64,000 nucleotides of DNA, taken from contig NZ_BBJP01000010.1 in assembly GCF_000739595.1 (NCBI RefSeq), positions 1 through 64,000 of the forward strand, in the 5' to 3' direction. Within the stretch, counting starts at the first letter, position 1; the number at the start of each line of letters is the position of its first letter. Positions 1 to 64,000 of this stretch are shown here, one piece after another. The translations under genes were made by a program, and so were the position numbers. This DNA is from Halorubrum halophilum (GTDB lineage: Archaea; Halobacteriota; Halobacteria; Halobacteriales; Haloferacaceae). Below the pieces are notes generated by a model that worked only from the letters and a program-made list of their open reading frames with translations, was not told the DNA's origin and made no database searches.

Positions 1-1
1 G

Positions 2-196
2 CCAGTGGTTCTCCGGAAAATCATCGGAGCGCTCCGTAATGACCGAGGAATGTTCGTTCACGAGACGGTCTTGTCCCTGCTGGCGACGTGGCGCCAGCAG
101 GGACGCAATCCATACGAAGAACTTCGTCGAGTCGTCAGCAATAATGAGGTTATGTCACGGGCTCACGCTGTGCCGGCTGTCGAGACCTCGGGGTAA
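2..196 (+). pseudogene. C-terminal fragment of an IS66-like transposase
   Basis: The frame is open from the window edge to a TAA at 194-196. It reads as the tail of a DDE transposase: a segment containing IGALRNDRG and ETVLSLLATWRQQG, which I recognise as the usual C-terminal end of haloarchaeal IS66-type transposases. The body of the protein would lie outside the window, so I cannot tell an intact IS from a remnant. The last 20 or so codons no longer look like the family. Family assignment is from memory of the motif and not from a search. Confidence 0.55.
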
Positions 197-324
197 ACAC
201 GTACGAGGATTCTTCGCCAGAACGATATCGGGTGAAATCCGAGAATGATCTCTTGGAGCTTCTACACCAGGTTAATGGGGTAGTGAATGAACGACTGACC
301 GACTAAGGGAACTGCCAGTACGGC

Positions 325-729
325 CTACACTAAACGGTCTCCGTTAAAGAGCTGATACATCTTCGTTTTCGTATGTTCTGCGTCGTAGTATGTGAGAAGC
401 CACTCGGTATTCAGTAGTGGTAACACTACAGGTTCTACTAACTGACACTCGGAGTCGGGCCATTTAATCTCTCCGTCGACTACTTTACTGGGATCAACCT
501 TGTAATATATCAGGTCGTGTTCTGAGGTCATAAGACATCCAACGTATCCAGTACCAGATTGTTCGTAGAGGGTGAACGCAGCTCCGGACTCGTGGATGAG
601 TTCTATCACTCTCGAATCGGTCTTTATCAAACTCCGGCCACGCTCCATACTAATTTCCTCATAGCTGTCTGGGAGCGTCGACGCACAGTTGGCGTGTTCA
701 ACCTCTTTACTGCTATGTTTATCGTGCAT
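325..729 (-). CDS. Hypothetical protein, no recognised domain
   Basis: A 134-residue reading from the ATG at 729. A GTG at 789 would add 20 residues, but a good TATA box (TATATAAAA on the minus strand, about 791-799) lies directly against that GTG. The internal ATG therefore gives a more realistic leader. The protein is mixed alpha/beta by eye, with no signal peptide or membrane segment, and its C-terminal third is rich in tyrosine and hydrophobic residues. Codon use is less GC-biased than in the rest of the window, as in the neighbouring accessory genes. I do not recognise it. Confidence 0.55.
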   Translation of the reverse strand: MHDKHSSKEVEHANCASTLPDSYEEISMERGRSLIKTDSRVIELIHESGAAFTLYEQSGTGYVGCLMTSEHDLIYYKVDPSKVVDGEIKWPDSECQLVEPVVLPLLNTEWLLTYYDAEHTKTKMYQLFNGDRLV

Positions 730-900
730 AGCACTTAGAGTGAATTTTGCAGAGTTCCAGTCTCTTTTGGCAAATCTTCCTTCGGACACAGTTTTATATA
801 CTTCAATCGTGCTTAAGCGGAGAATCTATTATTGGTAACTGATGCTCTAAAAAGGGGGAATACGGCATAGAGAGATACCTGGAATGCACCTTCAGAATTT

Positions 901-1449
901 TTAATCGGGCTGTGATTCAATATACTCAATCGTCGGCCACATCTCCATCACACGAATCCGACCCTCGTAGTATGTATTTTGGATCACGCCAGTAATCGAT
1001 TTCTCAGCATTTCGATCATCCAGCAGTATGCCAACTGATTCGTGTTCCGTCGAACCAAGGAGCATGACGGCAGCTGCAGGGAGTTCCGAATCTGTTTTCC
1101 GTAACTCGTCGGGATTGGTCTGTTCCAGCTTTGCTAACCGCTGATGAACTCGGTCCATAATCTCACCGGCACGTGGGCCGTTATGCACACGGACACCAGG
1201 CTGCAGGGGGTCAAGGAGAGTAATCCACTCTACCGTATCCGCACGGTCCACCCAGTCGATACTGATATACCCATATTGTTCAGCGAGTTCCTCAATAACG
1301 CCGCTGGTGAGGTACAACTCACTATCTTCCGTTCTGACGTACTCAATAAACGTCTGGTACGCATCACTATCTGTCCCACCAAGTGTCCGGAGAAAGCTCG
1401 TATCGAGGAGTAATGCCGTTGGGAAGGGCGAAGGGTGCTCCTCACTCAT
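901..1449 (-). CDS. PIN-like nuclease, probable toxin
   Basis: About 182 residues. PIN-domain landmarks are visible: an N-terminal LLLDTSFLRTL (first catalytic Asp), a Glu in SGVIEELAE, then TDSELPAAAVML, which fits the third acidic position, and a late LLDDRNAE. PIN proteins are Mg-dependent RNases and commonly act as toxins. I chose the ATG at 1449, although the frame is open to 1497, because it overlaps the end of the HTH gene by eight bases, the normal coupling of a two-gene toxin-antitoxin operon. The substrate is unknown. The protein is longer than a typical VapC (about 130 residues), so it could instead be a PIN protein with another role. Confidence 0.6.
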   Translation of the reverse strand: MSEEHPSPFPTALLLDTSFLRTLGGTDSDAYQTFIEYVRTEDSELYLTSGVIEELAEQYGYISIDWVDRADTVEWITLLDPLQPGVRVHNGPRAGEIMDRVHQRLAKLEQTNPDELRKTDSELPAAAVMLLGSTEHESVGILLDDRNAEKSITGVIQNTYYEGRIRVMEMWPTIEYIESQPD

Positions 1450-2071
1450 TAGCGCGTAGGTACGGAGCTTCCTCGATCGCCCGTTCGTGAATTTCAACCT
1501 CGAAATCCACGTCTTCGAGCGTTGGATCGTAAGGTTTCACGACAGAGATTATCCGTTCAATTGCCTGGGTGACGGCAATTGCCTCGACAGCCGGTAGGTC
1601 AAGGTCGTCTCCTGCCCCGCGACGGGTTGTTTCGCCCTGTAGGTACGAGATTGTGGCTGCAACAGCAGGGGCAAGAGCAGCCTTTCCGTGCCGATCGACG
1701 AATAGATCAAGATCGTCATCAACACTAGTTGCTCCGTACACGGCAATCAAGACTGGACTAAATTCGATGGTGGTTTCACCGGACCAGACGCCACTTACTG
1801 GCTCAGCACTCCATAATGCGGATCCGTCTTGATATTCGCCCTGCTCCTCGGCAATGTTGAGTTCTGCGAGAGTATTAGCATACTTGTAGGCAGTGCTCTT
1901 CGAGAGATTCTGGCGGTCACGAACAGCGACGATTGTCGTGGGTGAGTTGATCAGGAGATCAGTGTAGAACCGGGCGAGTTCGGGTGAGCCGAGCAACTCT
2001 TGCACGACAAAAAACTGGCGTGCTGCGTGTCCCGCATCCCGTGGATGTGATGACTTGGAAACGTTCGACAT
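1442..2071 (-). CDS. HTH protein, probable antitoxin or autorepressor
   Basis: A 209-residue protein. An N-terminal winged-helix region (residues about 15-75) includes RDRQNLSKSTAYKYANTL, which reads as the recognition helix of a MarR/ArsR-like domain. An acidic alpha/beta domain follows. It is the first gene of a two-gene operon with the PIN-like gene. Between the start codon and the TATA-like element upstream sits a 6-bp inverted repeat (ccatag-N8-ctatgg), a good candidate for its own operator. The pairing, overlap and operator suggest an antitoxin-type regulator; this is inference, since no antitoxin family is recognised with certainty. Confidence 0.6.
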   Translation of the reverse strand: MSNVSKSSHPRDAGHAARQFFVVQELLGSPELARFYTDLLINSPTTIVAVRDRQNLSKSTAYKYANTLAELNIAEEQGEYQDGSALWSAEPVSGVWSGETTIEFSPVLIAVYGATSVDDDLDLFVDRHGKAALAPAVAATISYLQGETTRRGAGDDLDLPAVEAIAVTQAIERIISVVKPYDPTLEDVDFEVEIHERAIEEAPYLRANE

Positions 2072-2072
2072 A

Positions 2073-2103
2073 GTCCATAGTACACGAACTATGGTCTAAA
2101 GTG
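2073..2103 (-). promoter_or_regulatory. Promoter and palindromic operator of the HTH/PIN operon
   Basis: On the minus strand the order is a TATA-like TTTAGA (about 2095-2100), then the inverted repeat ccatag (2075-2080) and ctatgg (2089-2094) with an 8-base spacer, then the ATG at 2071. The spacing implies a leaderless transcript with the palindrome over the start site, a classic position for autorepression. Confidence 0.5.
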
Positions 2104-2246
2104 TTGCGGGAGAAACGGATACCACACCAACACCAGAGAATCGCATCGGCTTCAGCTATACGAGAACGTGGATTTCAACGACTCAAAAAACAGGTTGGTG
2201 TTTTGATTTCAGTTCTGTCCTAGTTATTGAGGGAAGAGGTCGTCAG

Positions 2247-3260
2247 TTAGAGATCATCAAGATACTCTCGTCGTTGTTCCATTTTGGCTTCCTCAGTTCT
2301 AGAGTCGTAGTGCATCGAAAGCACCTTTTCGCTGACATTAGCACGGTCACCAACCGCTTTCATTGGCCAGCCTTCCTGCAGCGCGTGTGTGATCCCGCCT
2401 CTACGAAGCGCGTGGGGGTTCACGCTTGAGGGGCATTCAGAGGCTGAATCATACGAGTTCGCCTCACACTCGTCGAGATCACGACCATGAGGACATTCCC
2501 GCGTGACCACACACGGCCTCGTATATCGATAGCAATCCCCGCGCAGTGTCGTCGTGTGGGCTCGTCCCGCTGAAGTTGAGACCAAGGGCTTCCGTCCATT
2601 CGAATCAGTCACAGCTGGGCGCGAGTGTTCCAACCAGTCGTCCAGTATCTCACAGACTTCATCCGCCAGCGCGACGAACCGTTCTCCCTTCTTTTGATTT
2701 TTCAGTGTCGTTCCGGATTTCGGACGATGCACCACTTGTAAAGATTGGTTGACTGAGTCGTAGTCATCGCAGTCTAACGCGTGAATTTCACCGACGCGCA
2801 TCATCGTGTGCCACATCAGGGTGAGGACGACGTGCGGCCGCGAGGCGTATTCGTACTTTTCGAGGTAGGTGAGGATCTGTTCTGCTCGGTCGGAGTCCAG
2901 CATCTCATCACGGATGTTATCATCACCACTCAGCGTTGGCGACAGAACCTTTGTGTGGAGATCCTGCTCAACAGCGTCGATGGACTCTAACCACTTGACG
3001 AACACTCGGAGTGTGTCCATCTGGGTCTTCTCCGTTGCCGGTGAGAGATCGCCTTCCATACGCCGCCAGATTCGGAACTCGTGTAGCTGTCGGCCCGACA
3101 GCTCGTTCAGGTTCGTGATGTTGGCTTCGTCGTTGCACCACCGGATGAAGTGCCCAAGCCGGGATTGGTGGGAGTAGATCGTCGCTTGGGAGACGTTGTT
3201 TTCTCGGTCAGCGATGTACAGTTCAAGCGCGCGTTCGGGTTCGATGGGTTCCAAACTCAT
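2247..3260 (-). CDS. Tyrosine recombinase (phage-type integrase)
   Basis: A 337-residue site-specific recombinase. The N-terminal SAM-like/core-binding domain (about 1-110) contains a typical YSHQSRLGHFIRWC stretch. The catalytic domain shows the first Arg in MMRVGEIHAL, the HxLR box in PHALRRGGITHAL and a late SMHYDSRTEEAK carrying the nucleophilic Tyr. Between the Arg and HxLR boxes is a Cys/His-containing insert (CPHGRDLDEC and a later ECP), known in haloarchaeal integrases and possibly zinc-binding. The ATG at 3260 is chosen over the upstream in-frame codon at 3326, since the latter would add a poorly conserved basic leader. It probably mobilises, or once mobilised, the AT-richer strip to its left. 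Confidence 0.85.
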   Translation of the reverse strand: MSLEPIEPERALELYIADRENNVSQATIYSHQSRLGHFIRWCNDEANITNLNELSGRQLHEFRIWRRMEGDLSPATEKTQMDTLRVFVKWLESIDAVEQDLHTKVLSPTLSGDDNIRDEMLDSDRAEQILTYLEKYEYASRPHVVLTLMWHTMMRVGEIHALDCDDYDSVNQSLQVVHRPKSGTTLKNQKKGERFVALADEVCEILDDWLEHSRPAVTDSNGRKPLVSTSAGRAHTTTLRGDCYRYTRPCVVTRECPHGRDLDECEANSYDSASECPSSVNPHALRRGGITHALQEGWPMKAVGDRANVSEKVLSMHYDSRTEEAKMEQRREYLDDL

Positions 3261-3581
3261 TTGTCGGTCCCACGCGAACCCCCGGTTGAATACCTGTTCT
3301 GAGGCGGCCGGTTTTAGCCGCCTCACGCCTCAAAGGTCGATTCGTTCGACAGTCGAACCGGAGCCTGCAGCGCCCATCCGAAATTAAGTCGGATTGGAGC
3401 AAAATAAAATCCACATCTAGAGCCGTCTACGGCACCCAATTCGGCGGATTCGCGCTTCTCAAAGTCGCCGATTTTCTGGCGACCAATTGGTTCCCAAAAA
3501 CGGCCCCTCGAAGTCGTGCGATTCCTCCGAAGATCGGGTCGTCCGCGTGGTAGCGCTCCGTTAGTGCAACGTCACGGCGAT
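3261..3581. other. Intergenic region with two hairpins beside the integrase
   Basis: No gene seen. It carries a perfect 8-bp stem (gaggcggc 3301-3308, gccgcctc 3317-3324) and a perfect 7-bp palindrome with one central base (gttcgac-a-gtcgaac, 3344-3358). Either could be a terminator or recombinase-binding DNA. No tRNA-derived attachment site is recognisable. Confidence 0.4.
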
Positions 3582-4580
3582 CTATGACGTAGTGAGCCGG
3601 CACCACGTCCCGGTCTCGTCGTTCCGGAGTCGACAGACGGCAGCGAGGACGACAGCGCTACTGACGAGCAGCGCGGCCCCGAAGATCAGCACGGTACTCG
3701 CGGTGTTGAGAATGCCGATTCCGTAGACTGCCCCGATCTTGTTCGAGGCGACGGCGACGCTTCCGGCGAGCAGCATCGCCGCGAAGTAGCCCTTAATTTC
3801 GTCTTCGTCGACGAGGCTCGTCGCCCCCGCCCCGATGCGTGCGCCGAGTGCGCTTCCGAGAAGTAGGAACGCGACGACGGGTACTGCGACGGATCCGGAC
3901 TGTGCGTACGTGAACGCGCCGAACGCTCCCGAGACCGTGATCTGGAGGATATCGGTCCCGACGGCGATCGCAGCGGGGACGCCGAGTCCGTACATCATCG
4001 CCGGCATCAGGAGGAACCCACCGCCGACGCCGAGGAACCCCGAGAGGACGCCAACGACGAGACCGACCGCGAAGATGATCGTCGCGGAGACGCGGACGCC
4101 GCCGCGTAACGTCACCATCGGCGGGATCCGTATCGACTGGACTCGATCCGCGAGGTCGCTCCCGGCTTCGTCCTCGCCCGTATTGGACCACGCGTCCCGG
4201 AGCGTGAGCAAACCGACAGCGGCCAGCAGCCCGACGTAAGCTGCGTTGATGATGAGGTCGGCCGTCCCGGTGGCTTCGAGGAGGAACACGACGCTCTTCC
4301 CGCCCTCGATGCCGAGCGTCATCGCGACCGTCATGATCGCGGCGAGCTTGTAGTCGACCTGACCGTGGTCGCGGTGGCGGAGCGCGCCGATAACGCTCGT
4401 CCCGAAGACGAACGCGAGACCGCTCCCGACGGCGACCGTCGACGGATACCCCATCACGAGCAGCGCGGGCGTCACGAGGAACGACCCGCCCATTCCGAAG
4501 AACCCGAAGAGGGTCCCGATGAGGAGCCCAAACCCGATGAACACCACCACCATCGCGAGGCTCAGGCCGAAGATGGGCAT
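3582..4580 (-). CDS. TauE/SafE-family sulfite/sulfonate exporter
   Basis: A 332-residue integral membrane protein with eight or so hydrophobic helices in two repeated halves. Each half has the glycine-rich signature of the TSUP family (GFFGMGGSFLVTPALL near residue 27 and GFLGVGGGFLLMPAMM in the middle). These proteins export small sulfur anions such as sulfite or sulfoacetate. It starts two bases after the stop of the DUF7512 gene and ends the sulfur operon. The C-terminal tail is unusually hydrophilic (CRLRNDETG). The substrate is inferred from context only. Confidence 0.85.
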   Translation of the reverse strand: MPIFGLSLAMVVVFIGFGLLIGTLFGFFGMGGSFLVTPALLVMGYPSTVAVGSGLAFVFGTSVIGALRHRDHGQVDYKLAAIMTVAMTLGIEGGKSVVFLLEATGTADLIINAAYVGLLAAVGLLTLRDAWSNTGEDEAGSDLADRVQSIRIPPMVTLRGGVRVSATIIFAVGLVVGVLSGFLGVGGGFLLMPAMMYGLGVPAAIAVGTDILQITVSGAFGAFTYAQSGSVAVPVVAFLLLGSALGARIGAGATSLVDEDEIKGYFAAMLLAGSVAVASNKIGAVYGIGILNTASTVLIFGAALLVSSAVVLAAVCRLRNDETGTWCRLTTS

Positions 4581-4582
4581 CT

Positions 4583-4732
4583 TCAGGTCCCTCCGACCGC
4601 GTCGATCACGGCTGATCCGAGGGCGCTGCTGAGCGTACCGTACACGGCGTACACGACCATCGCCTCCGTGAAGACGAATCCCACGACGGCGACAGCCTGT
4701 ACTGAACCGCTCAAACTCTCGAGTCCGAACAT
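4583..4732 (-). CDS. DUF7512-like small membrane protein
   Basis: A 49-codon gene from the ATG at 4732. The product begins MFGLESLSGS and is then almost wholly hydrophobic, with one membrane helix (about residues 11-35, including VVGFVFTEAMVVYAVYG). It sits two bases before the TauE/SafE gene. I recall this tiny protein as a constant companion of that exporter in haloarchaeal sulfur clusters, which suggests an accessory subunit. The role is unproven. Confidence 0.75.
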   Translation of the reverse strand: MFGLESLSGSVQAVAVVGFVFTEAMVVYAVYGTLSSALGSAVIDAVGGT

Positions 4733-4824
4733 GTTACGCGATCTTCTCTATTTTGTTTTGTCGTTCCATTAGCATACAATACTGCTTCCCCGCGTCGATT
4801 CCGTGTGGATGTGAGTGCATTGAA

Positions 4825-5277
4825 TTAGTTGCCTCCCGTATTATCGCCCGCGAACGAGCGGGCGTACCCGTGGGCGTACGCGCCGAGGAACATGCCTCCG
4901 ATCGCCCAGAGGATGGGATAGTTACCGACGCCGAAACTGGCGTAGGCCGCCCCGGGACAGATTCCGGAGAGCCCCCATCCGACCCCGAAGACGGTTCCGC
5001 CGACGACCACGTTCCGATCGAACTCCTTCACACGCCGGGTGTACTCGGTCGCGGTGAGCGGCGCGCGGTCGAGATAGCGCGTCGCGAGGGCGAACGTGAC
5101 GCCCGTGACGACAGCAGCACCGCCCATCACGAACAGGAGACCGAAGTCCTCGAACTGGAGGAAGTCGAGGACGACCTCCGGACGGGCCATCCCGCTGACC
5201 GCCAGTCCGAGTCCGAAGACGAGCCCCCCGACGTAGATAACGGGGAGGAACAGCGGGCTGCGGTCGCCGTCTGTCAC
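4825..5277 (-). CDS. YeeE/YedE-family sulfur transporter subunit (DUF6691 type)
   Basis: 150 residues from a GTG at 5277. That start overlaps the stop of the preceding YeeE gene in a GTGA arrangement and removes an unlikely basic leader that would otherwise be read through. It has about four membrane helices and the conserved GVGWGLSGICPGAAYASFG, whose Cys is the family's sulfur-relay residue. YeeE/YedE proteins import thiosulfate or related sulfane sulfur. With the neighbouring gene it makes a split two-part transporter, as is common in haloarchaea and many bacteria. Confidence 0.85.
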   Translation of the reverse strand: MTDGDRSPLFLPVIYVGGLVFGLGLAVSGMARPEVVLDFLQFEDFGLLFVMGGAAVVTGVTFALATRYLDRAPLTATEYTRRVKEFDRNVVVGGTVFGVGWGLSGICPGAAYASFGVGNYPILWAIGGMFLGAYAHGYARSFAGDNTGGN

Positions 5278-5774
5278 GGCGTCACCCCCAGCGCCTGGAC
5301 GAGTTGGGCGGTCCCTATCGCGAACGCCAAGAAGGTCGCGACGTTCACCAGCGAGGTGTTCGACAGCGAGCCGACGCCACAGACGCCGTGGCCCGACGTA
5401 CATCCCTTCCCGAGCCGCGTCCCGACGCCGACGAGGAAGCCGCCGCCGAGCAGCCGCCACCACTGGACATCGGTCGTCCAGATGGTCGGGTCGGGCGCGA
5501 GGAGAAGTCCCCAGACGGCCGCACCACTGACGATGCCGAGCGTGAACACGACCCGCCAGCCGCGCGACTGAACGTACGTGAACCGGTTGAACCGATCGAC
5601 GGTAGAGACGTACGAGAGCGTCGAGTCGAGGAACGTACTCGCGCCCGCGATGATTCCGGTCGCGAGATAGATGACCGCCGCGCCGAGCCCGACGAGCAAC
5701 CCGCCCAGGAGATACGGCAGTATCCCCCGCGGGAAGAGGTCGCTGACTGCGAGCAGCGGGACGAGCGTCTCCAT
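5274..5774 (-). CDS. YeeE/YedE-family sulfur transporter subunit
   Basis: 166 residues with four to five membrane helices. The conserved core GTRLGKGCTSGHGVCGVGSLS holds two cysteines thought to hand sulfur through the pore in this family. It starts two bases after the rhodanese-MBL gene and overlaps the second half-transporter by four bases, so the three are one operon. Function as a thiosulfate or sulfide-species importer is inferred from the family and from sulfur-oxidation neighbours. Confidence 0.85.
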   Translation of the reverse strand: METLVPLLAVSDLFPRGILPYLLGGLLVGLGAAVIYLATGIIAGASTFLDSTLSYVSTVDRFNRFTYVQSRGWRVVFTLGIVSGAAVWGLLLAPDPTIWTTDVQWWRLLGGGFLVGVGTRLGKGCTSGHGVCGVGSLSNTSLVNVATFLAFAIGTAQLVQALGVTP

Positions 5775-5776
5775 CG

Positions 5777-7015
5777 TTAGTTAGTCAGCGCCCCTTCGCT
5801 CGCGGCGCAGTTGTTCGGGCCGAGCTCGAGTTCGAACGCCGCTTCGTCGTCGGGGTCCTGCCGGCCGAGGTTCGTCGCGATGATCTCCTCGTAGTTCGCC
5901 GGTCGTGGCGGCATGTCGTCGACGACGAACTCGACGAACTCGTCCTCCTCCATGGTGAGCGCGTCCATCCGCTCGACCAGGTCTCCCAGCTTCGCGGTGT
6001 AGGTACCGCCGTCGTTCGGGGTCGCCGAATCACCGAAGTGGGCCGGCGCGACGACGGTGTCCTCAGGGAGCGTCAGGACCCGTTCCTGGAGGCTCTCGTA
6101 GAGGGTCCGGGCCGCGTCTCCCGCCGCCTCGGGGTCTTCGAGATCGGGGCGCGCAACGCTCTCCGTGAAGAGGCCGTCGCCCGTGAACAGAACGTCACCG
6201 ACTTTGTACGCCGTCATCCCGGTCGTGTGCCCGGGCGTGGGAATAACTTCGATTTCGATGTCACCAACCGAAAGGGTGTCTCCACCAGCGACCGTCTCGT
6301 ACGGTTGCTCGTAATCGACACCGCGCTGGACAGCCGCGTCCGGGAGGGCTGCCGTCGCGCCGGTGTCGTCGGCAAGATCGCGAATCCCGGAGATGTGATC
6401 GGCGTGAATGTGCGTGTCGAGCGCGTAGATCAGATCGGCACCCAGCGCCCGGGCGTCTTGAACGTACTCGTCGGTAAACGCGCGAAGCGGATCGATAACC
6501 GCCGCCTCGCCGTCCGAGACGACGAGGTACGCAAGGCAGCCGCTAGACGGTCGTCGGTACTGAGCGATGGTCGCCCGGCGGCCACCAGAACCCTTCGCGT
6601 TCTGGGCGGCTATCGAATCGCTTCGCGGTTCGCGAACGTCGACGTCGAGTTCCTGGTACTCGTAGATTCCCGCCCAGCCTTTCATACCGCGTTCGAGGTG
6701 ATCCACATCGTACCCCTCCTCGTCGAGACGCTCGGCGACGAGCTCGCTCGATCCGCCTTTCACACAGAGAACCGTAACGCGCCGGTCGTCGGGAAGCTCC
6801 GCCTGAAGCTCCTCGGGAACACCGTCGAGCAACTGAAAGTACGGACGATTCACGATCTCGACGTTCTCGCCGTCGATGTGCCACTCTTCGAAGTCACCCT
6901 CCGAGCGGGCGTCGAGTATGAACACGCCCTCACCGCCGTCGATGCGGTCTTTCAGTTCGGTTGGCGTCGTCGATGCGATCGTTTCGTCCGGGTCGGACTC
7001 TCTCCTGTCGGTCAT
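5777..7015 (-). CDS. Rhodanese-MBL fusion, persulfide dioxygenase-like
   Basis: About 412 residues. The N-terminal rhodanese domain (1-125) includes ILDARSEGDFEEWHIDG and the active-site loop CVKGGSS. The metallo-beta-lactamase domain (about 145-380) has the metal motif THIHADHISG, then PTPGHTTGM and LFTGDGLF, as in ETHE1-type persulfide dioxygenases. The fusion would transfer and oxidise sulfane sulfur, feeding sulfite to the TauE/SafE exporter at the end of the same operon. Two ATGs are possible (7027 and 7015); I prefer 7015. The region upstream is only 35 bp from the beheaded tusA, so its usual promoter region may be affected by that deletion. Confidence 0.85.
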   Translation of the reverse strand: MTDRRESDPDETIASTTPTELKDRIDGGEGVFILDARSEGDFEEWHIDGENVEIVNRPYFQLLDGVPEELQAELPDDRRVTVLCVKGGSSELVAERLDEEGYDVDHLERGMKGWAGIYEYQELDVDVREPRSDSIAAQNAKGSGGRRATIAQYRRPSSGCLAYLVVSDGEAAVIDPLRAFTDEYVQDARALGADLIYALDTHIHADHISGIRDLADDTGATAALPDAAVQRGVDYEQPYETVAGGDTLSVGDIEIEVIPTPGHTTGMTAYKVGDVLFTGDGLFTESVARPDLEDPEAAGDAARTLYESLQERVLTLPEDTVVAPAHFGDSATPNDGGTYTAKLGDLVERMDALTMEEDEFVEFVVDDMPPRPANYEEIIATNLGRQDPDDEAAFELELGPNNCAASEGALTN

Positions 7016-7050
7016 CGTCACTCCCATCTACTTACTGTTCGCAAGGGAGT

Positions 7051-7155
7051 ATGAGCGACCTCCGCGGTTGGGCCGACACCACGGACGGCGTTGAACTCGC
7101 TGACCAGAAGGAGGGCGACGACGTGTACACGCACTACGTGCGCAAGACCGAGTGA
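7051..7155 (+). pseudogene. Truncated TusA-like sulfurtransferase (C-terminal third only)
   Basis: The reading begins at an ATG inside a recognisable TusA core: GSMSDLRGWADTTDGVEL followed by DDVYTHYVRKTE, which is the last third of the haloarchaeal TusA fold. The N-terminal half, which should contain the CPxP active-site cysteine, is absent. In-frame sequence upstream is unrelated and runs into the divergent rhodanese-MBL gene. The remaining 34 residues cannot form the normal sulfur carrier. This looks like a deletion of the 5' end and promoter. A short protein could still be made from this ATG. Confidence 0.65.
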
Positions 7156-7157
7156 AG

Positions 7158-7730
7158 ATGAGTACGGACACCCCTGACGCGTCACCCGACGAGGCGCCCT
7201 CGCGTGCAGAACTGGCCGCACGCATCGCCGAACTCGAGGATGCGCTCGGTGAGGCCACCGCCGAGGAAGACGGCAAGAAAATGAGCATTATTGCCACGAA
7301 GGGGACGCTCGACATGGCGTACCCGCCGCTCATCCTCGCGAGCACGGCCGCCGCGTTCGGCTACGACGTAACGGTCTTCCACACGTTCTGGGGACTGGAC
7401 ATCCTCCACGAGGAACGCTCGAAGAACCTGAAGCTGAGTTCGGTCGGCAACCCCAACACGCCAGTCCCGAACGCCGTCGCCGCGCTCCCCGGGATGGACC
7501 GCCTGACGACGATGCTGATGGAGAAGAAGATCGAGGACAACGATACGGCCACGGTCGGGGAACTCATCGACACGTCCCTCGAGATGGGCGTCGAGTTCCA
7601 GGCCTGTCAGATGACCATCGACCTGATGGACTACGACGAGGACGACTTCTACGACGGCGTGACGACGGGCGTCGGTGCCGCCACGGCGATTCGGGATTTG
7701 GCTGACGCCGACATCCAACTCCTCATCTGA
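7158..7730 (+). CDS. DsrE/DsrF/DrsH-like sulfur-relay protein
   Basis: 190 residues. An acidic, helical N-terminal segment (about 1-40) precedes the DsrE fold, with MSIIATKGTLDMAYPPL, FGYDVTVFHTFWGLDIL and the conserved Cys in VEFQACQMTIDLM. DsrE-type proteins bind persulfide and pass sulfur with TusA partners. It follows the tusA remnant directly. A GTG at 7152 would overlap that stop, but the ATG at 7158 gives the usual N-terminus. Its normal partner is broken here, so it may rely on another TusA elsewhere. Confidence 0.85.
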   Translation: MSTDTPDASPDEAPSRAELAARIAELEDALGEATAEEDGKKMSIIATKGTLDMAYPPLILASTAAAFGYDVTVFHTFWGLDILHEERSKNLKLSSVGNPNTPVPNAVAALPGMDRLTTMLMEKKIEDNDTATVGELIDTSLEMGVEFQACQMTIDLMDYDEDDFYDGVTTGVGAATAIRDLADADIQLLI

Positions 7731-7957
7731 CGCGGACCATTCTTCGCTCTCGATAGGTTCGAGGCAAGGACCGATCGAACTCCCCTGGTGCTGTGGCTTC
7801 GACCCGAATTTGTATATTTTAAACAATATCCATCAGCTCCCCCACTAACGGCTCTACAAAAACGACACGCGTATTTCACAGACGTATCGCTCAGTAACCG
7901 TTCTATCTGTGGCGATCGGGCGTAACTCCTATTTGTAGGGAAGTTGTATTGTAGAGT

Positions 7958-8353
7958 ATGTCCTATACTATCGACAAACGAGTCGAGGGCGAGTTCGACG
8001 AAGTTATCGATCGAACCGCGGATGCGTTGTCTGCGGAGGGGTTCGGGATTCTCTCTGACATCGATGTTCAACAGACGTTCAAGAAGAAACTGGACGAAGA
8101 GTTTCGGCAGTACCGGATCCTCGGTGCGTGCAACCCGTCGCTTGCACGGGAGGCCCTCGAAGAGGAACTACAGTTGGGGACGCTCCTCCCATGTAACGTC
8201 GTCGTCTACGAGACGGACGGTGGAGAGATCGGCGTGAGCGCCGTCGATCCGACGGTCATGCTCGCGGTGGCCGACAACCCCGAGTTGGACTCGATCGCAG
8301 TAGACGTGCGCGAGCGGTTCGAACGCGTCCTCGACGAGCTTCCGGAAGCCTAA
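7958..8353 (+). CDS. DUF302 domain protein
   Basis: 131 residues covering a single DUF302 domain: DVQQTFKKKLDEEF, YRILGACNPSLAREAL and LLPCNVVVYE are the characteristic blocks, including the conserved Cys in the last. DUF302 proteins are frequent in sulfur-oxidising and heavy-metal contexts and may bind heme or metals; the biochemical role is unsettled. It lies 230 bp after the DsrE-like gene on the same strand, with its own AT-rich upstream region, and is probably a functional part of the sulfur cluster. Confidence 0.85.
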   Translation: MSYTIDKRVEGEFDEVIDRTADALSAEGFGILSDIDVQQTFKKKLDEEFRQYRILGACNPSLAREALEEELQLGTLLPCNVVVYETDGGEIGVSAVDPTVMLAVADNPELDSIAVDVRERFERVLDELPEA

Positions 8354-8414
8354 CCGTCGACGAACGGAGCCTCGCCACGTGCGACGACCGCGGTGACTCG
8401 ACCGTGTTCCGCCC

Positions 8415-9521
8415 TCAGTCCGCCGCGTCCGGCGTTCCGGCCGATCCCTCCGCACCGTCGCCGCCGAGCGTCGCCGGTAGCGCGCCGTCGTACCCCTCTG
8501 GCACGTACGAACAGAGGGGATCGCTCTCCAGCGGGTCTCCCGTCGCCGCGAACGCCCGCGAGCGGCTCCCGCCGCACACATGTCTGAACTCGCAGGTGCC
8601 GCACTTCCCCTTCAGCCGGTCCGGCTCGCGGAGCGACTCGAACAGGTCGCTGTTCCGGTAGATGTCGACGATTGACCGGTCTCGGACGTTGCCCGCGGAC
8701 TCCGGGAGGAACCCGGACGGGTACGCCTCGCCGGTGTGGCTCACGAACGCGAACCCGCGGCCGGCGGTGATCCCGCCGCGCCGCCGGACCGCGCTCTCGT
8801 CGCCGTCCGACTCCAGCCCGACGCGGCGGTAGAAGGGCGCCTCCGTCGTCTTGACGCCGAACGGCTCCGAGTCGGCGACGCCGTGGAGCCACTCCATCAC
8901 CTCCTCGGCCCGCTCCGGCGGGATGGGGTCGAGGATCCGTCCCCGGCCGACGGGGACGAGGAAGAACACGCTCCAGAGAACGGCACCGAGGTCTCGCACG
9001 CGGTCGCGGATCGCGGGGAGTTCGTCGACGGTGTCCGCGCAAACGGTCGTGTTGATCTGCAGCGGCAGCCCCGCGTTGGACGCCGCCTCCGCCGCTTCCA
9101 GCGCGCTCTCGAAGCTCTCCTCGCCCCGGAACCGGTCGTGGCCCTCGCGCGTCGCACCGTCGAGGCTGAGCGCCATCCGCCGGATCCCGGCGTCGGCGAG
9201 TTTCTCGACCCGGTCGGGCGTCAGCGACCCAGTCCCGCTGGGAGTGATCGTCATGCGGAGCCCCCGATCATTGCCGTACGAGACAATCTCAAGCAGGTCG
9301 TCTCTGGCGAGGGGGTCGCCGCCGGAGAGCACGACGAGCTGGCCCTCTCCGAACGACGCCGCGTCGTCGAGGAGCCGCTTCCCCTCCTCGGTCGTCAGCT
9401 CGTCCGGGTGACGCGACGGCTTCGCGTCGGCGCGGCAGTGGCGGCAGGCGAGCCCGCACGCCTGCGTCACCTCCCAGATGAGAACCAGCGGCCGCCTGTC
9501 CGTGTCGAGGTCGTCGAACAT
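8415..9521 (-). CDS. Radical SAM/SPASM protein (TIGR04053-like)
   Basis: 368 residues. The radical-SAM cluster motif is EVTQACGLACRHCRADA (CxxxCxxC near residue 20). The glycine-rich LVVLSGGDPLARDDL and SLDGATREGHDRFRG are typical of the core. The C-terminal SPASM-like region has KCGTCEFRHVCGGSRSRAF and a later LCSY, giving the cysteines for an auxiliary Fe-S cluster. The family resembles proteins annotated in heme or peptide-modification pathways (NirJ/AhbD/PqqE relatives), but there is no precursor peptide or heme gene beside it, so the substrate is unknown. The stop lies 60 bp from the convergent DUF302 gene. Confidence 0.85.
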   Translation of the reverse strand: MFDDLDTDRRPLVLIWEVTQACGLACRHCRADAKPSRHPDELTTEEGKRLLDDAASFGEGQLVVLSGGDPLARDDLLEIVSYGNDRGLRMTITPSGTGSLTPDRVEKLADAGIRRMALSLDGATREGHDRFRGEESFESALEAAEAASNAGLPLQINTTVCADTVDELPAIRDRVRDLGAVLWSVFFLVPVGRGRILDPIPPERAEEVMEWLHGVADSEPFGVKTTEAPFYRRVGLESDGDESAVRRRGGITAGRGFAFVSHTGEAYPSGFLPESAGNVRDRSIVDIYRNSDLFESLREPDRLKGKCGTCEFRHVCGGSRSRAFAATGDPLESDPLCSYVPEGYDGALPATLGGDGAEGSAGTPDAAD

Positions 9522-9652
9522 CGGCTTATCCTGTCTTTTCGTCTCACCCGTTTGGGTCCTGTCCCGAACGTGTTCACGCGCGGTCGAGCGCCTGACAGAA
9601 CTCCACCCGAATGATCCCCCGGTTTGATACCGTCACCCGCCGAAGGCGACGT

Positions 9653-10081
9653 ATGACCGATGCCGTCCTCGTCGCGATGGACGACTCGCCGCTGGGCCGC
9701 GAAGCGCTCTCGTTCGCCCTCGAAACGTTCCCGGACGCGGAGGTAACCGTCGTCCACGTCGCGTATCCCGACCTCGACATGCTTCCCGAAGACACGGAGG
9801 AGGTCTTCGGCGCCTCGTTCGACGAACTCGACGGCGTGGGCGACGAGACCGCCGCGTCGGTGTTCGAGGCCGTCCGCGAGATCGCCGGCGACCGCGACGT
9901 GACGGTCACCCTCCTCACGGGCGAGGCGGAGCGCCGGATCGCCGAGTACGCCGACGAGGAGACATTCGACCACGTCGTGCTCGGTACCCACGGTCGGTCG
10001 GGGCTCTCGCGGGCGCTGATCGGGAGCGTCGCCGAGGCCGTCACCCGGGACACGGACGTTCCGACGACGCTGGTGAAGTGA
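9653..10081 (+). CDS. Universal stress protein (UspA family)
   Basis: 142 residues, one Usp domain. The N-terminal VLVAMDDSPLGREAL and the ATP-loop GTHGRSGLSRALIGSVAEAV followed by VPTTLV are diagnostic of ATP-binding Usps. The start at 9653 is preferred over an upstream in-frame ATG at 9611, which would add a basic leader not found in the family. It is monocistronic and divergent from the radical SAM gene. The specific stress role is unknown. Confidence 0.9.
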   Translation: MTDAVLVAMDDSPLGREALSFALETFPDAEVTVVHVAYPDLDMLPEDTEEVFGASFDELDGVGDETAASVFEAVREIAGDRDVTVTLLTGEAERRIAEYADEETFDHVVLGTHGRSGLSRALIGSVAEAVTRDTDVPTTLVK

Positions 10082-10401
10082 GACCGGACGGCCCCCACTC
10101 TCAGCGACCCACCTTCGAACAGCGTTGCGACTACAGACACCCACGGGGGCTGTGGATTCTCGAGTACACTGGCCCAAGGGCCGCACCGAGCGGTCGTCGC
10201 GAACCACCGGTTCGACCCGGCCGTCGCGGGTCGCATCGACGACGAGGACCGGGAGAGTTGAGTAACAAACGCCAGAGGAGTTCGGGCGAGTTAGTTCAAA
10301 TTCGATATAGCGATATGCGATTTATCTGCGTATCACTGGACATCATCTAGTTGTGTATACGACGACAGAAAGGCGATACAGCCGCGTGGTGTGTCCGGTC
10401 G
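10082..10401. other. Intergenic region between convergent genes
   Basis: No gene seen. The right part is AT-rich and contains tatagcgatatg at 10306-10317, a 12-mer that recurs inverted at 12448-12459. Confidence 0.4.
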
Positions 10402-11436
10402 CTATCCCAGCAGCCGATATACGTTCGCTTCGTACGTCTCGCGCACTTGGTCACCCCAGTTGTGGGTGTACGTGTCGATCACGTCGTCGGCGACGTCGCC
10501 GCGGAGATATTTGACGACACCGCGGTCACCCGTCCGGTCCCGAAGGTGTGTCGTGAAGAAGTGCCGGAAGTAGTGGGGAGTAACGTTCTCGGCGGCGCCT
10601 CCGCCCGTACGGTACCACCCCGCGCCGCGGGCGTAGCGTTCGACAGCGTGTCTGACCGCTTGGGGGTCGAGCCGCTCACCCCACCCCTCCGTGGTGCCGA
10701 CGAACAGGGGCTCTGCGGCGGAGGCTCCGTCCGGGCGTACGGCGAGCCACCGTTTCAAGGTCCGCGCCAACTCGTCGTCGACCGGGATCACGGTGGCTCG
10801 CTTGCGTTTGTTCGAGGCGGTGCGGACCTCCCCGTTCAGCTCCTCGCCTACCGTCGCGTCCGGGGTGACGTACAGCGAGTTCGGCCGATCCGCGAGGGCG
10901 GGTCGCGTTCCCAGTGCGAACGCCCTTTCGAGTTCGCCATCGTCGATCGCGAGATCGCGGAGATCGAGGTTACAGAGCTCCCCGACTCGCATCCCGGTCT
11001 TTAACAGCGTGACGACGAGCGCGCGGTGAAGGGGATGGCGAATGCCGGCGACGAACTCGCGCATCGCGGGGATCGGGATGTCTCGTCGCGCCGGGTCCTT
11101 ATCGACCGTCTCGTCCATCTCTTCCATCACGAGCGTCATCGGGTTCCCCTCGAAAACACCGACTTCGGTCATGTATCCGTAGAACCGGTGGAGGTACGCC
11201 GCGTACGTCGCCACCGTGCTGTCGGCCACGTCGCCGCGCAGCGAGTGGACGAACGCCATGCAGTCGCGATGGGTTGCCGACGATGATGTCGTCTCCGGAT
11301 CGAGAAACGATTCGAACCGACGGAGCACGCGCTCGTAGGAATCACGGGTTCGTTCGGTTTTCCCGTGGTAGGTGAGGTCCTCGATGAAGTACGCGATCGG
11401 ATCGTCGACTTCCGCGGGGGCTCGCGTGCTACTCAT
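10402..11436 (-). CDS. XerC/D-like tyrosine recombinase
   Basis: 344 residues. The N-terminal core-binding domain (about 10-110) carries YERVLRRFESFL. The catalytic domain has the Arg in KTGMRVGELCNLDLRDL, an HxxR box in HYFRHFFTTHLRD and a terminal DTYTHNWGDQ with the Tyr. The gene overlaps the DUF5805 gene by eight bases. The pair is compact and codon-adapted, like a resident chromosomal gene rather than a recent arrival. It could serve dimer resolution or an old integrated element; no attachment site is evident. Confidence 0.85.
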   Translation of the reverse strand: MSSTRAPAEVDDPIAYFIEDLTYHGKTERTRDSYERVLRRFESFLDPETTSSSATHRDCMAFVHSLRGDVADSTVATYAAYLHRFYGYMTEVGVFEGNPMTLVMEEMDETVDKDPARRDIPIPAMREFVAGIRHPLHRALVVTLLKTGMRVGELCNLDLRDLAIDDGELERAFALGTRPALADRPNSLYVTPDATVGEELNGEVRTASNKRKRATVIPVDDELARTLKRWLAVRPDGASAAEPLFVGTTEGWGERLDPQAVRHAVERYARGAGWYRTGGGAAENVTPHYFRHFFTTHLRDRTGDRGVVKYLRGDVADDVIDTYTHNWGDQVRETYEANVYRLLG

Positions 11437-11809
11437 CGATCAGGGTGTACCCTCCTTCCCGTCCGTTGTACCGGACGCGATTCCGATCCTGAAGCGAATC
11501 GAGCGCGTCTTCCAGTCGCCCTTCGAAGTCGTCGAACACCGCGTCGACGAGCTCCTCCCACGAGAGTACACCGTCGGCGAGCGCCGCTTCGACCCGCCTC
11601 TCGAGGTCGCTACCCCGAGGGTCAGACCCCGACGGATCGGGTTCGACGGGGTTTTCGCCTTCGTCGATCGAAAAACCGCGTCTCCCGGCCTGTACCATCG
11701 TTCTGACGAACTCGCTTTGCGACATCCCCAACTCGTCGGCGTGGTCCTGCCAGATCGCCTTCTGATCTTCGGGGACGTACGTCTTCACCGAGCGGCGGTC
11801 GTCACTCAT
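11429..11809 (-). CDS. DUF5805 protein, ribbon-helix-helix-like
   Basis: 126 residues. The N-terminal 45 residues (SVKTYVPEDQKAIWQDHADE and GMSQSEFVRTMVQAG) look like a ribbon-helix-helix DNA-binding segment. An acidic linker and a C-terminal winged-helix-like stretch (LSWEELVDAVFDDF, RNRVRYNGREGGYTL) follow. I recall DUF5805 as a standing partner of XerC-like genes in haloarchaea. Its overlap with the recombinase gene suggests translational coupling and a role as regulator or accessory DNA-binding factor. Confidence 0.75.
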   Translation of the reverse strand: MSDDRRSVKTYVPEDQKAIWQDHADELGMSQSEFVRTMVQAGRRGFSIDEGENPVEPDPSGSDPRGSDLERRVEAALADGVLSWEELVDAVFDDFEGRLEDALDSLQDRNRVRYNGREGGYTLIDE

Positions 11810-12472
11810 CTTTCGTCAGTGGCTTCTCGGGCGGCCGCCTTCAATCTGTCCCACAATCCGGGATAAGGTCACTTATACTGAACTGTAGGGCTGTCAAATG
11901 CGGAAGATATGACGAATATCTATTTTTCTAGGACTACTCAGATCGAGATGTAGTACCAAGATTCGGGATATATTACACTCGATCTGTCCCACCTCCGCCC
12001 TTGGCCGACACCGTGCTACATGTCACCGCCTCTATCAAGACGGTCGGAGTAGTGCCCCGGAATCGCTTGGGGCGACGGTCGCTTCACCCGCGCCCCGTCG
12101 ATCAAGCCTGAGCGACTGTCACCGTCTCGCGTGTACACTGTCCAACACCCGTCGCCCCTCAATCCGAACGCCCCGGCTTCGTCGAGCCGGAACGCGGTGT
12201 CGATCTTGACGTACGGCGTCTGCTTCGAAACTCAGGTCGACGCGCCCACCCCGGACCGTTGAGACCGCTCTCCCGCCGCTGACGGGCGTTGTGCGTCAAC
12301 GAGAGAATAATTCCCTCCGAGACAGAGGGAGCACTGCGACGGTGCTACAGCAGTCGAGAGGCCGATACTCACTCACTGAGTCGAGTCCGCTACTTCTCGG
12401 TCGTTTGAGGCAGGTGGGAAAGCGATCGATCACCAACGCGTATATCTCATATCGCTATAGAAAGTGTAGGGA
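11810..12472. other. 663-bp intergenic region, AT-rich on both sides
   Basis: No complete gene. It contains a protein-like open frame without a start codon (12019-12231, minus, listed separately), an AT-rich stretch at about 11870-11970, and the 12-mer catatcgctata at 12448-12459 just past the end of the HisG-like gene. Confidence 0.4.
12019..12231 (-). pseudogene. Possible gene remnant without start codon
   Basis: A stop-to-stop frame of 71 codons on the minus strand (stop TAG at 12016-12018) with strongly haloarchaeal codon use. It reads like a folded protein, for example YVKIDTAFRLDEAGAFGLRG and DGCWTVYTRDGDS. There is no ATG or GTG near its upstream end and a TGA (12232-12234) closes it. 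It may be the surviving tail of a decayed gene. I do not recognise the family. Confidence 0.3.
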
Positions 12473-13378
12473 TCAGACCCGAATCTCGGATGACGACTCT
12501 TCGACCGCCAGCACGTCGAGGGCTCGTTCGACGCGCGGGTCGTGTTCGGCCGCGTTCCGCATCAGGACGGTCTCGCTGGGGAAGAGGTGCTCGCCGACGA
12601 CAAGTCCGTGTTCGCGAGCCGTCGAGCCGGTGACCGTGAGGTAAACCCCGAGGCCGATCCGGGCGATAGCGGCCTCTTCCTCCTCGTCGGCGTTCGGATA
12701 GACGAATTCGATGCCCTCCAGCGCGTCCGTTCCCAGCACGGCGGTGACGAGTCTCTCGTAGCGCGGAGAGATGCAAAGCGGCCCCTCGTACTCCGCGACG
12801 AACTCGCGATCGAGATCGGTTCCCGGTTCGATCCCCTCCAGTTTCCCCATCAGCGTGTGATAGACGGTGTCTCCGAGCCCGTTAACGACGCGCACGTCGG
12901 TGTCAACGGGGTCGATCCGCTCGTTGATGTCTGCGATCTGTCCGAGCCCGCCCGATCGGATCCCGACGACCTCCTCCAAGACGAGGTCGGCGGAGTCGAA
13001 TCCGAGCGCGAACTCGTGGGTCCGGAGGGCTCGGAACGGCTCCTCGCGACCGACGAGCTTCAGCGTCACGTCTCCGAGGTCGACGGTGGCCGCGTCGAAG
13101 ACGATCCGGCGGGGTTTGCCGTCGCGGTCGTCGCGCAGCAGCGTGAACTCGGGCCGACGCGGGTCGTCGGGGTCGGAGTACTCGGTCAGCCGCTCGTACG
13201 GGCCGTCCTCGGCGTCGACGTGCCCCTTCGTGACGGCCTTCTCGTACCGGAGAGTGTTGCTTACGCGGTCCGCGAGCCCGTCGAGCCGGTCGTCGGGGCC
13301 GACGGCCGCGATCCGTTCGAGGACCGCTTCGAGCGGTCGACCCTTTCGCGGCACGGCGACCGGTACCGGTTCGCTCAT
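12473..13378 (-). CDS. HisG-like (ATP phosphoribosyltransferase-fold) protein
   Basis: 301 residues. The start VPVAVPRKGRPLEAVLE resembles the N-terminal KGRL box of HisG. The segment around residues 205-270 (PLCISPRYERLVTAV, then IGLGVYLTVTGSTAREHGLV) parallels the HisG phosphate-loop region, in which a TGxTLRxNGL motif binds PRPP. The middle is divergent and longer than in HisG, and the PRPP motif is altered (VTGSTAREHGLV). No his genes are nearby. It may be a non-histidine paralogue; transferase activity is uncertain. Confidence 0.5.
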   Translation of the reverse strand: MSEPVPVAVPRKGRPLEAVLERIAAVGPDDRLDGLADRVSNTLRYEKAVTKGHVDAEDGPYERLTEYSDPDDPRRPEFTLLRDDRDGKPRRIVFDAATVDLGDVTLKLVGREEPFRALRTHEFALGFDSADLVLEEVVGIRSGGLGQIADINERIDPVDTDVRVVNGLGDTVYHTLMGKLEGIEPGTDLDREFVAEYEGPLCISPRYERLVTAVLGTDALEGIEFVYPNADEEEEAAIARIGLGVYLTVTGSTAREHGLVVGEHLFPSETVLMRNAAEHDPRVERALDVLAVEESSSEIRV

Positions 13379-13465
13379 TACCGGGTATGAGCCGCCGCGG
13401 GTAAAACGGGTTGCGCTTTTCGTTCCGGGCGATTTCGGCGTTGCGTCCCGCGTCGCAATCCGGAA

Positions 13466-15214
13466 TTACGGTCCGAACGCCTCGTTGAGTCGCTTTCTGA
13501 AGGCTTCGAGCTCTTCGAGGTGGTCGTTGATCGCGTCGAGTTCCGACTCCACGTCGTCGAGGTCCTCGCCGAGTCGGTCCTCGATGTCGGTCAGGCGGGT
13601 GTCGACCTCGGCGAGGTCGTCCCAGAGGTCGTCGAACTCCTCGTCGAACCGTCCCATCCGGGACTCCACGTCGTCCACGCGGTCCTCGGTCGCCTCCAGC
13701 CCCGCGGCGGCGTCGTCGACCTCCTCGTACAGCGTCTCCACGTCGTCGCCCAGGTCGTCGACCGCCTCGTCGAGGCCGGTCGTCTCGTCGTCAAGCCGCG
13801 ACACATCGTCGGTGACGCCGTCGACAGTTTCCTCGACGTTCGCGACCGTTTCCTCGACGCTGGAGACGGTTTCTTCGATACCCGAGACCGATTCTTCGAC
13901 GCCCGAAACGTCCGACTCCACGCTTTCGACGCGCTCGTCGACGCCCTCAACGCGCTCGTCGACGCCCTCAACGCGCTCGTCGACGCCCTCAACGCGCTCG
14001 TCGACGCCCTCAACGCGCTCAGTGACGGAATCGACCTCGTCGGTCACCGACTCGACCGACTCGTCGACCCGTGAGACCTCCTCGCGCAGGTCGTTCCGGT
14101 CGGCGTCGGCGGACGCGAACCGGTCGTCGATCGCGGCCATCTCGGACTCGACGGCGTCGACCTTCTCGTCGAGATCGTCGAGGATCTCGCGGGCGGTTCC
14201 TTCGCCGTCGATGAACTCCGCAAGCGCGTCGGCGTACGCCTCGATGTCGGCGACGCTCGACTGGAGGCGGGCGATCCGCACGTCGACGCTGCGAGGAACG
14301 CCCACGTCGAGCTCGGACCGGAGGGTCTCGAGGTCGTCGTCGTCCACGTCGCCCGCGCGGATCTCCGAGGCGAGCGCCGCCGCGAGGCCCGCTTCCGGTT
14401 CGGCTACTTCCGGCTCCGCGGACTCGTCCTCGTCGTCTTCCTCGACCGCCTCGTTCTCCGCATCGTCGTCCGCGACCGGCTCATCTATACCGTCGTCCGC
14501 GACCGACTCGTCCGCGTCGTGCGAGGTGACTGCGGCGGTTCCCTCGACGACTTCCCGGGGTTCTGGAGCCTCGGTGTCGGCGAGTACTTCGTCTTCTCCA
14601 TCATCTGCTGCGGCCGCCGATGTGTCGTCGTCGCCCTCCGGTTCGATCGCGGATTCCGCCTCTGCGATCGCTTCCTCGTTACTGTCGGGGGTCTCCGGCG
14701 CCTCCGTGGCGGCTTCGTCGTCGATCGCTGTGGGCTCGTCACCCTCGGGCCCGAGTGGCTCCTCCATCCCGGGGAGGGTCGCGCGGTCGCCGGAGAGGAC
14801 CTCCCTGACGGCGTCGGTGTCACCGGCGCCGAGGACGTCTTCGATCTCCTCACCGGCCGGGACGTGCTCGATTACCGGCGTTCCGAGGAACCCGTCGAGG
14901 TCGGGGTCGTCGTCGCGGATGCCGAACACCGTCTCGATCGCCTCGTCGGGATCGATCACGCGCTCGAACTCCACGCGGTGGTCCTTGTAGGCGGTCCAGT
15001 TCTCGCTCTCGTACTCCGGGTGGAACCCGACCCGGTCCATCGGGAACGACTCGGGGATCCGGTCGACGATGCGCACGCGCACCGGGTCCTCGCGGGTCGA
15101 GGAGAGCTCGTACATCACCGCGGGTACGGGGAACGCGTCGTCCGTGAAGGACTTCTCGACGCGAATACCGTCCTCGTCGACGGTCGTCGTCGCTTCTGCC
15201 GTCCGTTCGCTCAT
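13466..15214 (-). CDS. Large acidic coiled-coil protein, function unknown
   Basis: 582 residues from the ATG at 15214. A folded N-terminal domain of about 130 residues (FTDDAFPVPAVMYELSS, RIVDRIPESFPMDRVGFHP) is followed by a very acidic low-complexity linker (about 150-300). A long coiled coil (about 320-582) in heptads then includes four exact VEGVDER units and a run of SVEETV-like heptads. There is no membrane helix and no ATPase motif. It may be a structural or chromosome-associated protein; I do not recognise the N-terminal domain. The opposite strand also stays open for hundreds of codons, but that is a shadow of the Asp/Glu/Val repeats. Confidence 0.7.
   Translation of the reverse strand: MSERTAEATTTVDEDGIRVEKSFTDDAFPVPAVMYELSSTREDPVRVRIVDRIPESFPMDRVGFHPEYESENWTAYKDHRVEFERVIDPDEAIETVFGIRDDDPDLDGFLGTPVIEHVPAGEEIEDVLGAGDTDAVREVLSGDRATLPGMEEPLGPEGDEPTAIDDEAATEAPETPDSNEEAIAEAESAIEPEGDDDTSAAAADDGEDEVLADTEAPEPREVVEGTAAVTSHDADESVADDGIDEPVADDDAENEAVEEDDEDESAEPEVAEPEAGLAAALASEIRAGDVDDDDLETLRSELDVGVPRSVDVRIARLQSSVADIEAYADALAEFIDGEGTAREILDDLDEKVDAVESEMAAIDDRFASADADRNDLREEVSRVDESVESVTDEVDSVTERVEGVDERVEGVDERVEGVDERVEGVDERVESVESDVSGVEESVSGIEETVSSVEETVANVEETVDGVTDDVSRLDDETTGLDEAVDDLGDDVETLYEEVDDAAAGLEATEDRVDDVESRMGRFDEEFDDLWDDLAEVDTRLTDIEDRLGEDLDDVESELDAINDHLEELEAFRKRLNEAFGP
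13931..14014. repeat. Four exact 21-bp tandem repeats inside the coiled-coil gene
   Basis: The unit gcgctcgtcgacgccctcaac is present four times without a mismatch (13931, 13952, 13973, 13994), followed by a diverging fifth start. Each unit encodes one heptad, VEGVDER, so copy-number change adds or removes whole heptads without shifting frame. Confidence 0.9.
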
Positions 15215-15320
15215 ACGGAGACCCTCCCGGAGCAGGGGCTTAAATTCCACGGGCCGCGTTTCGGCGTTGATAACCACCTGCCGGTGAAAACGCGGGATCG
15301 GCTCGAAAGAGGCCGCCGAG

Positions 15321-16154
15321 CTACAGATCGATCCGGTCGCCGATTTCGACGATCTCCAGCCGGTTCGGATGCGAGCGGCTCCTGACGTGTTCGTGGAGCG
15401 CGGTCGGGTCCGCGGTCAGCCCCTTCCACATGTCCCAGTGGGTCGGGACGAGCCGGTCGAGCGCGAGGTCCTCCGCGGCGGCCGCGATCTCGTTTTCGTC
15501 GCTGTACCACTTCGTTTCGACCGGCTCGCCCGTCTCTTTGTCCGGGACTCTGCCGATGGATCCGAACGCGAGGATTCCGAGATCGATATCGAACTCGTCG
15601 GCGAGCGCCGGGAACGACTCCGAGGGCTTGCTGTCGCCGGCGTGGAACAGGGTGCCCGAGTCGTGTTCGATCACGTACCCGACCGGGTGTGTCGCGTCCG
15701 CGTCCTGCGTTTCGACGACGTGAACCGTGAACTCGCCGATCTTCAGCTCGTCGCCCTCGGCCACTTCGAGGAACGCCTCGTCGTCGACGCCCCAGTTCTC
15801 GGTCCAGCGCTCCTCCTCGCGGGCGACCGCGAGCGAGTCGTCGGGCGCGACGAAGTCGGCGTCGGTGTTCGCGAGTATCGGCGCCTGCGAGGGGCCGTGG
15901 ACGTGGTCCGTGTGCTCGTGGGTCGCCAGCACCGCGTCCGCCTCGTCGATGTCATCGGGGTCGAACGGGACCGGGATCATCCGGATCGTTCGCGGCGGAT
16001 CGCCGGTGCCGGCGTACGGATCGATCCAGAGGACCGTCCCCTCGCTCCCCTTGATCGCGAAGCCGTTGCAGCCGAGATACCACAGCGCCACCGTGTCGGG
16101 GTCGGCGTCCGCCACCGCGCGCGGCAGCCAGTCGCCCCAGTCGGAATCGGTCAT
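15321..16154 (-). CDS. MBL-fold hydrolase, UlaG-like
   Basis: 277 residues from the ATG at 16154. The frame continues upstream, but an earlier start would add an unrelated leader. The start region VALWYLGCNGFAIKG, the metal motif ATHEHTDHVHG, the later LFHAGDSKPS and the C-terminal VPTHWDMWKG are those of the UlaG-type metallo-beta-lactamase group, which hydrolyse lactones or phosphate esters. There is no carbohydrate gene beside it, so the substrate is unknown. It is transcribed toward the coiled-coil gene with about 100 bp between them. Confidence 0.8.
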   Translation of the reverse strand: MTDSDWGDWLPRAVADADPDTVALWYLGCNGFAIKGSEGTVLWIDPYAGTGDPPRTIRMIPVPFDPDDIDEADAVLATHEHTDHVHGPSQAPILANTDADFVAPDDSLAVAREEERWTENWGVDDEAFLEVAEGDELKIGEFTVHVVETQDADATHPVGYVIEHDSGTLFHAGDSKPSESFPALADEFDIDLGILAFGSIGRVPDKETGEPVETKWYSDENEIAAAAEDLALDRLVPTHWDMWKGLTADPTALHEHVRSRSHPNRLEIVEIGDRIDL

Positions 16155-16330
16155 AGCCGACGTTGGGTGTGCATGCGGGGTAATCGTTCCGGAGTCGGCG
16201 GGAATTCGTTCCATTTTCCGCGCTGATCGAATATCCCGTCGTTGAACAGACGACGCTGAACCGTCTGAGGCGAGACGTATAAACTGTATATCGCGATATG
16301 AAAGTATTCCCCAGCACACTCGTTTCTGCA
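16155..16330. other. Upstream region with a 12-bp palindrome
   Basis: Contains the perfect palindrome atatcgcgatat (16288-16299) in an AT-rich stretch upstream of both flanking reading frames. It resembles the tatagcgatatg motif seen at 10306 and 12448. Confidence 0.35.
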
Positions 16331-16549
16331 ATGTCGTTTACTTACCTCCCGCAGCCGTACCCGACGTGTCCTACCATCGGATCGATACCAGCCAGTCCCG
16401 AACTCGTCGTTCCGGCACTGCTTGGCGTCGTTGTCGTGGTCGAAGCGTTTGGAGAGCGATTGAGCACTGCGTCAGCCTCCTTCGGTCTCCTCGGAGGCGT
16501 GACGTTCCCACTTGGTGCAGCGAGTTTCTTATGCACCCTTCGGCGCTAG
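16331..16549 (+). CDS. Possible small membrane protein
   Basis: 72 codons from the ATG at 16331. The N-terminal third is proline-rich (YLPQPYPTCPTIGSIP). Two hydrophobic segments follow (PALLGVVVVVEAFGERL and FGLLGGVTFPLGAASFL) and the end is basic (TLRR). Codon bias is moderately haloarchaeal. The frame on the other strand is less convincing. It may be a genuine short membrane protein; there is no family recognition and no operon support. Confidence 0.4.
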   Translation: MSFTYLPQPYPTCPTIGSIPASPELVVPALLGVVVVVEAFGERLSTASASFGLLGGVTFPLGAASFLCTLRR

Positions 16550-16614
16550 CAGCTTCGAACAAAAATATATCCGAGATATAGAATTTCAACGGAACAGTAA
16601 ACGGAAATACGTGA

Positions 16615-17052
16615 TTAGGGTGGGATCTCTGAGTCGATATATCTCTGACCTGCGTATCCAAGGATGAAGCCAAGAACACCAAGTGGAACACCAAACAGCA
16701 GTCCCCAGCCGACGCCGAGTAGGAGTGTTTCACCAACCGGCGGATCGCTGGTTTGACCTTCTCCAATAATTCGGATGAAGAGCGCAGTCACGGGGGCGAT
16801 ACATAGCAAGAGGCTCGCGACGAGGCTACGGTTCTGAGACGCCTGCCACGCAGACAGCAGGACCAGTATGCCCGCGGCCCCGTAGACGATCACTCGCCCC
16901 GGAATGAGCGCATAGACCGTCCGGTAGTACCCGAACACAGAGACGGCGAACGTGACGACGAAGAGGCTGGCAGCTATTACTCCCCACCGTTTAGTCGAAT
17001 CGGGATCATCACCGATGAGGAACAATCCAATTCGGTTCGGACTCCCTGCCAT
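16615..17052 (-). CDS. Hypothetical four-helix membrane protein
   Basis: 145 residues with four predicted membrane helices (about 27-46, 53-70, 76-95 and 108-135) and a short polar N-terminus. The last loop is glycine-rich (LLGVGWGLLFGVPLGVLGFILG). Codon use is a little more AT-rich than the neighbours. It lies between the MBL hydrolase and the FAD/Fe-S oxidase without overlap. I do not recognise the family. Confidence 0.65.
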   Translation of the reverse strand: MAGSPNRIGLFLIGDDPDSTKRWGVIAASLFVVTFAVSVFGYYRTVYALIPGRVIVYGAAGILVLLSAWQASQNRSLVASLLLCIAPVTALFIRIIGEGQTSDPPVGETLLLGVGWGLLFGVPLGVLGFILGYAGQRYIDSEIPP

Positions 17053-17122
17053 ACAGTGTCATTCGATTATATTTCTCATCAACCTTTCGACGAGGTAACG
17101 TTTCATGCGTATCGACGCCGTC

Positions 17123-20100
17123 TCAGTCGTCGGCGGTCGACGGGGTCGGCGCGTCGGCAGCGCTCGTGGCGGCGGCGGCGGAGGCGGTCTCGGTCACCGC
17201 CTCGGCGACCTTCTCGATCGGGTGTGGCGGGTTCTCGCCCCCGTCGCGGTCGCCGAGCTGGGAGCGGCAGGAGGCACCCGGCGCCGTCACGGTCTCGCCG
17301 TCGCTCTCTTCCACCTGATCAAAGAGGATCCGACCGATCGCCTTCGAGAGGTCGTAGTGCTCCGACTCGTAGCCGAACGAGCCCGCCATCCCGCAACAGG
17401 AGGAGTCGAGCGGGTCCACGTCGTAGCCGGCCCGACGGAGCACGCCGACGGCGTGGTGGTCCTTGTTCGTCGCCTTCTGGTTGCAGTGGCCGTGGTACGT
17501 GAGCGACTCCGCGGGCGCCTCGAACGCCAGCCGCTCGTCCACGCGCCCGGCGTCAAGGTACTCCAGCACGCCGTACGCGGCGGCCGACACCCCCTCGACG
17601 TTCTCGCCGTCGAGGAGATCGAGGTACTCGTCCTGGAACATCACCGCGTCCGAGGGCTCGACGAAGACGACGGACTGCCCGTCGCGAACGCGGGGCGCGA
17701 GCGCCGCGACGTTGGTCGCGGCGCGGTCGCGAGCCTCGTCGAGGAAGCCGGTCGAGAACGCCGCGCGGCCAGAGGCCGTGAGGTCGTCCGGCACCTCCAC
17801 GCGGACGCCAGCGGCCTCGAGTACTTCGACCGCCGCCTTGCCGGCCGCGGGATAGCTGTAGTTGGTGTAGGTGTCGGGGAACAGCGCGACCGTGTCGACC
17901 GCTTCGTCGGGGGCAACTGTCGACCCCCCGCGCGACGCGAACCACTCCTCGAAGCTCTCGGAGCGGAACGTCGGTAGCTCGCGGTCCGGAGCGATCCCCG
18001 CGACCGCGTCCATCACCTTGCGGGCGCCGGGGATCTTCGTCGCCGCGTTCGACACCGGTGCGAGCGTACTCCCGATGGCCGAGAAGCGGTCGATGTCGCG
18101 GAAGATCCGCTCGCGGAGCCCGGCGCCCTCCTCCTCGTGGTGTTCGTGTTTCACCTCGGCCTTGAGCTTCGCGAGGTCGACGCCGGTCGGGCAGTCGCTC
18201 TGACACCCCTTACAGCCGACGCAAAGCCCGAGCACCTCCTCCTGGAAGCGGTCGGAGTGTATCTCGTCGTCGTCGAGTTCGCCGCTGATCGCGGCTCGGA
18301 GCATGTTCGCCCGGCCGCGGGTCGACTGGATCTCCTCCTCGGATGCGCGGTAGGTCGGACACATCACGCCGGAGTCGGTCTCCCGGCAGGTGCCGCAGCC
18401 GTTACACAGCTCGACGAGGTGGGAGAAGCCGCCCTCGTCGGAGAAGTCGAGGTCCGTCTGCGGCTCGATCGACTGGTACTCCGGTCCGTACCGGAGGTTC
18501 TCCCGCATGTCGGTGTCGGCGGCGGTGTCGGGGTAGCCGCGCTCTTCGGCCGTCTCGCCGTCGACGTAAACGACCTTCCCCGGATTCATCCGCCACTCGG
18601 GGTCGAACGTCGACTTGAGCTCCTGGAACGCGCTCCAGAGTGCCTCGCCGTACATCTTCGGGTTGAACTCGGTGCGCGCGAGCCCGTCGCCGTGCTCGCC
18701 CGAGAAGGCGCCGTGGTGTTCCAGCACGAGGTCGGTGACATCTTCGGAGATGGAGTGCATCTTCTCGACGCCCTCCTCCTCCTTCAGCGAGAGGATGGGT
18801 CGGATGTGGAGGGTGCCAGAGCCGGCGTGCGCGAAGTAGGCGGCCGAGGTGTCGTGGTCCGCTAGTACTTCCTCGAACTGGCCGACGTACTCGGCGAGTT
18901 CTTCAGGCGGCACCGTCGCGTCCTCGATGAACGGATACGGCTTCGGGTCGCCCCGCATGCTCATCAGCAGCGGGATGGCCGCCTTCCGGAGGTTCCAGAG
19001 GTCGGCTTGGTCTTCATCGGTGTACGCCTCCAGCACGTCGAACGCGTCGCCGTCGTCGACGAAGTGCGCGTTCGTGTCGGCGATCGCGGCCTCGAAGTCG
19101 TCGACGAGCTCCGAGTCCCACTCCAGCATGAGCGCCGCCGTGGCGCGGTCCGGGATCGGTTCGGCGTACTGCGCGAACTCCTGTGAGCCCGCGGCGAGCG
19201 CGAACACCTCGTCGTCCATCAGCTCGACCGCGCTCACCGGGAACTCCAACGCCTCGGGCACCGCCTTCATCGCGTCGACCAGCGAGTCGAAGGTGTACAG
19301 CGCGAGCGCCGTCTCTTCGGGCCGGGTGACGAGCGACACCTCGGCCTCGACGATCGTCCCGAGCGTCCCCTCGGCGCCGACGAACAGCTTCGAGAGGTTG
19401 ATCACCTCGTCCCCGTCGTCGTTCTCGTAGATCACCTTGTGGAGGTTGTACCCGGAGACGGAGCGTTTCAGGTTCGGGTACTTCTCGTCGATCTCCGCCT
19501 GGTTCTCCTCGACGAGCGCGCGAGTGGTCTCGTACAGCGCGGCCTCTCGGTCATCCTTCGAGACGATCTCCTCGTACTCCGGCGAGTCGAGCACGACCTC
19601 GCGCGTGTGGATCAGCGAGCCGTCCGCGAGCACGACCTTCAGTTCCTCCGTGTACGCGTCGGTGATCCCGTACCGCACCGAGTGCGCGCCCGTGGAGTTG
19701 TTGCCGATGCCGCCCACGACGGTCGCGCGCGCCGACGAGGCCGGATCGGGCGCGAACTTCAGCCCGTCCTCGGCCAGCCGGTCGTCGAGGTGATCCTGGA
19801 CGACCCCGGGCTGGACCACTGCCCGGCGGTCGTCGGGCCGAACCTCGACGATCTCGTCCATATGCGTCGAGAAGTCGAGCACGACACAGCCCGGGCCGAC
19901 GCTCTGCCCGGCCAGCGACGACCCGGTGCCCCGTGGGATGACGGGAACGCCGTGGTCGGCGGCGACCTCCATCGTCGCCTGCACGTCGGCGACCGAGTGC
20001 GGGATCACGACGCCGGCCGGGCGCGCCTGATAGATGCTCCCGTCGGTGGCGTACAACACCTGCGCGTACTCGTCGAACTGGACCTCGCCGGCGACGCGCT

Positions 20101-20218
20101 CGCGGAGGTCGGCTGCGAGCGCCCCGTAAGCGGGCACGTCCGGTCGGTCGTAACCGAGCGCGGCCGCCGACGTATCGGGGTTCTGTGTGCTATTCCCCCG
20201 CGTAGACTTTCCTGCCAT
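17123..20218 (-). CDS. FAD-linked oxidase fused to Fe-S/CCG domains (glycolate or D-lactate dehydrogenase type)
   Basis: 1031 residues from the ATG at 20218. The FAD-binding PCMH domain (about 60-300) includes VIPRGTGSSLAGQSVGPGCV, and the FAD-oxidase C-terminal domain extends to about 560. Two 4Fe-4S motifs follow (CNGCGTCRETDSGVMCP and CVGCKGCQSDCPTG), then a CCG-type domain with HGHCNQKAT and LDSSCCGMAGSFGYE. The single chain combines GlcD-like and GlpC/LldE-like parts, oxidising a 2-hydroxyacid to its 2-oxoacid and passing electrons to the membrane chain. A TTTTATTC box about 28 nt upstream fits a leaderless transcript. The choice between D-lactate and glycolate cannot be made here. Confidence 0.9.
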   Translation of the reverse strand: MAGKSTRGNSTQNPDTSAAALGYDRPDVPAYGALAADLRERVAGEVQFDEYAQVLYATDGSIYQARPAGVVIPHSVADVQATMEVAADHGVPVIPRGTGSSLAGQSVGPGCVVLDFSTHMDEIVEVRPDDRRAVVQPGVVQDHLDDRLAEDGLKFAPDPASSARATVVGGIGNNSTGAHSVRYGITDAYTEELKVVLADGSLIHTREVVLDSPEYEEIVSKDDREAALYETTRALVEENQAEIDEKYPNLKRSVSGYNLHKVIYENDDGDEVINLSKLFVGAEGTLGTIVEAEVSLVTRPEETALALYTFDSLVDAMKAVPEALEFPVSAVELMDDEVFALAAGSQEFAQYAEPIPDRATAALMLEWDSELVDDFEAAIADTNAHFVDDGDAFDVLEAYTDEDQADLWNLRKAAIPLLMSMRGDPKPYPFIEDATVPPEELAEYVGQFEEVLADHDTSAAYFAHAGSGTLHIRPILSLKEEEGVEKMHSISEDVTDLVLEHHGAFSGEHGDGLARTEFNPKMYGEALWSAFQELKSTFDPEWRMNPGKVVYVDGETAEERGYPDTAADTDMRENLRYGPEYQSIEPQTDLDFSDEGGFSHLVELCNGCGTCRETDSGVMCPTYRASEEEIQSTRGRANMLRAAISGELDDDEIHSDRFQEEVLGLCVGCKGCQSDCPTGVDLAKLKAEVKHEHHEEEGAGLRERIFRDIDRFSAIGSTLAPVSNAATKIPGARKVMDAVAGIAPDRELPTFRSESFEEWFASRGGSTVAPDEAVDTVALFPDTYTNYSYPAAGKAAVEVLEAAGVRVEVPDDLTASGRAAFSTGFLDEARDRAATNVAALAPRVRDGQSVVFVEPSDAVMFQDEYLDLLDGENVEGVSAAAYGVLEYLDAGRVDERLAFEAPAESLTYHGHCNQKATNKDHHAVGVLRRAGYDVDPLDSSCCGMAGSFGYESEHYDLSKAIGRILFDQVEESDGETVTAPGASCRSQLGDRDGGENPPHPIEKVAEAVTETASAAAATSAADAPTPSTADD

Positions 20219-20333
20219 GCTATAGATTGACAGCGAAGAGAGAATAAAACCTTTGTTCATGATGAATATGGACGGTTGCCACGGAACGCTCTGTTGCGTC
20301 GGGATTTATTACGATACCGTGATATCTCACGCC

Positions 20334-20702
20334 ATGGAGATACTCCACACGTGTCTCAACGTGGACGACGCGGATCGGACGGCCGACTGGTACGTTGAGC
20401 AGCTCGGCTTCGAGCGCTCCTGGGAGTTCACGACCGCCGACGGCGACACGCGCAACGTGTACGTGGGCGACGACGCCGGCGTCGAGTTTCAGCTGTCCGA
20501 CACGGCGGGCGAGGCGCCGAGCGACGACGGCGACCGCTACGACCACGTCGCCGTCGGCGTCGACGACGTCGACGCGACGTTCGAGGCGATCGACCACCAC
20601 GGCGTCGTGAAGGAGCCCGGCGACCAGCCGGAGGCCGGCGCGCGAACCGCGTTCGTGAGGGACCCCGACGGGCACACGGTCGAGCTGATCGAGCCGTTAT
20701 AA
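20334..20702 (+). CDS. VOC-family protein (glyoxalase-like)
   Basis: 122 residues, two beta-alpha-beta-beta-beta modules of the vicinal-oxygen-chelate fold. The starting MEILHTCLNVDDADRTADWY with its metal His, YDHVAVGVDDVDATF in the middle and FVRDPDGHTVELIEPL at the end are typical of lactoylglutathione-lyase-like proteins. The ATG at 20334 gives the family N-terminus; an upstream in-frame start would add 27 odd residues. It is divergent from the FAD oxidase. The substrate is unknown. Confidence 0.85.
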   Translation: MEILHTCLNVDDADRTADWYVEQLGFERSWEFTTADGDTRNVYVGDDAGVEFQLSDTAGEAPSDDGDRYDHVAVGVDDVDATFEAIDHHGVVKEPGDQPEAGARTAFVRDPDGHTVELIEPL

Positions 20703-20726
20703 AGCGGATCGGTGATCGGGGAGCGG

Positions 20727-21172
20727 ATTTATAAATAGGAACGAGTGTTGCTGGCGGCTGTATCTACGTCGTCGACGGCGCGGTGAACTCCTCCAAAGCC
20801 CCAGCCGCTCGCTTATAAATGGTTGATCGCAGATCGACGGTGAATACTTCCAAAGCCCCAGCCACGAGGACTCGCGCGGCTCGGTGCGCTCCTCGCGCGG
20901 TTCGGTGCGCTCCTCGCTCGCGTTGCTCGCTGCGGTGCTTCTGTCGCCGTGCTTCGTCCTCGTGGCTGCCCCTTTGAGTCCCACCCCGCACAGCACCGCA
21001 ACCGCACCTCACGCCTCCCCAGCCTCGTCGGACCGGCGCGGTCGCGCCGGTCCGACTCCCTCGCACGGTCGCTCGCGGGCCTTCGGCCCGCTCACGGCGC
21101 GCGCCACCGCTGTCGGTTTATAAGTAATTGTCGCAGTAACTCACGCTTTTAAATGCACTTTTGCCACGGACG
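20727..21172. repeat. Structured repeat element, copy A
   Basis: The element runs from atttataaat to cttttaaat-N-cacttttgcca. Conserved blocks shared with copy B are gtgttgctg-gcggctgt, ctccaaagccccagcc, gctcctcgctcgcgttgctcgctgcggtgctt (in parts), ggctgcccctttgagtccca, cctccccagcctcgtcgg and cgcgccaccg. A 12-bp stem joins agccacgaggac (20860-20871) to gtcctcgtggct (20956-20967). Downstream are hairpins at 21027-21056 (14-bp arms) and 21075-21091 (7-bp arms, TTC loop). Its 5' module (ttataaat to ccccagcc) is partly duplicated at 20813-20864. Short frames inside it are not convincing genes. Confidence 0.75.
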
Positions 21173-21278
21173 GACGGAAACGCTCACTCCCGTCATCGAC
21201 CGCTGCCGCTCCGAGACGCGAACGACGCCAAAAAGTCGGTGTGTCGGCGGTCTGCGAGTCAAACGCGCGACCGACCGC

Positions 21279-22190
21279 TTACAGAATGCCGGCGGCCTCG
21301 GCGGTCTCGACGATGTCCTGCGCCATCTTGTTGGTCGCCTCGTCAACCATCTGGCCGTCGACGCTCACGGCGCCCTTGCCCTCCTCCATCGCCTCGGCGT
21401 AGGCGTCGACGATGCGCTTGGCGCGCTCGGCGGTCTCCGGGTCCGGCGCGAACACTTCGTTGCCGATCTCGATCTGCGACGGGTGGATCGCCCACTTGCC
21501 GTCACAGCCGATCATGTTGGCGTTCTCGGCGGACTCGCGGAACCCGTCGGCGTCCTCGATGTCGGCGTACGGGCCGTCGAGACACGGCAGGCCGGCGGAT
21601 TTGGCCGCGGAGTTACACTCGGAGAGGGCGTGGTGCCAGTAGTGGCCCGGATACTCCGGGAACTGTCCGATGTCGAGGCCGGGCGTCCCCATCGCCGCGG
21701 AGTAGTCGCCCGGCCCGAAGATGATCGACGAGAGCCGGTCGGAGGCGTGCGCGATCTCGTGGACGTTGTGGATCCCCTCGCCGTCCTCGATCTGGGGCTC
21801 GAGGCCGATACCGCCGACCTCCAGGTCGTTGTTCTCCTCGACCTGTGCGAGCAGGTTCTCGACGGTGTGCACGTCGCTCGCGGACTTCACCTTCGGGACG
21901 ATGATGTCGTCGATGAACTCTCCGGCCTCGCCGACGACCGTGATCAGGTCGTCGTACCACCACTTGGTGTCGATCCCGTTCATCCGGAAACTGAGCACCT
22001 TGTCGCTCCAGTCCTCCTCCCGGGCGGCCGTGATGAGCGGCTCGCGCGCGTCCGGCTTCGCACTGGGCGCCACCGAGTCCTCCAGATCGAGGAACACCTC
22101 GTCGGCGTCGCTGTCGGCCGCCGAGTGCATCATCTTCTCGTCGCTCGCGGGCGTCGCAAGCTGCGTTCGTCGAAGGGTAACGTCTGACAT
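21279..22190 (-). CDS. HpcH/HpaI-CitE family CoA-ester lyase (malyl-CoA lyase-like)
   Basis: 303 residues, TIM-barrel aldolase of the citrate lyase beta-subunit family: DEVFLDLEDSVAP (metal-binding acidic residues), VLSFRMNGIDTKWW (Arg contacting CoA), GIGLEPQIEDGEG, IIFGPGDYSAAMG and AIHPSQIEIGNEVF. Haloarchaeal members cleave malyl-CoA or methylmalyl-CoA in the methylaspartate cycle. Here no other cycle gene is adjacent, so citramalyl-CoA or another ester is possible. A CTTTATTTC box about 30 nt upstream supports the start. It is divergent from the AEC carrier. Confidence 0.85.
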   Translation of the reverse strand: MSDVTLRRTQLATPASDEKMMHSAADSDADEVFLDLEDSVAPSAKPDAREPLITAAREEDWSDKVLSFRMNGIDTKWWYDDLITVVGEAGEFIDDIIVPKVKSASDVHTVENLLAQVEENNDLEVGGIGLEPQIEDGEGIHNVHEIAHASDRLSSIIFGPGDYSAAMGTPGLDIGQFPEYPGHYWHHALSECNSAAKSAGLPCLDGPYADIEDADGFRESAENANMIGCDGKWAIHPSQIEIGNEVFAPDPETAERAKRIVDAYAEAMEEGKGAVSVDGQMVDEATNKMAQDIVETAEAAGIL

Positions 22191-22419
22191 AATTCAACAG
22201 AATTTCTCACATCCATCGAAATAAAGCTATCTCACGCGGGGATATTTTCTCTGAAGGGGAGCCGGGAGAACGGCTCGTCGCCGCCGTCGTGTTTCGGACG
22301 GACCTCCGACACTATTTGTACCCGAGGGCGTTGGGGACGAATATGAGACGACAACCACGGCGGGCCGCCGCGGTCGAACCGGTCGCCCAATCACAGAATT
22401 CGCCGGCGGGTGAGCGGGA

Positions 22420-23373
22420 ATGTCGCTAACCGGCGCGTTCACGAACGCCATTCTCCCGATCCTCTCGGTGGCGGTCGTCGGGTATCTGCTGGCGCGGTCG
22501 ATCGACATCGATGTCGGGCCGATAAACACCCTCGGACTCTACGTCCTCATCCCGGCGCTCGCGTTTCACAGCATCGCGACCACCACGCTCGGCGGCGGAG
22601 AGATCGCGAAACTCGGCGTCGGCGTCGTCGGGTACGCCCTCCTCATGATCGCGATCGCGTGGGGAGTCGGGCGCCTCCGGGGAGAGTCCGGGCCGCTCCT
22701 CGGCGCGTTGATGCTGGCGGCGGCGTTCCCGAACTCGGGGTTCGTCGGGATCCCGCTCTCCGAGTTCGCCTTCGGAGAGGTCGGGCGGACGACGGCCGTC
22801 CTCTATCTCACGATCCAGAACCTCGTGGTGTACACGCTCGGCGTCTACATCGCGTCCGGCGGGTCCAACAGCCGACCGCTCGACGCGGTGCTCGAGGTGT
22901 TTCGACTCCCGCTGATATACGCTATCGTGGCCGCCGTCGCGATGCGAGCGCTCGGACTCGTTCCGTCGCCCGAGTCGGCGGCGATGGAGACCGTCGGGCT
23001 CGTCGGCGACGCCTCGGTCCCGGTGATGCTTCTCATCCTCGGTATCCAGATGGCGGGAACCGACGTTTCGGCCGTGTCGCGCTCCGTGCTTCCCTCCACG
23101 CTGAAGCTCGTCGTCGCGCCGATCGTCGGACTCGCGCTCGCGCTCGCCCTCGGGTTCAGCAATCCCACCGTCGCGAAGGTGTTCGTGCTGGAGTGTGCGA
23201 CCCCGGCGGCGGTCATCCCGCTCGCGCTCACGATCGAGTACGCGGACGACGTGACTGTCGACGGGATCACGGCGCCGGAGTACCTCAGCACGGCCATCTT
23301 TACGACGACCGTCGCGAGCGTCGGCGTCCTCACTGTACTCGTCGCAGCGCTCCAAGCCGCCGCGTTCTTTTGA
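22420..23373 (+). CDS. AEC-family transporter
   Basis: 317 residues with about ten membrane helices in two inverted halves. The N-terminal AFTNAILPILSVAVVGYLLA, the middle AAAFPNSGFVGIPLSEFAFG (the conserved NxGxxG region of the carrier) and a second-half ATPAAVIPLALTIEYADD identify the auxin-efflux-carrier/malonate-permease family. Such proteins move malate, malonate or other carboxylates. Its place at the edge of the catabolic island and a 15-bp palindrome 40 bp past its stop are consistent with acid transport in that pathway; the substrate is inference. Confidence 0.85.
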   Translation: MSLTGAFTNAILPILSVAVVGYLLARSIDIDVGPINTLGLYVLIPALAFHSIATTTLGGGEIAKLGVGVVGYALLMIAIAWGVGRLRGESGPLLGALMLAAAFPNSGFVGIPLSEFAFGEVGRTTAVLYLTIQNLVVYTLGVYIASGGSNSRPLDAVLEVFRLPLIYAIVAAVAMRALGLVPSPESAAMETVGLVGDASVPVMLLILGIQMAGTDVSAVSRSVLPSTLKLVVAPIVGLALALALGFSNPTVAKVFVLECATPAAVIPLALTIEYADDVTVDGITAPEYLSTAIFTTTVASVGVLTVLVAALQAAAFF

Positions 23374-23413
23374 CGGCTCGTGTCGCGCGGTCGCTCCGAT
23401 CCCGAGGACAAGA

Positions 23414-23428
23414 TTCTCATAATGTAAG
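23414..23428. promoter_or_regulatory. Candidate IclR-type operator 1
   Basis: TTCTCATAATGTAAG, an imperfect palindrome centred on CATAATG, about 40 bp after the AEC carrier stop. It matches the island consensus at most positions. Confidence 0.35.
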
Positions 23429-23911
23429 TGTGTCACTAGATTCCAACTGATGCGTTTACCAAATCGGGGCTATCCACCTCGGTGCGTACCGCTCTCGATC
23501 GTCGCGGAGCGAACCGCGTCCGGAATTACAAACTTATCTCTGTAATTTCAATCTCGGAGACGTTTGTTCGGCCGGTGATTTGTCCCGCAGGCACGGCTCA
23601 CTACCAACCGGCACAGTCAGTTGACTGACCGGCGGGCAGACCCTTTTCGATATGTGAACGTCAGAGCCTGCGATAGTTTCGGTTCGGATCTCGGATCCGT
23701 GTTCTCGGCCTCGCTGGAGGTCATCAGTGAATGACGGCGATCGCACATCTGCGAAATTACACAGAGGCAAGCCCGATATCGAGAGACCAGCGATATTGAA
23801 TCCGCATCTCGGCTAGGGGACGTGTCCCCCTCCCACCGCACATGACATATCAAGTAAACGCGTGAGCGGTGCTGTTCGATCAGAGAACGGCAATCAACCG
23901 CGTGAGATGTG

Positions 23912-23926
23912 TTCACAATATGTTAT
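23912..23926. promoter_or_regulatory. Candidate IclR-type operator 2
   Basis: TTCACAATATGTTAT, differing from the perfect copy at 35830 only in its last bases. It lies about 115 bp upstream of the cupin start codon and 80 bp upstream of its TATA-like box. Confidence 0.35.
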
Positions 23927-24042
23927 CGGTCTCGCGTCCGGTAGGCAGTCGCCAGTGTCGTCGGATGGTCTGTGCTAGTATCGATTCGGTGCTTTCAACC
24001 ACCAAGATATTTACCAGTAACCGTCAATTGGTAGCGTGTATT

Positions 24043-24453
24043 ATGGTAGCTGAAAAGCGGTTCGTCAGTCCGGAAGACGTGGAGACCATCGAACTCGACT
24101 GGGGGACGCTCAAGTGGATGAACACCCCCGAGGTCACCGGTTCGTCCGGGTTCAGCGCGGGCGTCGTGGTACTCGATCCCGGGAAGGGCCACGAGCGACA
24201 CACCCATCCCGATAGCGAGGAGATACTGTACTTTCTCAGCGGAGAGGGGACACAGACCATCGCCGACGAGGAGCGCACGGTCACGGCAGGGGAGATGGTC
24301 CACATTCCGAGCGGGGTCGAGCACAGCACGATAAACACCTCGTGGGACCCCCTCAGGTTCCTCGCGGTGTACTGTCCGCCCGGTCCGGAGGCCGAGATTC
24401 GCGAAGTCGCGGAGGCGACGATCTTCCCGCCGGGCGAGTTCCCCGACGCCTGA
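24043..24453 (+). CDS. Cupin-domain protein
   Basis: 136 residues with a single small-barrel cupin. Motif 1 is visible in DPGKGHERHTHPDSEEILYF (three His and a Glu as metal ligands) and motif 2 in GEMVHIPSGVEHSTINT. Such proteins are often sugar-acid isomerases or epimerases, or oxygen-dependent enzymes. The start ATG at 24043 follows a TATA box near 24005. An upstream open extension lacks coding character. The next gene, 180 bp downstream on the same strand, is the PEP-hydrolase-family barrel, and co-regulation is likely. Confidence 0.85.
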   Translation: MVAEKRFVSPEDVETIELDWGTLKWMNTPEVTGSSGFSAGVVVLDPGKGHERHTHPDSEEILYFLSGEGTQTIADEERTVTAGEMVHIPSGVEHSTINTSWDPLRFLAVYCPPGPEAEIREVAEATIFPPGEFPDA

Positions 24454-24635
24454 GCCCGCGTCCGCGAACGAGGGAAATAGCGGTGTAACGCAGCCGTGGA
24501 TCCTGACCGGTCCCGTGACGGTCGCTCGTGACCTCCGGGCCATCCGATCCGGCGGTCGTGTGAGTCCCCCGCGTGACGCCGACTCTCTTGTTTCTTCCAC
24601 AATATTAAAGTAATGCGAGGTACCGTTCAAGTTGT

Positions 24636-25469
24636 ATGAAGTACACCCGTTCGGAATCACTGGACCGGCTAGAGTCGACTATCGAGGCAGGGGAACCCGT
24701 CATCGGGGCCGGTGCCGGCACCGGTATCTCCGCGAAGTTCGCCGAGCGCGGCGGCGTCGATCTCCTGATCATTTACAACTCGGGGAGATACCGGATGAAC
24801 GGACGCGGCTCCCTCGCGGGACTCCTGCCGTACGGCGACGCGAACGAGATCGTCGTCGAGATGGGCCACGAGGTCATCCCGGTCGTCGAGGACACGCCGG
24901 TGCTCGCGGGCGTCAACGGGACGGACCCGTTCCGAGAGATGAGCGTCTTCATCGAGGACCTGCGTCGCCGCGGCTTCTCGGGCGTACAGAACTTCCCCAC
25001 CGTCGGTCTCATCGACGACGACAGCACGTTCCGGCAGAACCTCGAAGAGACGAACATGGGGTACGACAAGGAGGTCGAGATGATCCGCGAGGCGAGCGAT
25101 CAGGGGATGTTGACCTGTCCGTACGTGTTCACGGAAGAGCAGGCGAAAGCGATGACCGAGGCCGGCGCCGACGTGATCGTCTCGCACATGGGACTGACGA
25201 CGTCCGGCGACATCGGCGCGGAGACGGCGCTCGATCTCGATGAGGCGTCCGAGCGCGTGCAGGCGCACCACGACGCGGCCAAGTCCGTCCGGGACGACGT
25301 CCACGTCATCTGTCACGGCGGCCCCATCGCGTGGCCCGACGACGCCGAGTACGTCCTGAACAACACGGAGGGCGTCGTCGGGTTCTTCGGCGCGTCGAGT
25401 ATCGAACGCCTGGCGACCGAAGACGCGATCGAAAACCAAGCCCGCAAGTTCAAGTCGATCGACTTCTGA
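24636..25469 (+). CDS. PEP-hydrolase family TIM-barrel protein (partner of Tm-1-like proteins)
   Basis: 277 residues. The start GEPVIGAGAGTGISAKFAE, LLIIYNSGRYRMNGRGSLAG, the loop PVLAGVNGTDPF, FSGVQNFPTVGLIDD and VICHGGPIAWPDDAEYVL match the family named phosphoenolpyruvate hydrolase-like or TIM-barrel signal transduction protein. In bacteria and fungi this barrel is normally adjacent or fused to a Tm-1-like (UPF0261) ATP-binding protein. Here that partner is 7 kb away at 32325-33548, on the other side of an ABC importer. The true reaction is not established; C-C bond chemistry on an oxo-acid is a fair guess. Confidence 0.8.
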   Translation: MKYTRSESLDRLESTIEAGEPVIGAGAGTGISAKFAERGGVDLLIIYNSGRYRMNGRGSLAGLLPYGDANEIVVEMGHEVIPVVEDTPVLAGVNGTDPFREMSVFIEDLRRRGFSGVQNFPTVGLIDDDSTFRQNLEETNMGYDKEVEMIREASDQGMLTCPYVFTEEQAKAMTEAGADVIVSHMGLTTSGDIGAETALDLDEASERVQAHHDAAKSVRDDVHVICHGGPIAWPDDAEYVLNNTEGVVGFFGASSIERLATEDAIENQARKFKSIDF

Positions 25470-25520
25470 GCGCTGTCCGAGCGATTCCGCCGTCGAAATC
25501 GTCCGCCCGCGTCGGCCGAC

Positions 25521-26786
25521 TCACTCGACGGCGTACACCGTCGAGTCGGTCCCGCCGAAGTAGAGCTTCCCGTCGACGAGCGCCGGACTGGACCCCACGC
25601 CTCGCCCGCCGATCTCGAGGAACCACTCTTGATCGCCGTCCGCCGTGAGCGCGTGCATTCCGACGGTACTGTTGCCGTCCTCCGTCTGTCGGTGGCTACC
25701 GACGTATATCCGATCCGACGTGACGACCGGGCTGCTGCCGACCTCCAGGGCGGCGGTCTCGTAGGCCCACTCCTCCTCGCCGGTCCGCCGGTCGAACCGG
25801 AACACCTTCGCGTAGTTCGTGGTCGGGTCGTCGAGCGTATTGTACGGCGTGTGGCCGACGTACACCGCGTCCTCACTGACAGCGACGGATCCCGAGATGT
25901 ATCGACCGGCCGTGTCCGCGAACCACGTCTCCTCGCCCGTCTCCGCGTCGACGGCGTGAACGTTCCCGTTCCAGTCGGTGATGTACACCGTCCCGTAGGC
26001 GACCGCCGGACTCGACCAGATCATATCGCGGGTCTCGTAGGTCCATCGCTCGTCCCCCGAGGTCGGATCCAACGCGTACAGCGTGCCGTCGGAGGCACCG
26101 ATGTACACGGCCTCGTCGGTGACGGCCGGCGTGCTCACGACCTCGGTACCGACCTCGACCCGCCACTCGGTCTCCCCCGAGTCCGCGTCGAGCGAGTAGA
26201 TCCAGCCGTTCTCCGGTACCTCGGCCTCCTCCGCGTACCACGCGCACGCGAGGTTGTGACAGCCGACGCCGACGAGGACCGATCCGTTCCACGGCGTCGG
26301 ACTCCCGCGGATCAGCCCGTCGAACGAGCGTGACCAGCGCTCGTCCCCCGTCCCTGCGTCGACGGCGTACAGGTGTTTGTCGTACGATCCGACGTACACC
26401 GTCCCGTCGTCGTACGCCGGCGTCGCTTCGATCCGGTGGTCCGACGAGAACGTCCACAGCTCCTCGCCCGTTCCCGCGTCGAGGGCGTACAGCGCGTCGT
26501 CCGCGCTCCCGATGAACACCGTCCCGTCCGCGACCGCCGGGCTTCCCCAGAACGGCCCCTCCGCCTCGTACGTCCACGCGATCGTCGGCTCCGCGCCGAT
26601 CCCCGAGGCGGCTCCCGTGTAGCCGGTGTTGTGCTCCGCTCCCCGGAACGTCGGCCACGAGGTGATCGGTTCCGAGACGGGATGGCTCTGTGATTCGGAC
26701 CCCCCTAACCGTTGACAGCCGGCGGTTGCGGTGACGGCGGACGCCGAGACCGCAGCGAGGAACTGTCGCCGAGTTCGGTTCGTCAT
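25521..26786 (-). CDS. PQQ-like beta-propeller lipoprotein (outside face)
   Basis: 421 residues. The N-terminus MTNRTRRQFLAAVSASAV ending in ATAGC is a twin-arginine signal with a lipobox Cys, so the protein is exported folded and membrane-anchored. The body is built of about eight PQQ-type blades with repeated DGTVYVGSxDxxLYALDAxTGEExW units. No catalytic motif for a quinoprotein dehydrogenase is obvious, so it may be a scaffold or binding protein. It is convergent with the PEP-hydrolase-family gene and shares the strand of the ABC operon, lying just beyond its end. Confidence 0.8.
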   Translation of the reverse strand: MTNRTRRQFLAAVSASAVTATAGCQRLGGSESQSHPVSEPITSWPTFRGAEHNTGYTGAASGIGAEPTIAWTYEAEGPFWGSPAVADGTVFIGSADDALYALDAGTGEELWTFSSDHRIEATPAYDDGTVYVGSYDKHLYAVDAGTGDERWSRSFDGLIRGSPTPWNGSVLVGVGCHNLACAWYAEEAEVPENGWIYSLDADSGETEWRVEVGTEVVSTPAVTDEAVYIGASDGTLYALDPTSGDERWTYETRDMIWSSPAVAYGTVYITDWNGNVHAVDAETGEETWFADTAGRYISGSVAVSEDAVYVGHTPYNTLDDPTTNYAKVFRFDRRTGEEEWAYETAALEVGSSPVVTSDRIYVGSHRQTEDGNSTVGMHALTADGDQEWFLEIGGRGVGSSPALVDGKLYFGGTDSTVYAVE

Positions 26787-26884
26787 CTACCCGTTCTATC
26801 GGCTTCGTCGGAATAATACTACCGGCGCGGCGGGCGGGAGATGGTTCCGTCGATCGCGGACAAATATCGGAATGGGTCCGCGAC

Positions 26885-27628
26885 TCAGACGACGAGGTAC
26901 TCGTCGAGGTCCTCGTTTTCGAGTTCCTCGGTGGTTCCCTGATACACGATGTCACCCTGGTCGAGGACGTACCCGCGGTCCGCGATGCGGAGCGCCTCGT
27001 GGACGTTCTGCTCGATGAGCAGCACCGTCAGCCCCCGGTCTGCGATCTCCTCGATGGCGTCGCCGACCGCGGTGACGATCTGCGGGGCCAATCCTTCGGT
27101 GGGCTCGTCCAACAGGAGCAGATCGAGGTCCGGCAGCCGAAGGGTGCGGGCGATCGACAGCATCTGCTGTTCGCCGCCCGAGAGCGTCCCGGCCTGCTGG
27201 GCCCGGCGCTCCTCCAAGCGGGGGAACAGATCGTAGAGCTCGTCGATCGCCATGGTGCTCTCGCCGCCGCCGAGTCCGCGACGCCGGACGGTGTTCCACC
27301 AGTTCCGCGTGATCGTCGACAGCTCGAGGTTCTCCTCGACGGTCAGCTCGGTGAACAGCCGGCGGCCCTCGGGCACGACGCCGATCCCGCCCATGGCGAT
27401 GTCGTCGGCCGGCCAGTCGGTGATGTCGGTTCCGTCGAACCGGACCGATCCCGAGCGGACCTCCGGCGGCTCCGTGCCGGCGATACTGCGGACCGTCGTC
27501 GTCTTCCCGGCGCCGTTGCGTCCGAGGAGGGTAACGACCTCCCCTTCGTCGATCGCCATCGAGACGCCCCGGAGGATGTGACTGGGTCCGTAGTGGGCGT
27601 GGACACCGTCGAGTTCGAGCAGGCTCAT
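26885..27628 (-). CDS. livF: Branched-chain-type ABC transporter ATPase (LivF)
   Basis: 247 residues. Walker A GRNGAGKTTTV, signature LSGGEQQMLSIAR, Walker B LLLLDEPTEGLAP and the H-loop region LLIEQNVHEAL place it in the LivF subgroup. It is the last gene of a five-gene importer operon and overlaps livG by four bases. LivF/LivG pairs drive uptake of amino acids, amides, urea or aromatic acids; the surroundings favour an organic or sugar acid here. Confidence 0.9.
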   Translation of the reverse strand: MSLLELDGVHAHYGPSHILRGVSMAIDEGEVVTLLGRNGAGKTTTVRSIAGTEPPEVRSGSVRFDGTDITDWPADDIAMGGIGVVPEGRRLFTELTVEENLELSTITRNWWNTVRRRGLGGGESTMAIDELYDLFPRLEERRAQQAGTLSGGEQQMLSIARTLRLPDLDLLLLDEPTEGLAPQIVTAVGDAIEEIADRGLTVLLIEQNVHEALRIADRGYVLDQGDIVYQGTTEELENEDLDEYLVV

Positions 27629-28386
27629 TGCGCGTCACCTCCGAGGTAGGCCTCGCGAACCGCCGGATGGTCCCTGATCTCGTCGGGCGTCCCCTTCGCG
27701 ATGAGTTCGCCCTGGTGGAGCGTGAAGATCCGGTCGGAGATGTCGAAGACGATGTCCATGTCGTGTTCGACGAGGAATATCGTCATCCCCCACTCCGACA
27801 GGAGATTCTCGATGAGTTCGACGGTCATCTCGGTCTCCGTCGGCGACATCCCCGCCGTCGGCTCGTCCATGAACAGCAGGTCCGGATCGGTCGCGAGCCC
27901 GATGGCGACCTCCAGCCGGCGCTTGTCGCCGTAGGGGAGCGACGCGGCCTCGGTCTCCGCCTTGTCGTCGAGCTCGATGGTGTCGAGGATGTCGTCCGTC
28001 AGCCGCTGGACCTCGTCGAAGGAGTCCCGGCGGCTGAGGAAGTTGATCCGGAAGGAGCCGTGCTCGGCCGCGAACGCCGCGACCTGAACGTTCTCTCGGA
28101 CGGTGAGCTCGGGCAGGATCGACGCCGTCTGGAACGTCCGTCCCACGCCGAGCTGGGCGATCTCGAAAGGCTCCATGCCGACGAGATCGGTGCCGGCGTA
28201 CGTCACCGTCCCCCGAGTCGGCGTGAGCCGGCCCGTGATCGTGTTGATGAGCGTCGACTTCCCGGCGCCGTTGGGGCCGATGAGCGACACCAGCTCGCCC
28301 TCTTCGACGGCGATATCCACGTCTTGGAGGGCGGTGAGACCGCCGAACTCCTTCGTCAGCCCGTCCGTTTCGAGCAGCGCCATCAC
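27625..28386 (-). CDS. livG: Branched-chain-type ABC transporter ATPase (LivG)
   Basis: 253 residues. Walker A GPNGAGKSTLINTITG, a LivG-type insert after it (GRTFQTASILPELTV), the signature region SLPYGDKRRLEVAIGLA, Walker B LLFMDEPTAGMSP and VEHDMDIVFDISDRI are complete. It overlaps livM by four bases on one side and livF by four on the other, so translation is coupled. Same transporter as its neighbours. Confidence 0.9.
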   Translation of the reverse strand: MMALLETDGLTKEFGGLTALQDVDIAVEEGELVSLIGPNGAGKSTLINTITGRLTPTRGTVTYAGTDLVGMEPFEIAQLGVGRTFQTASILPELTVRENVQVAAFAAEHGSFRINFLSRRDSFDEVQRLTDDILDTIELDDKAETEAASLPYGDKRRLEVAIGLATDPDLLFMDEPTAGMSPTETEMTVELIENLLSEWGMTIFLVEHDMDIVFDISDRIFTLHQGELIAKGTPDEIRDHPAVREAYLGGDAQ

Positions 28387-29537
28387 CGATCACCTCCGTT
28401 GGACCCCTCGGTGGATGAGCCGCCGGTCACTCGGCTTTTCACCTTCGCGGCCAGCGTCTTCGGCTCGCGGAGCGCCGCAGTGAGATCCGTGATCATCCCC
28501 CAAATTCCTTCGGGGTAGGCCCACACGACGGCGGTGAACGACACCGCCAACATGAGCAGCCAGTAGTCGCCGAGCGTGGGGAACCCGTTGACGATCCCCT
28601 TGAAGTAGAACCACACGAACGTGCCGATGACCGGGCCGGCGAGCGTGCCGAGACCGCCGAGAACGGCCATCACGACCACGTCGCCGCTGATCGACCAGTA
28701 GAGGCGCTCGACGCCAGCGAACTGCGTGTTGACCGCCAGCAGCGCGCCGGCGATCCCGGCGATCCCGGCCGAGAGGAGGAACGCGGCGAACTTGTAGCGC
28801 CAGACGTCGAGTCCCACGAAGGACGCTCGGGTCTCGTTCTCGCGGATCGCCTTGAAGATCAGTCCGTAGGGCGATTTGCGGATCCGAGTGATGAACATGA
28901 CGACGGCGACGAAGAAGACGCCGACGAAGAGGTAAAGGTTGTCCACGACGAGCGCCCCGAGGATCCCGCCGTACTCGTGATCGAGGTCGACGACCCCGAG
29001 GAGGGGAGTTCGATCCACTTCGAGTCCGTTTATTCCTTGTGTGATCCCTTCGAGGGGATTGCTCGCGAGGAAGTACAGGAACTGGCCGATCGCCAGCGCG
29101 ACGATGGCGAAGTACACCGTGTGGAGCCGGAGGAGGATGACCGCCGCGACCGCTCCGAGAGCGATCGCGGACAGCATCCCGACGATGACGATCGTGAGCG
29201 GCTCGTTGAACACGTGGATCGAGAACAGGGCGGTCGCGTAGCTCGCGGTTCCGAAGAACATCGCGTGCCCGAACGAGAGGAGGCCGGTCTGTCCCAACAG
29301 GAGATTGAATCCGAGCGCGAAGATGGACCAGATGAGGATGGTCACCGTGAGCCCGTGATACCCCTGTGTCACGTCCGAGATGACGGGTGCACGGCTGAAC
29401 AGGTACGAGAACGTGAGGACGAACGCCACCGAGATCAGGAAGACGAACCGCTCGGTGTGTTTGATTCGATCCCACGCGTCCACGCTAATCAGCGACGATT
29501 CGTCCTCGACGTCGGGTTGTGCGTTGTCAGTGCTCAT
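28383..29537 (-). CDS. livM: Branched-chain-type ABC transporter permease (LivM)
   Basis: 384 residues from the ATG at 29537, which overlaps the livH stop in an ATGA. It has about nine to ten membrane helices. The conserved LivM block LGFNLLLGQTGLLSFGHAMF and the cytoplasmic coupling loop around IRENETRASFVGLDVWRYK are clear, and GGLGTLAGPVIGTFVW is present near the end. The N-terminal 35 residues are acidic and soluble. A longer frame upstream is a shadow of livH. Confidence 0.9.
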   Translation of the reverse strand: MSTDNAQPDVEDESSLISVDAWDRIKHTERFVFLISVAFVLTFSYLFSRAPVISDVTQGYHGLTVTILIWSIFALGFNLLLGQTGLLSFGHAMFFGTASYATALFSIHVFNEPLTIVIVGMLSAIALGAVAAVILLRLHTVYFAIVALAIGQFLYFLASNPLEGITQGINGLEVDRTPLLGVVDLDHEYGGILGALVVDNLYLFVGVFFVAVVMFITRIRKSPYGLIFKAIRENETRASFVGLDVWRYKFAAFLLSAGIAGIAGALLAVNTQFAGVERLYWSISGDVVVMAVLGGLGTLAGPVIGTFVWFYFKGIVNGFPTLGDYWLLMLAVSFTAVVWAYPEGIWGMITDLTAALREPKTLAAKVKSRVTGGSSTEGSNGGDR

Positions 29538-30532
29538 TGTCCTATCTTCGCAGAGGGGAAGATACCGCTCGGTCTGATCGTCAACACGACGATAGCCAGC
29601 AGGTAGATGCTGGCGTTGGTCATGCTCGGTTCCACCACCGTGGCCACCGCGAACACGAGCCCGGCGAGCAGGGAGCCGACGACGGTTCCGCGAAGGCTTC
29701 CGACGCCGCCCATGATCACGATCACCAGCGACGGGATGATGATCTCCATCCCGATACTGTTGGTGACGTTGAAAAGCGATCCGCCGAGGACGCCGGCGAG
29801 CCCCGCGTACGCGGCGCCGATCGCGAAGATGAGCAGGAAGGGACGACCGACGCGGATGCCGAGCATCTCCGCCATCTCGGAGTCTTCGGTCCCGGCGCGT
29901 ACCGCGAGGCCGTAGTCGGTGTACTTGAAGAACGCGAAGATGACTCCGATGAGCACCAGCGTGAGCGTCACGACGAGCACCCGTATCGTCGACGCCGCGC
30001 TCATCCCGGGCGGCGTCCCGATCACGGGAAGCGAGATCGCGCCCGCGAGCCACTCGGGTCGCGGATATATCGTCCCCGTCCGGCCGAAGACGATGGCGAC
30101 GAGCTCTTGGGCCGCGATCAGGACACCGAACGTGACCAACAGCTGATCGAGCAGATCGCGATCGTAGAACGGCTTCGCGAGGAATCGCTCCATGGCCACG
30201 CCGACGACGAAGATGACGATCGGCGTCAAAATTAAGGCCGGGACGAACCCCCAGCCGAGACCGATCGTGCCGTAATCGGAGAGGAGCCCTCCGAACTGCT
30301 CTCGGGACGCGATGAGGAGTCCGATGTACGCGCCCCCGAGATAGAGGACACCGTGAGCCATGTTCACGTATTTAAGCGACCCGAATACGATAGACAGACC
30401 GATCGCGACCAGGAGATACAGCGATGCGACGCTCAAGGCGATGAACACGAACCCGACGGCCGCGTCGAGAGTCATCCCAGCCACCTCGGACCGGACGGAG
30501 TTAGTTGTCTCATGGATTGCACGATTGTTCAT
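29534..30532 (-). CDS. livH: Branched-chain-type ABC transporter permease (LivH)
   Basis: 332 residues with about eight membrane helices. Family blocks are GLSIVFGSLKYVNMAHGVLY, the EAA-like loop GTEDSEMAEMLGIRVGRPF and GGVGSLRGTVVGSLLAG. An in-frame ATG at residue 20 (MTLDAAVGF) is an alternative start, since the first 19 residues are polar and not typical. The gene lies 150 bp downstream of the binding-protein gene, without overlap, so it may have an internal promoter. Confidence 0.9.
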   Translation of the reverse strand: MNNRAIHETTNSVRSEVAGMTLDAAVGFVFIALSVASLYLLVAIGLSIVFGSLKYVNMAHGVLYLGGAYIGLLIASREQFGGLLSDYGTIGLGWGFVPALILTPIVIFVVGVAMERFLAKPFYDRDLLDQLLVTFGVLIAAQELVAIVFGRTGTIYPRPEWLAGAISLPVIGTPPGMSAASTIRVLVVTLTLVLIGVIFAFFKYTDYGLAVRAGTEDSEMAEMLGIRVGRPFLLIFAIGAAYAGLAGVLGGSLFNVTNSIGMEIIIPSLVIVIMGGVGSLRGTVVGSLLAGLVFAVATVVEPSMTNASIYLLAIVVLTIRPSGIFPSAKIGQ

Positions 30533-30683
30533 GATTTCTTCAGTACGTTAATCTTGTGATTGGGTGACTCTCACCGTGAAAACAGTACGCGATGTCGAAA
30601 ACGGTCCCGACGTATCGGAACGCAAAAATCGGAAGACAGCGCGGGCAACGAACCCCTCGTCTGAAAATTCGTCGCGGCGGCGG

Positions 30684-32087
30684 CTATTCGTCGCCGTATT
30701 CGTTGTCGCCCATCGCACACTCGGACGCCGGGAACTCGTCGGTTCCGTAGATCAGCGGATCGGTCGTCTCGACGATCTCCGTCCGGATGCCGAGCTCTTC
30801 GGCGCGGTCGTCGCCGACTCCCTGAACGAGGTACCACGGGCGCTCGACCTGGTGATCGGCCTCGCGGAAGACGGAGTCGCCCCACGCGAGGCTCCACTCG
30901 AAGTCCTCGAGCGTGCGGACCACCGTCGGCGGATGGAACGTCCCCGCCTCCTCGACGGCAGCGGCGTAGACCATCATCGACTCGTAGGTGTGCAGCGAGC
31001 TCTGGTTGGGCGTCTCGTCGTACTCCTCTCGGTACGCATCGATGAACACCTGGCTCGCCTCGTTGTCGGCGGCGGGGTTCCACGGCTCCATGCCGAGGAC
31101 GCCCTCCGCGTCGGCGCCGAGCGGGTCGAGCGTGAACGCGCTGACGTGCGGGATGATCACGTCGATGTCGTCGGTCAGCCCGGCGTCGCGCAGCTGTGAG
31201 AGGCCGCTGGCGGCGAGGCCGCCGAAGCTGGAGAAGTACAGCGTGTCGGCCCCGGACTCTTCGAGCGCCTGGATCTGCGAGCTGTGGTCCGACTCGCCCT
31301 CCGCGATGGCGGCCTCGCCGGCGTGCTCCCACGGGCCGTTCTCCGTGAGGTACTTCCGGGCGGCGTCTCGGTTCGACTGGCCGTACGAGTAGTCCATGTA
31401 GATATGGAACAGCTCGCGGTCCTCGCCGAGGACCGAGGGCGCCGCCTCGCCCATCGCCATCCCGATGATCTCCGCGTGGAACGTCGGGTGGAAGTAGTAC
31501 CGGGAGCAGTTCTCTCCGGAGATCCCCGAGGACGTCGAGTTACCGCCCATGAACGGGACCTTCTCCCGTTGCGCGACGTTCTGCATGGCCATCGTCACCG
31601 TACTGGACATGCCGCCCGTCCAGAACTGGATGTTGTCCTGCTGGATCATCCGCTCGATGTTGTCCTGTGCGGTGTCGGCGCTGCCGGCCGTGTCGGCCCG
31701 CGTCGGCTCGACCTCATAGCCCATGATGCCGTCACCGCTCAGCCGGTCCCAGTAGTCGACGAGCCCGCCGCCGTTGTTGAGGTGTTCGACCGCGAGGTCG
31801 TACCCCTTCTCCTGGTCCTGTCCGTCCGGCCCCAGCGCTCCGGAGGTCGGCCCGTTAAAGCCGATAGCCACGGTGTCTCCCTCGGGCGGGAAGTTCCCGA
31901 TGGCCTCGTAGTCGTCCCCGCCGTCCCCGCCATCTCCGCCGTCACCCCCATCGCTGCCGTCGCTGCCGTCGCTGCCGTCGCCGCCGTTGTCTGAACAACC
32001 GGCGATACCGGCGGCGAGGCCGGTCGCGCCGATCGCTTTCAAATACTGTCTCCTCGAGCTGTCAGTTTGCGTTTGCTTTTTCGTCAT
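30684..32087 (-). CDS. ABC transporter substrate-binding lipoprotein (Leu/Ile/Val-type fold)
   Basis: 467 residues from the ATG at 32087. A Tat signal (SSRRQYLKAIGATGLAAGIA) ends in a lipobox Cys (AGC), followed by a long Gly/Asp linker. The type-1 periplasmic-binding fold begins at DTVAIGFNGPTSGALGPDG. Ligand-contact candidates include GGMSSTVTMAMQNVA and GGNSTSSGI. The protein is anchored outside and delivers substrate to LivH/LivM. The ligand cannot be read from sequence; branched-chain amino acids are not implied by this context. Confidence 0.9.
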   Translation of the reverse strand: MTKKQTQTDSSRRQYLKAIGATGLAAGIAGCSDNGGDGSDGSDGSDGGDGGDGGDGGDDYEAIGNFPPEGDTVAIGFNGPTSGALGPDGQDQEKGYDLAVEHLNNGGGLVDYWDRLSGDGIMGYEVEPTRADTAGSADTAQDNIERMIQQDNIQFWTGGMSSTVTMAMQNVAQREKVPFMGGNSTSSGISGENCSRYYFHPTFHAEIIGMAMGEAAPSVLGEDRELFHIYMDYSYGQSNRDAARKYLTENGPWEHAGEAAIAEGESDHSSQIQALEESGADTLYFSSFGGLAASGLSQLRDAGLTDDIDVIIPHVSAFTLDPLGADAEGVLGMEPWNPAADNEASQVFIDAYREEYDETPNQSSLHTYESMMVYAAAVEEAGTFHPPTVVRTLEDFEWSLAWGDSVFREADHQVERPWYLVQGVGDDRAEELGIRTEIVETTDPLIYGTDEFPASECAMGDNEYGDE

Positions 32088-32289
32088 GGATTTTCGCAAC
32101 GTTCGTAGAGACATGGAGAGATGAAGTAATTAAACCTTTGGGTGATTTACATCTCACACGGGGCTTCGGCCGGGTCTGCTCTCCGGGTGAACCGCGAAGT
32201 CCCCGCAAGACACCAGTTAGCGGCCGCTTTGGGATCGGTGAACATTGACACGTCCTGGCGCCGAGAGAAGTCGGGCGCTCGCGACCCGA

Positions 32290-32364
32290 TCGCTCCGTCT
32301 CTGTACCGGTCTATGTCGCTCTATCTATGTACTGGTCTCGGTCGCTCCGTCCATGTATCGGTCA
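32290..32364. repeat. Three imperfect 26-bp tandem repeats across the 3' end of the Tm-1-like gene
   Basis: Units start at 32290, 32316 and 32342, each beginning tcgct and ending in a form of tgta-cggtc. As 26 is not a multiple of three, each copy is read in a different frame. The gene's stop codon (32325-32327) falls inside the middle copy. Confidence 0.7.
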
Positions 32365-33548
32365 ATCTGTTTCGCGAGCGCCAGCGCGAACTCGTCGTCG
32401 TTGATGTTCGCGTCCAGCTCGATCAGCTCCACGTTCTCGTCGACGTGTTCGCGGAGCGCGTCGAATAGGGCCGCATCGGCTTCCGGGTCGTGAAACGGTT
32501 CTCCGGGCGCGTCGAGCATCGAAACGCCCGCGAGCGGCAGCGCCAGCGCGGTCGGACCGGTCGCCGCGTTGAGCTTCTCCGCGATGATCCGCCCGAGTTC
32601 GGCGTTCTCCTCCGGAGTCGTCCGCATCAGCGTCACCTGCGGGTTGTGGACGTGGAAGAGCCGATCGTCGAACTCGTCGGGGACCGAAGATTCCGGACCG
32701 AAGTTGACCATGTCGAGCGCGCCGGTCGAAACGACTTGCGGGATCCCCGCCTCGCCGGCCGCGTCGAGCCGTTCGGGGCCGGCGGAGAGGACGCCGCCCA
32801 CGAGTTCGTCCGCCCACTCCGTGGTGGTGGTGTCGAGGACGCCGTCGATGACGCCCTCCTCGATCAGCGCCTCCATCGCGCGCCCGCCCGTCCCGGTCGC
32901 GTGGAACACGATGGTCTCGTACCCCTGATCTTCGAGCCATTCACGAGCCGTCTGGACGCACGGAGTGGTCACGCCGAACATCGTGATACCGATCGTCGGC
33001 TTCTCCGCCGTCTCCACGTCCGGGTCCCGGTCGACCATCCCGACCATCGCGAGCGCCGCGTTCGCGATGACGGTCCGCGAGAGCTGATTGAGCCCCTCGA
33101 CGTCGGCGACGGAGTACATCATCGCGATGTCGGCGTACCCCACGTACGGCTCCGTGTCCCCCGAGGCCACCGTCGAGACCATCAGCTTCGGCACGCCGAC
33201 CGGAAGCGCGCGCATCGCGGCGGTCGCCATGGACGTGTTCCCCGACCCTCCCAGCCCGAGGACGCCGTCGAGACGCCCGTCCTCGTAGGCGCGCGTGACG
33301 ATCGCGGCGGCGCCGTCGCCCATGACCTCGACGGCCCGTCCGCGGTCGCCGGCCTCGCGAAGGGCGTCGAGATCCGAATCGGCCGCCGCCGCCACCTCGG
33401 CCGCGCCGACGTCCGGATCGATCTCGGGGTCCCCCATCACGCCCACGTCGACGAGACGGACCTCGACGCCCTCCGCCTCGATAACGTCGCGGGCGAACCC
33501 GATCTCCTCGCCTTTCGTGTCGAGCGTCCCGACGATGTAGACACTCAT
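32325..33548 (-). CDS. Tm-1-like ATP-binding domain protein (UPF0261)
   Basis: 407 residues over the full family length. The start VYIVGTLDTKGEEIGFARD, the Gly-rich GLGGSGNTSMATAAM, VPKLMVSTVASGDTEPYVG and GITMFGVTTPCVQTAREWLE are the family's landmarks and form the nucleotide-binding part. A C-terminal half around LSAGPERLDAAGEAGIPQVV binds the partner or substrate. Plant Tm-1 is a viral replication inhibitor, but microbial relatives sit in catabolic operons with the PEP-hydrolase-family barrel, as here. The gene is 240 bp upstream of the binding-protein gene on the same strand. Confidence 0.85.
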   Translation of the reverse strand: MSVYIVGTLDTKGEEIGFARDVIEAEGVEVRLVDVGVMGDPEIDPDVGAAEVAAAADSDLDALREAGDRGRAVEVMGDGAAAIVTRAYEDGRLDGVLGLGGSGNTSMATAAMRALPVGVPKLMVSTVASGDTEPYVGYADIAMMYSVADVEGLNQLSRTVIANAALAMVGMVDRDPDVETAEKPTIGITMFGVTTPCVQTAREWLEDQGYETIVFHATGTGGRAMEALIEEGVIDGVLDTTTTEWADELVGGVLSAGPERLDAAGEAGIPQVVSTGALDMVNFGPESSVPDEFDDRLFHVHNPQVTLMRTTPEENAELGRIIAEKLNAATGPTALALPLAGVSMLDAPGEPFHDPEADAALFDALREHVDENVELIELDANINDDEFALALAKQIDRYMDGATETST

Positions 33549-33883
33549 CGTCGCCCCGCGACGGACCGAGCGCGTCGAGCGGATCCGAGGCCGCGGCCCC
33601 GCCCCCCGCGCTGACAGTTCGCCGTCGATTCCGTACGACCCGCACGGTGCCGTTTCGCGGGCGGCACGCGTCGCGTGCGCTTTCGTCTCATGACGTGCGA
33701 GACGACACCGTAGACCGTAATGAACGTTCGGGTTACTGTCGTGACATGCTGCCCGGCGACGGATCGCCCGGGGACGGATCTGCCGGACCGACAGCGACGG
33801 ATATCCGGTCTTTCACGCCGTCATCCGCGCGGCGTATCTTGCCTGAGGATTTATTATCGTGTCCTCGCTACACGGTGGTATCC
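33549..33883. other. Divergent upstream region of the Tm-1-like and PAS/GAF genes
   Basis: No gene seen. A TATA-like atttattat (33850-33858) lies 26-34 nt upstream of the PAS/GAF start. In-frame sequence upstream of that ATG is open but lies before the TATA box and is not coding. Confidence 0.4.
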
Positions 33884-34792
33884 ATGGCCGAATCCCTAGA
33901 CTGGAACCGAATCGAGGTGTCGAGTACCACACCGCCCGCGTTCGAGAGAGAGGCGGCGGAGACGCTCACGACGCTCCAACGGCTCGCCGAAGTCGGCGTC
34001 TGGACGTACGACGTGGCCGAAGAGGAGCTTTGGTGGAGCGAGGAGGCCAGACGGATCCACGGGCTCGACGCGGCGCCGACGGTGCCGGACGTGATCGAAC
34101 AGTACGCGGAGGCGGACCAGCGGAAGGTACTCGAGCGCCTCTCGGAAGCGGTCGAACGCGGCGAATCGTTCTCCGTCGACGTGGGATACGCCAGCGAGCG
34201 GACGACCGAGCGCACGATACGGCTCCGGTGTGCGCCGATCGTCGAGGACGGCCGGACCGTCATGCTGCAGGGGGTAGTCCGGGACGTAACCGACCTGAAG
34301 CGACAGGAACAGCGCATCGAGATCCTTCGGCGTACGAGCGAGGACCTCAGGAACGCTAGTTCGAAGGACGAGGTCGCGGAGCTGCTGGCCGACGCCGCGA
34401 AGAACGTCTTGGGTCTCGTGAACACCACCGTTCGACTGGTCGACGAGAATCGGAATATGCTACAGACCGTCGTCGCGACCGAAGAGTGTTTAGAGCGTGC
34501 GGGCGACCGCCCGAATTACGCCGTCACCGAGGACACCCCGGCCGCGGAGACGTACCGAACCGGAACGCCTGTCATCCACGAGAACCACGAGTACACCGGC
34601 GACGACCACAGCCGGGGAGCCCTTCGGTCAGGGCTGTACGCCCCGATCGGAAGCCACGGCGTCCTCAGCGCCGGCGACGTCGTCGTCGACGCTTTCGAGG
34701 AACACGACCTCGAGGCGGCGAGTCTCCTCGGTGAACTCGGCGCGGAAGCGATCACGCGGATCGGGTGGGTGAAACGCTCGCGAGCGATCTGA
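33884..34792 (+). CDS. PAS-GAF sensory protein without output domain
   Basis: 302 residues. The PAS/PAC region (about 30-145) has GVWTYDVAEEELWWSEEARR and LQGVVRDVTDLKRQEQRIE. A GAF-like domain (about 160-300) has ELLADAAKNVLGLVNTTVRL and LYAPIGSHGVLSAGDVVVDA. No histidine-kinase core or HTH follows, so the protein ends after its sensor domains. It may signal through interaction with another protein or be a shortened relative of bacterio-opsin-activator-like regulators. It is followed by the IclR gene on the same strand, 98 bp away. Confidence 0.75.
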   Translation: MAESLDWNRIEVSSTTPPAFEREAAETLTTLQRLAEVGVWTYDVAEEELWWSEEARRIHGLDAAPTVPDVIEQYAEADQRKVLERLSEAVERGESFSVDVGYASERTTERTIRLRCAPIVEDGRTVMLQGVVRDVTDLKRQEQRIEILRRTSEDLRNASSKDEVAELLADAAKNVLGLVNTTVRLVDENRNMLQTVVATEECLERAGDRPNYAVTEDTPAAETYRTGTPVIHENHEYTGDDHSRGALRSGLYAPIGSHGVLSAGDVVVDAFEEHDLEAASLLGELGAEAITRIGWVKRSRAI

Positions 34793-34843
34793 GACGGCGA
34801 TCGCAGCGACAATGGAAAGCGTGACCGCAGGCGGGACAATCGA

Positions 34844-34858
34844 TTTACATTATGATAA
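34844..34858. promoter_or_regulatory. Candidate IclR autoregulatory operator
   Basis: TTTACATTATGATAA lies directly upstream of a TATA-like attattat (34859-34867), itself about 27 nt from the ATG at 34891. This is the position expected for autorepression. It matches the palindromes found elsewhere in the island. Confidence 0.45.
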
Positions 34859-34890
34859 CAATTATTATCGATCGTGATCATGGTCTGGAC

Positions 34891-35652
34891 ATGATCGGCA
34901 ACGTGACCGGGCGACGGCTCAAGACGACCGAGGCCTCGCTGGAGATCCTCCGGCTTATTCTCGAACACGACGGCCTCACGCTTAGCGAGTTGGACGGGAT
35001 GGTCGACAGCTCGAAGAGTTCGATCTGCAGTCACCTCAACACGCTCTTGGAAAGCCGCTATCTCGTCAAGGAAAACGGGACCTATCACGTTAGCTTCCGG
35101 GTCGCGCTGTTAGGTGAACGAGCGAGACACCGGTATCCGACCGGTGGCGACATCGAAGCGGTCATCGATCGCTTGGCGCACACGACAGAGCAGGAAGCGA
35201 ACTTCACCATCTTCGAGCACGGGCGGCTCCTCGCCTGCTACGGAACGTCGGCCGACGAGAACGCGACCGAGACGAACGCTCGCTACCGGTCGGAGTACCA
35301 CCTTCACAACACCGCCGCGGGGAAAGCGATCCTCGCCGAGCTCGACCGGGACGAGGTCGAATCGATACTGGATCACTGGGGGCTTCCACGCGAGTCCGAG
35401 GGAACAATTACGAACCGCGATCGGCTGTTCGACGTGCTCGACGAGTACGAGTCACAGGGGTACGCCCTCGTTGACGAGGAGTTCGCTCCCGGTCTCGTTG
35501 CGATCGGGGCTCCCGTCCACGACGCCGACGGCGAAATCATTGGAGGAGTGAGCGTCGGCGGTCCGAAATACCGGAACAGCCTCACCCGGTTGGAGCGGGA
35601 GTTCGCCGAACCCCTGTCTGCCGCCGTCAGCGACATCGAGTCAGCGCTCTGA
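34891..35652 (+). CDS. IclR-family transcriptional regulator
   Basis: 253 residues from the ATG at 34891. An upstream in-frame ATG at 34852 lies before the TATA-like box and inside the candidate operator, so it is rejected. The winged helix (about 10-70) reads TTEASLEILRLILEHDGLTL, then SKSSICSHLNTLLESRYLV. The effector domain has LHNTAAGKAILAELDRDEV, the conserved GYALVDEEFAPGLVAIGAPV and a GGVSVGGPKYR loop. IclR proteins sense small carbon metabolites and are repressors or activators of catabolic operons. It is the natural local regulator of the island. Confidence 0.9.
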   Translation: MIGNVTGRRLKTTEASLEILRLILEHDGLTLSELDGMVDSSKSSICSHLNTLLESRYLVKENGTYHVSFRVALLGERARHRYPTGGDIEAVIDRLAHTTEQEANFTIFEHGRLLACYGTSADENATETNARYRSEYHLHNTAAGKAILAELDRDEVESILDHWGLPRESEGTITNRDRLFDVLDEYESQGYALVDEEFAPGLVAIGAPVHDADGEIIGGVSVGGPKYRNSLTRLEREFAEPLSAAVSDIESAL

Positions 35653-35703
35653 GAGGGGGTTGTCGATCGCAGTCGAGTCTGAGTTTGTCTGACTGAACTC
35701 AAA

Positions 35704-35718
35704 TTCACATAATGAGAA
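35704..35718. promoter_or_regulatory. Candidate IclR-type operator 3
   Basis: TTCACATAATGAGAA, a near-perfect palindrome (TTC-CAT-CAT-type arms around the TAA centre), 51 bp after the regulator's stop. Confidence 0.4.
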
Positions 35719-35829
35719 TACGCACAATGTTAACTATTAATAATTTATGTATAACGAGATATCCCACTTACCATTACAAAAGTACGTGTGTAAGTAGATG
35801 GCGCTGGAGAACCTTAGCAGCACACATTA

Positions 35830-35844
35830 TTCACAATATGTGAA
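35830..35844. promoter_or_regulatory. Candidate IclR-type operator 4
   Basis: TTCACA-ATA-TGTGAA, perfect 6-bp arms with a 3-base centre. It is the best-formed member of the family and lies about 180 bp upstream of the TIM-barrel gene. Confidence 0.45.
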
Positions 35845-36024
35845 TTAAGGGCACCTCCGCTGCGCTCCCAGCCGAGCAATCTCTTCAATGATACAAGGTG
35901 GCTAACAAGTACCAACGAGACGACCCTGGCCGGAGGGAGCAACTCGTCGGCGGCGCCCAAGCGAGCGAGATGATAAGAATTTTTCTACCATAATTTTATC
36001 TCAGAGTGGGACAATCTCGTGGGT

Positions 36025-36993
36025 ATGGAGGTCGGAGTCCTAACAGTGGCGCTGGGCGAGGAACCGTTAGATCAAACGCTAGAGTACCTCTCCGGGATCG
36101 GAGTCGGTGCGGTCGAGTTCGGCTGCGGCGGGTTCGTCGGCGACAGTCACCTCACTCGCGAGGAGTACCTCGACGACGAAGCGGCACAGCGGGGGCTGCT
36201 CGAGCTGGTCGACGAACACGACCTCGAGATCAGCGCGCTATCGACGCACAACAACCCGCTGCATCCGGACGAGGACCGCGCCGACCGAGCGGTAACGGAG
36301 ATCCGAGAGGCGGTCCGCCTCGCCGACCAGTTGGGCGTGGAAAACGTCAACACCTTCTCGGGGCTCCCCGGGGGCGGGCCGAACGACGAGGTCCCGAACT
36401 GGGTCACGGCGCCGTGGCCGCCCGAACACGCCGAGGCGCTCGACTACCAGTGGGAGGAGGTCGCCATCCCGACGTGGACTGCGCTGGCGGAGCACGCCGA
36501 CGACCACGGCGTGAACATCTGCATCGAGATGCATCCGAACATGCTGGTGTACGAGCCGACCGGGCTGCTGCGGCTCCGGGAGGCGACGAACGAGCGGATC
36601 GGGGCGAACTTCGATCCGTCGCACCTCTACTGGCAGGGGATCGACGTGACCGAAGCCATCCGATTCTTGGGCGAACGCGACGCGATCCACCACTTCCACG
36701 CCAAGGACACGAAGGTGTACGACGCGAACGCGCGCGTGAAGGGCGTCCTCGACACGGAGCCGTACACCGCGGAGGCCGACCGCTCGTGGCTGTTCCGCTC
36801 GATCGGCTACGGCCACGGCGAGTCCCACTGGAAGGACATCGTCTCCACGCTCCGGATGGTCGGCTACGAGGGCGCGCTGTCGATCGAACACGAGGACTCG
36901 CTCACGTCGAGCCGCGAAGGGCTGGAGCGGGCCGTCGACGTGCTCCAGCGAGCCGTCTTCGATACGCAACCGGGCGACGCCTACTGGGCCTGA
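36025..36993 (+). CDS. Sugar phosphate isomerase/epimerase-like TIM barrel (AP endonuclease 2 family)
   Basis: 322 residues from the ATG at 36025. The xylose-isomerase-like barrel has family markers SALSTHNNPLHPDEDRA, GVENVNTFSGLPGGG, NICIEMHPNMLVYEP (metal Glu), IGANFDPSHLYWQGID (metal Asp/His), IHHFHAKDTKVYD and ALSIEHEDSL at the C-terminus (metal Glu). Such enzymes isomerise or epimerise sugars, keto-sugars or inosose. It has its own regulatory region with two candidate IclR sites. The downstream stretch is long and AT-rich. Substrate unknown; sugar-acid pathway by context. Confidence 0.85.
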   Translation: MEVGVLTVALGEEPLDQTLEYLSGIGVGAVEFGCGGFVGDSHLTREEYLDDEAAQRGLLELVDEHDLEISALSTHNNPLHPDEDRADRAVTEIREAVRLADQLGVENVNTFSGLPGGGPNDEVPNWVTAPWPPEHAEALDYQWEEVAIPTWTALAEHADDHGVNICIEMHPNMLVYEPTGLLRLREATNERIGANFDPSHLYWQGIDVTEAIRFLGERDAIHHFHAKDTKVYDANARVKGVLDTEPYTAEADRSWLFRSIGYGHGESHWKDIVSTLRMVGYEGALSIEHEDSLTSSREGLERAVDVLQRAVFDTQPGDAYWA

Positions 36994-37791
36994 ACCCGTG
37001 TGATAGCCGTCGGAGCGCTCGGGTACCGGTCCATGGGGAGGGCCAATTCGAACGCGATCGCCCGACTTCTCGTGCCTTCCTTATAACGTAACGCAGAACC
37101 CACTCAATTTGGCAATTAATGTTGTAGCGGTGAACATTGTATCTGTACGCAAACCGTTACGCTATAAGAAAAATAAGACACCGTATTAGTCTGCGAAATC
37201 ATATTATCTTCTAAATTTATAAAGTATTAGCAGATTCAGACGGCCAGTACTGGATTGGTCCCAGAATAACTGCATCGCTAACTAGCACCGTTCTTGAGGT
37301 TTTACCGGATATTATAGATGTCAGGTAGGATAATTTCTGTTAGAACATCGCTTTTGGTCCGTACTGGTCGTCGAAGACTGACGGAACGCTGTACAATATT
37401 GTCAAATTCCAGTATAGTAAATGTGTATGACTATACGAGACTCGAATTTCTCGAGATTCCGACAGCGGGAAGAGTGAACGCTGTCATCGCGTTACCACGC
37501 CGCCGCGAATTATCTTGATTTGCGGAAGCACAAGGAGGAATCCTCGCGGTTCAGCGCGGAGCGGGTGTCGAAACTGAAACGAAGCCGCGTCTCAGATCGA
37601 TCCTCCGTGATTGTGTACGGGCAGCGATCGGGGAACCGAATCAACGATATCAACCGTGTTAACGGTTGTAGGACGGTATCGAGATCTCGAATGTGTACCA
37701 CATTTCGGTGAGTTCCCGGACCTCATCGTTTCACGCCGCCGCGGTACTCGGTGAACACTATCTTCAAGTACTGGTGTCGAGGTAATCGGGC
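36994..37791. other. AT-rich gene desert of about 800 bp
   Basis: Base composition is far below that of the flanking genes, with runs such as aaaaataag and ctaaatttataaag. Only short frames with unhalophilic codon use occur. I see no RNA gene, no inverted terminal repeats and no recognisable protein remnant. Confidence 0.5.
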
Positions 37792-38655
37792 ATGGTTCGC
37801 CTCGAGCGCGTCGCGGACACGCACAGCCACACCGGCGAGGGGCCCCTGTGGCATCCGGATCGGCAACGTCTGTACTGGGTTGATATCCCGGCCGGCCGGC
37901 TCTGGTGGTACGATCCCGAAGCCGACGAGCACGGCGTCGCCTACGATGCCCCGTCCGGACCGATCGGTGGGTTCACGCTCGAACGCGACGGAGCGTTGCT
38001 CCTGTTCACTCACCGGACCGTTGAACGGTTCGACCCGGAAACCGGTGCAACCACCGTCGTACTCGAGGTCGACGCCCGGACGAGGTTCAACGACGTGATC
38101 GCCGACCCGGAGGGTCGGGTCTTCTGCGGAACCATGCCCGGATCGGAGGCGCTCGGCGATCTCTATCGGATCGACCCGGACGGACGCGTGACGACGGTCC
38201 TCGAGGATCTCGACATCCCGAACGGGATGGGGTTCTCGCGCGACGGAGAGACGTTCTACGTCACGGAGTCGGAGGCTCGCAAGATCTACGCCTTCGATTA
38301 CGACCGAGAGACCGGAGATATCGCGGGTCAGCGGACGTTCTGTGAGATTCCGCCAGCGGACGGGATCCCCGACGGGATGACCGTCGACGCCGACGACCAC
38401 GTGTGGTCGGCCCGATGGAACGGGGGGCGAGTCGTTCGGCACGCGCCGACGGGGGAACCCGTCGCCGAGATCGAACTGCCGGCGCGGAAGGTCTCCTCGG
38501 TCACGTTCGGCGACGCCGAGTATGAGACGCTTTACGTGACGACCGCGCTCACCGACGGGGATCGGTCGAGAGAGGGAGACGGTGCCGGTGCCGCGTTTCG
38601 CGTGACTGACCTCGACACCGAAGGGGTCCGCGAGTTCCGGTCCCGGATCGCCTGA
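37792..38655 (+). CDS. SMP-30/gluconolactonase-family protein
   Basis: 287 residues, six-bladed propeller. The metal Glu is in HTGEGPLWHPDRQRLYWVD, the RFNDVIADPEGRVFCGTM block carries the Asn, and GIPDGMTVDADDHVWSARWN gives the catalytic Asp. These are all complete, as in sugar lactonases. It would open a sugar-1,5-lactone such as galactono- or gluconolactone to the acid used by the dehydratase downstream. It begins directly after the AT-rich gap and is convergent with the aldolase gene, 12 bp away. Confidence 0.85.
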   Translation: MVRLERVADTHSHTGEGPLWHPDRQRLYWVDIPAGRLWWYDPEADEHGVAYDAPSGPIGGFTLERDGALLLFTHRTVERFDPETGATTVVLEVDARTRFNDVIADPEGRVFCGTMPGSEALGDLYRIDPDGRVTTVLEDLDIPNGMGFSRDGETFYVTESEARKIYAFDYDRETGDIAGQRTFCEIPPADGIPDGMTVDADDHVWSARWNGGRVVRHAPTGEPVAEIELPARKVSSVTFGDAEYETLYVTTALTDGDRSREGDGAGAAFRVTDLDTEGVREFRSRIA

Positions 38656-38667
38656 GCGGTCGGGAGG

Positions 38668-39309
38668 CTATCGGTCTCTGGCCGCCGCGACCGCGTCGAC
38701 CGTTCGGCGCGCGTTCTCGGCGATGGCCTCGTACTCCTCGTTCGCGACGGAATCGTCGTCGACGATCGCGCTGCCGACGCCGACTGCCGCGGCCCCCGCC
38801 TCGATGTACTCGCCGGCGTTCGCGGGGCCGACCCCGCCGGTTGGCACCAGCGGGATCTGCGGGAGCGGGCCGCCGAGGGCCGCGACGTGGTCCGGGCCGC
38901 CGGTCTTGGCGGGGAACACCTTCACGAAGTCGGCGCCGGCCTCGTACGCGCGGACGGCCTCCGTCGGCGTGAACGCGCCGGTCGCGACCGGCGTCCCGTA
39001 GCGGTTACCGGTCTCGATGACGCCGCCGTCGACGGTCGGCGTGACGAGGAACTCGGCGCCCGCGAGCTGAACCGTCCGGGCGGTCTCGGCGTCCAGAACC
39101 GTCCCGGCACCGACGAGCACGTCGTCGAACCGGTCCGAGAGCGCGCTGATCGTCTCCGCGACGTTCGGCGTGTCCGCGGTCACTTCGAGCGCCGTGACGC
39201 CGCCGTCGACCACGGCGTCCGCCACGTCGATCGCGGACTCGGGGTCCACGCCGCGGAGGATCGCGACGACGCCGCCCTCGCGGATCCGATCGACTTGTTG
39301 TGTGTGCAT
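38668..39309 (-). CDS. KDPG/KDPGal (KHG/KDPG-type) aldolase
   Basis: 213 residues, class I aldolase barrel. RIREGGVVAILRGVDPESAI at the start, ALEVTADTPN, FLVTPTVDGGVIE, the Schiff-base Lys region GADFVKVFPAKTGGPDHVAA and LVPTGGVGPANAGEYIEAGA are typical. It splits 2-keto-3-deoxy-6-phospho-gluconate or -galactonate into pyruvate and glyceraldehyde 3-phosphate. Haloarchaea use it in the semi-phosphorylative pathway. The kinase making its substrate is not in the window. A TTTATAAC box about 27 nt upstream supports the start. Confidence 0.9.
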   Translation of the reverse strand: MHTQQVDRIREGGVVAILRGVDPESAIDVADAVVDGGVTALEVTADTPNVAETISALSDRFDDVLVGAGTVLDAETARTVQLAGAEFLVTPTVDGGVIETGNRYGTPVATGAFTPTEAVRAYEAGADFVKVFPAKTGGPDHVAALGGPLPQIPLVPTGGVGPANAGEYIEAGAAAVGVGSAIVDDDSVANEEYEAIAENARRTVDAVAAARDR

Positions 39310-39552
39310 ACGGGTATTCGGAACGGCGCTCGTTATAAATGGGACGGCTCGCTATCGGTTCGGTCTCGGGGGCTCGCGGAAGCGCGTTCACCGGCCGAGT
39401 CCTCCCGAACTCGTCCCGCATTCGGGGAAATCATCGCGGCATCAATCTCGTGGCCTCCGGCCGCCGAGGACCAACTGACGACCCCGTGCGATCGACCGCT
39501 TTCGCCGTACCCGAAACGACTAACAGAAGCGGCGGGGTACACCGAGACAGGA

Positions 39553-40707
39553 ATGAGCGAAATCGTCGACTACGAGCTGTTCGAAGTGCCGCCGCGGTGG
39601 CTCTTCTTACGCGTCGAGACCGCCGACGGAACGGTCGGGTGGGGAGAGCCGGTCGTCGAGGGGCGGTCGAAGACGGTGCGAACCGCGGTCGAGGAGCTGT
39701 TCGAAACCTACCTGCTCGGCGAGGAGGCCGGACGGATCGAGGACCACTGGCAGACGATGTACCGCGGCGGATTCTACCGCGGCGGCCCGGTGCTGATGAG
39801 CGCCATCGCCGGGGTCGATCAGGCCCTCTGGGACATCAAGGGGAAGGAACTCGGCGTCCCCGTCTACGAGCTGCTCGGCGGCGCGGCGCGCGAGCGGATC
39901 CGAGTGTACCAGTGGATCGGCGGCGACCGCCCCTCCGACGTGGCCGAGCAGGCGCGAAAGCAGGTCGAGGCGGGGTTCACGGCGCTGAAGATGAACGCGA
40001 CCGAGGAGATGGAGCGGATCGACGATCCCGCCGCGATCGACGCCGCCGCGACGCGATTGCGGGAGGTCCGAGAGGCCGTCGGCGACGAGGTCGGTATCGG
40101 CGTCGACTTCCACGGGCGCGTCTCCAAGCCGATGGCGAAGCGGCTCGTCGAGGCGCTCGAACCGTACGATCCGATGTTCGTCGAAGAGCCCGTCCTCTCG
40201 GGCCACAACGATTCGCTCCCCCAAATCGCCGCGCACACGACGACGCCGATCGCCACCGGCGAGCGCATGTACTCGCGCTGGGACTTTAAGGAGATTTTCG
40301 AGAACGGCGCCGTCGACGTGATCCAGCCGGACCTCTCGCACGCGGGCGGGATCACCGAGGTGAAGAAGATCGCCGCGATGGCCGAGGCGTACGACGTGGC
40401 GATGGCGCCCCACTGCCCGCTCGGCCCGATCGCGCTCGCGTCGTGTCTGCAGGTCGACGCCTGCTCGCCGAACGCCTTCATCCAGGAGCAGAGCCTGGAC
40501 ATCCACTACAACGAGACGAGCGACGTGCTCGACTACCTCGCGGACCCCTCCGTCTTCGACTACGAGGACGGGTCCGTCCAGATCCCCGACGAGCCCGGCC
40601 TCGGGATCGAGATCGACGAGGAACACGTGCGCGCGCAGGCGGAGAAAGACGTGGACTGGCACAACCCCGTCTGGCGACACGACGACGGGAGCGTCGCCGA
40701 GTGGTAA
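39553..40707 (+). CDS. dgoD: Enolase-superfamily acid-sugar dehydratase, galactonate dehydratase-like
   Basis: 384 residues, close to the 382 of DgoD. The N-terminal capping domain has DGTVGWGEPVVEGRSKTV and MYRGGFYRGGPVLMSAIAGV. The barrel contains the Asp ligand in GIGVDFHGRVSKPMAKR, the Glu ligands in MFVEEPVLSG and TPIATGERMYSRW, and the His in VAMAPHCPLGPIALASC. All match the galactonate dehydratase group, giving 2-keto-3-deoxygalactonate. A gluconate or related acid is possible. Start at the ATG 39553 after an unrelated open leader. It pairs logically with the aldolase and the lactonase. Confidence 0.85.
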   Translation: MSEIVDYELFEVPPRWLFLRVETADGTVGWGEPVVEGRSKTVRTAVEELFETYLLGEEAGRIEDHWQTMYRGGFYRGGPVLMSAIAGVDQALWDIKGKELGVPVYELLGGAARERIRVYQWIGGDRPSDVAEQARKQVEAGFTALKMNATEEMERIDDPAAIDAAATRLREVREAVGDEVGIGVDFHGRVSKPMAKRLVEALEPYDPMFVEEPVLSGHNDSLPQIAAHTTTPIATGERMYSRWDFKEIFENGAVDVIQPDLSHAGGITEVKKIAAMAEAYDVAMAPHCPLGPIALASCLQVDACSPNAFIQEQSLDIHYNETSDVLDYLADPSVFDYEDGSVQIPDEPGLGIEIDEEHVRAQAEKDVDWHNPVWRHDDGSVAEW

Positions 40708-40768
40708 GCGTCGCCGAGGGACAAGCCGTCGAGCGGGAGGCGGCCGACAGCAGTCAAGCCGCGAGCGA

Positions 40769-40912
40769 CGGTATCGAGTCGACGACGCGGCCGGGGTCGC
40801 GGCGTTCCTCGCGAACGACGAGGCGAACTTCATCACCGGCGGGAGCGTTCCGATCGGCGGGAGACGCTCACAGGCCGCGACACTAGTGTCAGAGATACGT
40901 GAATACCTATAA
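40769..40912 (+). pseudogene. C-terminal stub of a short-chain dehydrogenase (SDR)
   Basis: Starting about 60 bp after the dehydratase stop, the frame reads AAGVAAFLANDEANFITGGS and VPIGG, the unmistakable last part of an SDR fold just before the C-terminal end. No Rossmann or YxxxK part precedes it. The stop is at 40910. This is the surviving tail of a deleted gene, perhaps a sugar or 2-keto-3-deoxy-acid dehydrogenase of the same pathway. Confidence 0.65.
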
Positions 40913-41481
40913 AATACCAGATAACAGTACTATAAGGAATTCGTATAAATTAGAGATCGTAACTAGCGGCGGTTCCAGTTCGATGATGAAGAATTCCTCT
41001 CTAAGACTGGTGTCTGAGAGTTGATCAGACCTAGGTTCCTACCTGTGGGAGGGTCTGTTCTTATACACTCTATTGGGGATCTTCTCGGATACCGGAGGAA
41101 GTCATTGATACGCATAGGGGGTTTAAACCCTTAAGAACCCAATTTTGGCGAACACCGCCCTCGAATTCGATTTGACGATCGCCCATGCGAGGCGACTGAA
41201 AGAGTTTGAGAGCTAGTCGGCTCTATATCTTCCGTCGTTACGGATACTTCGACAATACCCCGTGAGTCTGCAGTAATCACGGCCTCGATCGCCGATACGG
41301 TTAGTATCGGATCCGAACCGGATTTTATATGTTTTAGTTGGTATAATTCTAACTTATCAGTCATATACTAATTAAAAATACCGGGTGAGAGTCGCACACA
41401 GCACTACAAGACGAAGCCCACGACCGAGTTCGGCGGTTACTGACGGCGGATCGAAAGCCGATCGACGCGATGCGAGCCGCG
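40913..41481. other. AT-rich region after the catabolic island
   Basis: Low-GC sequence without a convincing gene apart from a doubtful 77-codon frame (listed). With the SDR stub at its left edge, it looks like a decay or insertion scar that bounds the island. Confidence 0.4.
41131..41364 (-). CDS. Doubtful small hypothetical protein
   Basis: 77 codons in the AT-rich region. The product MTDKLELYQLKHIKSGSDPI with a middle TVSAIEAVITADSRGIVEVS could be a short folded domain, but the C-terminal half (SNRIRGRCSPKLGS) has no halophilic character. No neighbour or motif supports it. It may be a decayed frame. Confidence 0.3.
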   Translation of the reverse strand: MTDKLELYQLKHIKSGSDPILTVSAIEAVITADSRGIVEVSVTTEDIEPTSSQTLSVASHGRSSNRIRGRCSPKLGS

Positions 41482-42528
41482 TCACTCGGCGCGCGGGAGT
41501 TCGACGACGAACACGGTCCCCGTCGGCTCGTTGTCTTCGATCCGTATCTCGCCGCCGTACTGAGTGACTAGCGTCTGAACGAGGTACAGCCCGATTCCCG
41601 TGCCGGGGCTTCCGAGGCCTCGCTCGCCTTTCCCGAACACGAACTCCTTCTTGTCGTCGGAGATTCCGGGACCGTTGTCGGCGATCCGAACGTCGACGTC
41701 GTCGTCTCTGGGCTCGCAGGACACCTCGACGACGGGGGTGTCCTTGTCGTTGTGCTGGACGGCGTTGTTCAGGAGGTTCCGGAACACCGAGTTGAGCATG
41801 CCGTCGGCGGCCACCGCAACGTCGGGGATGGACCCGTCGACGACGAACTCCGCTTGTGGGAAGGACTCCTCGCGAAGCGACAGCTCGGTCGTCAGGGCCG
41901 ATCGAAGCGAGATCGGCTCGACGGCGACCTCCTCGTTCGAGACGACGGTTTCGACGTAGTCGTGCGCTATCTCCGTCAGTTCGACGACGTGTTCGCCGCT
42001 GGCGAGGATCTTCTGCAGGTACTCTTTCCCTTCGTCGTCGACGTGGTCTTCGAGCAGCTCCATCCAGCCGAGGACGACCGCCATGTCGTTGCGGATGTCG
42101 TGGCGGACGATCCGGTTCAGCAGTTCGAGCTCTTGCTCGCGGCCCTGTTGCTCCGTGATATCCGTACAGATACCGACGACTTCGGCGATCTCGCCGTCGT
42201 CGTCTCGGAGCATGACCTGCCGCGTGAGCACCCACCGAACCGATCCATCTGGTTGGACGACGCGGCCCTCGTACGCCTCGTCACGGGCTCCCTGCGCCGA
42301 CGCCTCGATGTTCGCTCGCACCCGGTCGCGGTCCTCCGGGTGGATGCTATCGATCAACAGGGAGATGTCGTCTTTGACGTCTTCAGGGGGGATTCCCCAG
42401 ATGTCCTCGAATCCGGCACTGATGTAGTCGAACTCACCCGGTCCAGTGGCCGTCCACAGCGCAACGCCGTCGAGCTGATCGAACAGCGCTCGGAAATCGC
42501 GCCGGTTTCCGAGCGAGCCCCGAGTCAT
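41482..42528 (-). CDS. PAS-domain sensor histidine kinase
   Basis: 348 residues from the ATG at 42528. A PAS/PAC domain (about 10-135) includes LFDQLDGVALWTATGPGEF and VVGICTDITEQQGREQE. The phospho-acceptor His is in LNRIVRHDIRNDMAVVLGW. The ATPase domain has the N box NLLNNAVQHND, G1 ADNGPGISDD and G2 GTGIGLYLVQTLV. There is no membrane helix, so sensing is cytoplasmic. It is an orphan, with no receiver gene beside it. Further in-frame start codons upstream (to 42672) would add a leader without conservation. Confidence 0.85.
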   Translation of the reverse strand: MTRGSLGNRRDFRALFDQLDGVALWTATGPGEFDYISAGFEDIWGIPPEDVKDDISLLIDSIHPEDRDRVRANIEASAQGARDEAYEGRVVQPDGSVRWVLTRQVMLRDDDGEIAEVVGICTDITEQQGREQELELLNRIVRHDIRNDMAVVLGWMELLEDHVDDEGKEYLQKILASGEHVVELTEIAHDYVETVVSNEEVAVEPISLRSALTTELSLREESFPQAEFVVDGSIPDVAVAADGMLNSVFRNLLNNAVQHNDKDTPVVEVSCEPRDDDVDVRIADNGPGISDDKKEFVFGKGERGLGSPGTGIGLYLVQTLVTQYGGEIRIEDNEPTGTVFVVELPRAE

Positions 42529-42712
42529 ACCGAGGTGTTCACGTCGAGAGTGATAAAGACCGATCGTAGTTCCTACCATCGCGTGTCGTACCGACGATGG
42601 CCTCGGCGGCACGATACCGATCACTCCCCCTCTCACCGAGGCGGAGATCCCGATCCGGGTGCCGCCCAACACCGTCTTCGCCGGCCTGCTCTCAGCCGAC
42701 GTATCCCCGTTC

Positions 42713-43108
42713 TCACAGCGACCGCGAGCCGTCGAGCGCGACCAGGAGTGCGTTCGCGCGCGGCGTGGCGCGGTACATCCGCCACTTGCCCTCTTTCCGG
42801 CGCGTGACGAGGTCGGCGTCGGTGAGCTTCGAGAGGGCGTGACTGATCGCGCTGTCGCTCACGTCCAGCAGCGGCGAGAACTCACACACGCACAGTTCGT
42901 CGTCGTCAGCCGCATGCAACATCCGAACGATCTTGTACCGCGTCTCGTTCCCGAGCGCCGACAGCAACTCGATGTCGCTCTCGAGGTCAGATCCGTCGGT
43001 GGCGTCGTTCAGCTCCTCCAGCTCCGCCAGTCGCTCAGATAGATCCTCGTCGGTGCAGGAGCCGCACTCGTCGGCGACGTACCGCCGCAGACGATCGGTC
43101 GATGACAT
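42713..43108 (-). CDS. arsR: ArsR-family repressor of the arsenic locus
   Basis: 131 residues. A Cys pair near the N-terminus (DECGSCTDEDL) precedes a winged helix (about 45-120) with ETRYKIVRMLHAADDDELCVC, the metalloid-binding ELCVCE box in helix 3, and SDSAISHALSKLTDADLV for recognition. The ATG at 43108 is preferred to a TTG three codons upstream. It is divergent from arsD with a 334-bp control region, and a GTTCAATTG motif just upstream is mirrored before arsD. Derepression by As(III) or Sb(III) is expected. Confidence 0.9.
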   Translation of the reverse strand: MSSTDRLRRYVADECGSCTDEDLSERLAELEELNDATDGSDLESDIELLSALGNETRYKIVRMLHAADDDELCVCEFSPLLDVSDSAISHALSKLTDADLVTRRKEGKWRMYRATPRANALLVALDGSRSL

Positions 43109-43442
43109 AGACGACAATTGAACTGATACGAGATTAAGCGTTATGGACTGCCGGACATAAGCCGTCTACATATCTAGAATGATTTCACGATCGCTCATCT
43201 ATACCAGCTACAACCAGCGATATCTTCTCCCATTTTCACTGGTTACCAGACTTATTTAGGTATGTTGGCCATATAGATCCGATAATAAGACGATAGACGA
43301 ATCGACCTCAGTGGCTTATCTGATCGAAGGGTTTATAATTATTTGAGAGTTTGTTCAATTGAATCGATCGCAGAGGGTGTGTCCGAACGTACCCCTCTTC
43401 GCGAACGATAGCTCAACCGATCGACGGCGATTCGACCCCATC
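43109..43442. promoter_or_regulatory. Divergent arsR/arsD control region with paired operator motif
   Basis: The 9-mer GTTCAATTG occurs twice in opposite orientation: on the minus strand at 43115-43123, just upstream of arsR, and on the plus strand at 43352-43360, toward arsD. Each copy follows a TATA-like box by about 12 nt (CTTAAT for arsR; TTTATAATTA at 43331-43340 for arsD), so both probably cover the transcription start. The arsD leader would be about 85 nt. Confidence 0.55.
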
Positions 43443-43772
43443 ATGACCGAACTCACCCTGTACGAAGAAGCGATGTGTTGCTCCACCGGCGTCTGCGGTC
43501 CCGACCCCGACGACGAACTCGTCGAGGTCAGCGCGGCGCTCGACCAGCTCGAAGACGCGTTCGACGACCTCGAGGTCAACCGGGCGAACATGCAGCACAA
43601 CATCGACCAGTTCCTCGAGACACAGCGGATCTACGACCGCGTCCAGGAGGACGGTCCGTCGATCCTCCCCATCACGGTCGTCGACGACGAAATCGTCGCC
43701 GAGGGCGAGTACCTCTCGTACGACGAACTGACCGCGGCTATCGACGAGAGCCCGACGCCACAGGAGGCCTAA
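43443..43772 (+). CDS. arsD: ArsD arsenite metallochaperone
   Basis: 109 residues, thioredoxin-like. The N-terminal TLYEEAMCCSTGVCGPDPDD carries the three cysteines (CC and a third five residues on) that bind As(III) and hand it to ArsA. The downstream LEVNRANMQHNIDQFLE and LPITVVDDEIVAEGEYLSYD blocks are usual for the family. It ends three bases before the arsA ATG, so the two form an operon. Confidence 0.9.
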   Translation: MTELTLYEEAMCCSTGVCGPDPDDELVEVSAALDQLEDAFDDLEVNRANMQHNIDQFLETQRIYDRVQEDGPSILPITVVDDEIVAEGEYLSYDELTAAIDESPTPQEA

Positions 43773-43775
43773 CGA

Positions 43776-45728
43776 ATGGCACAGACGGAGCAGTCGGCGG
43801 GGACGACGGCGACGACCGCGCGCGAGATCGTCGAACCGAGCGGCGACGAGACGGAGTTCGTCTTCTTCAGCGGGAAGGGCGGCGTCGGCAAGAGCACGGT
43901 GAGCTGTGCGACCGCGACGTGGCTCGCCGACAACGACTACGAGACGCTGCTGGTGACCACCGACCCCGCGCCGAACCTCTCGGACATCTTCGGCCAAGCC
44001 ATCGGTCACGAGGTCACCGCGATCGACGGGATCGAGAACCTCTCGGCGATCGAGATCGACCCGGACACCGCCGCGGAGGAGTACCGACAGGAGACGATCG
44101 AGCCGATGCGCGAACTACTCGGTGAAGAGGAGATCGAGACGGTCGAAGAGCAGCTCAACAGTCCCTGCGTCGAGGAGATCGCGGCCTTCGACAACTTCGT
44201 CGACTTCATGGACAGCCCCGAGTACGACGCCGTCGTCTTCGACACGGCGCCGACGGGTCACACCATCCGGCTGATGGAGCTCCCCTCCGACTGGAACGCC
44301 GAACTGGAGAAAGGCGGGTCGACCTGCATCGGGCCGGCCGCCTCGATGGAGGATAAAAAGCAGGATTACGAGCGCGCCATCGACACGCTGCAGGACGACG
44401 ATCGCACCTCATTCGCCTTCGTCGGTAAGCCCGAGGACTCCTCGATCGACGAGATCGAACGCAGCGCGAGCGACCTCGCTGACCTCGGGATCGAGTCACA
44501 ATTGCTGATCCTCAACGGCTACCTGCCTGAGTCGGTGTGCGAGGACCCCTTCTTCGAGGGGAAGCGCGCGGACGAACAGGCCGTCATCGAGCGCGCCCGC
44601 GAGGAGTTCGACGCCGACGCGACGGCGACGTATCCGCTTCAGCCGGGCGAGATCGCCGGTCTCGACCTGCTCGCGGACGTGGGTGGTGTTCTCTACGACG
44701 GCAGGGAAGCGACCGTCGACGCCGGGACCGCGACCGACGTGGACGCCGACGGCGGGGTCGACTTCGACGCGATGGCGGACGCCGACGCGGTCGTCGGTCA
44801 ACTGACGCCGGGCGACGAGACGCAGTACCTCTTCTTCACGGGGAAGGGCGGCGTCGGCAAGAGCACGGTCGCCTCCACGGCGGCGACGAAACTCGCCGAG
44901 GCGGGCCACGAGACGCTCGTCGTCACGACCGACCCGGCCGCGCACTTAGAGGACATCTTCGGCGAGCCCGTGGGCCACGAGCCCACCTCGGTCGGCCAGG
45001 AGAACCTCGACGCGGCGCGGATCGACCAAGAGAAAGCGCTTGCGGAATACCGCGAGCAGGTCCTCGACCACGTCACCGAGATGTACGAGAACAAGGGGGA
45101 CACGCAGATAGATGTCGACGCCGCGATCGCGAACGTCGAGGAGGAGTTGGAGTCGCCCTGTGCCGAGGAGATGGCCGCCTTAGAGAAGTTCGTGAGCTAC
45201 TTCGACGAGGACGGCTACGACGTCGTCGTCTTCGACACGGCGCCGACGGGCCACACGCTCCGCCTGCTCGAACTCCCCTCCGACTGGAAGGGGTTCATGG
45301 ACCTCGGCTCGCTGACGAAGGGCGCCGCGCCCGCGAAAGGCGACCAGTACGACGAGGTCATCGAGACGATGAAAGACCCCGAGCAGAGCACGTTCGCGTT
45401 CGTGATGTACCCCGAGTACACGCCAATGATGGAGGCGTACCGGGCCGCAGCCGACCTCGAAGACCAAGTCGGCATCGAGACCTCGCTGGTCGTCGCCAAC
45501 TACCTCCTCCCCGAGGAGTACGGCGACAACGCCTTCTTCGCGAACCGGCGTGCCCAGCAGGCGCAGTACCTCGACGAGATCCGCGACCGGTTCGACGCGC
45601 CGCTGATGTTGGCGCCGCTCCGGCGCGACGAGCCGATCGGGCTCGACGAGCTGAGCGCCTTCGGCGAGGAGATCACCGGGCTCGCGGACGTTGCCGAGGC
45701 CGACGCACCGGAGGTGACTCCCTCGTGA
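43776..45728 (+). CDS. arsA: ArsA arsenite-translocating ATPase
   Basis: 650 residues in two homologous ATPase halves joined near residue 320. Each half has a deviant Walker A (FFSGKGGVGKSTVSC near residue 27 and FFTGKGGVGKSTVAS near residue 350) and a DTAPTGHT signal-transduction box. Metalloid-binding cysteines are expected in the SPCVEEIAAF and SPCAEEMAAL segments. It energises an arsenite pump (ArsB or Acr3), but no such pump is encoded in the window, so one must lie elsewhere or have been lost. The stop overlaps the GTG of the next gene. Confidence 0.95.
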   Translation: MAQTEQSAGTTATTAREIVEPSGDETEFVFFSGKGGVGKSTVSCATATWLADNDYETLLVTTDPAPNLSDIFGQAIGHEVTAIDGIENLSAIEIDPDTAAEEYRQETIEPMRELLGEEEIETVEEQLNSPCVEEIAAFDNFVDFMDSPEYDAVVFDTAPTGHTIRLMELPSDWNAELEKGGSTCIGPAASMEDKKQDYERAIDTLQDDDRTSFAFVGKPEDSSIDEIERSASDLADLGIESQLLILNGYLPESVCEDPFFEGKRADEQAVIERAREEFDADATATYPLQPGEIAGLDLLADVGGVLYDGREATVDAGTATDVDADGGVDFDAMADADAVVGQLTPGDETQYLFFTGKGGVGKSTVASTAATKLAEAGHETLVVTTDPAAHLEDIFGEPVGHEPTSVGQENLDAARIDQEKALAEYREQVLDHVTEMYENKGDTQIDVDAAIANVEEELESPCAEEMAALEKFVSYFDEDGYDVVVFDTAPTGHTLRLLELPSDWKGFMDLGSLTKGAAPAKGDQYDEVIETMKDPEQSTFAFVMYPEYTPMMEAYRAAADLEDQVGIETSLVVANYLLPEEYGDNAFFANRRAQQAQYLDEIRDRFDAPLMLAPLRRDEPIGLDELSAFGEEITGLADVAEADAPEVTPS

Positions 45729-46141
45729 GCGACGCGCAGGACGCGGACGACACGGCAGAGAGCGTCGCGAACGCGTCCGCCGACGGGGACGTAGAGGCGA
45801 ACGTCGAGGCGGCGCTCCGCGAGTTCCTCGACGCCCTCGGCGATTCGGAGACGTACCAGCGGTTCGTCGCGGCCGACGAGGCGCTACAGGAGGACGACGA
45901 CGCGATGGCGCTGCTCCGCGAGTACCAGCGGAAGCAACAGCAGATGCAGCGCGGCGGCTTCGACGAGTCGGTGATGGCCGAACTGAAAGGGCTCCAGACC
46001 GAGATGTCGAACGACGAGACGATCCAGCGTCAGCAGGCCGCACAGGCCGAGCTGATAGAACTCTTCCAGCGGACGAACGACGCAATCAGCGACGAGATCG
46101 CCGAGGAGTTCGCGCGGTCCACCGGAGGTGGGTGCTGTTGA
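45725..46141 (+). CDS. hcsL: Halo-CC-star protein HcsL, YlbF-like
   Basis: 138 residues from a GTG that overlaps the arsA stop (GTGA). An acidic N-terminus is followed by a YlbF/YmcA-like helical domain (FLDALGDSETYQRFVAADEA, LREYQRKQQQMQRGGFDESV). The C-terminus is GGGCC followed directly by the stop, the ending from which the halo-CC-star family takes its name. The paired terminal cysteines are likely to bind metalloid or metal. It is the fourth gene of the ars operon and overlaps the next small gene. Confidence 0.8.
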   Translation: MSDAQDADDTAESVANASADGDVEANVEAALREFLDALGDSETYQRFVAADEALQEDDDAMALLREYQRKQQQMQRGGFDESVMAELKGLQTEMSNDETIQRQQAAQAELIELFQRTNDAISDEIAEEFARSTGGGCC

Positions 46142-46356
46142 GCGCTTCCGATCAGGACGCCGGCAAGGACGGAGTCACCGACGACGAGGTCGTCACGGCC
46201 GCCGAGTCGCTCGGCGAAGAGCTCGCGGCGGCGAAGGAGTCGTCCTCGGAATTCGCGTTCACGACGATGGTGATGCAGTGTAACGAAGCGATCGGCGACG
46301 AGACCGGAATCGATTACGGCAGCGTCTGTGGCGCCGACGACGACGGCTGCTGTTAA
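46132..46356 (+). CDS. hcsS: Halo-CC-star protein HcsS (small partner)
   Basis: About 72-74 residues; the exact start is either the GTG at 46132 or the TTG at 46138, both overlapping the end of hcsL. The sequence is acidic, with FTTMVMQCNEAIGDETGIDY in the middle, a Cys in SVCGADDD and a terminal GCC. It is recognised as the short companion of HcsL in haloarchaeal arsenic operons. Four cysteines in so short a chain suggest metal or As(III) binding; the role is not established. Confidence 0.75.
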   Translation: MLLSASDQDAGKDGVTDDEVVTAAESLGEELAAAKESSSEFAFTTMVMQCNEAIGDETGIDYGSVCGADDDGCC

Positions 46357-46415
46357 CGGAGGTCGATGGGGGTCGCGTCGGTCGGCGACCCTGCCAATCG
46401 CGTCACTTCGCAGAG

Positions 46416-46757
46416 TCACTTCGCAGACGGCGTCTCCGACAGGAGTTCATCGAACAGCGTGACGACGCGTTCCTCGATCTCGTCGCGGATCTCACGAACC
46501 TCTTCGATCGGACGCTCGTGGGGATCGTCGAGACCCCAATCGCGGTTCTCGCCGTTCCACGCCGCCGGGCACACGTCCGACGCCGAACACCCCATCGTGA
46601 CGACGAGGTCGACCGCCTGTAGCTCGTCTGGCGTCACCTCTCGCGGCGTTCGGTTGCTGAGGTCGATATCCCGTTCACGCATCGCCTCGACGACGATATC
46701 GTGGACGTGCTCGGCCGACCGTGTCCCGCCGGTGAGTATCTCGATCCGACCGTCCAC
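46416..46757 (-). pseudogene. Arsenate-reductase-like LMW phosphatase lacking its active-site loop
   Basis: The protein reads RIEILTGGTRSAEHVHDIVV, DLSNRTPREVTPDELQ, VVTMGCSASDVCPAAW, DWGLDDPHERPIEEVREIR: the C-terminal two-thirds of a low-molecular-weight-phosphatase-type arsenate reductase, with its resolving cysteines and the catalytic Asp-Pro. The N-terminal P-loop (CxxNAGRSQ type), which holds the nucleophilic Cys, is absent. Only a GTG at 46757 could serve as start, and upstream the frame runs on through unrelated Arg/Glu repeats. It is convergent with hcsS. It is almost certainly inactive as a reductase. Confidence 0.7.
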
Positions 46758-46901
46758 GTCGCGGCGGTCGCGCTCGCGCTCGCGCTCGACGACGACGGAT
46801 CGCTCTCGGTCGAGGGCGACGAAGCGGTGATCGTCGGCGACGGCGGCGGGTAGGCGAGGCGGATCGCAGACGGGCGGCGAAAACCCGAGGTCGACGACCG
46901 C

Positions 46902-47894
46902 TTAGAGCGACTCGTACAGCGACCGGTACCGCTCGGCGATCGCGTCGAGCGAGAACGACTCGCTGCGCGCCTCGGCGTTCGACCCGAGTCGTTCTCGGAG
47001 CTCGGGATCGGAGAGCCGGCGGATCGCGTCGGCGAACGCCGCGGTCTCGTCGTCCGCGGGGGCAGGGTCGACCTTCAGGCAGTCCTCGCCGTCGTCGAGC
47101 CACGAGAACGTCTCGATGTCGCGGACGACCACGGCCTTCCCGGCGGTCATCGCCTCCAGCAGCGCGATCCCCTCGTTCTCCTCGTGGGTCGGGAACAGGA
47201 ACACGTCGCCCGCGGCGAACGCGCCTCGAATGTCGTCGACGAATCCGGTGAAGGTGCAGTTGTCCGGCGACTCTTCGATGAGGCGGGTGGTCTCCCGGCC
47301 TTTTAAGGAGAGATCGAGCGGACCGAACCACGCGAAGTCGATATCGGGCAGTTCGCGGGCCAGATCGACGAACGTCTCCAGCCCCTTCCGCTTGATAACG
47401 TGGCCGACGAGGAAGACGGTCGGCGGGGACAGGTCGTAGCGCTCGCGGTACTCGGCCTCCAGCGACTCGAAGCCGGCGAGCTTCTCGCGGTCGACGCCGT
47501 TCGAGATGACCGTCGTCGGCGCGTCGGTGTACCCCTCGATCACGCCGCGGTTGTACTCGGAGGGACAGACGAGCGCATCTGCGAGGCCGTACGCCCGACT
47601 GAGGTAGGGCTTGAGCGGTTTCGCGAGCGCGTTGGTGAACCGGAAGCTGTCGCCGAAGTCCTCCGCGGTGACGTGGGTGTGCGCGACCACCGGGATTCCC
47701 CGGTCGCTCGCGCGCTTCGCGTACCACACCGAGCGCGGCCCCATCAGGTTGCAGTGGAGCACGTCGGCGTCGAGCGTCGGCTCGGTCGTGTACGAGATTC
47801 CCTCCCGATCGAGCATCTTCCGCTGGTGGACGACGGACTCGCGGATGCCGCCGGTGACGTGGTCCTCGAACTCGAAGTAGTGGCTGACCTTCAT
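46902..47894 (-). CDS. GT4-family glycosyltransferase
   Basis: 330 residues, GT-B fold. The N-terminal domain starts VSHYFEFEDHVTGGIRESVV. The C-terminal nucleotide-sugar domain has VFLVGHVIKRKGLETFVDLA, WFGPLDLSLKGRE, FTGFVDDIRGAFAAGDVFLF, PTHEENEGIALLEAMTAGKA (the EX7E motif) and VVRDIETFSWLDDGEDC. Soluble, it probably acts on the cytoplasmic face in glycan or lipid glycosylation. It follows the sulfatase-like gene on the same strand with a 40-bp gap, so they may be co-transcribed. Confidence 0.85.
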   Translation of the reverse strand: MKVSHYFEFEDHVTGGIRESVVHQRKMLDREGISYTTEPTLDADVLHCNLMGPRSVWYAKRASDRGIPVVAHTHVTAEDFGDSFRFTNALAKPLKPYLSRAYGLADALVCPSEYNRGVIEGYTDAPTTVISNGVDREKLAGFESLEAEYRERYDLSPPTVFLVGHVIKRKGLETFVDLARELPDIDFAWFGPLDLSLKGRETTRLIEESPDNCTFTGFVDDIRGAFAAGDVFLFPTHEENEGIALLEAMTAGKAVVVRDIETFSWLDDGEDCLKVDPAPADDETAAFADAIRRLSDPELRERLGSNAEARSESFSLDAIAERYRSLYESL

Positions 47895-47934
47895 CGCTCG
47901 TGCGTCAGGGAACCGAGGGCCCGACCGAACGCGC

Positions 47935-48804
47935 TCACTCCACTTCCAGCCACGGGACCTCCATCAGCGGCGGGATGTGCGTCTCGATGTGGTGTTCCCA
48001 CACGCCCTCCTCGCCGAACGCCTCGCCGTGGTCGGCGGTGACGACGACCGTGCCGTCCAGCTCCTCGACGAGTTCGGCGACGGACTCCAGGGCGATCCGG
48101 AGGTTCTCCTCGTAGAGCTTGAGCGCCGTCACGCGGGTGCCGTCCGTCACGAGGTCCTTCGGGTCGAGTTCGAGCCACAGCCCCGCCTTCTGGGCGAACT
48201 CGCTGTCGTCGAGCCGGCTTTCGATCTTCGGTCGGACCGAGTCGCTGAGCGACGAGAGGAGGCCGCCGTCGTCGTCCGTGTCGCCCTCGCCCGCCTCCTC
48301 CTCTTCCTGCCGTTTGATCCCCTTCTGGATCTGCTTGAGTTTCTGGCCCTTCCCGCGCGAGAGATACGGCGCGTGCGGCTGCATGTAGTGGAGCACGGTC
48401 CGATCGGCGCGCTCGACGGCGTCGAGGTTGTTCCGGTACGCCTCCGCGAGGCTTTCCGGCGGCACGGTGCCCAGATCGTCGTCCCAACCCGTCTTCCAGA
48501 CGTCGTGGATGTCGCTGATGTGCTCGGAGGCGGTCCACTCGTAGTCGCAGCTCGCGCCCCACTTCAGCTCGTTCAGCGGGATCCCCAGATCGTTGATAAA
48601 GGGGTTCCCCGAGAAGTAGGCGATGTCGTGGTCACCGGTGAACGTCCGGTAGGCCCACTCCGGCGTCGACGACCCGACGCTCCAGCGCTTTTCGAGGTCG
48701 CCGTCGAGGTACTCGTCGTACACGTCCTCGAACACGTCGTAGCGGCACGCGTCCAACACCAGACAGTAGTCCCACTCCGATTCGAGGAACCGCTGATCGT
48801 CCAT
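47935..48804 (-). CDS. Sulfatase-like (alkaline phosphatase superfamily) hydrolase
   Basis: 289 residues. The metal-site start YCLVLDACRYDVFEDVYDEY, a middle VLHYMQPHAPYL and the terminal VVTADHGEAFGEEGVWEHHI with Asp-His ligands are those of the alkaline-phosphatase superfamily. The standard sulfatase CxPSR motif is absent, and a Cys in DACRYD may take its place. It may act on sulfated or phosphorylated glycans, but it carries no signal peptide, so it looks cytoplasmic. Grouped with the glycosyltransferase. Confidence 0.75.
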   Translation of the reverse strand: MDDQRFLESEWDYCLVLDACRYDVFEDVYDEYLDGDLEKRWSVGSSTPEWAYRTFTGDHDIAYFSGNPFINDLGIPLNELKWGASCDYEWTASEHISDIHDVWKTGWDDDLGTVPPESLAEAYRNNLDAVERADRTVLHYMQPHAPYLSRGKGQKLKQIQKGIKRQEEEEAGEGDTDDDGGLLSSLSDSVRPKIESRLDDSEFAQKAGLWLELDPKDLVTDGTRVTALKLYEENLRIALESVAELVEELDGTVVVTADHGEAFGEEGVWEHHIETHIPPLMEVPWLEVE

Positions 48805-49031
48805 GAGTACGCGCCCGTTCCCCGTCGACGGTTGTATTCTTGTTGGTCCGTTTCTCGGGTCGAATCCGGGCTTTTCCGCCCCTAACGTCGGGTTTCGGGC
48901 GTCCCGCCTCTCCCGTCCGCTCGTGAGTAGCTCCCGTCCGTCCGAGAGTATTTCCCGTCGGTCCGGGATCCCTACCGCGACGCGCGAGGACCGATCAGAC
49001 GTTTAAAGTCCGCCAGCGCGTCATTCGCCCT

Positions 49032-50045
49032 ATGGACGGGAGCCAGCGGCGGGGACTGCTCATCGGCGGCGTCGCTGCGATCGCGGTCCTCGCCGTCCTC
49101 TTCGTCGTCGTCGGGGCGGACCGCGTGATCGAGACGCTGGTTTCGGCGGATCCGGCCCTGGTCGCCGCCACGTTCGGGTTCGCGCTCTGCTGGCTGGTCG
49201 CGTGGAGCCTCATGCTCCGGACGGTGCTCGGCTCGCTGGACGTCGATCTCACGGTCACCACCTCGTTTCTCGTGTACTCCGGGGCCGTCTTCGCCAACAA
49301 CGTCACTCCGTTCGGGCAGGCCGGCGGCGAACCGGTGGCGGCCGCGCTCATCTCGCGGGTCTCCGGGTCGCGATACGAGACGGGGCTCGTCGGGATAGCC
49401 AGCGTCGACGTGCTCAACGTCGTCCCCTCCATCTCGCTCGTGTTCCTCGGCGTCGGCTACTACGCGACGACCGCCGCGGTCGGCGAGCGACTCGAGGTCG
49501 CAGTCGGCGTCGCCGTCGCGCTGATCGCGGCGATCGTCGCGGGAATCGGTCTCGGCTGGCGGTACCGGCGGGTCGTCGTCGACCGCCTCCCGAGCGCGGT
49601 CGGCGGACTGGCCGGACGGCTCGACCGGTTCGACGCCGACACCGTCGAGGCCGGGATCGCCAACCGGCTGGAGAACTTCTTCGAGGACATCGAGCGCGTC
49701 GGGACGAGTCCTGGGCGCCTCGCCGCCGCGGTCGGCCTCTCGCTCTCCGGCTGGCTGTTCCAGGCGGCCGCGCTCACGGTCGCGTTCGCCGCCGTCGGCC
49801 ATGGGATCCCGCCGGTGGTCCCGCTGTTCGCCGTCCCGCTGGCGTACGTCGCGGGCGCGACGCCGCTCCCCGGCGGGCTCGGCGGGATCGAGGCGGCGTT
49901 CGTCGCGCTGCTCGTCCCCACGACCGGCGTCCCGGCCTCCGCGGTCACGGCCGCCGTGCTCGTGTTCCGCGGCGGCGTCTACTGGATGCCGGTGGCGATC
50001 GGGGGCGTGTCGGCGTCGGTGCTCGGCGTCCGCACGGTCCGGTGA
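49032..50045 (+). CDS. Flippase-like membrane protein (LPG synthase TM/UPF0104 family)
   Basis: 337 residues with about eight membrane helices. The family block NNVTPFGQAGGEPVAAALIS and the C-terminal ATPLPGGLGGIEAAFVALL are clear markers of the lysylphosphatidylglycerol-synthase transmembrane family, which in haloarchaea includes AglD- and AglR-like candidate flippases. A soluble loop rich in Asp and Glu separates the halves. It is divergent from the sulfatase-like gene. Role in lipid or glycan translocation is inferred from the family only. Confidence 0.8.
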   Translation: MDGSQRRGLLIGGVAAIAVLAVLFVVVGADRVIETLVSADPALVAATFGFALCWLVAWSLMLRTVLGSLDVDLTVTTSFLVYSGAVFANNVTPFGQAGGEPVAAALISRVSGSRYETGLVGIASVDVLNVVPSISLVFLGVGYYATTAAVGERLEVAVGVAVALIAAIVAGIGLGWRYRRVVVDRLPSAVGGLAGRLDRFDADTVEAGIANRLENFFEDIERVGTSPGRLAAAVGLSLSGWLFQAAALTVAFAAVGHGIPPVVPLFAVPLAYVAGATPLPGGLGGIEAAFVALLVPTTGVPASAVTAAVLVFRGGVYWMPVAIGGVSASVLGVRTVR

Positions 50046-50152
50046 GTTCGGGACTGCGCCGCCCGACCGCAACACATGTGTTGGCTGAAAAAACTGTATT
50101 CTCGTCTAACAGGGCTATTTTTATCGGTGGGGTCGGTATCTCGGACTTACAG

Positions 50153-51283
50153 ATGGCCGTCGACGCTCTCAGCGCGATGGAGGCCCGGGAGAAGCTCTAC
50201 GAAGTGATGGACCGGGACCTCCCGTTCGAGGAGAAGGCGACGCTGGCGCTCTCCGTCGGTGAGACGTACCTCGGCGTGGAGAACGGGCACCTGACGCGGA
50301 TCGACCCCGAGAGCGACTACTGGAAGGCGATCGCGAGCACGGACTCGGCCGACGGGACGTTTCCGGCCGGGCTCCAGCTAGACCTCCGAGACACGTACTG
50401 CCGGCGGACGATCGGCGGCGAGAGCCCCGTCAGGCTGCACGACGCGCCGAACCAAGGGTGGGACGACGACCCCGCGTTCCAGCGGCACGGGCTCCACTGC
50501 TACCACGGCAGCGCGATCACCATCGACGACGAGCTCTTCGGAACGCTGTGTTTCGTCTCCACGGAGCCGCGCGCGGAGCCGTTCGACGACGGCGAGACGC
50601 TGTTCGCGGAGCTGATCGCGCGGATGTTGGAAACGGAACTCCAAGCCGAGCGGACGGAGGCGAAGATCGAGCGGCTCGACCAGTTCGCCAGCGTGGTCTC
50701 CCACGACCTCAGAAGCCCGCTGAACGTCGCGCAGGGGCGCGTCGACATCGAACGCTCGGCCCGCGACAGCGACAACCTGGAGATCGCCGCGCGGTCGCTG
50801 GACCGGATGGAAGACCTGATCGCCGACGTACTCACGATGGCCAGACAGGGGCACGAGATCGAGGAGGCGGAGCTGGTCTCGCTCGACGCGATGGCCGAGG
50901 AGTGCTGGGACGGAGTGCGGACCGGCGGTGCGAGCGTGACCATCGAGGCGGATCTGACGTTCAAAGCGGACCCCGGCCGGGTCCGTCACCTCTTCGAGAA
51001 TCTGTTCCGGAACAGCGTGGAACACGGGGGATCAGACGTGTCGGTCCGCGTCGGTCCGCTTGACGACGGAGACGGGTTCTACGTCGAAGACGACGGCCCC
51101 GGGATTCCGGCGGCCGATCGAGATCGGGTCTTCGAGACGGGGTTCACGACCGGAACGGAGGGGATCGGCCTCGGCCTCGCGATCGTTGAAGGCGTCGTCG
51201 ACGCCCACGGGTGGGCGATTACGGCCGGGGAAAGCGGCGACGGCGGCGCGCGCTTCGAGGTGTCCGGCGTGGTCGTTCCGTAG
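50153..51283 (+). CDS. GAF-domain sensor histidine kinase
   Basis: 376 residues. A GAF domain (about 20-160) has LALSVGETYLGVENGHLTRI and YHGSAITIDDELFGTLCFVS. The acceptor His is in FASVVSHDLRSPLNVAQGRV. The ATPase part has the N box NLFRNSVEHGG, the G1 box DDGPGIPAAD and the G2 box GIGLGLAIVEGVVDAHGW. It is cytoplasmic and orphan. The start ATG at 50153 follows a T-rich box (ctatttttat, 50113-50122) about 30 nt upstream. Sequence open before that ATG belongs to a shadow of the preceding gene. Confidence 0.85.
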   Translation: MAVDALSAMEAREKLYEVMDRDLPFEEKATLALSVGETYLGVENGHLTRIDPESDYWKAIASTDSADGTFPAGLQLDLRDTYCRRTIGGESPVRLHDAPNQGWDDDPAFQRHGLHCYHGSAITIDDELFGTLCFVSTEPRAEPFDDGETLFAELIARMLETELQAERTEAKIERLDQFASVVSHDLRSPLNVAQGRVDIERSARDSDNLEIAARSLDRMEDLIADVLTMARQGHEIEEAELVSLDAMAEECWDGVRTGGASVTIEADLTFKADPGRVRHLFENLFRNSVEHGGSDVSVRVGPLDDGDGFYVEDDGPGIPAADRDRVFETGFTTGTEGIGLGLAIVEGVVDAHGWAITAGESGDGGARFEVSGVVVP

Positions 51284-51358
51284 CGGTGAGGGCGTCTCGG
51301 CTCGGTGATGGCTACTGATCGATAGCGGGAGTAAGTGAATCACTATGGTGGAGTAGTT

Positions 51359-51775
51359 GTTTATAAATCGGGTTGAAGTGTTGCTGTCGGCTGTCTGTAC
51401 GTCGTCAACGACGCGGTGACGACCTCCAAAGCCCCAGCCGTGCTCGGCTCCCACAGCTCGCTGCGCTCCTCGCTCGCGTTGCTCGCTGCGGTGCTTACGT
51501 CGCTGGGGTTCGCCGAGCACGGCTGCCCCTTTGAGTCCCACCCACCCGCAACCGCACCGCAGCCTCACACCTCCCCAGCCTCGTCGGTCGCCGTAGGCGA
51601 CCGACTCCAGCGAGGGACCGAAGGTCCCTCTGGCAGCCGGCGCACAGCGCCGGCGACCTCGCACCGTCAGTGAGCGGCCCACTGGGCCGCTCACCGGGGC
51701 GCGCCACCGCACCGTATTTATAAGCGACCATCACTTCCGCTCAGGCCCTTTTAAATATACTCTTGCCACCACCGA
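51359..51775. repeat. Structured repeat element, copy B
   Basis: Runs from gtttataaat to cttttaaat-N-tactcttgcca and parallels copy A block by block. The main stem is agccgtgctcggc (51436-51448) with gccgagcacggct (51512-51524), different in sequence from copy A's stem but fully paired. Four further perfect hairpins follow: 51583-51605 (10-bp arms, GTA loop), 51612-51630 (8 bp, GAA), 51636-51654 (8 bp, ACA) and 51670-51694 (11 bp, ACT). Copy A has only two in this part. Open frames within are shadows of the repeats. Confidence 0.75.
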
Positions 51776-51857
51776 TCTGCAACACCTACTCCCGCAGTCG
51801 ATCAAGAGTCATTCTCCGGCGACCAGACGTTGCAGTCGGAATTATGTCGGAAAAACG

Positions 51858-52067
51858 TTATTCCCACAGGATCGAGTCCCCCGGCCGCGGCATCTCCGGG
51901 GGAAGTACCTCCGGGAGCCCGTCGAGGAGCGACACGGTGTAGTGGAGGAACACGGCGAGCGCGACGACCGACAGGAGCACGAGGAAGAGAAGAATGAGCC
52001 GCTCGTCGCTGCGCACCACCGCGCTGGCGTCGGCGGCGAACCGGCGGACCACCGCACGCGACTTCAT
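51858..52067 (-). CDS. Small single-span membrane protein
   Basis: 69 residues. A basic N-terminus (VVRRFAADASAVVRSDER) leads into one membrane helix, LILLFLVLLSVVALAVFLHY, and a short proline-rich outer tail (LPPEMPRPGDSILWE). Codon use is haloarchaeal and the start is clean. I regard it as a conserved haloarchaeal small membrane protein of unknown function. It ends upstream of repeat copy B and starts about 60 bp from purU, which is on the same strand. Confidence 0.65.
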   Translation of the reverse strand: MKSRAVVRRFAADASAVVRSDERLILLFLVLLSVVALAVFLHYTVSLLDGLPEVLPPEMPRPGDSILWE

Positions 52068-52127
52068 GGCCGACGATACGTCTCGCGAGTTCTTAAAGGG
52101 CGGGCGCCGCCGGCCGATCCGACCGGC

Positions 52128-53111
52128 TCAGTCGCTCTCGGCGGTCGGCGTCCGCGAGCGCGACAGCGGCTCGCCGTCGACCGGCTCGTCCGGGTTGGCG
52201 TCGACCGCGGCCTCGCTGAGCCCGAGTTGGGCGTCGACGTCGGCGTCCTCGCGCACGTGCACCGTGCCGCGGTGGATCGCGATCGCGTCCGCGAGGTGGA
52301 GCCGGACCGCGTCGAGCAGCACGTCGGCCTCGAGGGGCTGCCCGCGCCGTTTGATCTCGGCAACGTCGGCGCCGGCAGGGATGTCGAAGGCGCGCTGGGC
52401 GATCACCGGCCCCTGATCGAGGTCCGTGGTCACGTAGTGGGCGGTGACGCCGGCGACGCGGACGCCCGCGTCCTTCGCCTGCCGGTACGCCTCCGCGCCG
52501 GGGAACGCCGGCAGCAGCGAGGGGTGGACGTTGATGATCCGGCCCTCGTAGCGGAAGACGACCTCCGGCGAGAGGATGCGCATGTAGCGGGCCAGGGCGA
52601 TCAGGTCCACGTCGTACTCGGCCAACAGGTCGAGCAGGCGCTCCTCGTCGGTGTTGCCGTTGCCGTCGCCCACGTCGTAGAAGGGCTTGTCGTAGCGCTC
52701 CGCGAGCGACCGGAGGTCGCCGCGGTTGCCGATCACGACCGGGATCTCGGCCTCCTCGCCGTCGTCGGCGAGGTCGCCCGCGGCCTCCGCCTCCAAGAGC
52801 GCCTCGGGCGCGTGGGTCTCTTTGGTGACCAACAGCGCGATCCGGCGGGCGTCGCGGTCGCTCGGGAACCGGACCTGGATGTCCACGTCGAGCTCGCGGC
52901 CGAGTTCAGCGAGCGCGCGCCGGAGCTCGCCACGGGAAGTCTCCATCTCCGAGGCGTCCACGCGGGTCGTCATCCGGAAGACGCCCTCGCGGACCGCCTG
53001 ATCGAGGTCTTCGATGTTGATCCCCCGCTCGAACAGCAGGGAGGTGACCCGCGCGATGAGTCCGGTCTTGTCTCCTCCGACGACCGTGATTTCGGTCAGT
53101 TCGCGGGTCAT
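52128..53111 (-). CDS. purU: Formyltetrahydrofolate deformylase PurU
   Basis: 327 residues from the ATG at 53111. An N-terminal ACT domain (ITVVGGDKTGLIARVTSLLF) precedes the formyl-transferase fold with VVIGNRGDLRSLAERYDKPF, INVHPSLLPAFPGAEAYRQA (active-site His) and VTAHYVTTDLDQGPVIAQR (catalytic Asp). A C-terminal acidic extension of about 30 residues follows. It releases formate and free tetrahydrofolate from 10-formyl-THF. It is divergent from purS-purQ, linking it with purine synthesis and one-carbon balance; gcvT and a formate-dehydrogenase-like gene lie further downstream. Confidence 0.9.
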   Translation of the reverse strand: MTRELTEITVVGGDKTGLIARVTSLLFERGINIEDLDQAVREGVFRMTTRVDASEMETSRGELRRALAELGRELDVDIQVRFPSDRDARRIALLVTKETHAPEALLEAEAAGDLADDGEEAEIPVVIGNRGDLRSLAERYDKPFYDVGDGNGNTDEERLLDLLAEYDVDLIALARYMRILSPEVVFRYEGRIINVHPSLLPAFPGAEAYRQAKDAGVRVAGVTAHYVTTDLDQGPVIAQRAFDIPAGADVAEIKRRGQPLEADVLLDAVRLHLADAIAIHRGTVHVREDADVDAQLGLSEAAVDANPDEPVDGEPLSRSRTPTAESD

Positions 53112-53216
53112 GCGACGATCACCTCCGCAAGTTCGAACAGCTGCATACACCCCATCGAGAACGCGAAGGGGTTTGCCCCTTTCGCTCCGCGCCGAGCCTG
53201 CCGCCCCCACGATAGA

Positions 53217-53247
53217 CCGATATATATCCACAAACATGTATATACGG
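53217..53247. promoter_or_regulatory. Inverted AT-rich element between purU and purS
   Basis: ccgatatatat (53217-53227) and gtatatacgg (53238-53247) form an imperfect inverted repeat (CCG-TATATA against TATATA-CGG). It lies upstream of the purS TATA-like tttttaca (53263-53270), which is 22-29 nt before the ATG at 53292. It may be a shared operator of the divergent purine genes. Confidence 0.4.
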
Positions 53248-53291
53248 AGCGTTCCAAAACGGTTTTTACACACGACTCCGCACTACCGGAC

Positions 53292-53543
53292 ATGACGGCA
53301 TACACCGCGACGGTGACGGTCCGCCTGAAGCGGGGCGTCCTCGACCCGGAGGCCGAGACGACCCAGCAGGCCCTCGAACGCCTCGGGTTCGAGCTGTCGG
53401 ACCTCAGGTCGGCCGACCGCTTCGAGGTCGACCTCGACGCCGCCGACGCCGACGAGGCCGCCGACCGCGCCGACGAGATGGCCGAGCGGCTGCTCGCGAA
53501 CCCGACGATCCACGACTACGAGGTCGCGGTCGCGGAGCGATGA
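53292..53543 (+). CDS. purS: Phosphoribosylformylglycinamidine synthase subunit PurS
   Basis: 83 residues, the usual PurS size. It opens TAYTATVTVRLKRGVLDPEA and continues LERLGFELSDLRSADRFEVD, then MAERLLANPTIHDYEV at the end, all standard. PurS bridges PurL and PurQ in the FGAM synthase complex. Its TGA overlaps the purQ ATG by four bases. A TATA-like box at 53263 gives a short or no leader. Confidence 0.95.
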   Translation: MTAYTATVTVRLKRGVLDPEAETTQQALERLGFELSDLRSADRFEVDLDAADADEAADRADEMAERLLANPTIHDYEVAVAER

Positions 53544-54217
53544 CGGTCTCCGTGATCCAGTTCGGCGGCTCGAACTGCGACCGCGACGCGGTCCGCGCGC
53601 TGGAGTACATCGGGGTCGACGCCGAGCGCGTCTGGCACGAGGACGGGCTCCCCGCCGACACGGAGGGGATCGTCCTCCCGGGCGGCTTCTCCTACGGCGA
53701 TTACCTCCGCGCCGGCGCGATGGCCGCTCGCGCCCCGATCATGGCCGATGTCCGCGAGGCCGCCGCCGACGGCGTCCCCGTGATCGGCGTCTGCAACGGC
53801 GCCCAGATCGGCTCGGAGTCCGGGCTCACCCCCGGCGCGTTCACCACCAACGCCTCCGCGCGCTTCCAGTGCGAGCCGGTCCACCTGCGCGTCGAGCGCG
53901 CGGACACGCCGTGGACCGCTGCCTACGACGAGGGCGACGTGATCGAAGTCCCCATCGCGCACGGCGAGGGGCGCTTCGAGATCGGCGAGGAGGCCCACGC
54001 CGACCTCGTCGCGGACGACCGCGTGCTCTTCCGCTACTGCGACGCCGACGGCGAGGTCACAGACGAAGCCAACCCCAACGGCTCCACCGACAACGTCGCC
54101 GGCGTCCTCGGCGAGCGCGAGTCGGTCGCCGTGCTAATGCCTCATCCCGAGCGCGCCACGCTCCCCGACCTCGGCCGGAGCACGGACGGCGCGGGGATCC
54201 TCGAAGCGTTCACCTGA
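53540..54217 (+). CDS. purQ: Phosphoribosylformylglycinamidine synthase subunit PurQ
   Basis: 225 residues, class I glutamine amidotransferase. VSVIQFGGSNCDRDAVRALE at the start, LPGGFSYGDYLRAGAMAA, the nucleophile Cys in PVIGVCNGAQIGSESG, the HGEGRF loop and the catalytic His-Glu in LMPHPERATLPDLG are complete. It supplies ammonia from glutamine to PurL, which is not in the window. Overlaps purS. Confidence 0.95.
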   Translation: MTVSVIQFGGSNCDRDAVRALEYIGVDAERVWHEDGLPADTEGIVLPGGFSYGDYLRAGAMAARAPIMADVREAAADGVPVIGVCNGAQIGSESGLTPGAFTTNASARFQCEPVHLRVERADTPWTAAYDEGDVIEVPIAHGEGRFEIGEEAHADLVADDRVLFRYCDADGEVTDEANPNGSTDNVAGVLGERESVAVLMPHPERATLPDLGRSTDGAGILEAFT

Positions 54218-54243
54218 TCGGACCGCGACTCCGATCGACCGAA

Positions 54244-54702
54244 CTATCGCTCGCGCACCGACGTCGAGCGCTCTGCGTCCGTCCCTCTGGCTGCCTCGTC
54301 GCTGTCTCCCGACCCGTCCCCGAGTTCGCGCTCCAGCGCCCGCTCGAACGCTTCCTCGGTGAGTTCCCCTTCGGTGTACCGCCGCTGGAGTCGGGCGATC
54401 GGGTCACGTTCCTCGCCGCTGTCGGCCCCCTCACTTGTCGGCTCGTCTCCGTCGGACTCTGCGAGCGCGCGGATCCCGACGTAGCCGAGCGCGAGGAGGG
54501 CCCCAAGCGTGAGGAACATGAACGGGAAGAACACGAGAGGGAAGGCCCCCGACCCACCCATCATTCCGGTACCACCCATCATTCCGGTGCCGGCGGTCGT
54601 GCCCGCAGTCGCCATCCCGACGAGCGCAACGAGGGCAACGCCCGCGAACGCGGCGACGGCGGCTCCGGTAGCGACGCGTCCGGCTCGATCGGTCGTAGTC
54701 AT
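54244..54702 (-). CDS. SHOCT-domain membrane protein
   Basis: 152 residues from the ATG at 54702. Two membrane segments (AAVAAFAGVALVALVGMATA and FPLVFFPFMFLTLGALLALG) are separated by a Gly/Met-rich stretch with a twice-repeated TGMMGG. The C-terminal part, DPIARLQRRYTEGELTEEAF followed by ERALERELG, is the SHOCT motif (short C-terminal oligomerisation domain). Function is unknown; such proteins are common in haloarchaea. Convergent with purQ. Confidence 0.8.
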   Translation of the reverse strand: MTTTDRAGRVATGAAVAAFAGVALVALVGMATAGTTAGTGMMGGTGMMGGSGAFPLVFFPFMFLTLGALLALGYVGIRALAESDGDEPTSEGADSGEERDPIARLQRRYTEGELTEEAFERALERELGDGSGDSDEAARGTDAERSTSVRER

Positions 54703-54800
54703 GTATAATATACACATTTCTACACGGATATACGATGCGCTCGATCTCAAACCCTCGAAATCCCCTTCGCTTTTTCGGCCGCGATATCGAATCGAGTCGT

Positions 54801-55193
54801 ATGCAGGCACGCCACATCGACCACGTCAACCTCCGGATCCCCATCGACGGCGTCGACGACGCCCGGGAGTTCTACGGGGAGAAGCTCGGCTTCGGGATCG
54901 AGGACACGCTGTATGCGGCCGACGAGAAGCCGTTCTTCGACGTGCGGCTGTCGGCGACCGCCGTGATCCACTGCCGGCCGACCGAGGAGTTCGAGCCGCC
55001 GACCGCGGCGAACTACGACCACGTCGCGGTCGTCGTCGAGGAGTCCCTCGACGAGATCGAGAGCGAACTGTACTCGGCTGGCGTCGAGATCGAGAAGCGG
55101 CTCGACTCGCCGCTCGGCGCGACCGGGGAGGCGCCGGCGGTGTACGTGAGAGACCCGTTCGGGTACCGGATCGAGCTGAAAGCGCGGGTGTGA
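54801..55193 (+). CDS. VOC-family protein
   Basis: 130 residues, two-module VOC fold: QARHIDHVNLRIPIDGVDDA at the start (metal His), FYGEKLGFGIEDTLY, a middle YDHVAVVVEESLDEIESEL and the final VYVRDPFGYRIELKARV. Metal ligands appear intact. The upstream open sequence to 54735 lacks the family start and is excluded. Substrate not predictable; possibly a dioxygenase-like or lyase-like enzyme. Confidence 0.85.
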   Translation: MQARHIDHVNLRIPIDGVDDAREFYGEKLGFGIEDTLYAADEKPFFDVRLSATAVIHCRPTEEFEPPTAANYDHVAVVVEESLDEIESELYSAGVEIEKRLDSPLGATGEAPAVYVRDPFGYRIELKARV

Positions 55194-55268
55194 GCGCACG
55201 AAAGGCGCAGACCGACACCCTCCCGAACCGGTTCGCCCGACCGAGCAACCCTCGCCCCGTTGCGGTTG

Positions 55269-55275
55269 TTTAAGA
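55269..55275 (+). promoter_or_regulatory. TATA box of ilvD
   Basis: TTTAAGA 23-29 nt upstream of the ilvD ATG, the spacing of a leaderless haloarchaeal transcript. Confidence 0.5.
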
Positions 55276-55297
55276 GCCCCGAGCGACACGGGCAGGT

Positions 55298-57085
55298 ATG
55301 AGCGAACAGCAGCCGCGGTCGGAGGGAGCGGGCTCCCGACGCCGCGACGAGGCGGATCGGTTCGCGGGCGAGAAGGACGAGGACCTGCGGAGCAGAGACG
55401 TGACGGAGGGGGCGGACAAGGCCCCCCACCGCGCGATGTTCCGAGCGATGGGGTTCGACGACGAGGATCTCTCCTCGCCCATCATCGGCGTGCCGAACCC
55501 GGCGGCCGACATCACGCCGTGTAACGTCCACCTCGACGACGTGGCGGACGCCGCGATCGACGGGATCGACGCGGCGGGCGGGATGCCGATCGAGTTCGGG
55601 ACGATCACCATCTCCGACGCCATCTCGATGGGGACCGAGGGGATGAAGGCGAGCCTCATCTCCCGCGAGGTGATCGCCGACTCCGTCGAACTCGTCTCCT
55701 TCGGCGAGCGGATGGACGCGCTGGTGACGGTGGCGGGCTGCGACAAGAACCTCCCCGGGATGCTGATGGCGTCGATCCGCACCGACCTCCCGTCGGTGTT
55801 CCTCTACGGCGGCTCGATCATGCCCGGCGAGCACGAGGGACGCGACGTGACCATCGTGCAGGTGTTCGAGGGCGTCGGCGCCTACGCCGAGGGCGACATG
55901 AGCGGCGAGGAGCTCGACGACTTGGAGCGCCACGCCTGCCCCGGCGCGGGCTCCTGCGGCGGGATGTTCACGGCGAACACGATGGCGTCCATCTCCGAGG
56001 CGCTCGGGATGGCGCCGCTCGGCTCCGCCTCCGCGCCCGCCGAGGACGAAGAGCGCTACGAGGTCGCCGAGCGCGCCGGCGAGCTCGCCTTGGAGTGCAT
56101 CGAGGAGGACCGCCGCCCCTCCGACATCCTCTCGCGGGAGTCGTTCGAGAACGCGATCGCGCTCCAGACCGCCATCGGCGGCTCCACGAACGGCGTGCTC
56201 CACCTGCTCGCGCTGGCCGCCGAGGCCGACGTGGACCTCTCGATCGAGGACTTCGACGAGATCTCGCGGCGCACGCCGAAGATCGCGGACCTCCAGCCCG
56301 GCGGGAGCCGCGTGATGAACGACCTCCACGAGGTCGGCGGCGTTCCTGTGGTTCTCCGGCGGCTGCTCGACGCCGACCTGCTCCACGGCGACGCGATGAC
56401 CGTCACCGGCCGCACTCTCGCCGAGGAGCTTGCAGAACTGGAGGAGCGCGGAGCGCTTCCCGACGATTCGGAGATCGAGGCCGACTTCCTCTACACGGTC
56501 GACGACCCGAAGGAGGAAGAGGGAGCTATCAAGATCCTTGACGGCAACCTCGCGCCGAACGGCTCCGTGCTGAAGGTGACCGGCGACGACGAGTTCTACC
56601 ACGAGGGGCCGGCCCGCGTGTTCGAGAACGAGGAGGACGCGATGGAGTACGTCCAGTCGGGCGCGGTCGACTCCGGCGACGTGATCGTGATCCGCAACGA
56701 GGGGCCGACCGGCGGCCCCGGCATGCGCGAGATGCTCGGCGTCACCGCCGCCGTCGTCGGCGCGGGCCACGAGGACGACGTGGCGCTGCTCACCGACGGC
56801 CGCTTCTCCGGCGCGACCCGCGGACCGATGATCGGCCACGTCGCGCCCGAGGCGGCCGACGGCGGCCCGATCGGCCTCATCGAAGACGGCGACCACGTCA
56901 CCGTCGACATCCCGGAGCGCGACCTCGCGATCGACCTCAGCGAGGAGGAACTCGCCGAGCGCCGCGAGGAGTGGGAGGCGCCGGAACCGCAGTACGAGGG
57001 CGGTATCCTCGCGAAGTACGCCCGCGACTTCGCCGGGGCGTCGGACGGCGCCGTGACGAACCCGCGGCTGACTCGCGATTTATAA
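55298..57085 (+). CDS. ilvD: Dihydroxy-acid dehydratase IlvD
   Basis: 595 residues, near the family length. Fe-S ligands are in [26 protein letters not shown] and [18 protein letters not shown]. The metal-binding and catalytic loops [33 protein letters not shown] and [11 protein letters not shown], and [19 protein letters not shown] near the C-terminus, are all present. It makes the 2-oxo acids of isoleucine and valine synthesis. It is monocistronic, with a clear TATA box. Other ilv genes are not nearby. Confidence 0.95.
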
Positions 57086-57147
57086 GGAGGCGAACTGCCG
57101 TCTCCGAGCGTTTATAAGCGACTCCGAAGCAAGATCTCTTTCCTTCC

Positions 57148-57402
57148 CTACTCTCCCGTTACCCCGCCGTCCGTATGTGCCGTCCGGACCGATTCGGCGC
57201 GCCAGACGTTACTCCGGCGGCCGGCGCGCGACAGTTCCATTTTGACCACCGAGCCCACCGGGAGGTCAGCGACGCGGTCCCGCGCGTCCTCGTCGGCGTA
57301 CTCGACGACGTGGTACGTCTCGTTGCGCGGATGTGCACGTACTGTGGTGCAATCGTGATCATTCTGCTCGGAAATGACGGTGTAGGCGTTGGTTTCCGAC
57401 AT
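57148..57402 (-). CDS. Small conserved-looking hypothetical protein
   Basis: 84 residues, one compact domain: NAYTVISEQNDHDCTTVRAH, then NETYHVVEYADEDARDRVAD and VGSVVKMELSRAGRRSNVWR. It has no signal or helix, is acidic at both ends and carries haloarchaeal codon bias. It resembles a short beta-rich nucleic-acid-binding or regulatory domain but I cannot name a family. It is convergent with ilvD. Confidence 0.6.
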   Translation of the reverse strand: MSETNAYTVISEQNDHDCTTVRAHPRNETYHVVEYADEDARDRVADLPVGSVVKMELSRAGRRSNVWRAESVRTAHTDGGVTGE

Positions 57403-57569
57403 CTTACTTCGTTATTCTTGGACATACTACTTCAATACTTCGTATATTCACTACAGTCGTCGATCAGGTGGTAATAGGGATATAAGGTGTTCAAAAGCCG
57501 AAACGATAGCGGCGCGTCACGCCCGCGGTTCCGCTCGTCGCTACGACTCTGGTCGTCGACGCGGACGAT

Positions 57570-57989
57570 TCACCGAACGACGGTCACGGGCGCCGCGGAG
57601 CCCCGGACGATCTTCTCGGCGATGTTGCCGACGAGCAGTCGGTCCGCGAGGCTCCCGCTGTGGCTCCCGATGACGACGACATCGAACTCCTCGCTCGCTT
57701 CGACGACCGACCGCGCTGGGTGGCCGGCCATCACGTCCGTCTTGATCTCGGTTCCGCTCTCGGCGGCGATCTCGGTGGCGCGTTCGAGCAGGTCGCTCGC
57801 CTGTTCTCGCGCCGCCTCCTCGGTGTCGTCGGCGAGCGCGAGCCCCGCCGCGCCTCCCATCATCGAGGAGGGTTGACCCACCACGTGGAGCACGACTATC
57901 TCCGCGTCCGGGTGCGCCTCCAGCGCGAACCGGAGCGCGCGCTCCGCCATCTCCGACTCGTCCATCGGTACCAGCACGCGGGATATCAT
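57570..57989 (-). CDS. Universal stress protein (UspA family)
   Basis: 139 residues. The start RVLVPMDESEMAERALRFAL, a central VGQPSSMMGGAAGLALADDT and the ATP loop VVIGSHSGSLADRLLVGNIA followed by VRGSAAPVTVV identify a single-domain Usp. The G-rich loop is a slightly altered form of the usual GxHGRxG (GSHSGSLADRL), so ATP binding may be weak. It is the second Usp in the window and not closely alike to the first. A CTTATCC box lies about 25-30 nt upstream. Confidence 0.9.
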   Translation of the reverse strand: MISRVLVPMDESEMAERALRFALEAHPDAEIVVLHVVGQPSSMMGGAAGLALADDTEEAAREQASDLLERATEIAAESGTEIKTDVMAGHPARSVVEASEEFDVVVIGSHSGSLADRLLVGNIAEKIVRGSAAPVTVVR

Positions 57990-58092
57990 GGTCTATCTAC
58001 GCCCGACGCGGGGATAAGTGGTATGTTCTCACGGATCAATTACCTTCCGCCAGACCAGCACGCATATCTCCGCGGGTCACGCACCGAGAGGC

Positions 58093-58575
58093 ATGGAATC
58101 CAGCCGGTCGGACGACGACCCCGTCGGCGTGGCGCTGTTCGTCGACGGACCGAACGTGTTGCGCGAGGAGTTCGACGTCGACCTCGACGACGTGCGCGTC
58201 GCGGCGGAGGCGGAGGGACAGCTCGTGACGACGCGGCTCTACCTCGACGAGCACGCGACGCCGGGACTGATACAGGCCGCGGAGGCCCGCGGCTTCGAGG
58301 TCGTCATCACGAGCGGCGACGTCGACGTGAAGCTCGCCGTCGACGCCGCGCGCTTCGCGGCCGAGGGCCGGATGTCGACGCTCGCGATCGCCTCGCGGGA
58401 CACCGACTTCAAGCCGGTCGTCGAGACCGCGAACAGCTACGGGATCCGGACGCTCGCGATCGCGCCCGGCGAGTTCGGTCGGTCCGACGCCCTCCGCAAC
58501 GCCACGAACGACTCGGTGACGCTCGACGGCGACACAGACGGCGACGACGAGAAGGACGGCGACGGCGAGTCGTAA
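58093..58575 (+). CDS. NYN-domain protein (LabA/PIN-like RNase fold)
   Basis: 160 residues from the ATG at 58093. VGVALFVDGPNVLREEFDVD has the first catalytic Asp of the NYN fold, FEVVITSGDVDVKLAVDAAR the second and MSTLAIASRDTDFKPVVETA the third. A C-terminal acidic tail (DGDTDGDDEKDGDGES) follows. The family is believed to act on RNA. It lies alone between a Usp and a signal peptidase gene. Confidence 0.85.
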   Translation: MESSRSDDDPVGVALFVDGPNVLREEFDVDLDDVRVAAEAEGQLVTTRLYLDEHATPGLIQAAEARGFEVVITSGDVDVKLAVDAARFAAEGRMSTLAIASRDTDFKPVVETANSYGIRTLAIAPGEFGRSDALRNATNDSVTLDGDTDGDDEKDGDGES

Positions 58576-58600
58576 TCGGCGACGGACGACGCCGCAGCTT

Positions 58601-59296
58601 CTAGCGGTCGCGCTCGTCCCGGTCGAGACGGCCGGGGTGGTCGCGCCGTTCCCGCCACACCGTGATCCGCCCGAGAAGGAGCGCGCCGAAACCCCCGGTA
58701 GCGGCAGCGAGGCCGCCGAATCCCACGGCGGTCGGGAGGAAGCCCACCCGCGCTATCGCGGCGTCGACACCGACCCGGAACCAGCCGAGGTTCGGGACGG
58801 CGAACAGCGCTTTGGCCGTTACCCACTCCTCGCGGACGATCGGCGCGATCCCGGCGCTCTGGTCGTACTCGCCGTTGGCGTCGCCGTACGTGACGAACCC
58901 GTCGTAGGGAGCCGGACAGGCCGCGATCGTCGAGCAGTCTCCCTCAAGCAGCGCGGGGTCGGCCCGGTCGGTCCAGTCCTCGCCGGCGGTCACCGGAAAG
59001 GCGATCCGGTGCATTATCGGCCGTTGGCCGTCGCTCGGTGGATTGAACACGATCACGTCGCCGGCGCTCCCGAATCTGGTCGGCGCGCCGGGCTCGGCCG
59101 CGCCGACGAGCCCGCCCCACGGGAACCGGTCGGTCGACGTGACGACGACGAGGTCACCGCGCTCGACCTCCGGGGCCATGCTCCCGCTCTCGACGGCGAC
59201 GAACGGGGGCCACGCGCCGGCGACCGCGGCGACGACAACCGCGACCAGCAGGACTGCAGCAGCGGGCGCGAGCAGACCGGAGAGGTTCCGCGTCAC
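58601..59296 (-). CDS. Signal peptidase I (S26B, archaeal/ER type)
   Basis: 231 residues. The N-terminal anchor (LLAPAAAVLLVAVVVAAVAG) is followed by the catalytic Ser in FVAVESGSMAPEVERGDLV. The general base is a His in RPIMHRIAFPV, as in ER-type Sec11 enzymes, and GDANGEYDQSAGIAPIVREE is the conserved D-box region. A second hydrophobic stretch is near the C-terminus (AVGFGGLAAATGGFGALLLG). It removes Sec signal peptides at the outer membrane face. Confidence 0.85.
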   Translation of the reverse strand: MTRNLSGLLAPAAAVLLVAVVVAAVAGAWPPFVAVESGSMAPEVERGDLVVVTSTDRFPWGGLVGAAEPGAPTRFGSAGDVIVFNPPSDGQRPIMHRIAFPVTAGEDWTDRADPALLEGDCSTIAACPAPYDGFVTYGDANGEYDQSAGIAPIVREEWVTAKALFAVPNLGWFRVGVDAAIARVGFLPTAVGFGGLAAATGGFGALLLGRITVWRERRDHPGRLDRDERDR

Positions 59297-59452
59297 GTGC
59301 GGTATCGGGGGTGGAAACGGCTTGAGGCTGTCGGCGGTGAGGCGGGACAGTTGCGGTGTCGCGGTCGTGAGACGGAGGTGTCGCGACCGCGAGACGGAGA
59401 CCGGGTGCGGGGGATGGTAAGACCTTAGGTCGGGCCGAGAGACGGGTCAGCC

Positions 59453-60625
59453 ATGCCAGACCGACGCACTCCTCTCCACGGACTCCACGAGGAACGCGGC
59501 GCGAAGTTCACCGACTTCGGCGGGTGGCAGATGCCCGTCGAGTTCGACTCGATCAGCGAGGAACACGCCTCAGTCCGCGACTCGCTCGGCGTCTTCGACG
59601 TGTCGCATATGGGCGAGATCGAGGTGTCCGGGCCGGACGCGACGACCCTGCTGAACCGCCTCACCACCAACGACGTGACGGCGCTCGACCCGGGCGACTC
59701 CCAGTACGCAGCGATCACGAACGAGGACGGCGTCATGCTCGACGACACGGTCGTCTACCGGCTCCCCGACGGGATCGAGGCGGGAGAGGGCGCCGACGCG
59801 CTCGCCGGACTCGACCGCGACCTCGACGCCGGCGCCGGCGACCCCGCGTACCTCTTCGTCCCCAACGCCGGCCACGACGAGGGGATGTACGACCGGTGGG
59901 TCGACTACCGCGACGGCGAGGGGCTCGACGCCGCGGTGGCGAATGCGACCGACGACTGGGCGATGATCGCGGTGCAGGGGCCGGACGCGGCCGACGCCCT
60001 CGACGACGCCACTCCCGCCGACCGGGTCGTCGACCTCTCGAAGTTCGAGGCGACGGTCGCGGCGGTCGACGGGGTCGACAGCTGGGTCGCTCGGACTGGC
60101 TACACCGGCGAGGACGGCTTCGAGGTGATGTGCCCCGCGGGCGACGCCGAGACCGTTTGGGAGGCGTTCGTCGGCGCGCCCCGCGACGCCCAGCCGTGCG
60201 GGCTCGGCGCGCGCGACACCCTCCGCACGGAGATGGGCTACCTGCTCTCCGGACAGGACTTCGACCCGGAGACCGAGCCGCGGACCCCCTACGAGGCCCG
60301 TATCGGCTTCGTCGTGAAGCTCGACACGGAGTTCGTCGGCCGCGACGCCCTCGAAGCACAGAAGGAGGAGGGCGTCGACGAGATGTTCGTCGGTGTCCGC
60401 CTGCTCGAACGCGGCGTCCCCCGCAACGGCTACGCCGTCACCGACGGCGACCTCACGCGGGTCGGGCAGCTCACCTCCGGCACCATGAGCCCCACGCTCG
60501 ACGAGCCGATCGGGTTGGGGTACCTCCACGAGCACTACACCGAGCCGGGCACCGAGGTGAGCGTCGTCGTACGCGGCGACGAGAAGCGCGCCGAGATCGT
60601 GATACCGCCGTTTTTGGACCGGTAA
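59453..60625 (+). CDS. gcvT: Glycine cleavage T protein (aminomethyltransferase)
   Basis: 390 residues, slightly longer than the usual 365 because of an acidic insert around 105-125 (IEAGEGADALAGLDRDLDAG). The start TPLHGLHEERGAKFTDFGGW, then FDVSHMGEIEVSGPDATTLL, the YTGEDGFEVMCPAGDAETVW and LGARDTLRTEMGYLLSGQD blocks, and RNGYAVTDGDLTRVGQLTSG, are diagnostic. It transfers the methylene group of glycine to tetrahydrofolate. gcvH and gcvP do not appear in the window, since the next gene is unrelated. A CCTTAGG element about 25 nt upstream is a weak TATA. Confidence 0.95.
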   Translation: MPDRRTPLHGLHEERGAKFTDFGGWQMPVEFDSISEEHASVRDSLGVFDVSHMGEIEVSGPDATTLLNRLTTNDVTALDPGDSQYAAITNEDGVMLDDTVVYRLPDGIEAGEGADALAGLDRDLDAGAGDPAYLFVPNAGHDEGMYDRWVDYRDGEGLDAAVANATDDWAMIAVQGPDAADALDDATPADRVVDLSKFEATVAAVDGVDSWVARTGYTGEDGFEVMCPAGDAETVWEAFVGAPRDAQPCGLGARDTLRTEMGYLLSGQDFDPETEPRTPYEARIGFVVKLDTEFVGRDALEAQKEEGVDEMFVGVRLLERGVPRNGYAVTDGDLTRVGQLTSGTMSPTLDEPIGLGYLHEHYTEPGTEVSVVVRGDEKRAEIVIPPFLDR

Positions 60626-60631
60626 CCCCAA

Positions 60632-61288
60632 TCAGGATTCTTCTGCGGTCGCCTCTCCATCGACTGTCTCCGCGTGAACGCTCCGGATCACCATGTACAG
60701 GTGCCAGTGGTCGACGCCGAGCCGGTCGGCGAGGTCTCGCACCCCGTCGAGGAATCGGTCGTACGCGTCGACAGTCATCGGCTCCGGGTACGGGCCGTCG
60801 AGGTCGGCGCCGGAGCGAGCGTCGCCGGTCAGGGCGGCGACGACCGCCCACTCGCGCTCCCCGACGACGAAGTACTCGTCCGGTTCGAGGAACCACAGCA
60901 GCGCGGAGCCGACTTCCGTGTCCACTCCCGGAATCTGAGTCAGCGCGTCGAGGGCGCGGCGGTGCGGGGGATCTCGGGCGCCGTCGGCCGCCTCCTCGTC
61001 GAGCGCGTCGATCGCGTCCCACATCGCTCCACGTAGCTCCCGCGGCTCCGTGTCGGCGACCGCCGCCTCGACCGCCCGCCGCTCCTCGTGGTCGATGTCG
61101 GTCACGGCCCGGCGGAAGTACCAGCGGACGACCCAGTCCACGTCTCGCTTCCCGTACTCGCCGGCCCGAAACGCGTCCGAGAGCGATCCGATCGCCTCCG
61201 CCTCGACCGGGTGGAAGGGGGCCGACTCCCGGTACGCCTCGACGTGGTCGGCGACGCGGTCCTCGACATCGGCGAGCGAGAGGTCCAT
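60632..61288 (-). CDS. HhH-motif protein with DNA-glycosylase-like fold
   Basis: 218 residues from the ATG at 61288. An all-helical chain: SLADVEDRVADHVEAYRESA, then YGKRDVDWVVRWYFRRAVTD, and the segment ALDALTQIPGVDTEVGSALL followed by WFLEPDEYFVVGEREWAVVA. This resembles the helix-hairpin-helix-GPD region of base-excision glycosylases, with an Asp or Glu near the catalytic place. Overall similarity is weak, and no Fe-S cysteines follow. It may be a structure-specific DNA-binding protein. Convergent with gcvT. Confidence 0.5.
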   Translation of the reverse strand: MDLSLADVEDRVADHVEAYRESAPFHPVEAEAIGSLSDAFRAGEYGKRDVDWVVRWYFRRAVTDIDHEERRAVEAAVADTEPRELRGAMWDAIDALDEEAADGARDPPHRRALDALTQIPGVDTEVGSALLWFLEPDEYFVVGEREWAVVAALTGDARSGADLDGPYPEPMTVDAYDRFLDGVRDLADRLGVDHWHLYMVIRSVHAETVDGEATAEES

Positions 61289-61430
61289 ACCCGTCGAACG
61301 ACCCCGGTCGACAAAACGGTTCGGCGCTCGCTCGCGTCGCCTCGGGTCGCCTCTCGACGGAAACCACCGACACACTCATTGAGATGGCACCACAGATCGT
61401 GACATATGATCGCACGTCAGGGTGAGTTCC

Positions 61431-63593
61431 ATGTCGACTGAGGGCGACGATCCGGTGAAGACCATCTGCCCGTACTGCGGCGTCGGCTGCGGGATCTCGG
61501 TGAACCAAGGCGACGACCCCGGCGACGTGAACTTCATGCCGTGGGGCGAGGCGCCGGTCAACGAGGGACGCGTCTGCATCAAGGGCGGTGCGGCGACGCA
61601 GGTCGTCGACCACGAGGACCGGCTGACGGAGCCGCTTATAAAAGAGGACGGGGAGTTCCGCGAGGCGACGTGGGAGGAGGCCTACTCGCGGATCGTCTCG
61701 GAGATGGAGGGAATCCGCGAGGAGAACGGTCCCGACGCGATGGGATTCTTCGGCTCCTCGAAGACGATGAACGAGGAGAACTACCTCCTCCAGAAGATCG
61801 CGCGCCGGTACGGCACGAACAACGTCGACAACTGCACCCGGATGTGCCACGCCTCGACCGTCTGGGCGCTCCGGACGAGCCTCGGTGCGGGCGCGATGAC
61901 GAACAGCATGGCCGACTTGGAGGAGTCGGCCGACGTGTTCTGGATCCAGGGCGCGAACCCCGGCGAGCAGCACCCGATCGCCAACAGCCAGTACTTCCGG
62001 CAGGCCGTGCTGGAGGGCGCGACGGTCATCCAGGTCGATCCCCACGCCAACAAGACCACCCGGTCGTTCGAGATCGACGAGACGGAGCGGCACATGCACC
62101 TACAGGTGAAGCCCGGCGCCGACATCCCGCTCCTCAACGTCGTGTTGAAGACGATCCTCGAACGCCACGAGGCGGAGCCCGACGCGGGCTGGATCGACGA
62201 GGCGTTCATTGAGGAGCGCACTGAGGGGTTCGAACACCTCAAAGAGACGCTCGAAGACTTCGACAAGGAGGCGGCCGCGGAGGAGGCCGGCGTCCCCCTC
62301 GAAGACATCGAACTCGCCGCCGAGAAGTACGCGATGGCGAACAACGCGGCCATCTTCACCGGGATGGGGATGAGCCAGCACACCTGCGGCGTCGACAACG
62401 TCCAGAACGAGATCAACCTCGCGCTGATCACGGGGAACCTCGGGAAGCCCGGCACCGGCGTCAACCCCCTGCGCGGGCAGAACAACGTCCAGGGGACGAG
62501 CGACGTGGGCGCGATGCCGAACGTCCTCCCCGGCTACCAGCTCGTCGACGACGACGAGGCCCGCGAGGGCGTCGAGGACGTGTGGGGGTTCGAAGTGCCC
62601 GACGAGCCCGGTCTCACCAACGTGGAGATATCCCACGAGGCCGGCCGCTCGGTGAAGGGGCTGTACGTGATGGGCGAGAACCCCGTGATGAGCGAGCCCG
62701 ACGGCAACGAGGTCGAGGAGCGCCTGGAGTCGCTGGAGTTCATGGTCGCACAGGACATCTTCATGACCGAGACCGCCGAGCTCGCGGACGTGGTCCTCCC
62801 GGCGACGACGTGGGCGGAGCGCGGCGGCACCGTCACCAACACCGACCGTCGCGTCCAGCGCATGCGCGGCGCCGAAAAGGTCCACGAGAACACGAAACAC
62901 GACCTCGAGATCCTGATGGAGGTCGGCAGCCGGCTCTTCAGCGAAGACGAGTTCCGCTTCGACGACGTGGAGGCCGTCTTCGAGGAGCTGCGCGAGGTGT
63001 GTCCGATCTACCACGGGATGACCTACGACGCGCTCGGCGAGACCGGGATCCAGTGGCCCTGCTACGAGGAGGGCGACGAGGGCGACCAGTACCTCTACGA
63101 GGACTCGTTCGACACCGAGAGCGGGCTCGGACAGATCGAGGGCGTGCGCCACCAGCCCCCCGCCGAAGTGCCCGACGAGGAGTACCCGCTGATTCTCACC
63201 ACCGCCCGCCTCGAAGAGCACTACAACACGGGGACGATGAGCCGGCGGTCGCCGACGCTCATGCGCCAGCACCCGGAGAACTTCGTCGACGTGCACCCGA
63301 ACGACGCCGCGGAGTACGGCATCGAGGACGGCGACACGGTGACGCTCCAATCTCGCCGCGGCGAGATCGAGGTGAAAGCGCAGGTGACGGAGGACATCAA
63401 GGAGGGCGTCGTCTGGACGACCCCGCACTTCGCGGCCGCCTCCGCGAACCGCCTCACGAACGACGTGCTCGACGAACGGGCGAAGATCCCCGAGTACAAG
63501 GCCGCCGCGGCGGACATCGCGGTCACCGTCGCCGACGGCGGGGAGCCCGATGAGGGCGTGAAAGCGGGGGACGCGGAGCCGGCAGACGACTGA
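61431..63593 (+). CDS. Formate dehydrogenase alpha-like molybdopterin oxidoreductase
   Basis: 720 residues from the ATG at 61431. The N-terminal 4Fe-4S motif is ICPYCGVGCGISV with a fourth Cys in GRVCIKGG. The Mo-bis-MGD core has the ligand Cys in CTRMCHASTVWALRTSLG, then FWIQGANPGEQHPIANSQYF, VIQVDPHANKTTRS, ALITGNLGKPGTGVNPLRGQ and LILTTARLEEHYNTGTMSRR for the C-terminal pterin-binding part. It is shorter than NAD-linked FdhA with extra Fe-S domains. Electrons would go to an external partner, none of which is adjacent. moaC next door supplies the cofactor. Confidence 0.9.
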   Translation: MSTEGDDPVKTICPYCGVGCGISVNQGDDPGDVNFMPWGEAPVNEGRVCIKGGAATQVVDHEDRLTEPLIKEDGEFREATWEEAYSRIVSEMEGIREENGPDAMGFFGSSKTMNEENYLLQKIARRYGTNNVDNCTRMCHASTVWALRTSLGAGAMTNSMADLEESADVFWIQGANPGEQHPIANSQYFRQAVLEGATVIQVDPHANKTTRSFEIDETERHMHLQVKPGADIPLLNVVLKTILERHEAEPDAGWIDEAFIEERTEGFEHLKETLEDFDKEAAAEEAGVPLEDIELAAEKYAMANNAAIFTGMGMSQHTCGVDNVQNEINLALITGNLGKPGTGVNPLRGQNNVQGTSDVGAMPNVLPGYQLVDDDEAREGVEDVWGFEVPDEPGLTNVEISHEAGRSVKGLYVMGENPVMSEPDGNEVEERLESLEFMVAQDIFMTETAELADVVLPATTWAERGGTVTNTDRRVQRMRGAEKVHENTKHDLEILMEVGSRLFSEDEFRFDDVEAVFEELREVCPIYHGMTYDALGETGIQWPCYEEGDEGDQYLYEDSFDTESGLGQIEGVRHQPPAEVPDEEYPLILTTARLEEHYNTGTMSRRSPTLMRQHPENFVDVHPNDAAEYGIEDGDTVTLQSRRGEIEVKAQVTEDIKEGVVWTTPHFAAASANRLTNDVLDERAKIPEYKAAAADIAVTVADGGEPDEGVKAGDAEPADD

Positions 63594-63636
63594 CGGAAGG
63601 GCTCACCGCCGTCGTTGTCCCCGACTTTCGATTCGG

Positions 63637-64000
63637 CTACTCGCCGAGCGTCCGCTTCTCCTTCTCGACGACCTCGACGTCCGTGATTCCGGTGTCCGGA
63701 TAGCCGCCGTCGTCGTCCTTCTCCGCGGCCTTCACCATGTCCCAGACGACGTTGAGCCCGGTGGTCACGCCCTCCAGCGCCTCCATCTCGCAGCCGGTCT
63801 TCCCGGTCGTCTCCACCGCGACCGTCAGCTCGATCCGGTCGTCGCCGACGGCAAAGTCGGTGTCGACGTTCGTGATCGGGATCTGGTGGCACATCGGGAT
63901 CGTCTCCCACGTGTGTTTGACGGCCTGCACCGCGCCGACCCGCGCGGTCGCGAGCACGTCGCCCTTCCCGACCTCGTCGGCCTCGACCGCCGCGACCGTC
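63637..64000 (-). CDS. moaC: MoaC, cyclic pyranopterin monophosphate synthase (partial)
   Basis: The 3' end of the gene, reading into the window edge from TVAAVEADEVGKGDVLATAR through VGAVQAVKHTWETIPMCHQI, VETTGKTGCEMEALEGVTTG and LNVVWDMVKAAEKDDDGGYP to the stop. The motif CHQI and the Gly-Cys-Glu-Met-Glu segment are specific to MoaC, which makes cPMP in molybdopterin synthesis. The N-terminal part lies outside. It is convergent with the molybdoenzyme gene. Confidence 0.9.
   Translation of the reverse strand, partial: TVAAVEADEVGKGDVLATARVGAVQAVKHTWETIPMCHQIPITNVDTDFAVGDDRIELTVAVETTGKTGCEMEALEGVTTGLNVVWDMVKAAEKDDDGGYPDTGITDVEVVEKEKRTLGE

Follow-up and report, generated by a model that had tools for sequence, protein, structure and literature searches.

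One of the closest described systems is the dsrE3A-dsrE2B-tusA relay of Metallosphaera cuprina (PMC4175335), which resembles the locus studied here in that archaeal DsrE and TusA partners are encoded together. TusA of that relay has an essential cysteine, on which both its loading with thiosulfate and its binding to the transfer partner DsrE3A depend, and DsrE2B reacted with none of the tested compounds (PMC4175335). Our locus lies in a 64,000-nucleotide stretch of DNA (the window) from contig C94 (79,008 bases) of a 3.68-Mb haloarchaeal genome in 103 contigs. It differs from the M. cuprina relay in that what is left of its tusA lacks the cysteine, and in that none of the eight cluster genes searched is Hdr-like. 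Haloarchaeal clusters of the mbl/tusA-(dsrE)-dsrE2 type, with a TusA of family PF01206, share with the window 36 codons of tusA, their place before dsrE2 and a rhodanese–metallo-beta-lactamase (MBL) gene, mbl, on the opposite strand; unlike their tusA, the remnant in the window has lost codons 1-44 and with them CPxP. By family, intact clusters are predicted to take up thiosulfate or a similar compound and to pass sulfane sulfur over rhodanese, TusA and DsrE2; the MBL domain would oxidise persulfide, and sulfite would be exported. Among the papers listed by full-text literature searches, none, judged by title and the start of the abstract, deals with this haloarchaeal cluster.

Table 1. Features of the sulfur cluster in the window
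Feature	Coordinates	Strand	Basis and remarks
TauE/SafE sulfite exporter family gene	3582..4580	-	Pfam TauE, E 5.1e-43
DUF6691 / second YeeE/YedE-type half	4825..5277	-	Pfam; start inferred from annotated relatives
YeeE/YedE-type transporter half (Sulf_transp)	5274..5774	-	Pfam; same order in three annotated plasmids
Rhodanese + MBL fusion (mbl), persulfide-dioxygenase-like, intact	5777..7027	-	Pfam Rhodanese, Lactamase_B
Deletion junction	7044..7045		Net loss 306-309 bp versus L150, L004 and L151; microhomology at most ~1 bp
tusA remnant	7045..7155	+	Codons 45-80 and stop of an 80-codon tusA; translation, 14-relative alignment, blastn to L150/L004/L151
dsrE2 (DsrE/DsrF/DrsH-like), intact	7158..7730	+	Pfam DrsE_2, E 9.2e-49
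DUF302 gene	7958..8353	+	Pfam; also downstream of dsrE2 in 2 of 3 annotated relatives

The two genes beside the remnant, mbl and dsrE2, are complete (Table 1). The downstream DsrE partner had been called intact, and dsrE2 is indeed open and full length, its ATG lying 2 nt after the stop codon of the remnant (7153-7155); against the NCBIfam equivalog SulfCarrDsrE2 it scores 156.5 bits, below the cut-off of 210. The rhodanese and MBL domains of the opposite gene are carried on one chain, as a fusion demands; its score against the NCBIfam model for the bifunctional sulfur transferase/dioxygenase Blh (59.2 bits) falls short of the cut-off of 625. This gene could also start at 7015, where a second ATG lies in frame. 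Among the PDB relatives of its MBL part are ETHE1 and BpPRF, and a persulfide dioxygenase role is predicted. A 49-codon frame on the minus strand (4583-4732) agrees in place and size with a hypothetical gene that plasmid relatives have annotated between their DUF6691 and TauE genes.

The original prediction read a 34-residue frame at 7051-7155 as the last third of TusA, with the CPxP half gone. The position is exact: the frame MSDLRGW...YVRKTE runs on the plus strand from an internal ATG at 7051. With the GS preceding that ATG the remnant comprises 36 codons, so that it is a C-terminal part of TusA as proposed, but makes up ~45% of the protein (36/80 codons) rather than a third. It is 58-91% identical, over matched residues, to the C-terminal part of relatives' TusA, and a full TusA used as query finds it with an E value of 2.8e-16 (82% over residues 43-80); this homology, together with synteny, identifies it as a descendant of tusA. 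The loss of the CPxP half also holds, for the cysteine motif is absent from 7045-7155. Pfam and NCBIfam searches of the fragment returned no family, and a PF01206 search of the genome itself (E up to 0.001) hit three other places and not the remnant, which thus has neither of the marks of a functional TusA, CPxP motif and PF01206 match. Three of the 34 residues are unseen in 86 homologues, but the same count is reached by two of the 86, and the unusual residues are only suggestive.

Related loci were gathered with a DsrE2 query (best 80 of 243), by cluster-DNA searches in 59, 52 and 391 genomes (the window's own included; up to 30 loci each) and by an MBL-protein search of plasmids (543 matching records, 30 of them listed and three of these taken for comparison); ten further loci are stretches of the window's own genome. 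Of the resulting 180 loci, 124 are distinct and read through to a CPxP TusA, among them a second copy in the same genome (contig C72). Another 48 are duplicates over a 402-base stretch of loci in that count (including two further copies of the window and two of C72), six, all from the window's genome, have no such TusA match, and two lack CPxP: the window, and L041, whose contig begins at about that point. The window is therefore the only locus truncated inside a contig. The loci fall into two cluster types, clade A (MBL ~55-62% identical to that of the window) and clade B (65-80%), which are split with 100/100 support in an MBL tree that places the window in clade B. The 55 rows of this tree are the window, 19 hand-picked clade-A rows and 35 clade-B loci, which are all of the 37 except L150 and L160, left out because they have no full DsrE2. 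In L037, L046, L053, L054, L151, L152, L154 and others, ~390 bp separate tusA from dsrE2, an interval that is a small DsrE-family gene in two annotated examples (L178, L179); the window and L004 are without it.

A deletion had been proposed as the cause of the truncation, with alignment to intact tusA-dsrE loci of relatives as the check. Such alignment puts both ends of the missing piece at 7044/7045, as a single interval relative to syntenic relatives, which carry a full tusA and a ~190-bp divergent intergenic region at the matching spot. By blastn and subtraction, 306 bases are missing there versus L150, 309 versus L004 and 307 versus L151, and a MAFFT alignment of 14 relatives breaks at the same position. 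Measured against the 80-codon tusA of L150, codons 1-44 have gone, the CPxP cysteine among them, and so has the intergenic region. Blastn matches to L150 cover 4275-7037 (84%) and 7045-7728 (86%), and those to L004 cover 3578-7044 (82%), 7044-7746 (87%) and 7913-8352 (80%); the missing piece aside, positions 4275-7728 of the window run colinear with L150, and positions 3578-8352 with L004. L004 also has ~320 extra bases between dsrE2 and DUF302, and in L151 additional sequence separates tusA from dsrE2. The distance between the N-terminus of MBL and the codon equivalent to ATG 7051 is 319-342 bp in 37 clade-B loci (329-332 bp in 30 of them) and 23 in the window, spacings that are extrapolated from BLAST starts, with L045 (partial MBL) left out. 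The short gap to the opposite-strand gene that had been noted is accordingly 23 bp from ATG 7027, or 35 bp if ATG 7015 is the start. The junction has no exact match among viral contigs, a scope that says nothing on cellular relatives.

The missing segment would also have carried the core promoters of tusA and of the rhodanese-MBL gene, in line with the earlier claim that both divergent promoters went with the deletion; the support here comes from sequence. In L150 the segment (313 bases) has 48% GC and seven A/T runs of 5 or more, while window positions 6941-7160 contain no such run. An AATAAG/A block stands beside mbl in 33 of the 37 clade-B loci, mostly 14-17 bp from the MBL start, and its position makes it a putative MBL TATA element. 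Since it occurs in only 7/82 clade-A loci, and at other positions, we regard it as a clade-B feature. The block is absent from window positions 6991-7160, as the window breaks off at the CAA that directly precedes it. The stretch 6900-7050 and the ~150 nt upstream of each arm contain no 8-mer in which G/C occurs once or not at all; the evidence is weak, given a window average of only ~1.1 per 150 nt. A CCAATATTGG-like pattern is found in 28 of the 37 clade-B loci, and we give it little weight because only ~17 of the 28 sit before tusA.

Neither mbl nor dsrE2 has a frameshift or stop, and both keep their domains. Across 15 gene-by-trio tests (N versus S branch counts) there was no consistent excess of amino-acid changes in either gene, so that these results do not demonstrate decay of the two arms and are set against the reading that we favour below. 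The ten tests with L150 as sister gave Fisher p values of 0.27 or more, and two of the 15, both with L004 as sister, fell below 0.05 uncorrected: with L151 as outgroup, both mbl (p 0.023) and dsrE2 (p 0.039) had a raised N/S. Only 106 dsrE2 codons were usable against L150, because its dsrE2 frame breaks. Of the 407 residues of the window's MBL protein, 21 are unseen in 114 homologues; when 110 homologues were scored in turn the maximum was 27, and two others also stood at 21. For DsrE2 the count is 1/191. L150 (genome G356), the closest relative cluster by DNA, has an intact tusA and a dsrE2 broken after about codon 100, which is either independent decay of that arm or a sequencing indel. In the DsrE2 tree the window and L004 group with rows of clade A (92/93, which does not reach the tool's star), a hint that dsrE2 may have been exchanged between cluster types.

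Clade-B clusters are rarely seen in the genus. Among 52 of its genomes the best match after the window, in G032, scores 703 bits (73% over most of mbl) and the next 452 bits, with the others at 66-69% over most of mbl or 68-72% in pieces; of the 30 genus loci kept, only the window and G032 belong to clade B by protein. Clade-B relatives are found on plasmids, but the MBL-protein search covered plasmids only, and G356 has the cluster ~1.8 Mb into its contig 1. Two genes of the phage-integrase family (tyrosine recombinases; 2247-3326 and 10402-11436) flank the sulfur cluster, which may thus sit on a mobile island. The few clade-B loci seen in the genus, the plasmid relatives and the flanking integrases make a horizontal acquisition of the cluster plausible.

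It had been suggested that the pathway might use a TusA from elsewhere, and a second tusA in the genome was sought. At least the supply exists: besides the remnant, the genome encodes three CPxP TusAs. One belongs to an intact paralogous mbl-tusA-dsrE2 set of clade A, at about C72:35167-37429, in which mbl is divergent from tusA-dsrE2, the TusA is a full CPMP protein and the intergenic region is intact; the layout is that of the window, and of the two only the C72 set has retained both tusA and the region before it. Its MBL protein is 61-65% identical to the window's, and its DNA 84% over 7045-7728. Another TusA (CPGP) is encoded at C72:30637-30852, adjoining a sulfide:quinone-oxidoreductase-like frame, and a CPYP TusA at C93:1305-1523 is followed by a rhodanese-like frame (both neighbours named by eye). 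A TusA protein search of the genome hit four places, one being the remnant and none a second clade-B TusA. The missing segment, taken from L150, likewise has no match in the window's genome, while all five other genomes tried do match: G356 (the source of the query), G133, G342, G334 and G032, three of the latter four over partial length. These five are the controls that give the negative result its weight. The missing half was thus not found on another contig.

The earlier deletion interpretation of the locus is thus supported, and the best reading is a pseudogene specific to this lineage, within a sulfur cluster that is redundant and possibly mobile. We consider it very probable that tusA is dead. 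A single deletion of ~307 bp would have taken codons 1-44 and the divergent intergenic region from an extra clade-B sulfur set, and the loss would be tolerated because TusA is encoded elsewhere, the C72 set and the further TusAs presumably acting in trans. The intact mbl and dsrE2 would then probably be without their native promoters and so be silent, expressed at a low level or read from promoters present by chance. An assembly artefact, in which the cell has an intact tusA and the assembler dropped the ~307 bp, perhaps by way of the C72 paralogue, seems to us quite unlikely. The fragmented assembly and the similarity of that paralogue over 7045-7728 would allow it; the remnant, however, has the residues of clade B (SDLRGWADTTDGVEL, against SDIDGWASGTGGIEL in the C72 copy), genes to its left and right are ordered as in clade-B L004 and L150, and no match to the missing piece was found on another contig. 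With clade-B residues and clade-B order on both sides the locus has no appearance of a chimera with the C72 paralogue, an idea that we rejected.

A little less probable still is that the remnant remains in use, as a 34-residue microprotein or as a leader frame translationally coupled to dsrE2. Its frame is open, with a GGGAG stretch immediately 5' of ATG 7051, and the 2-nt gap to dsrE2 has been kept, so that translation signals of dsrE2 may lie within it. Against this, it lacks the CPxP cysteine, is less than half of the protein and matches no family, has residues unseen in homologues, takes a form absent from all relatives examined and, as a weak point, has no AT-rich 8-mer of the kind sought upstream. 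Lower again we rate the notion that the deletion rewired the cluster instead of killing it, with the C72 TusA serving it, the mbl and dsrE2 arms kept, a 34-codon leader in place of tusA carrying the translation signals of dsrE2 and the promoters of the two arms lying inside each other. That a conserved short TusA is typical of the cluster has a negligible chance: such a form in relatives had been set as the observation that would overturn the truncation, none of the 124 distinct readable loci has it, and with no point found in its favour we reject it.

The locus offers a clean case, found in nature, of a sulfur-relay cluster without its carrier protein, in which the partners are intact and which has a complete paralogous cluster alongside. 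It could thereby provide a natural experiment on the ability of DsrE2 and the rhodanese-MBL enzyme to work with a TusA supplied from elsewhere. In other respects the gene loss is an ordinary one, in a cluster that is redundant and possibly mobile.
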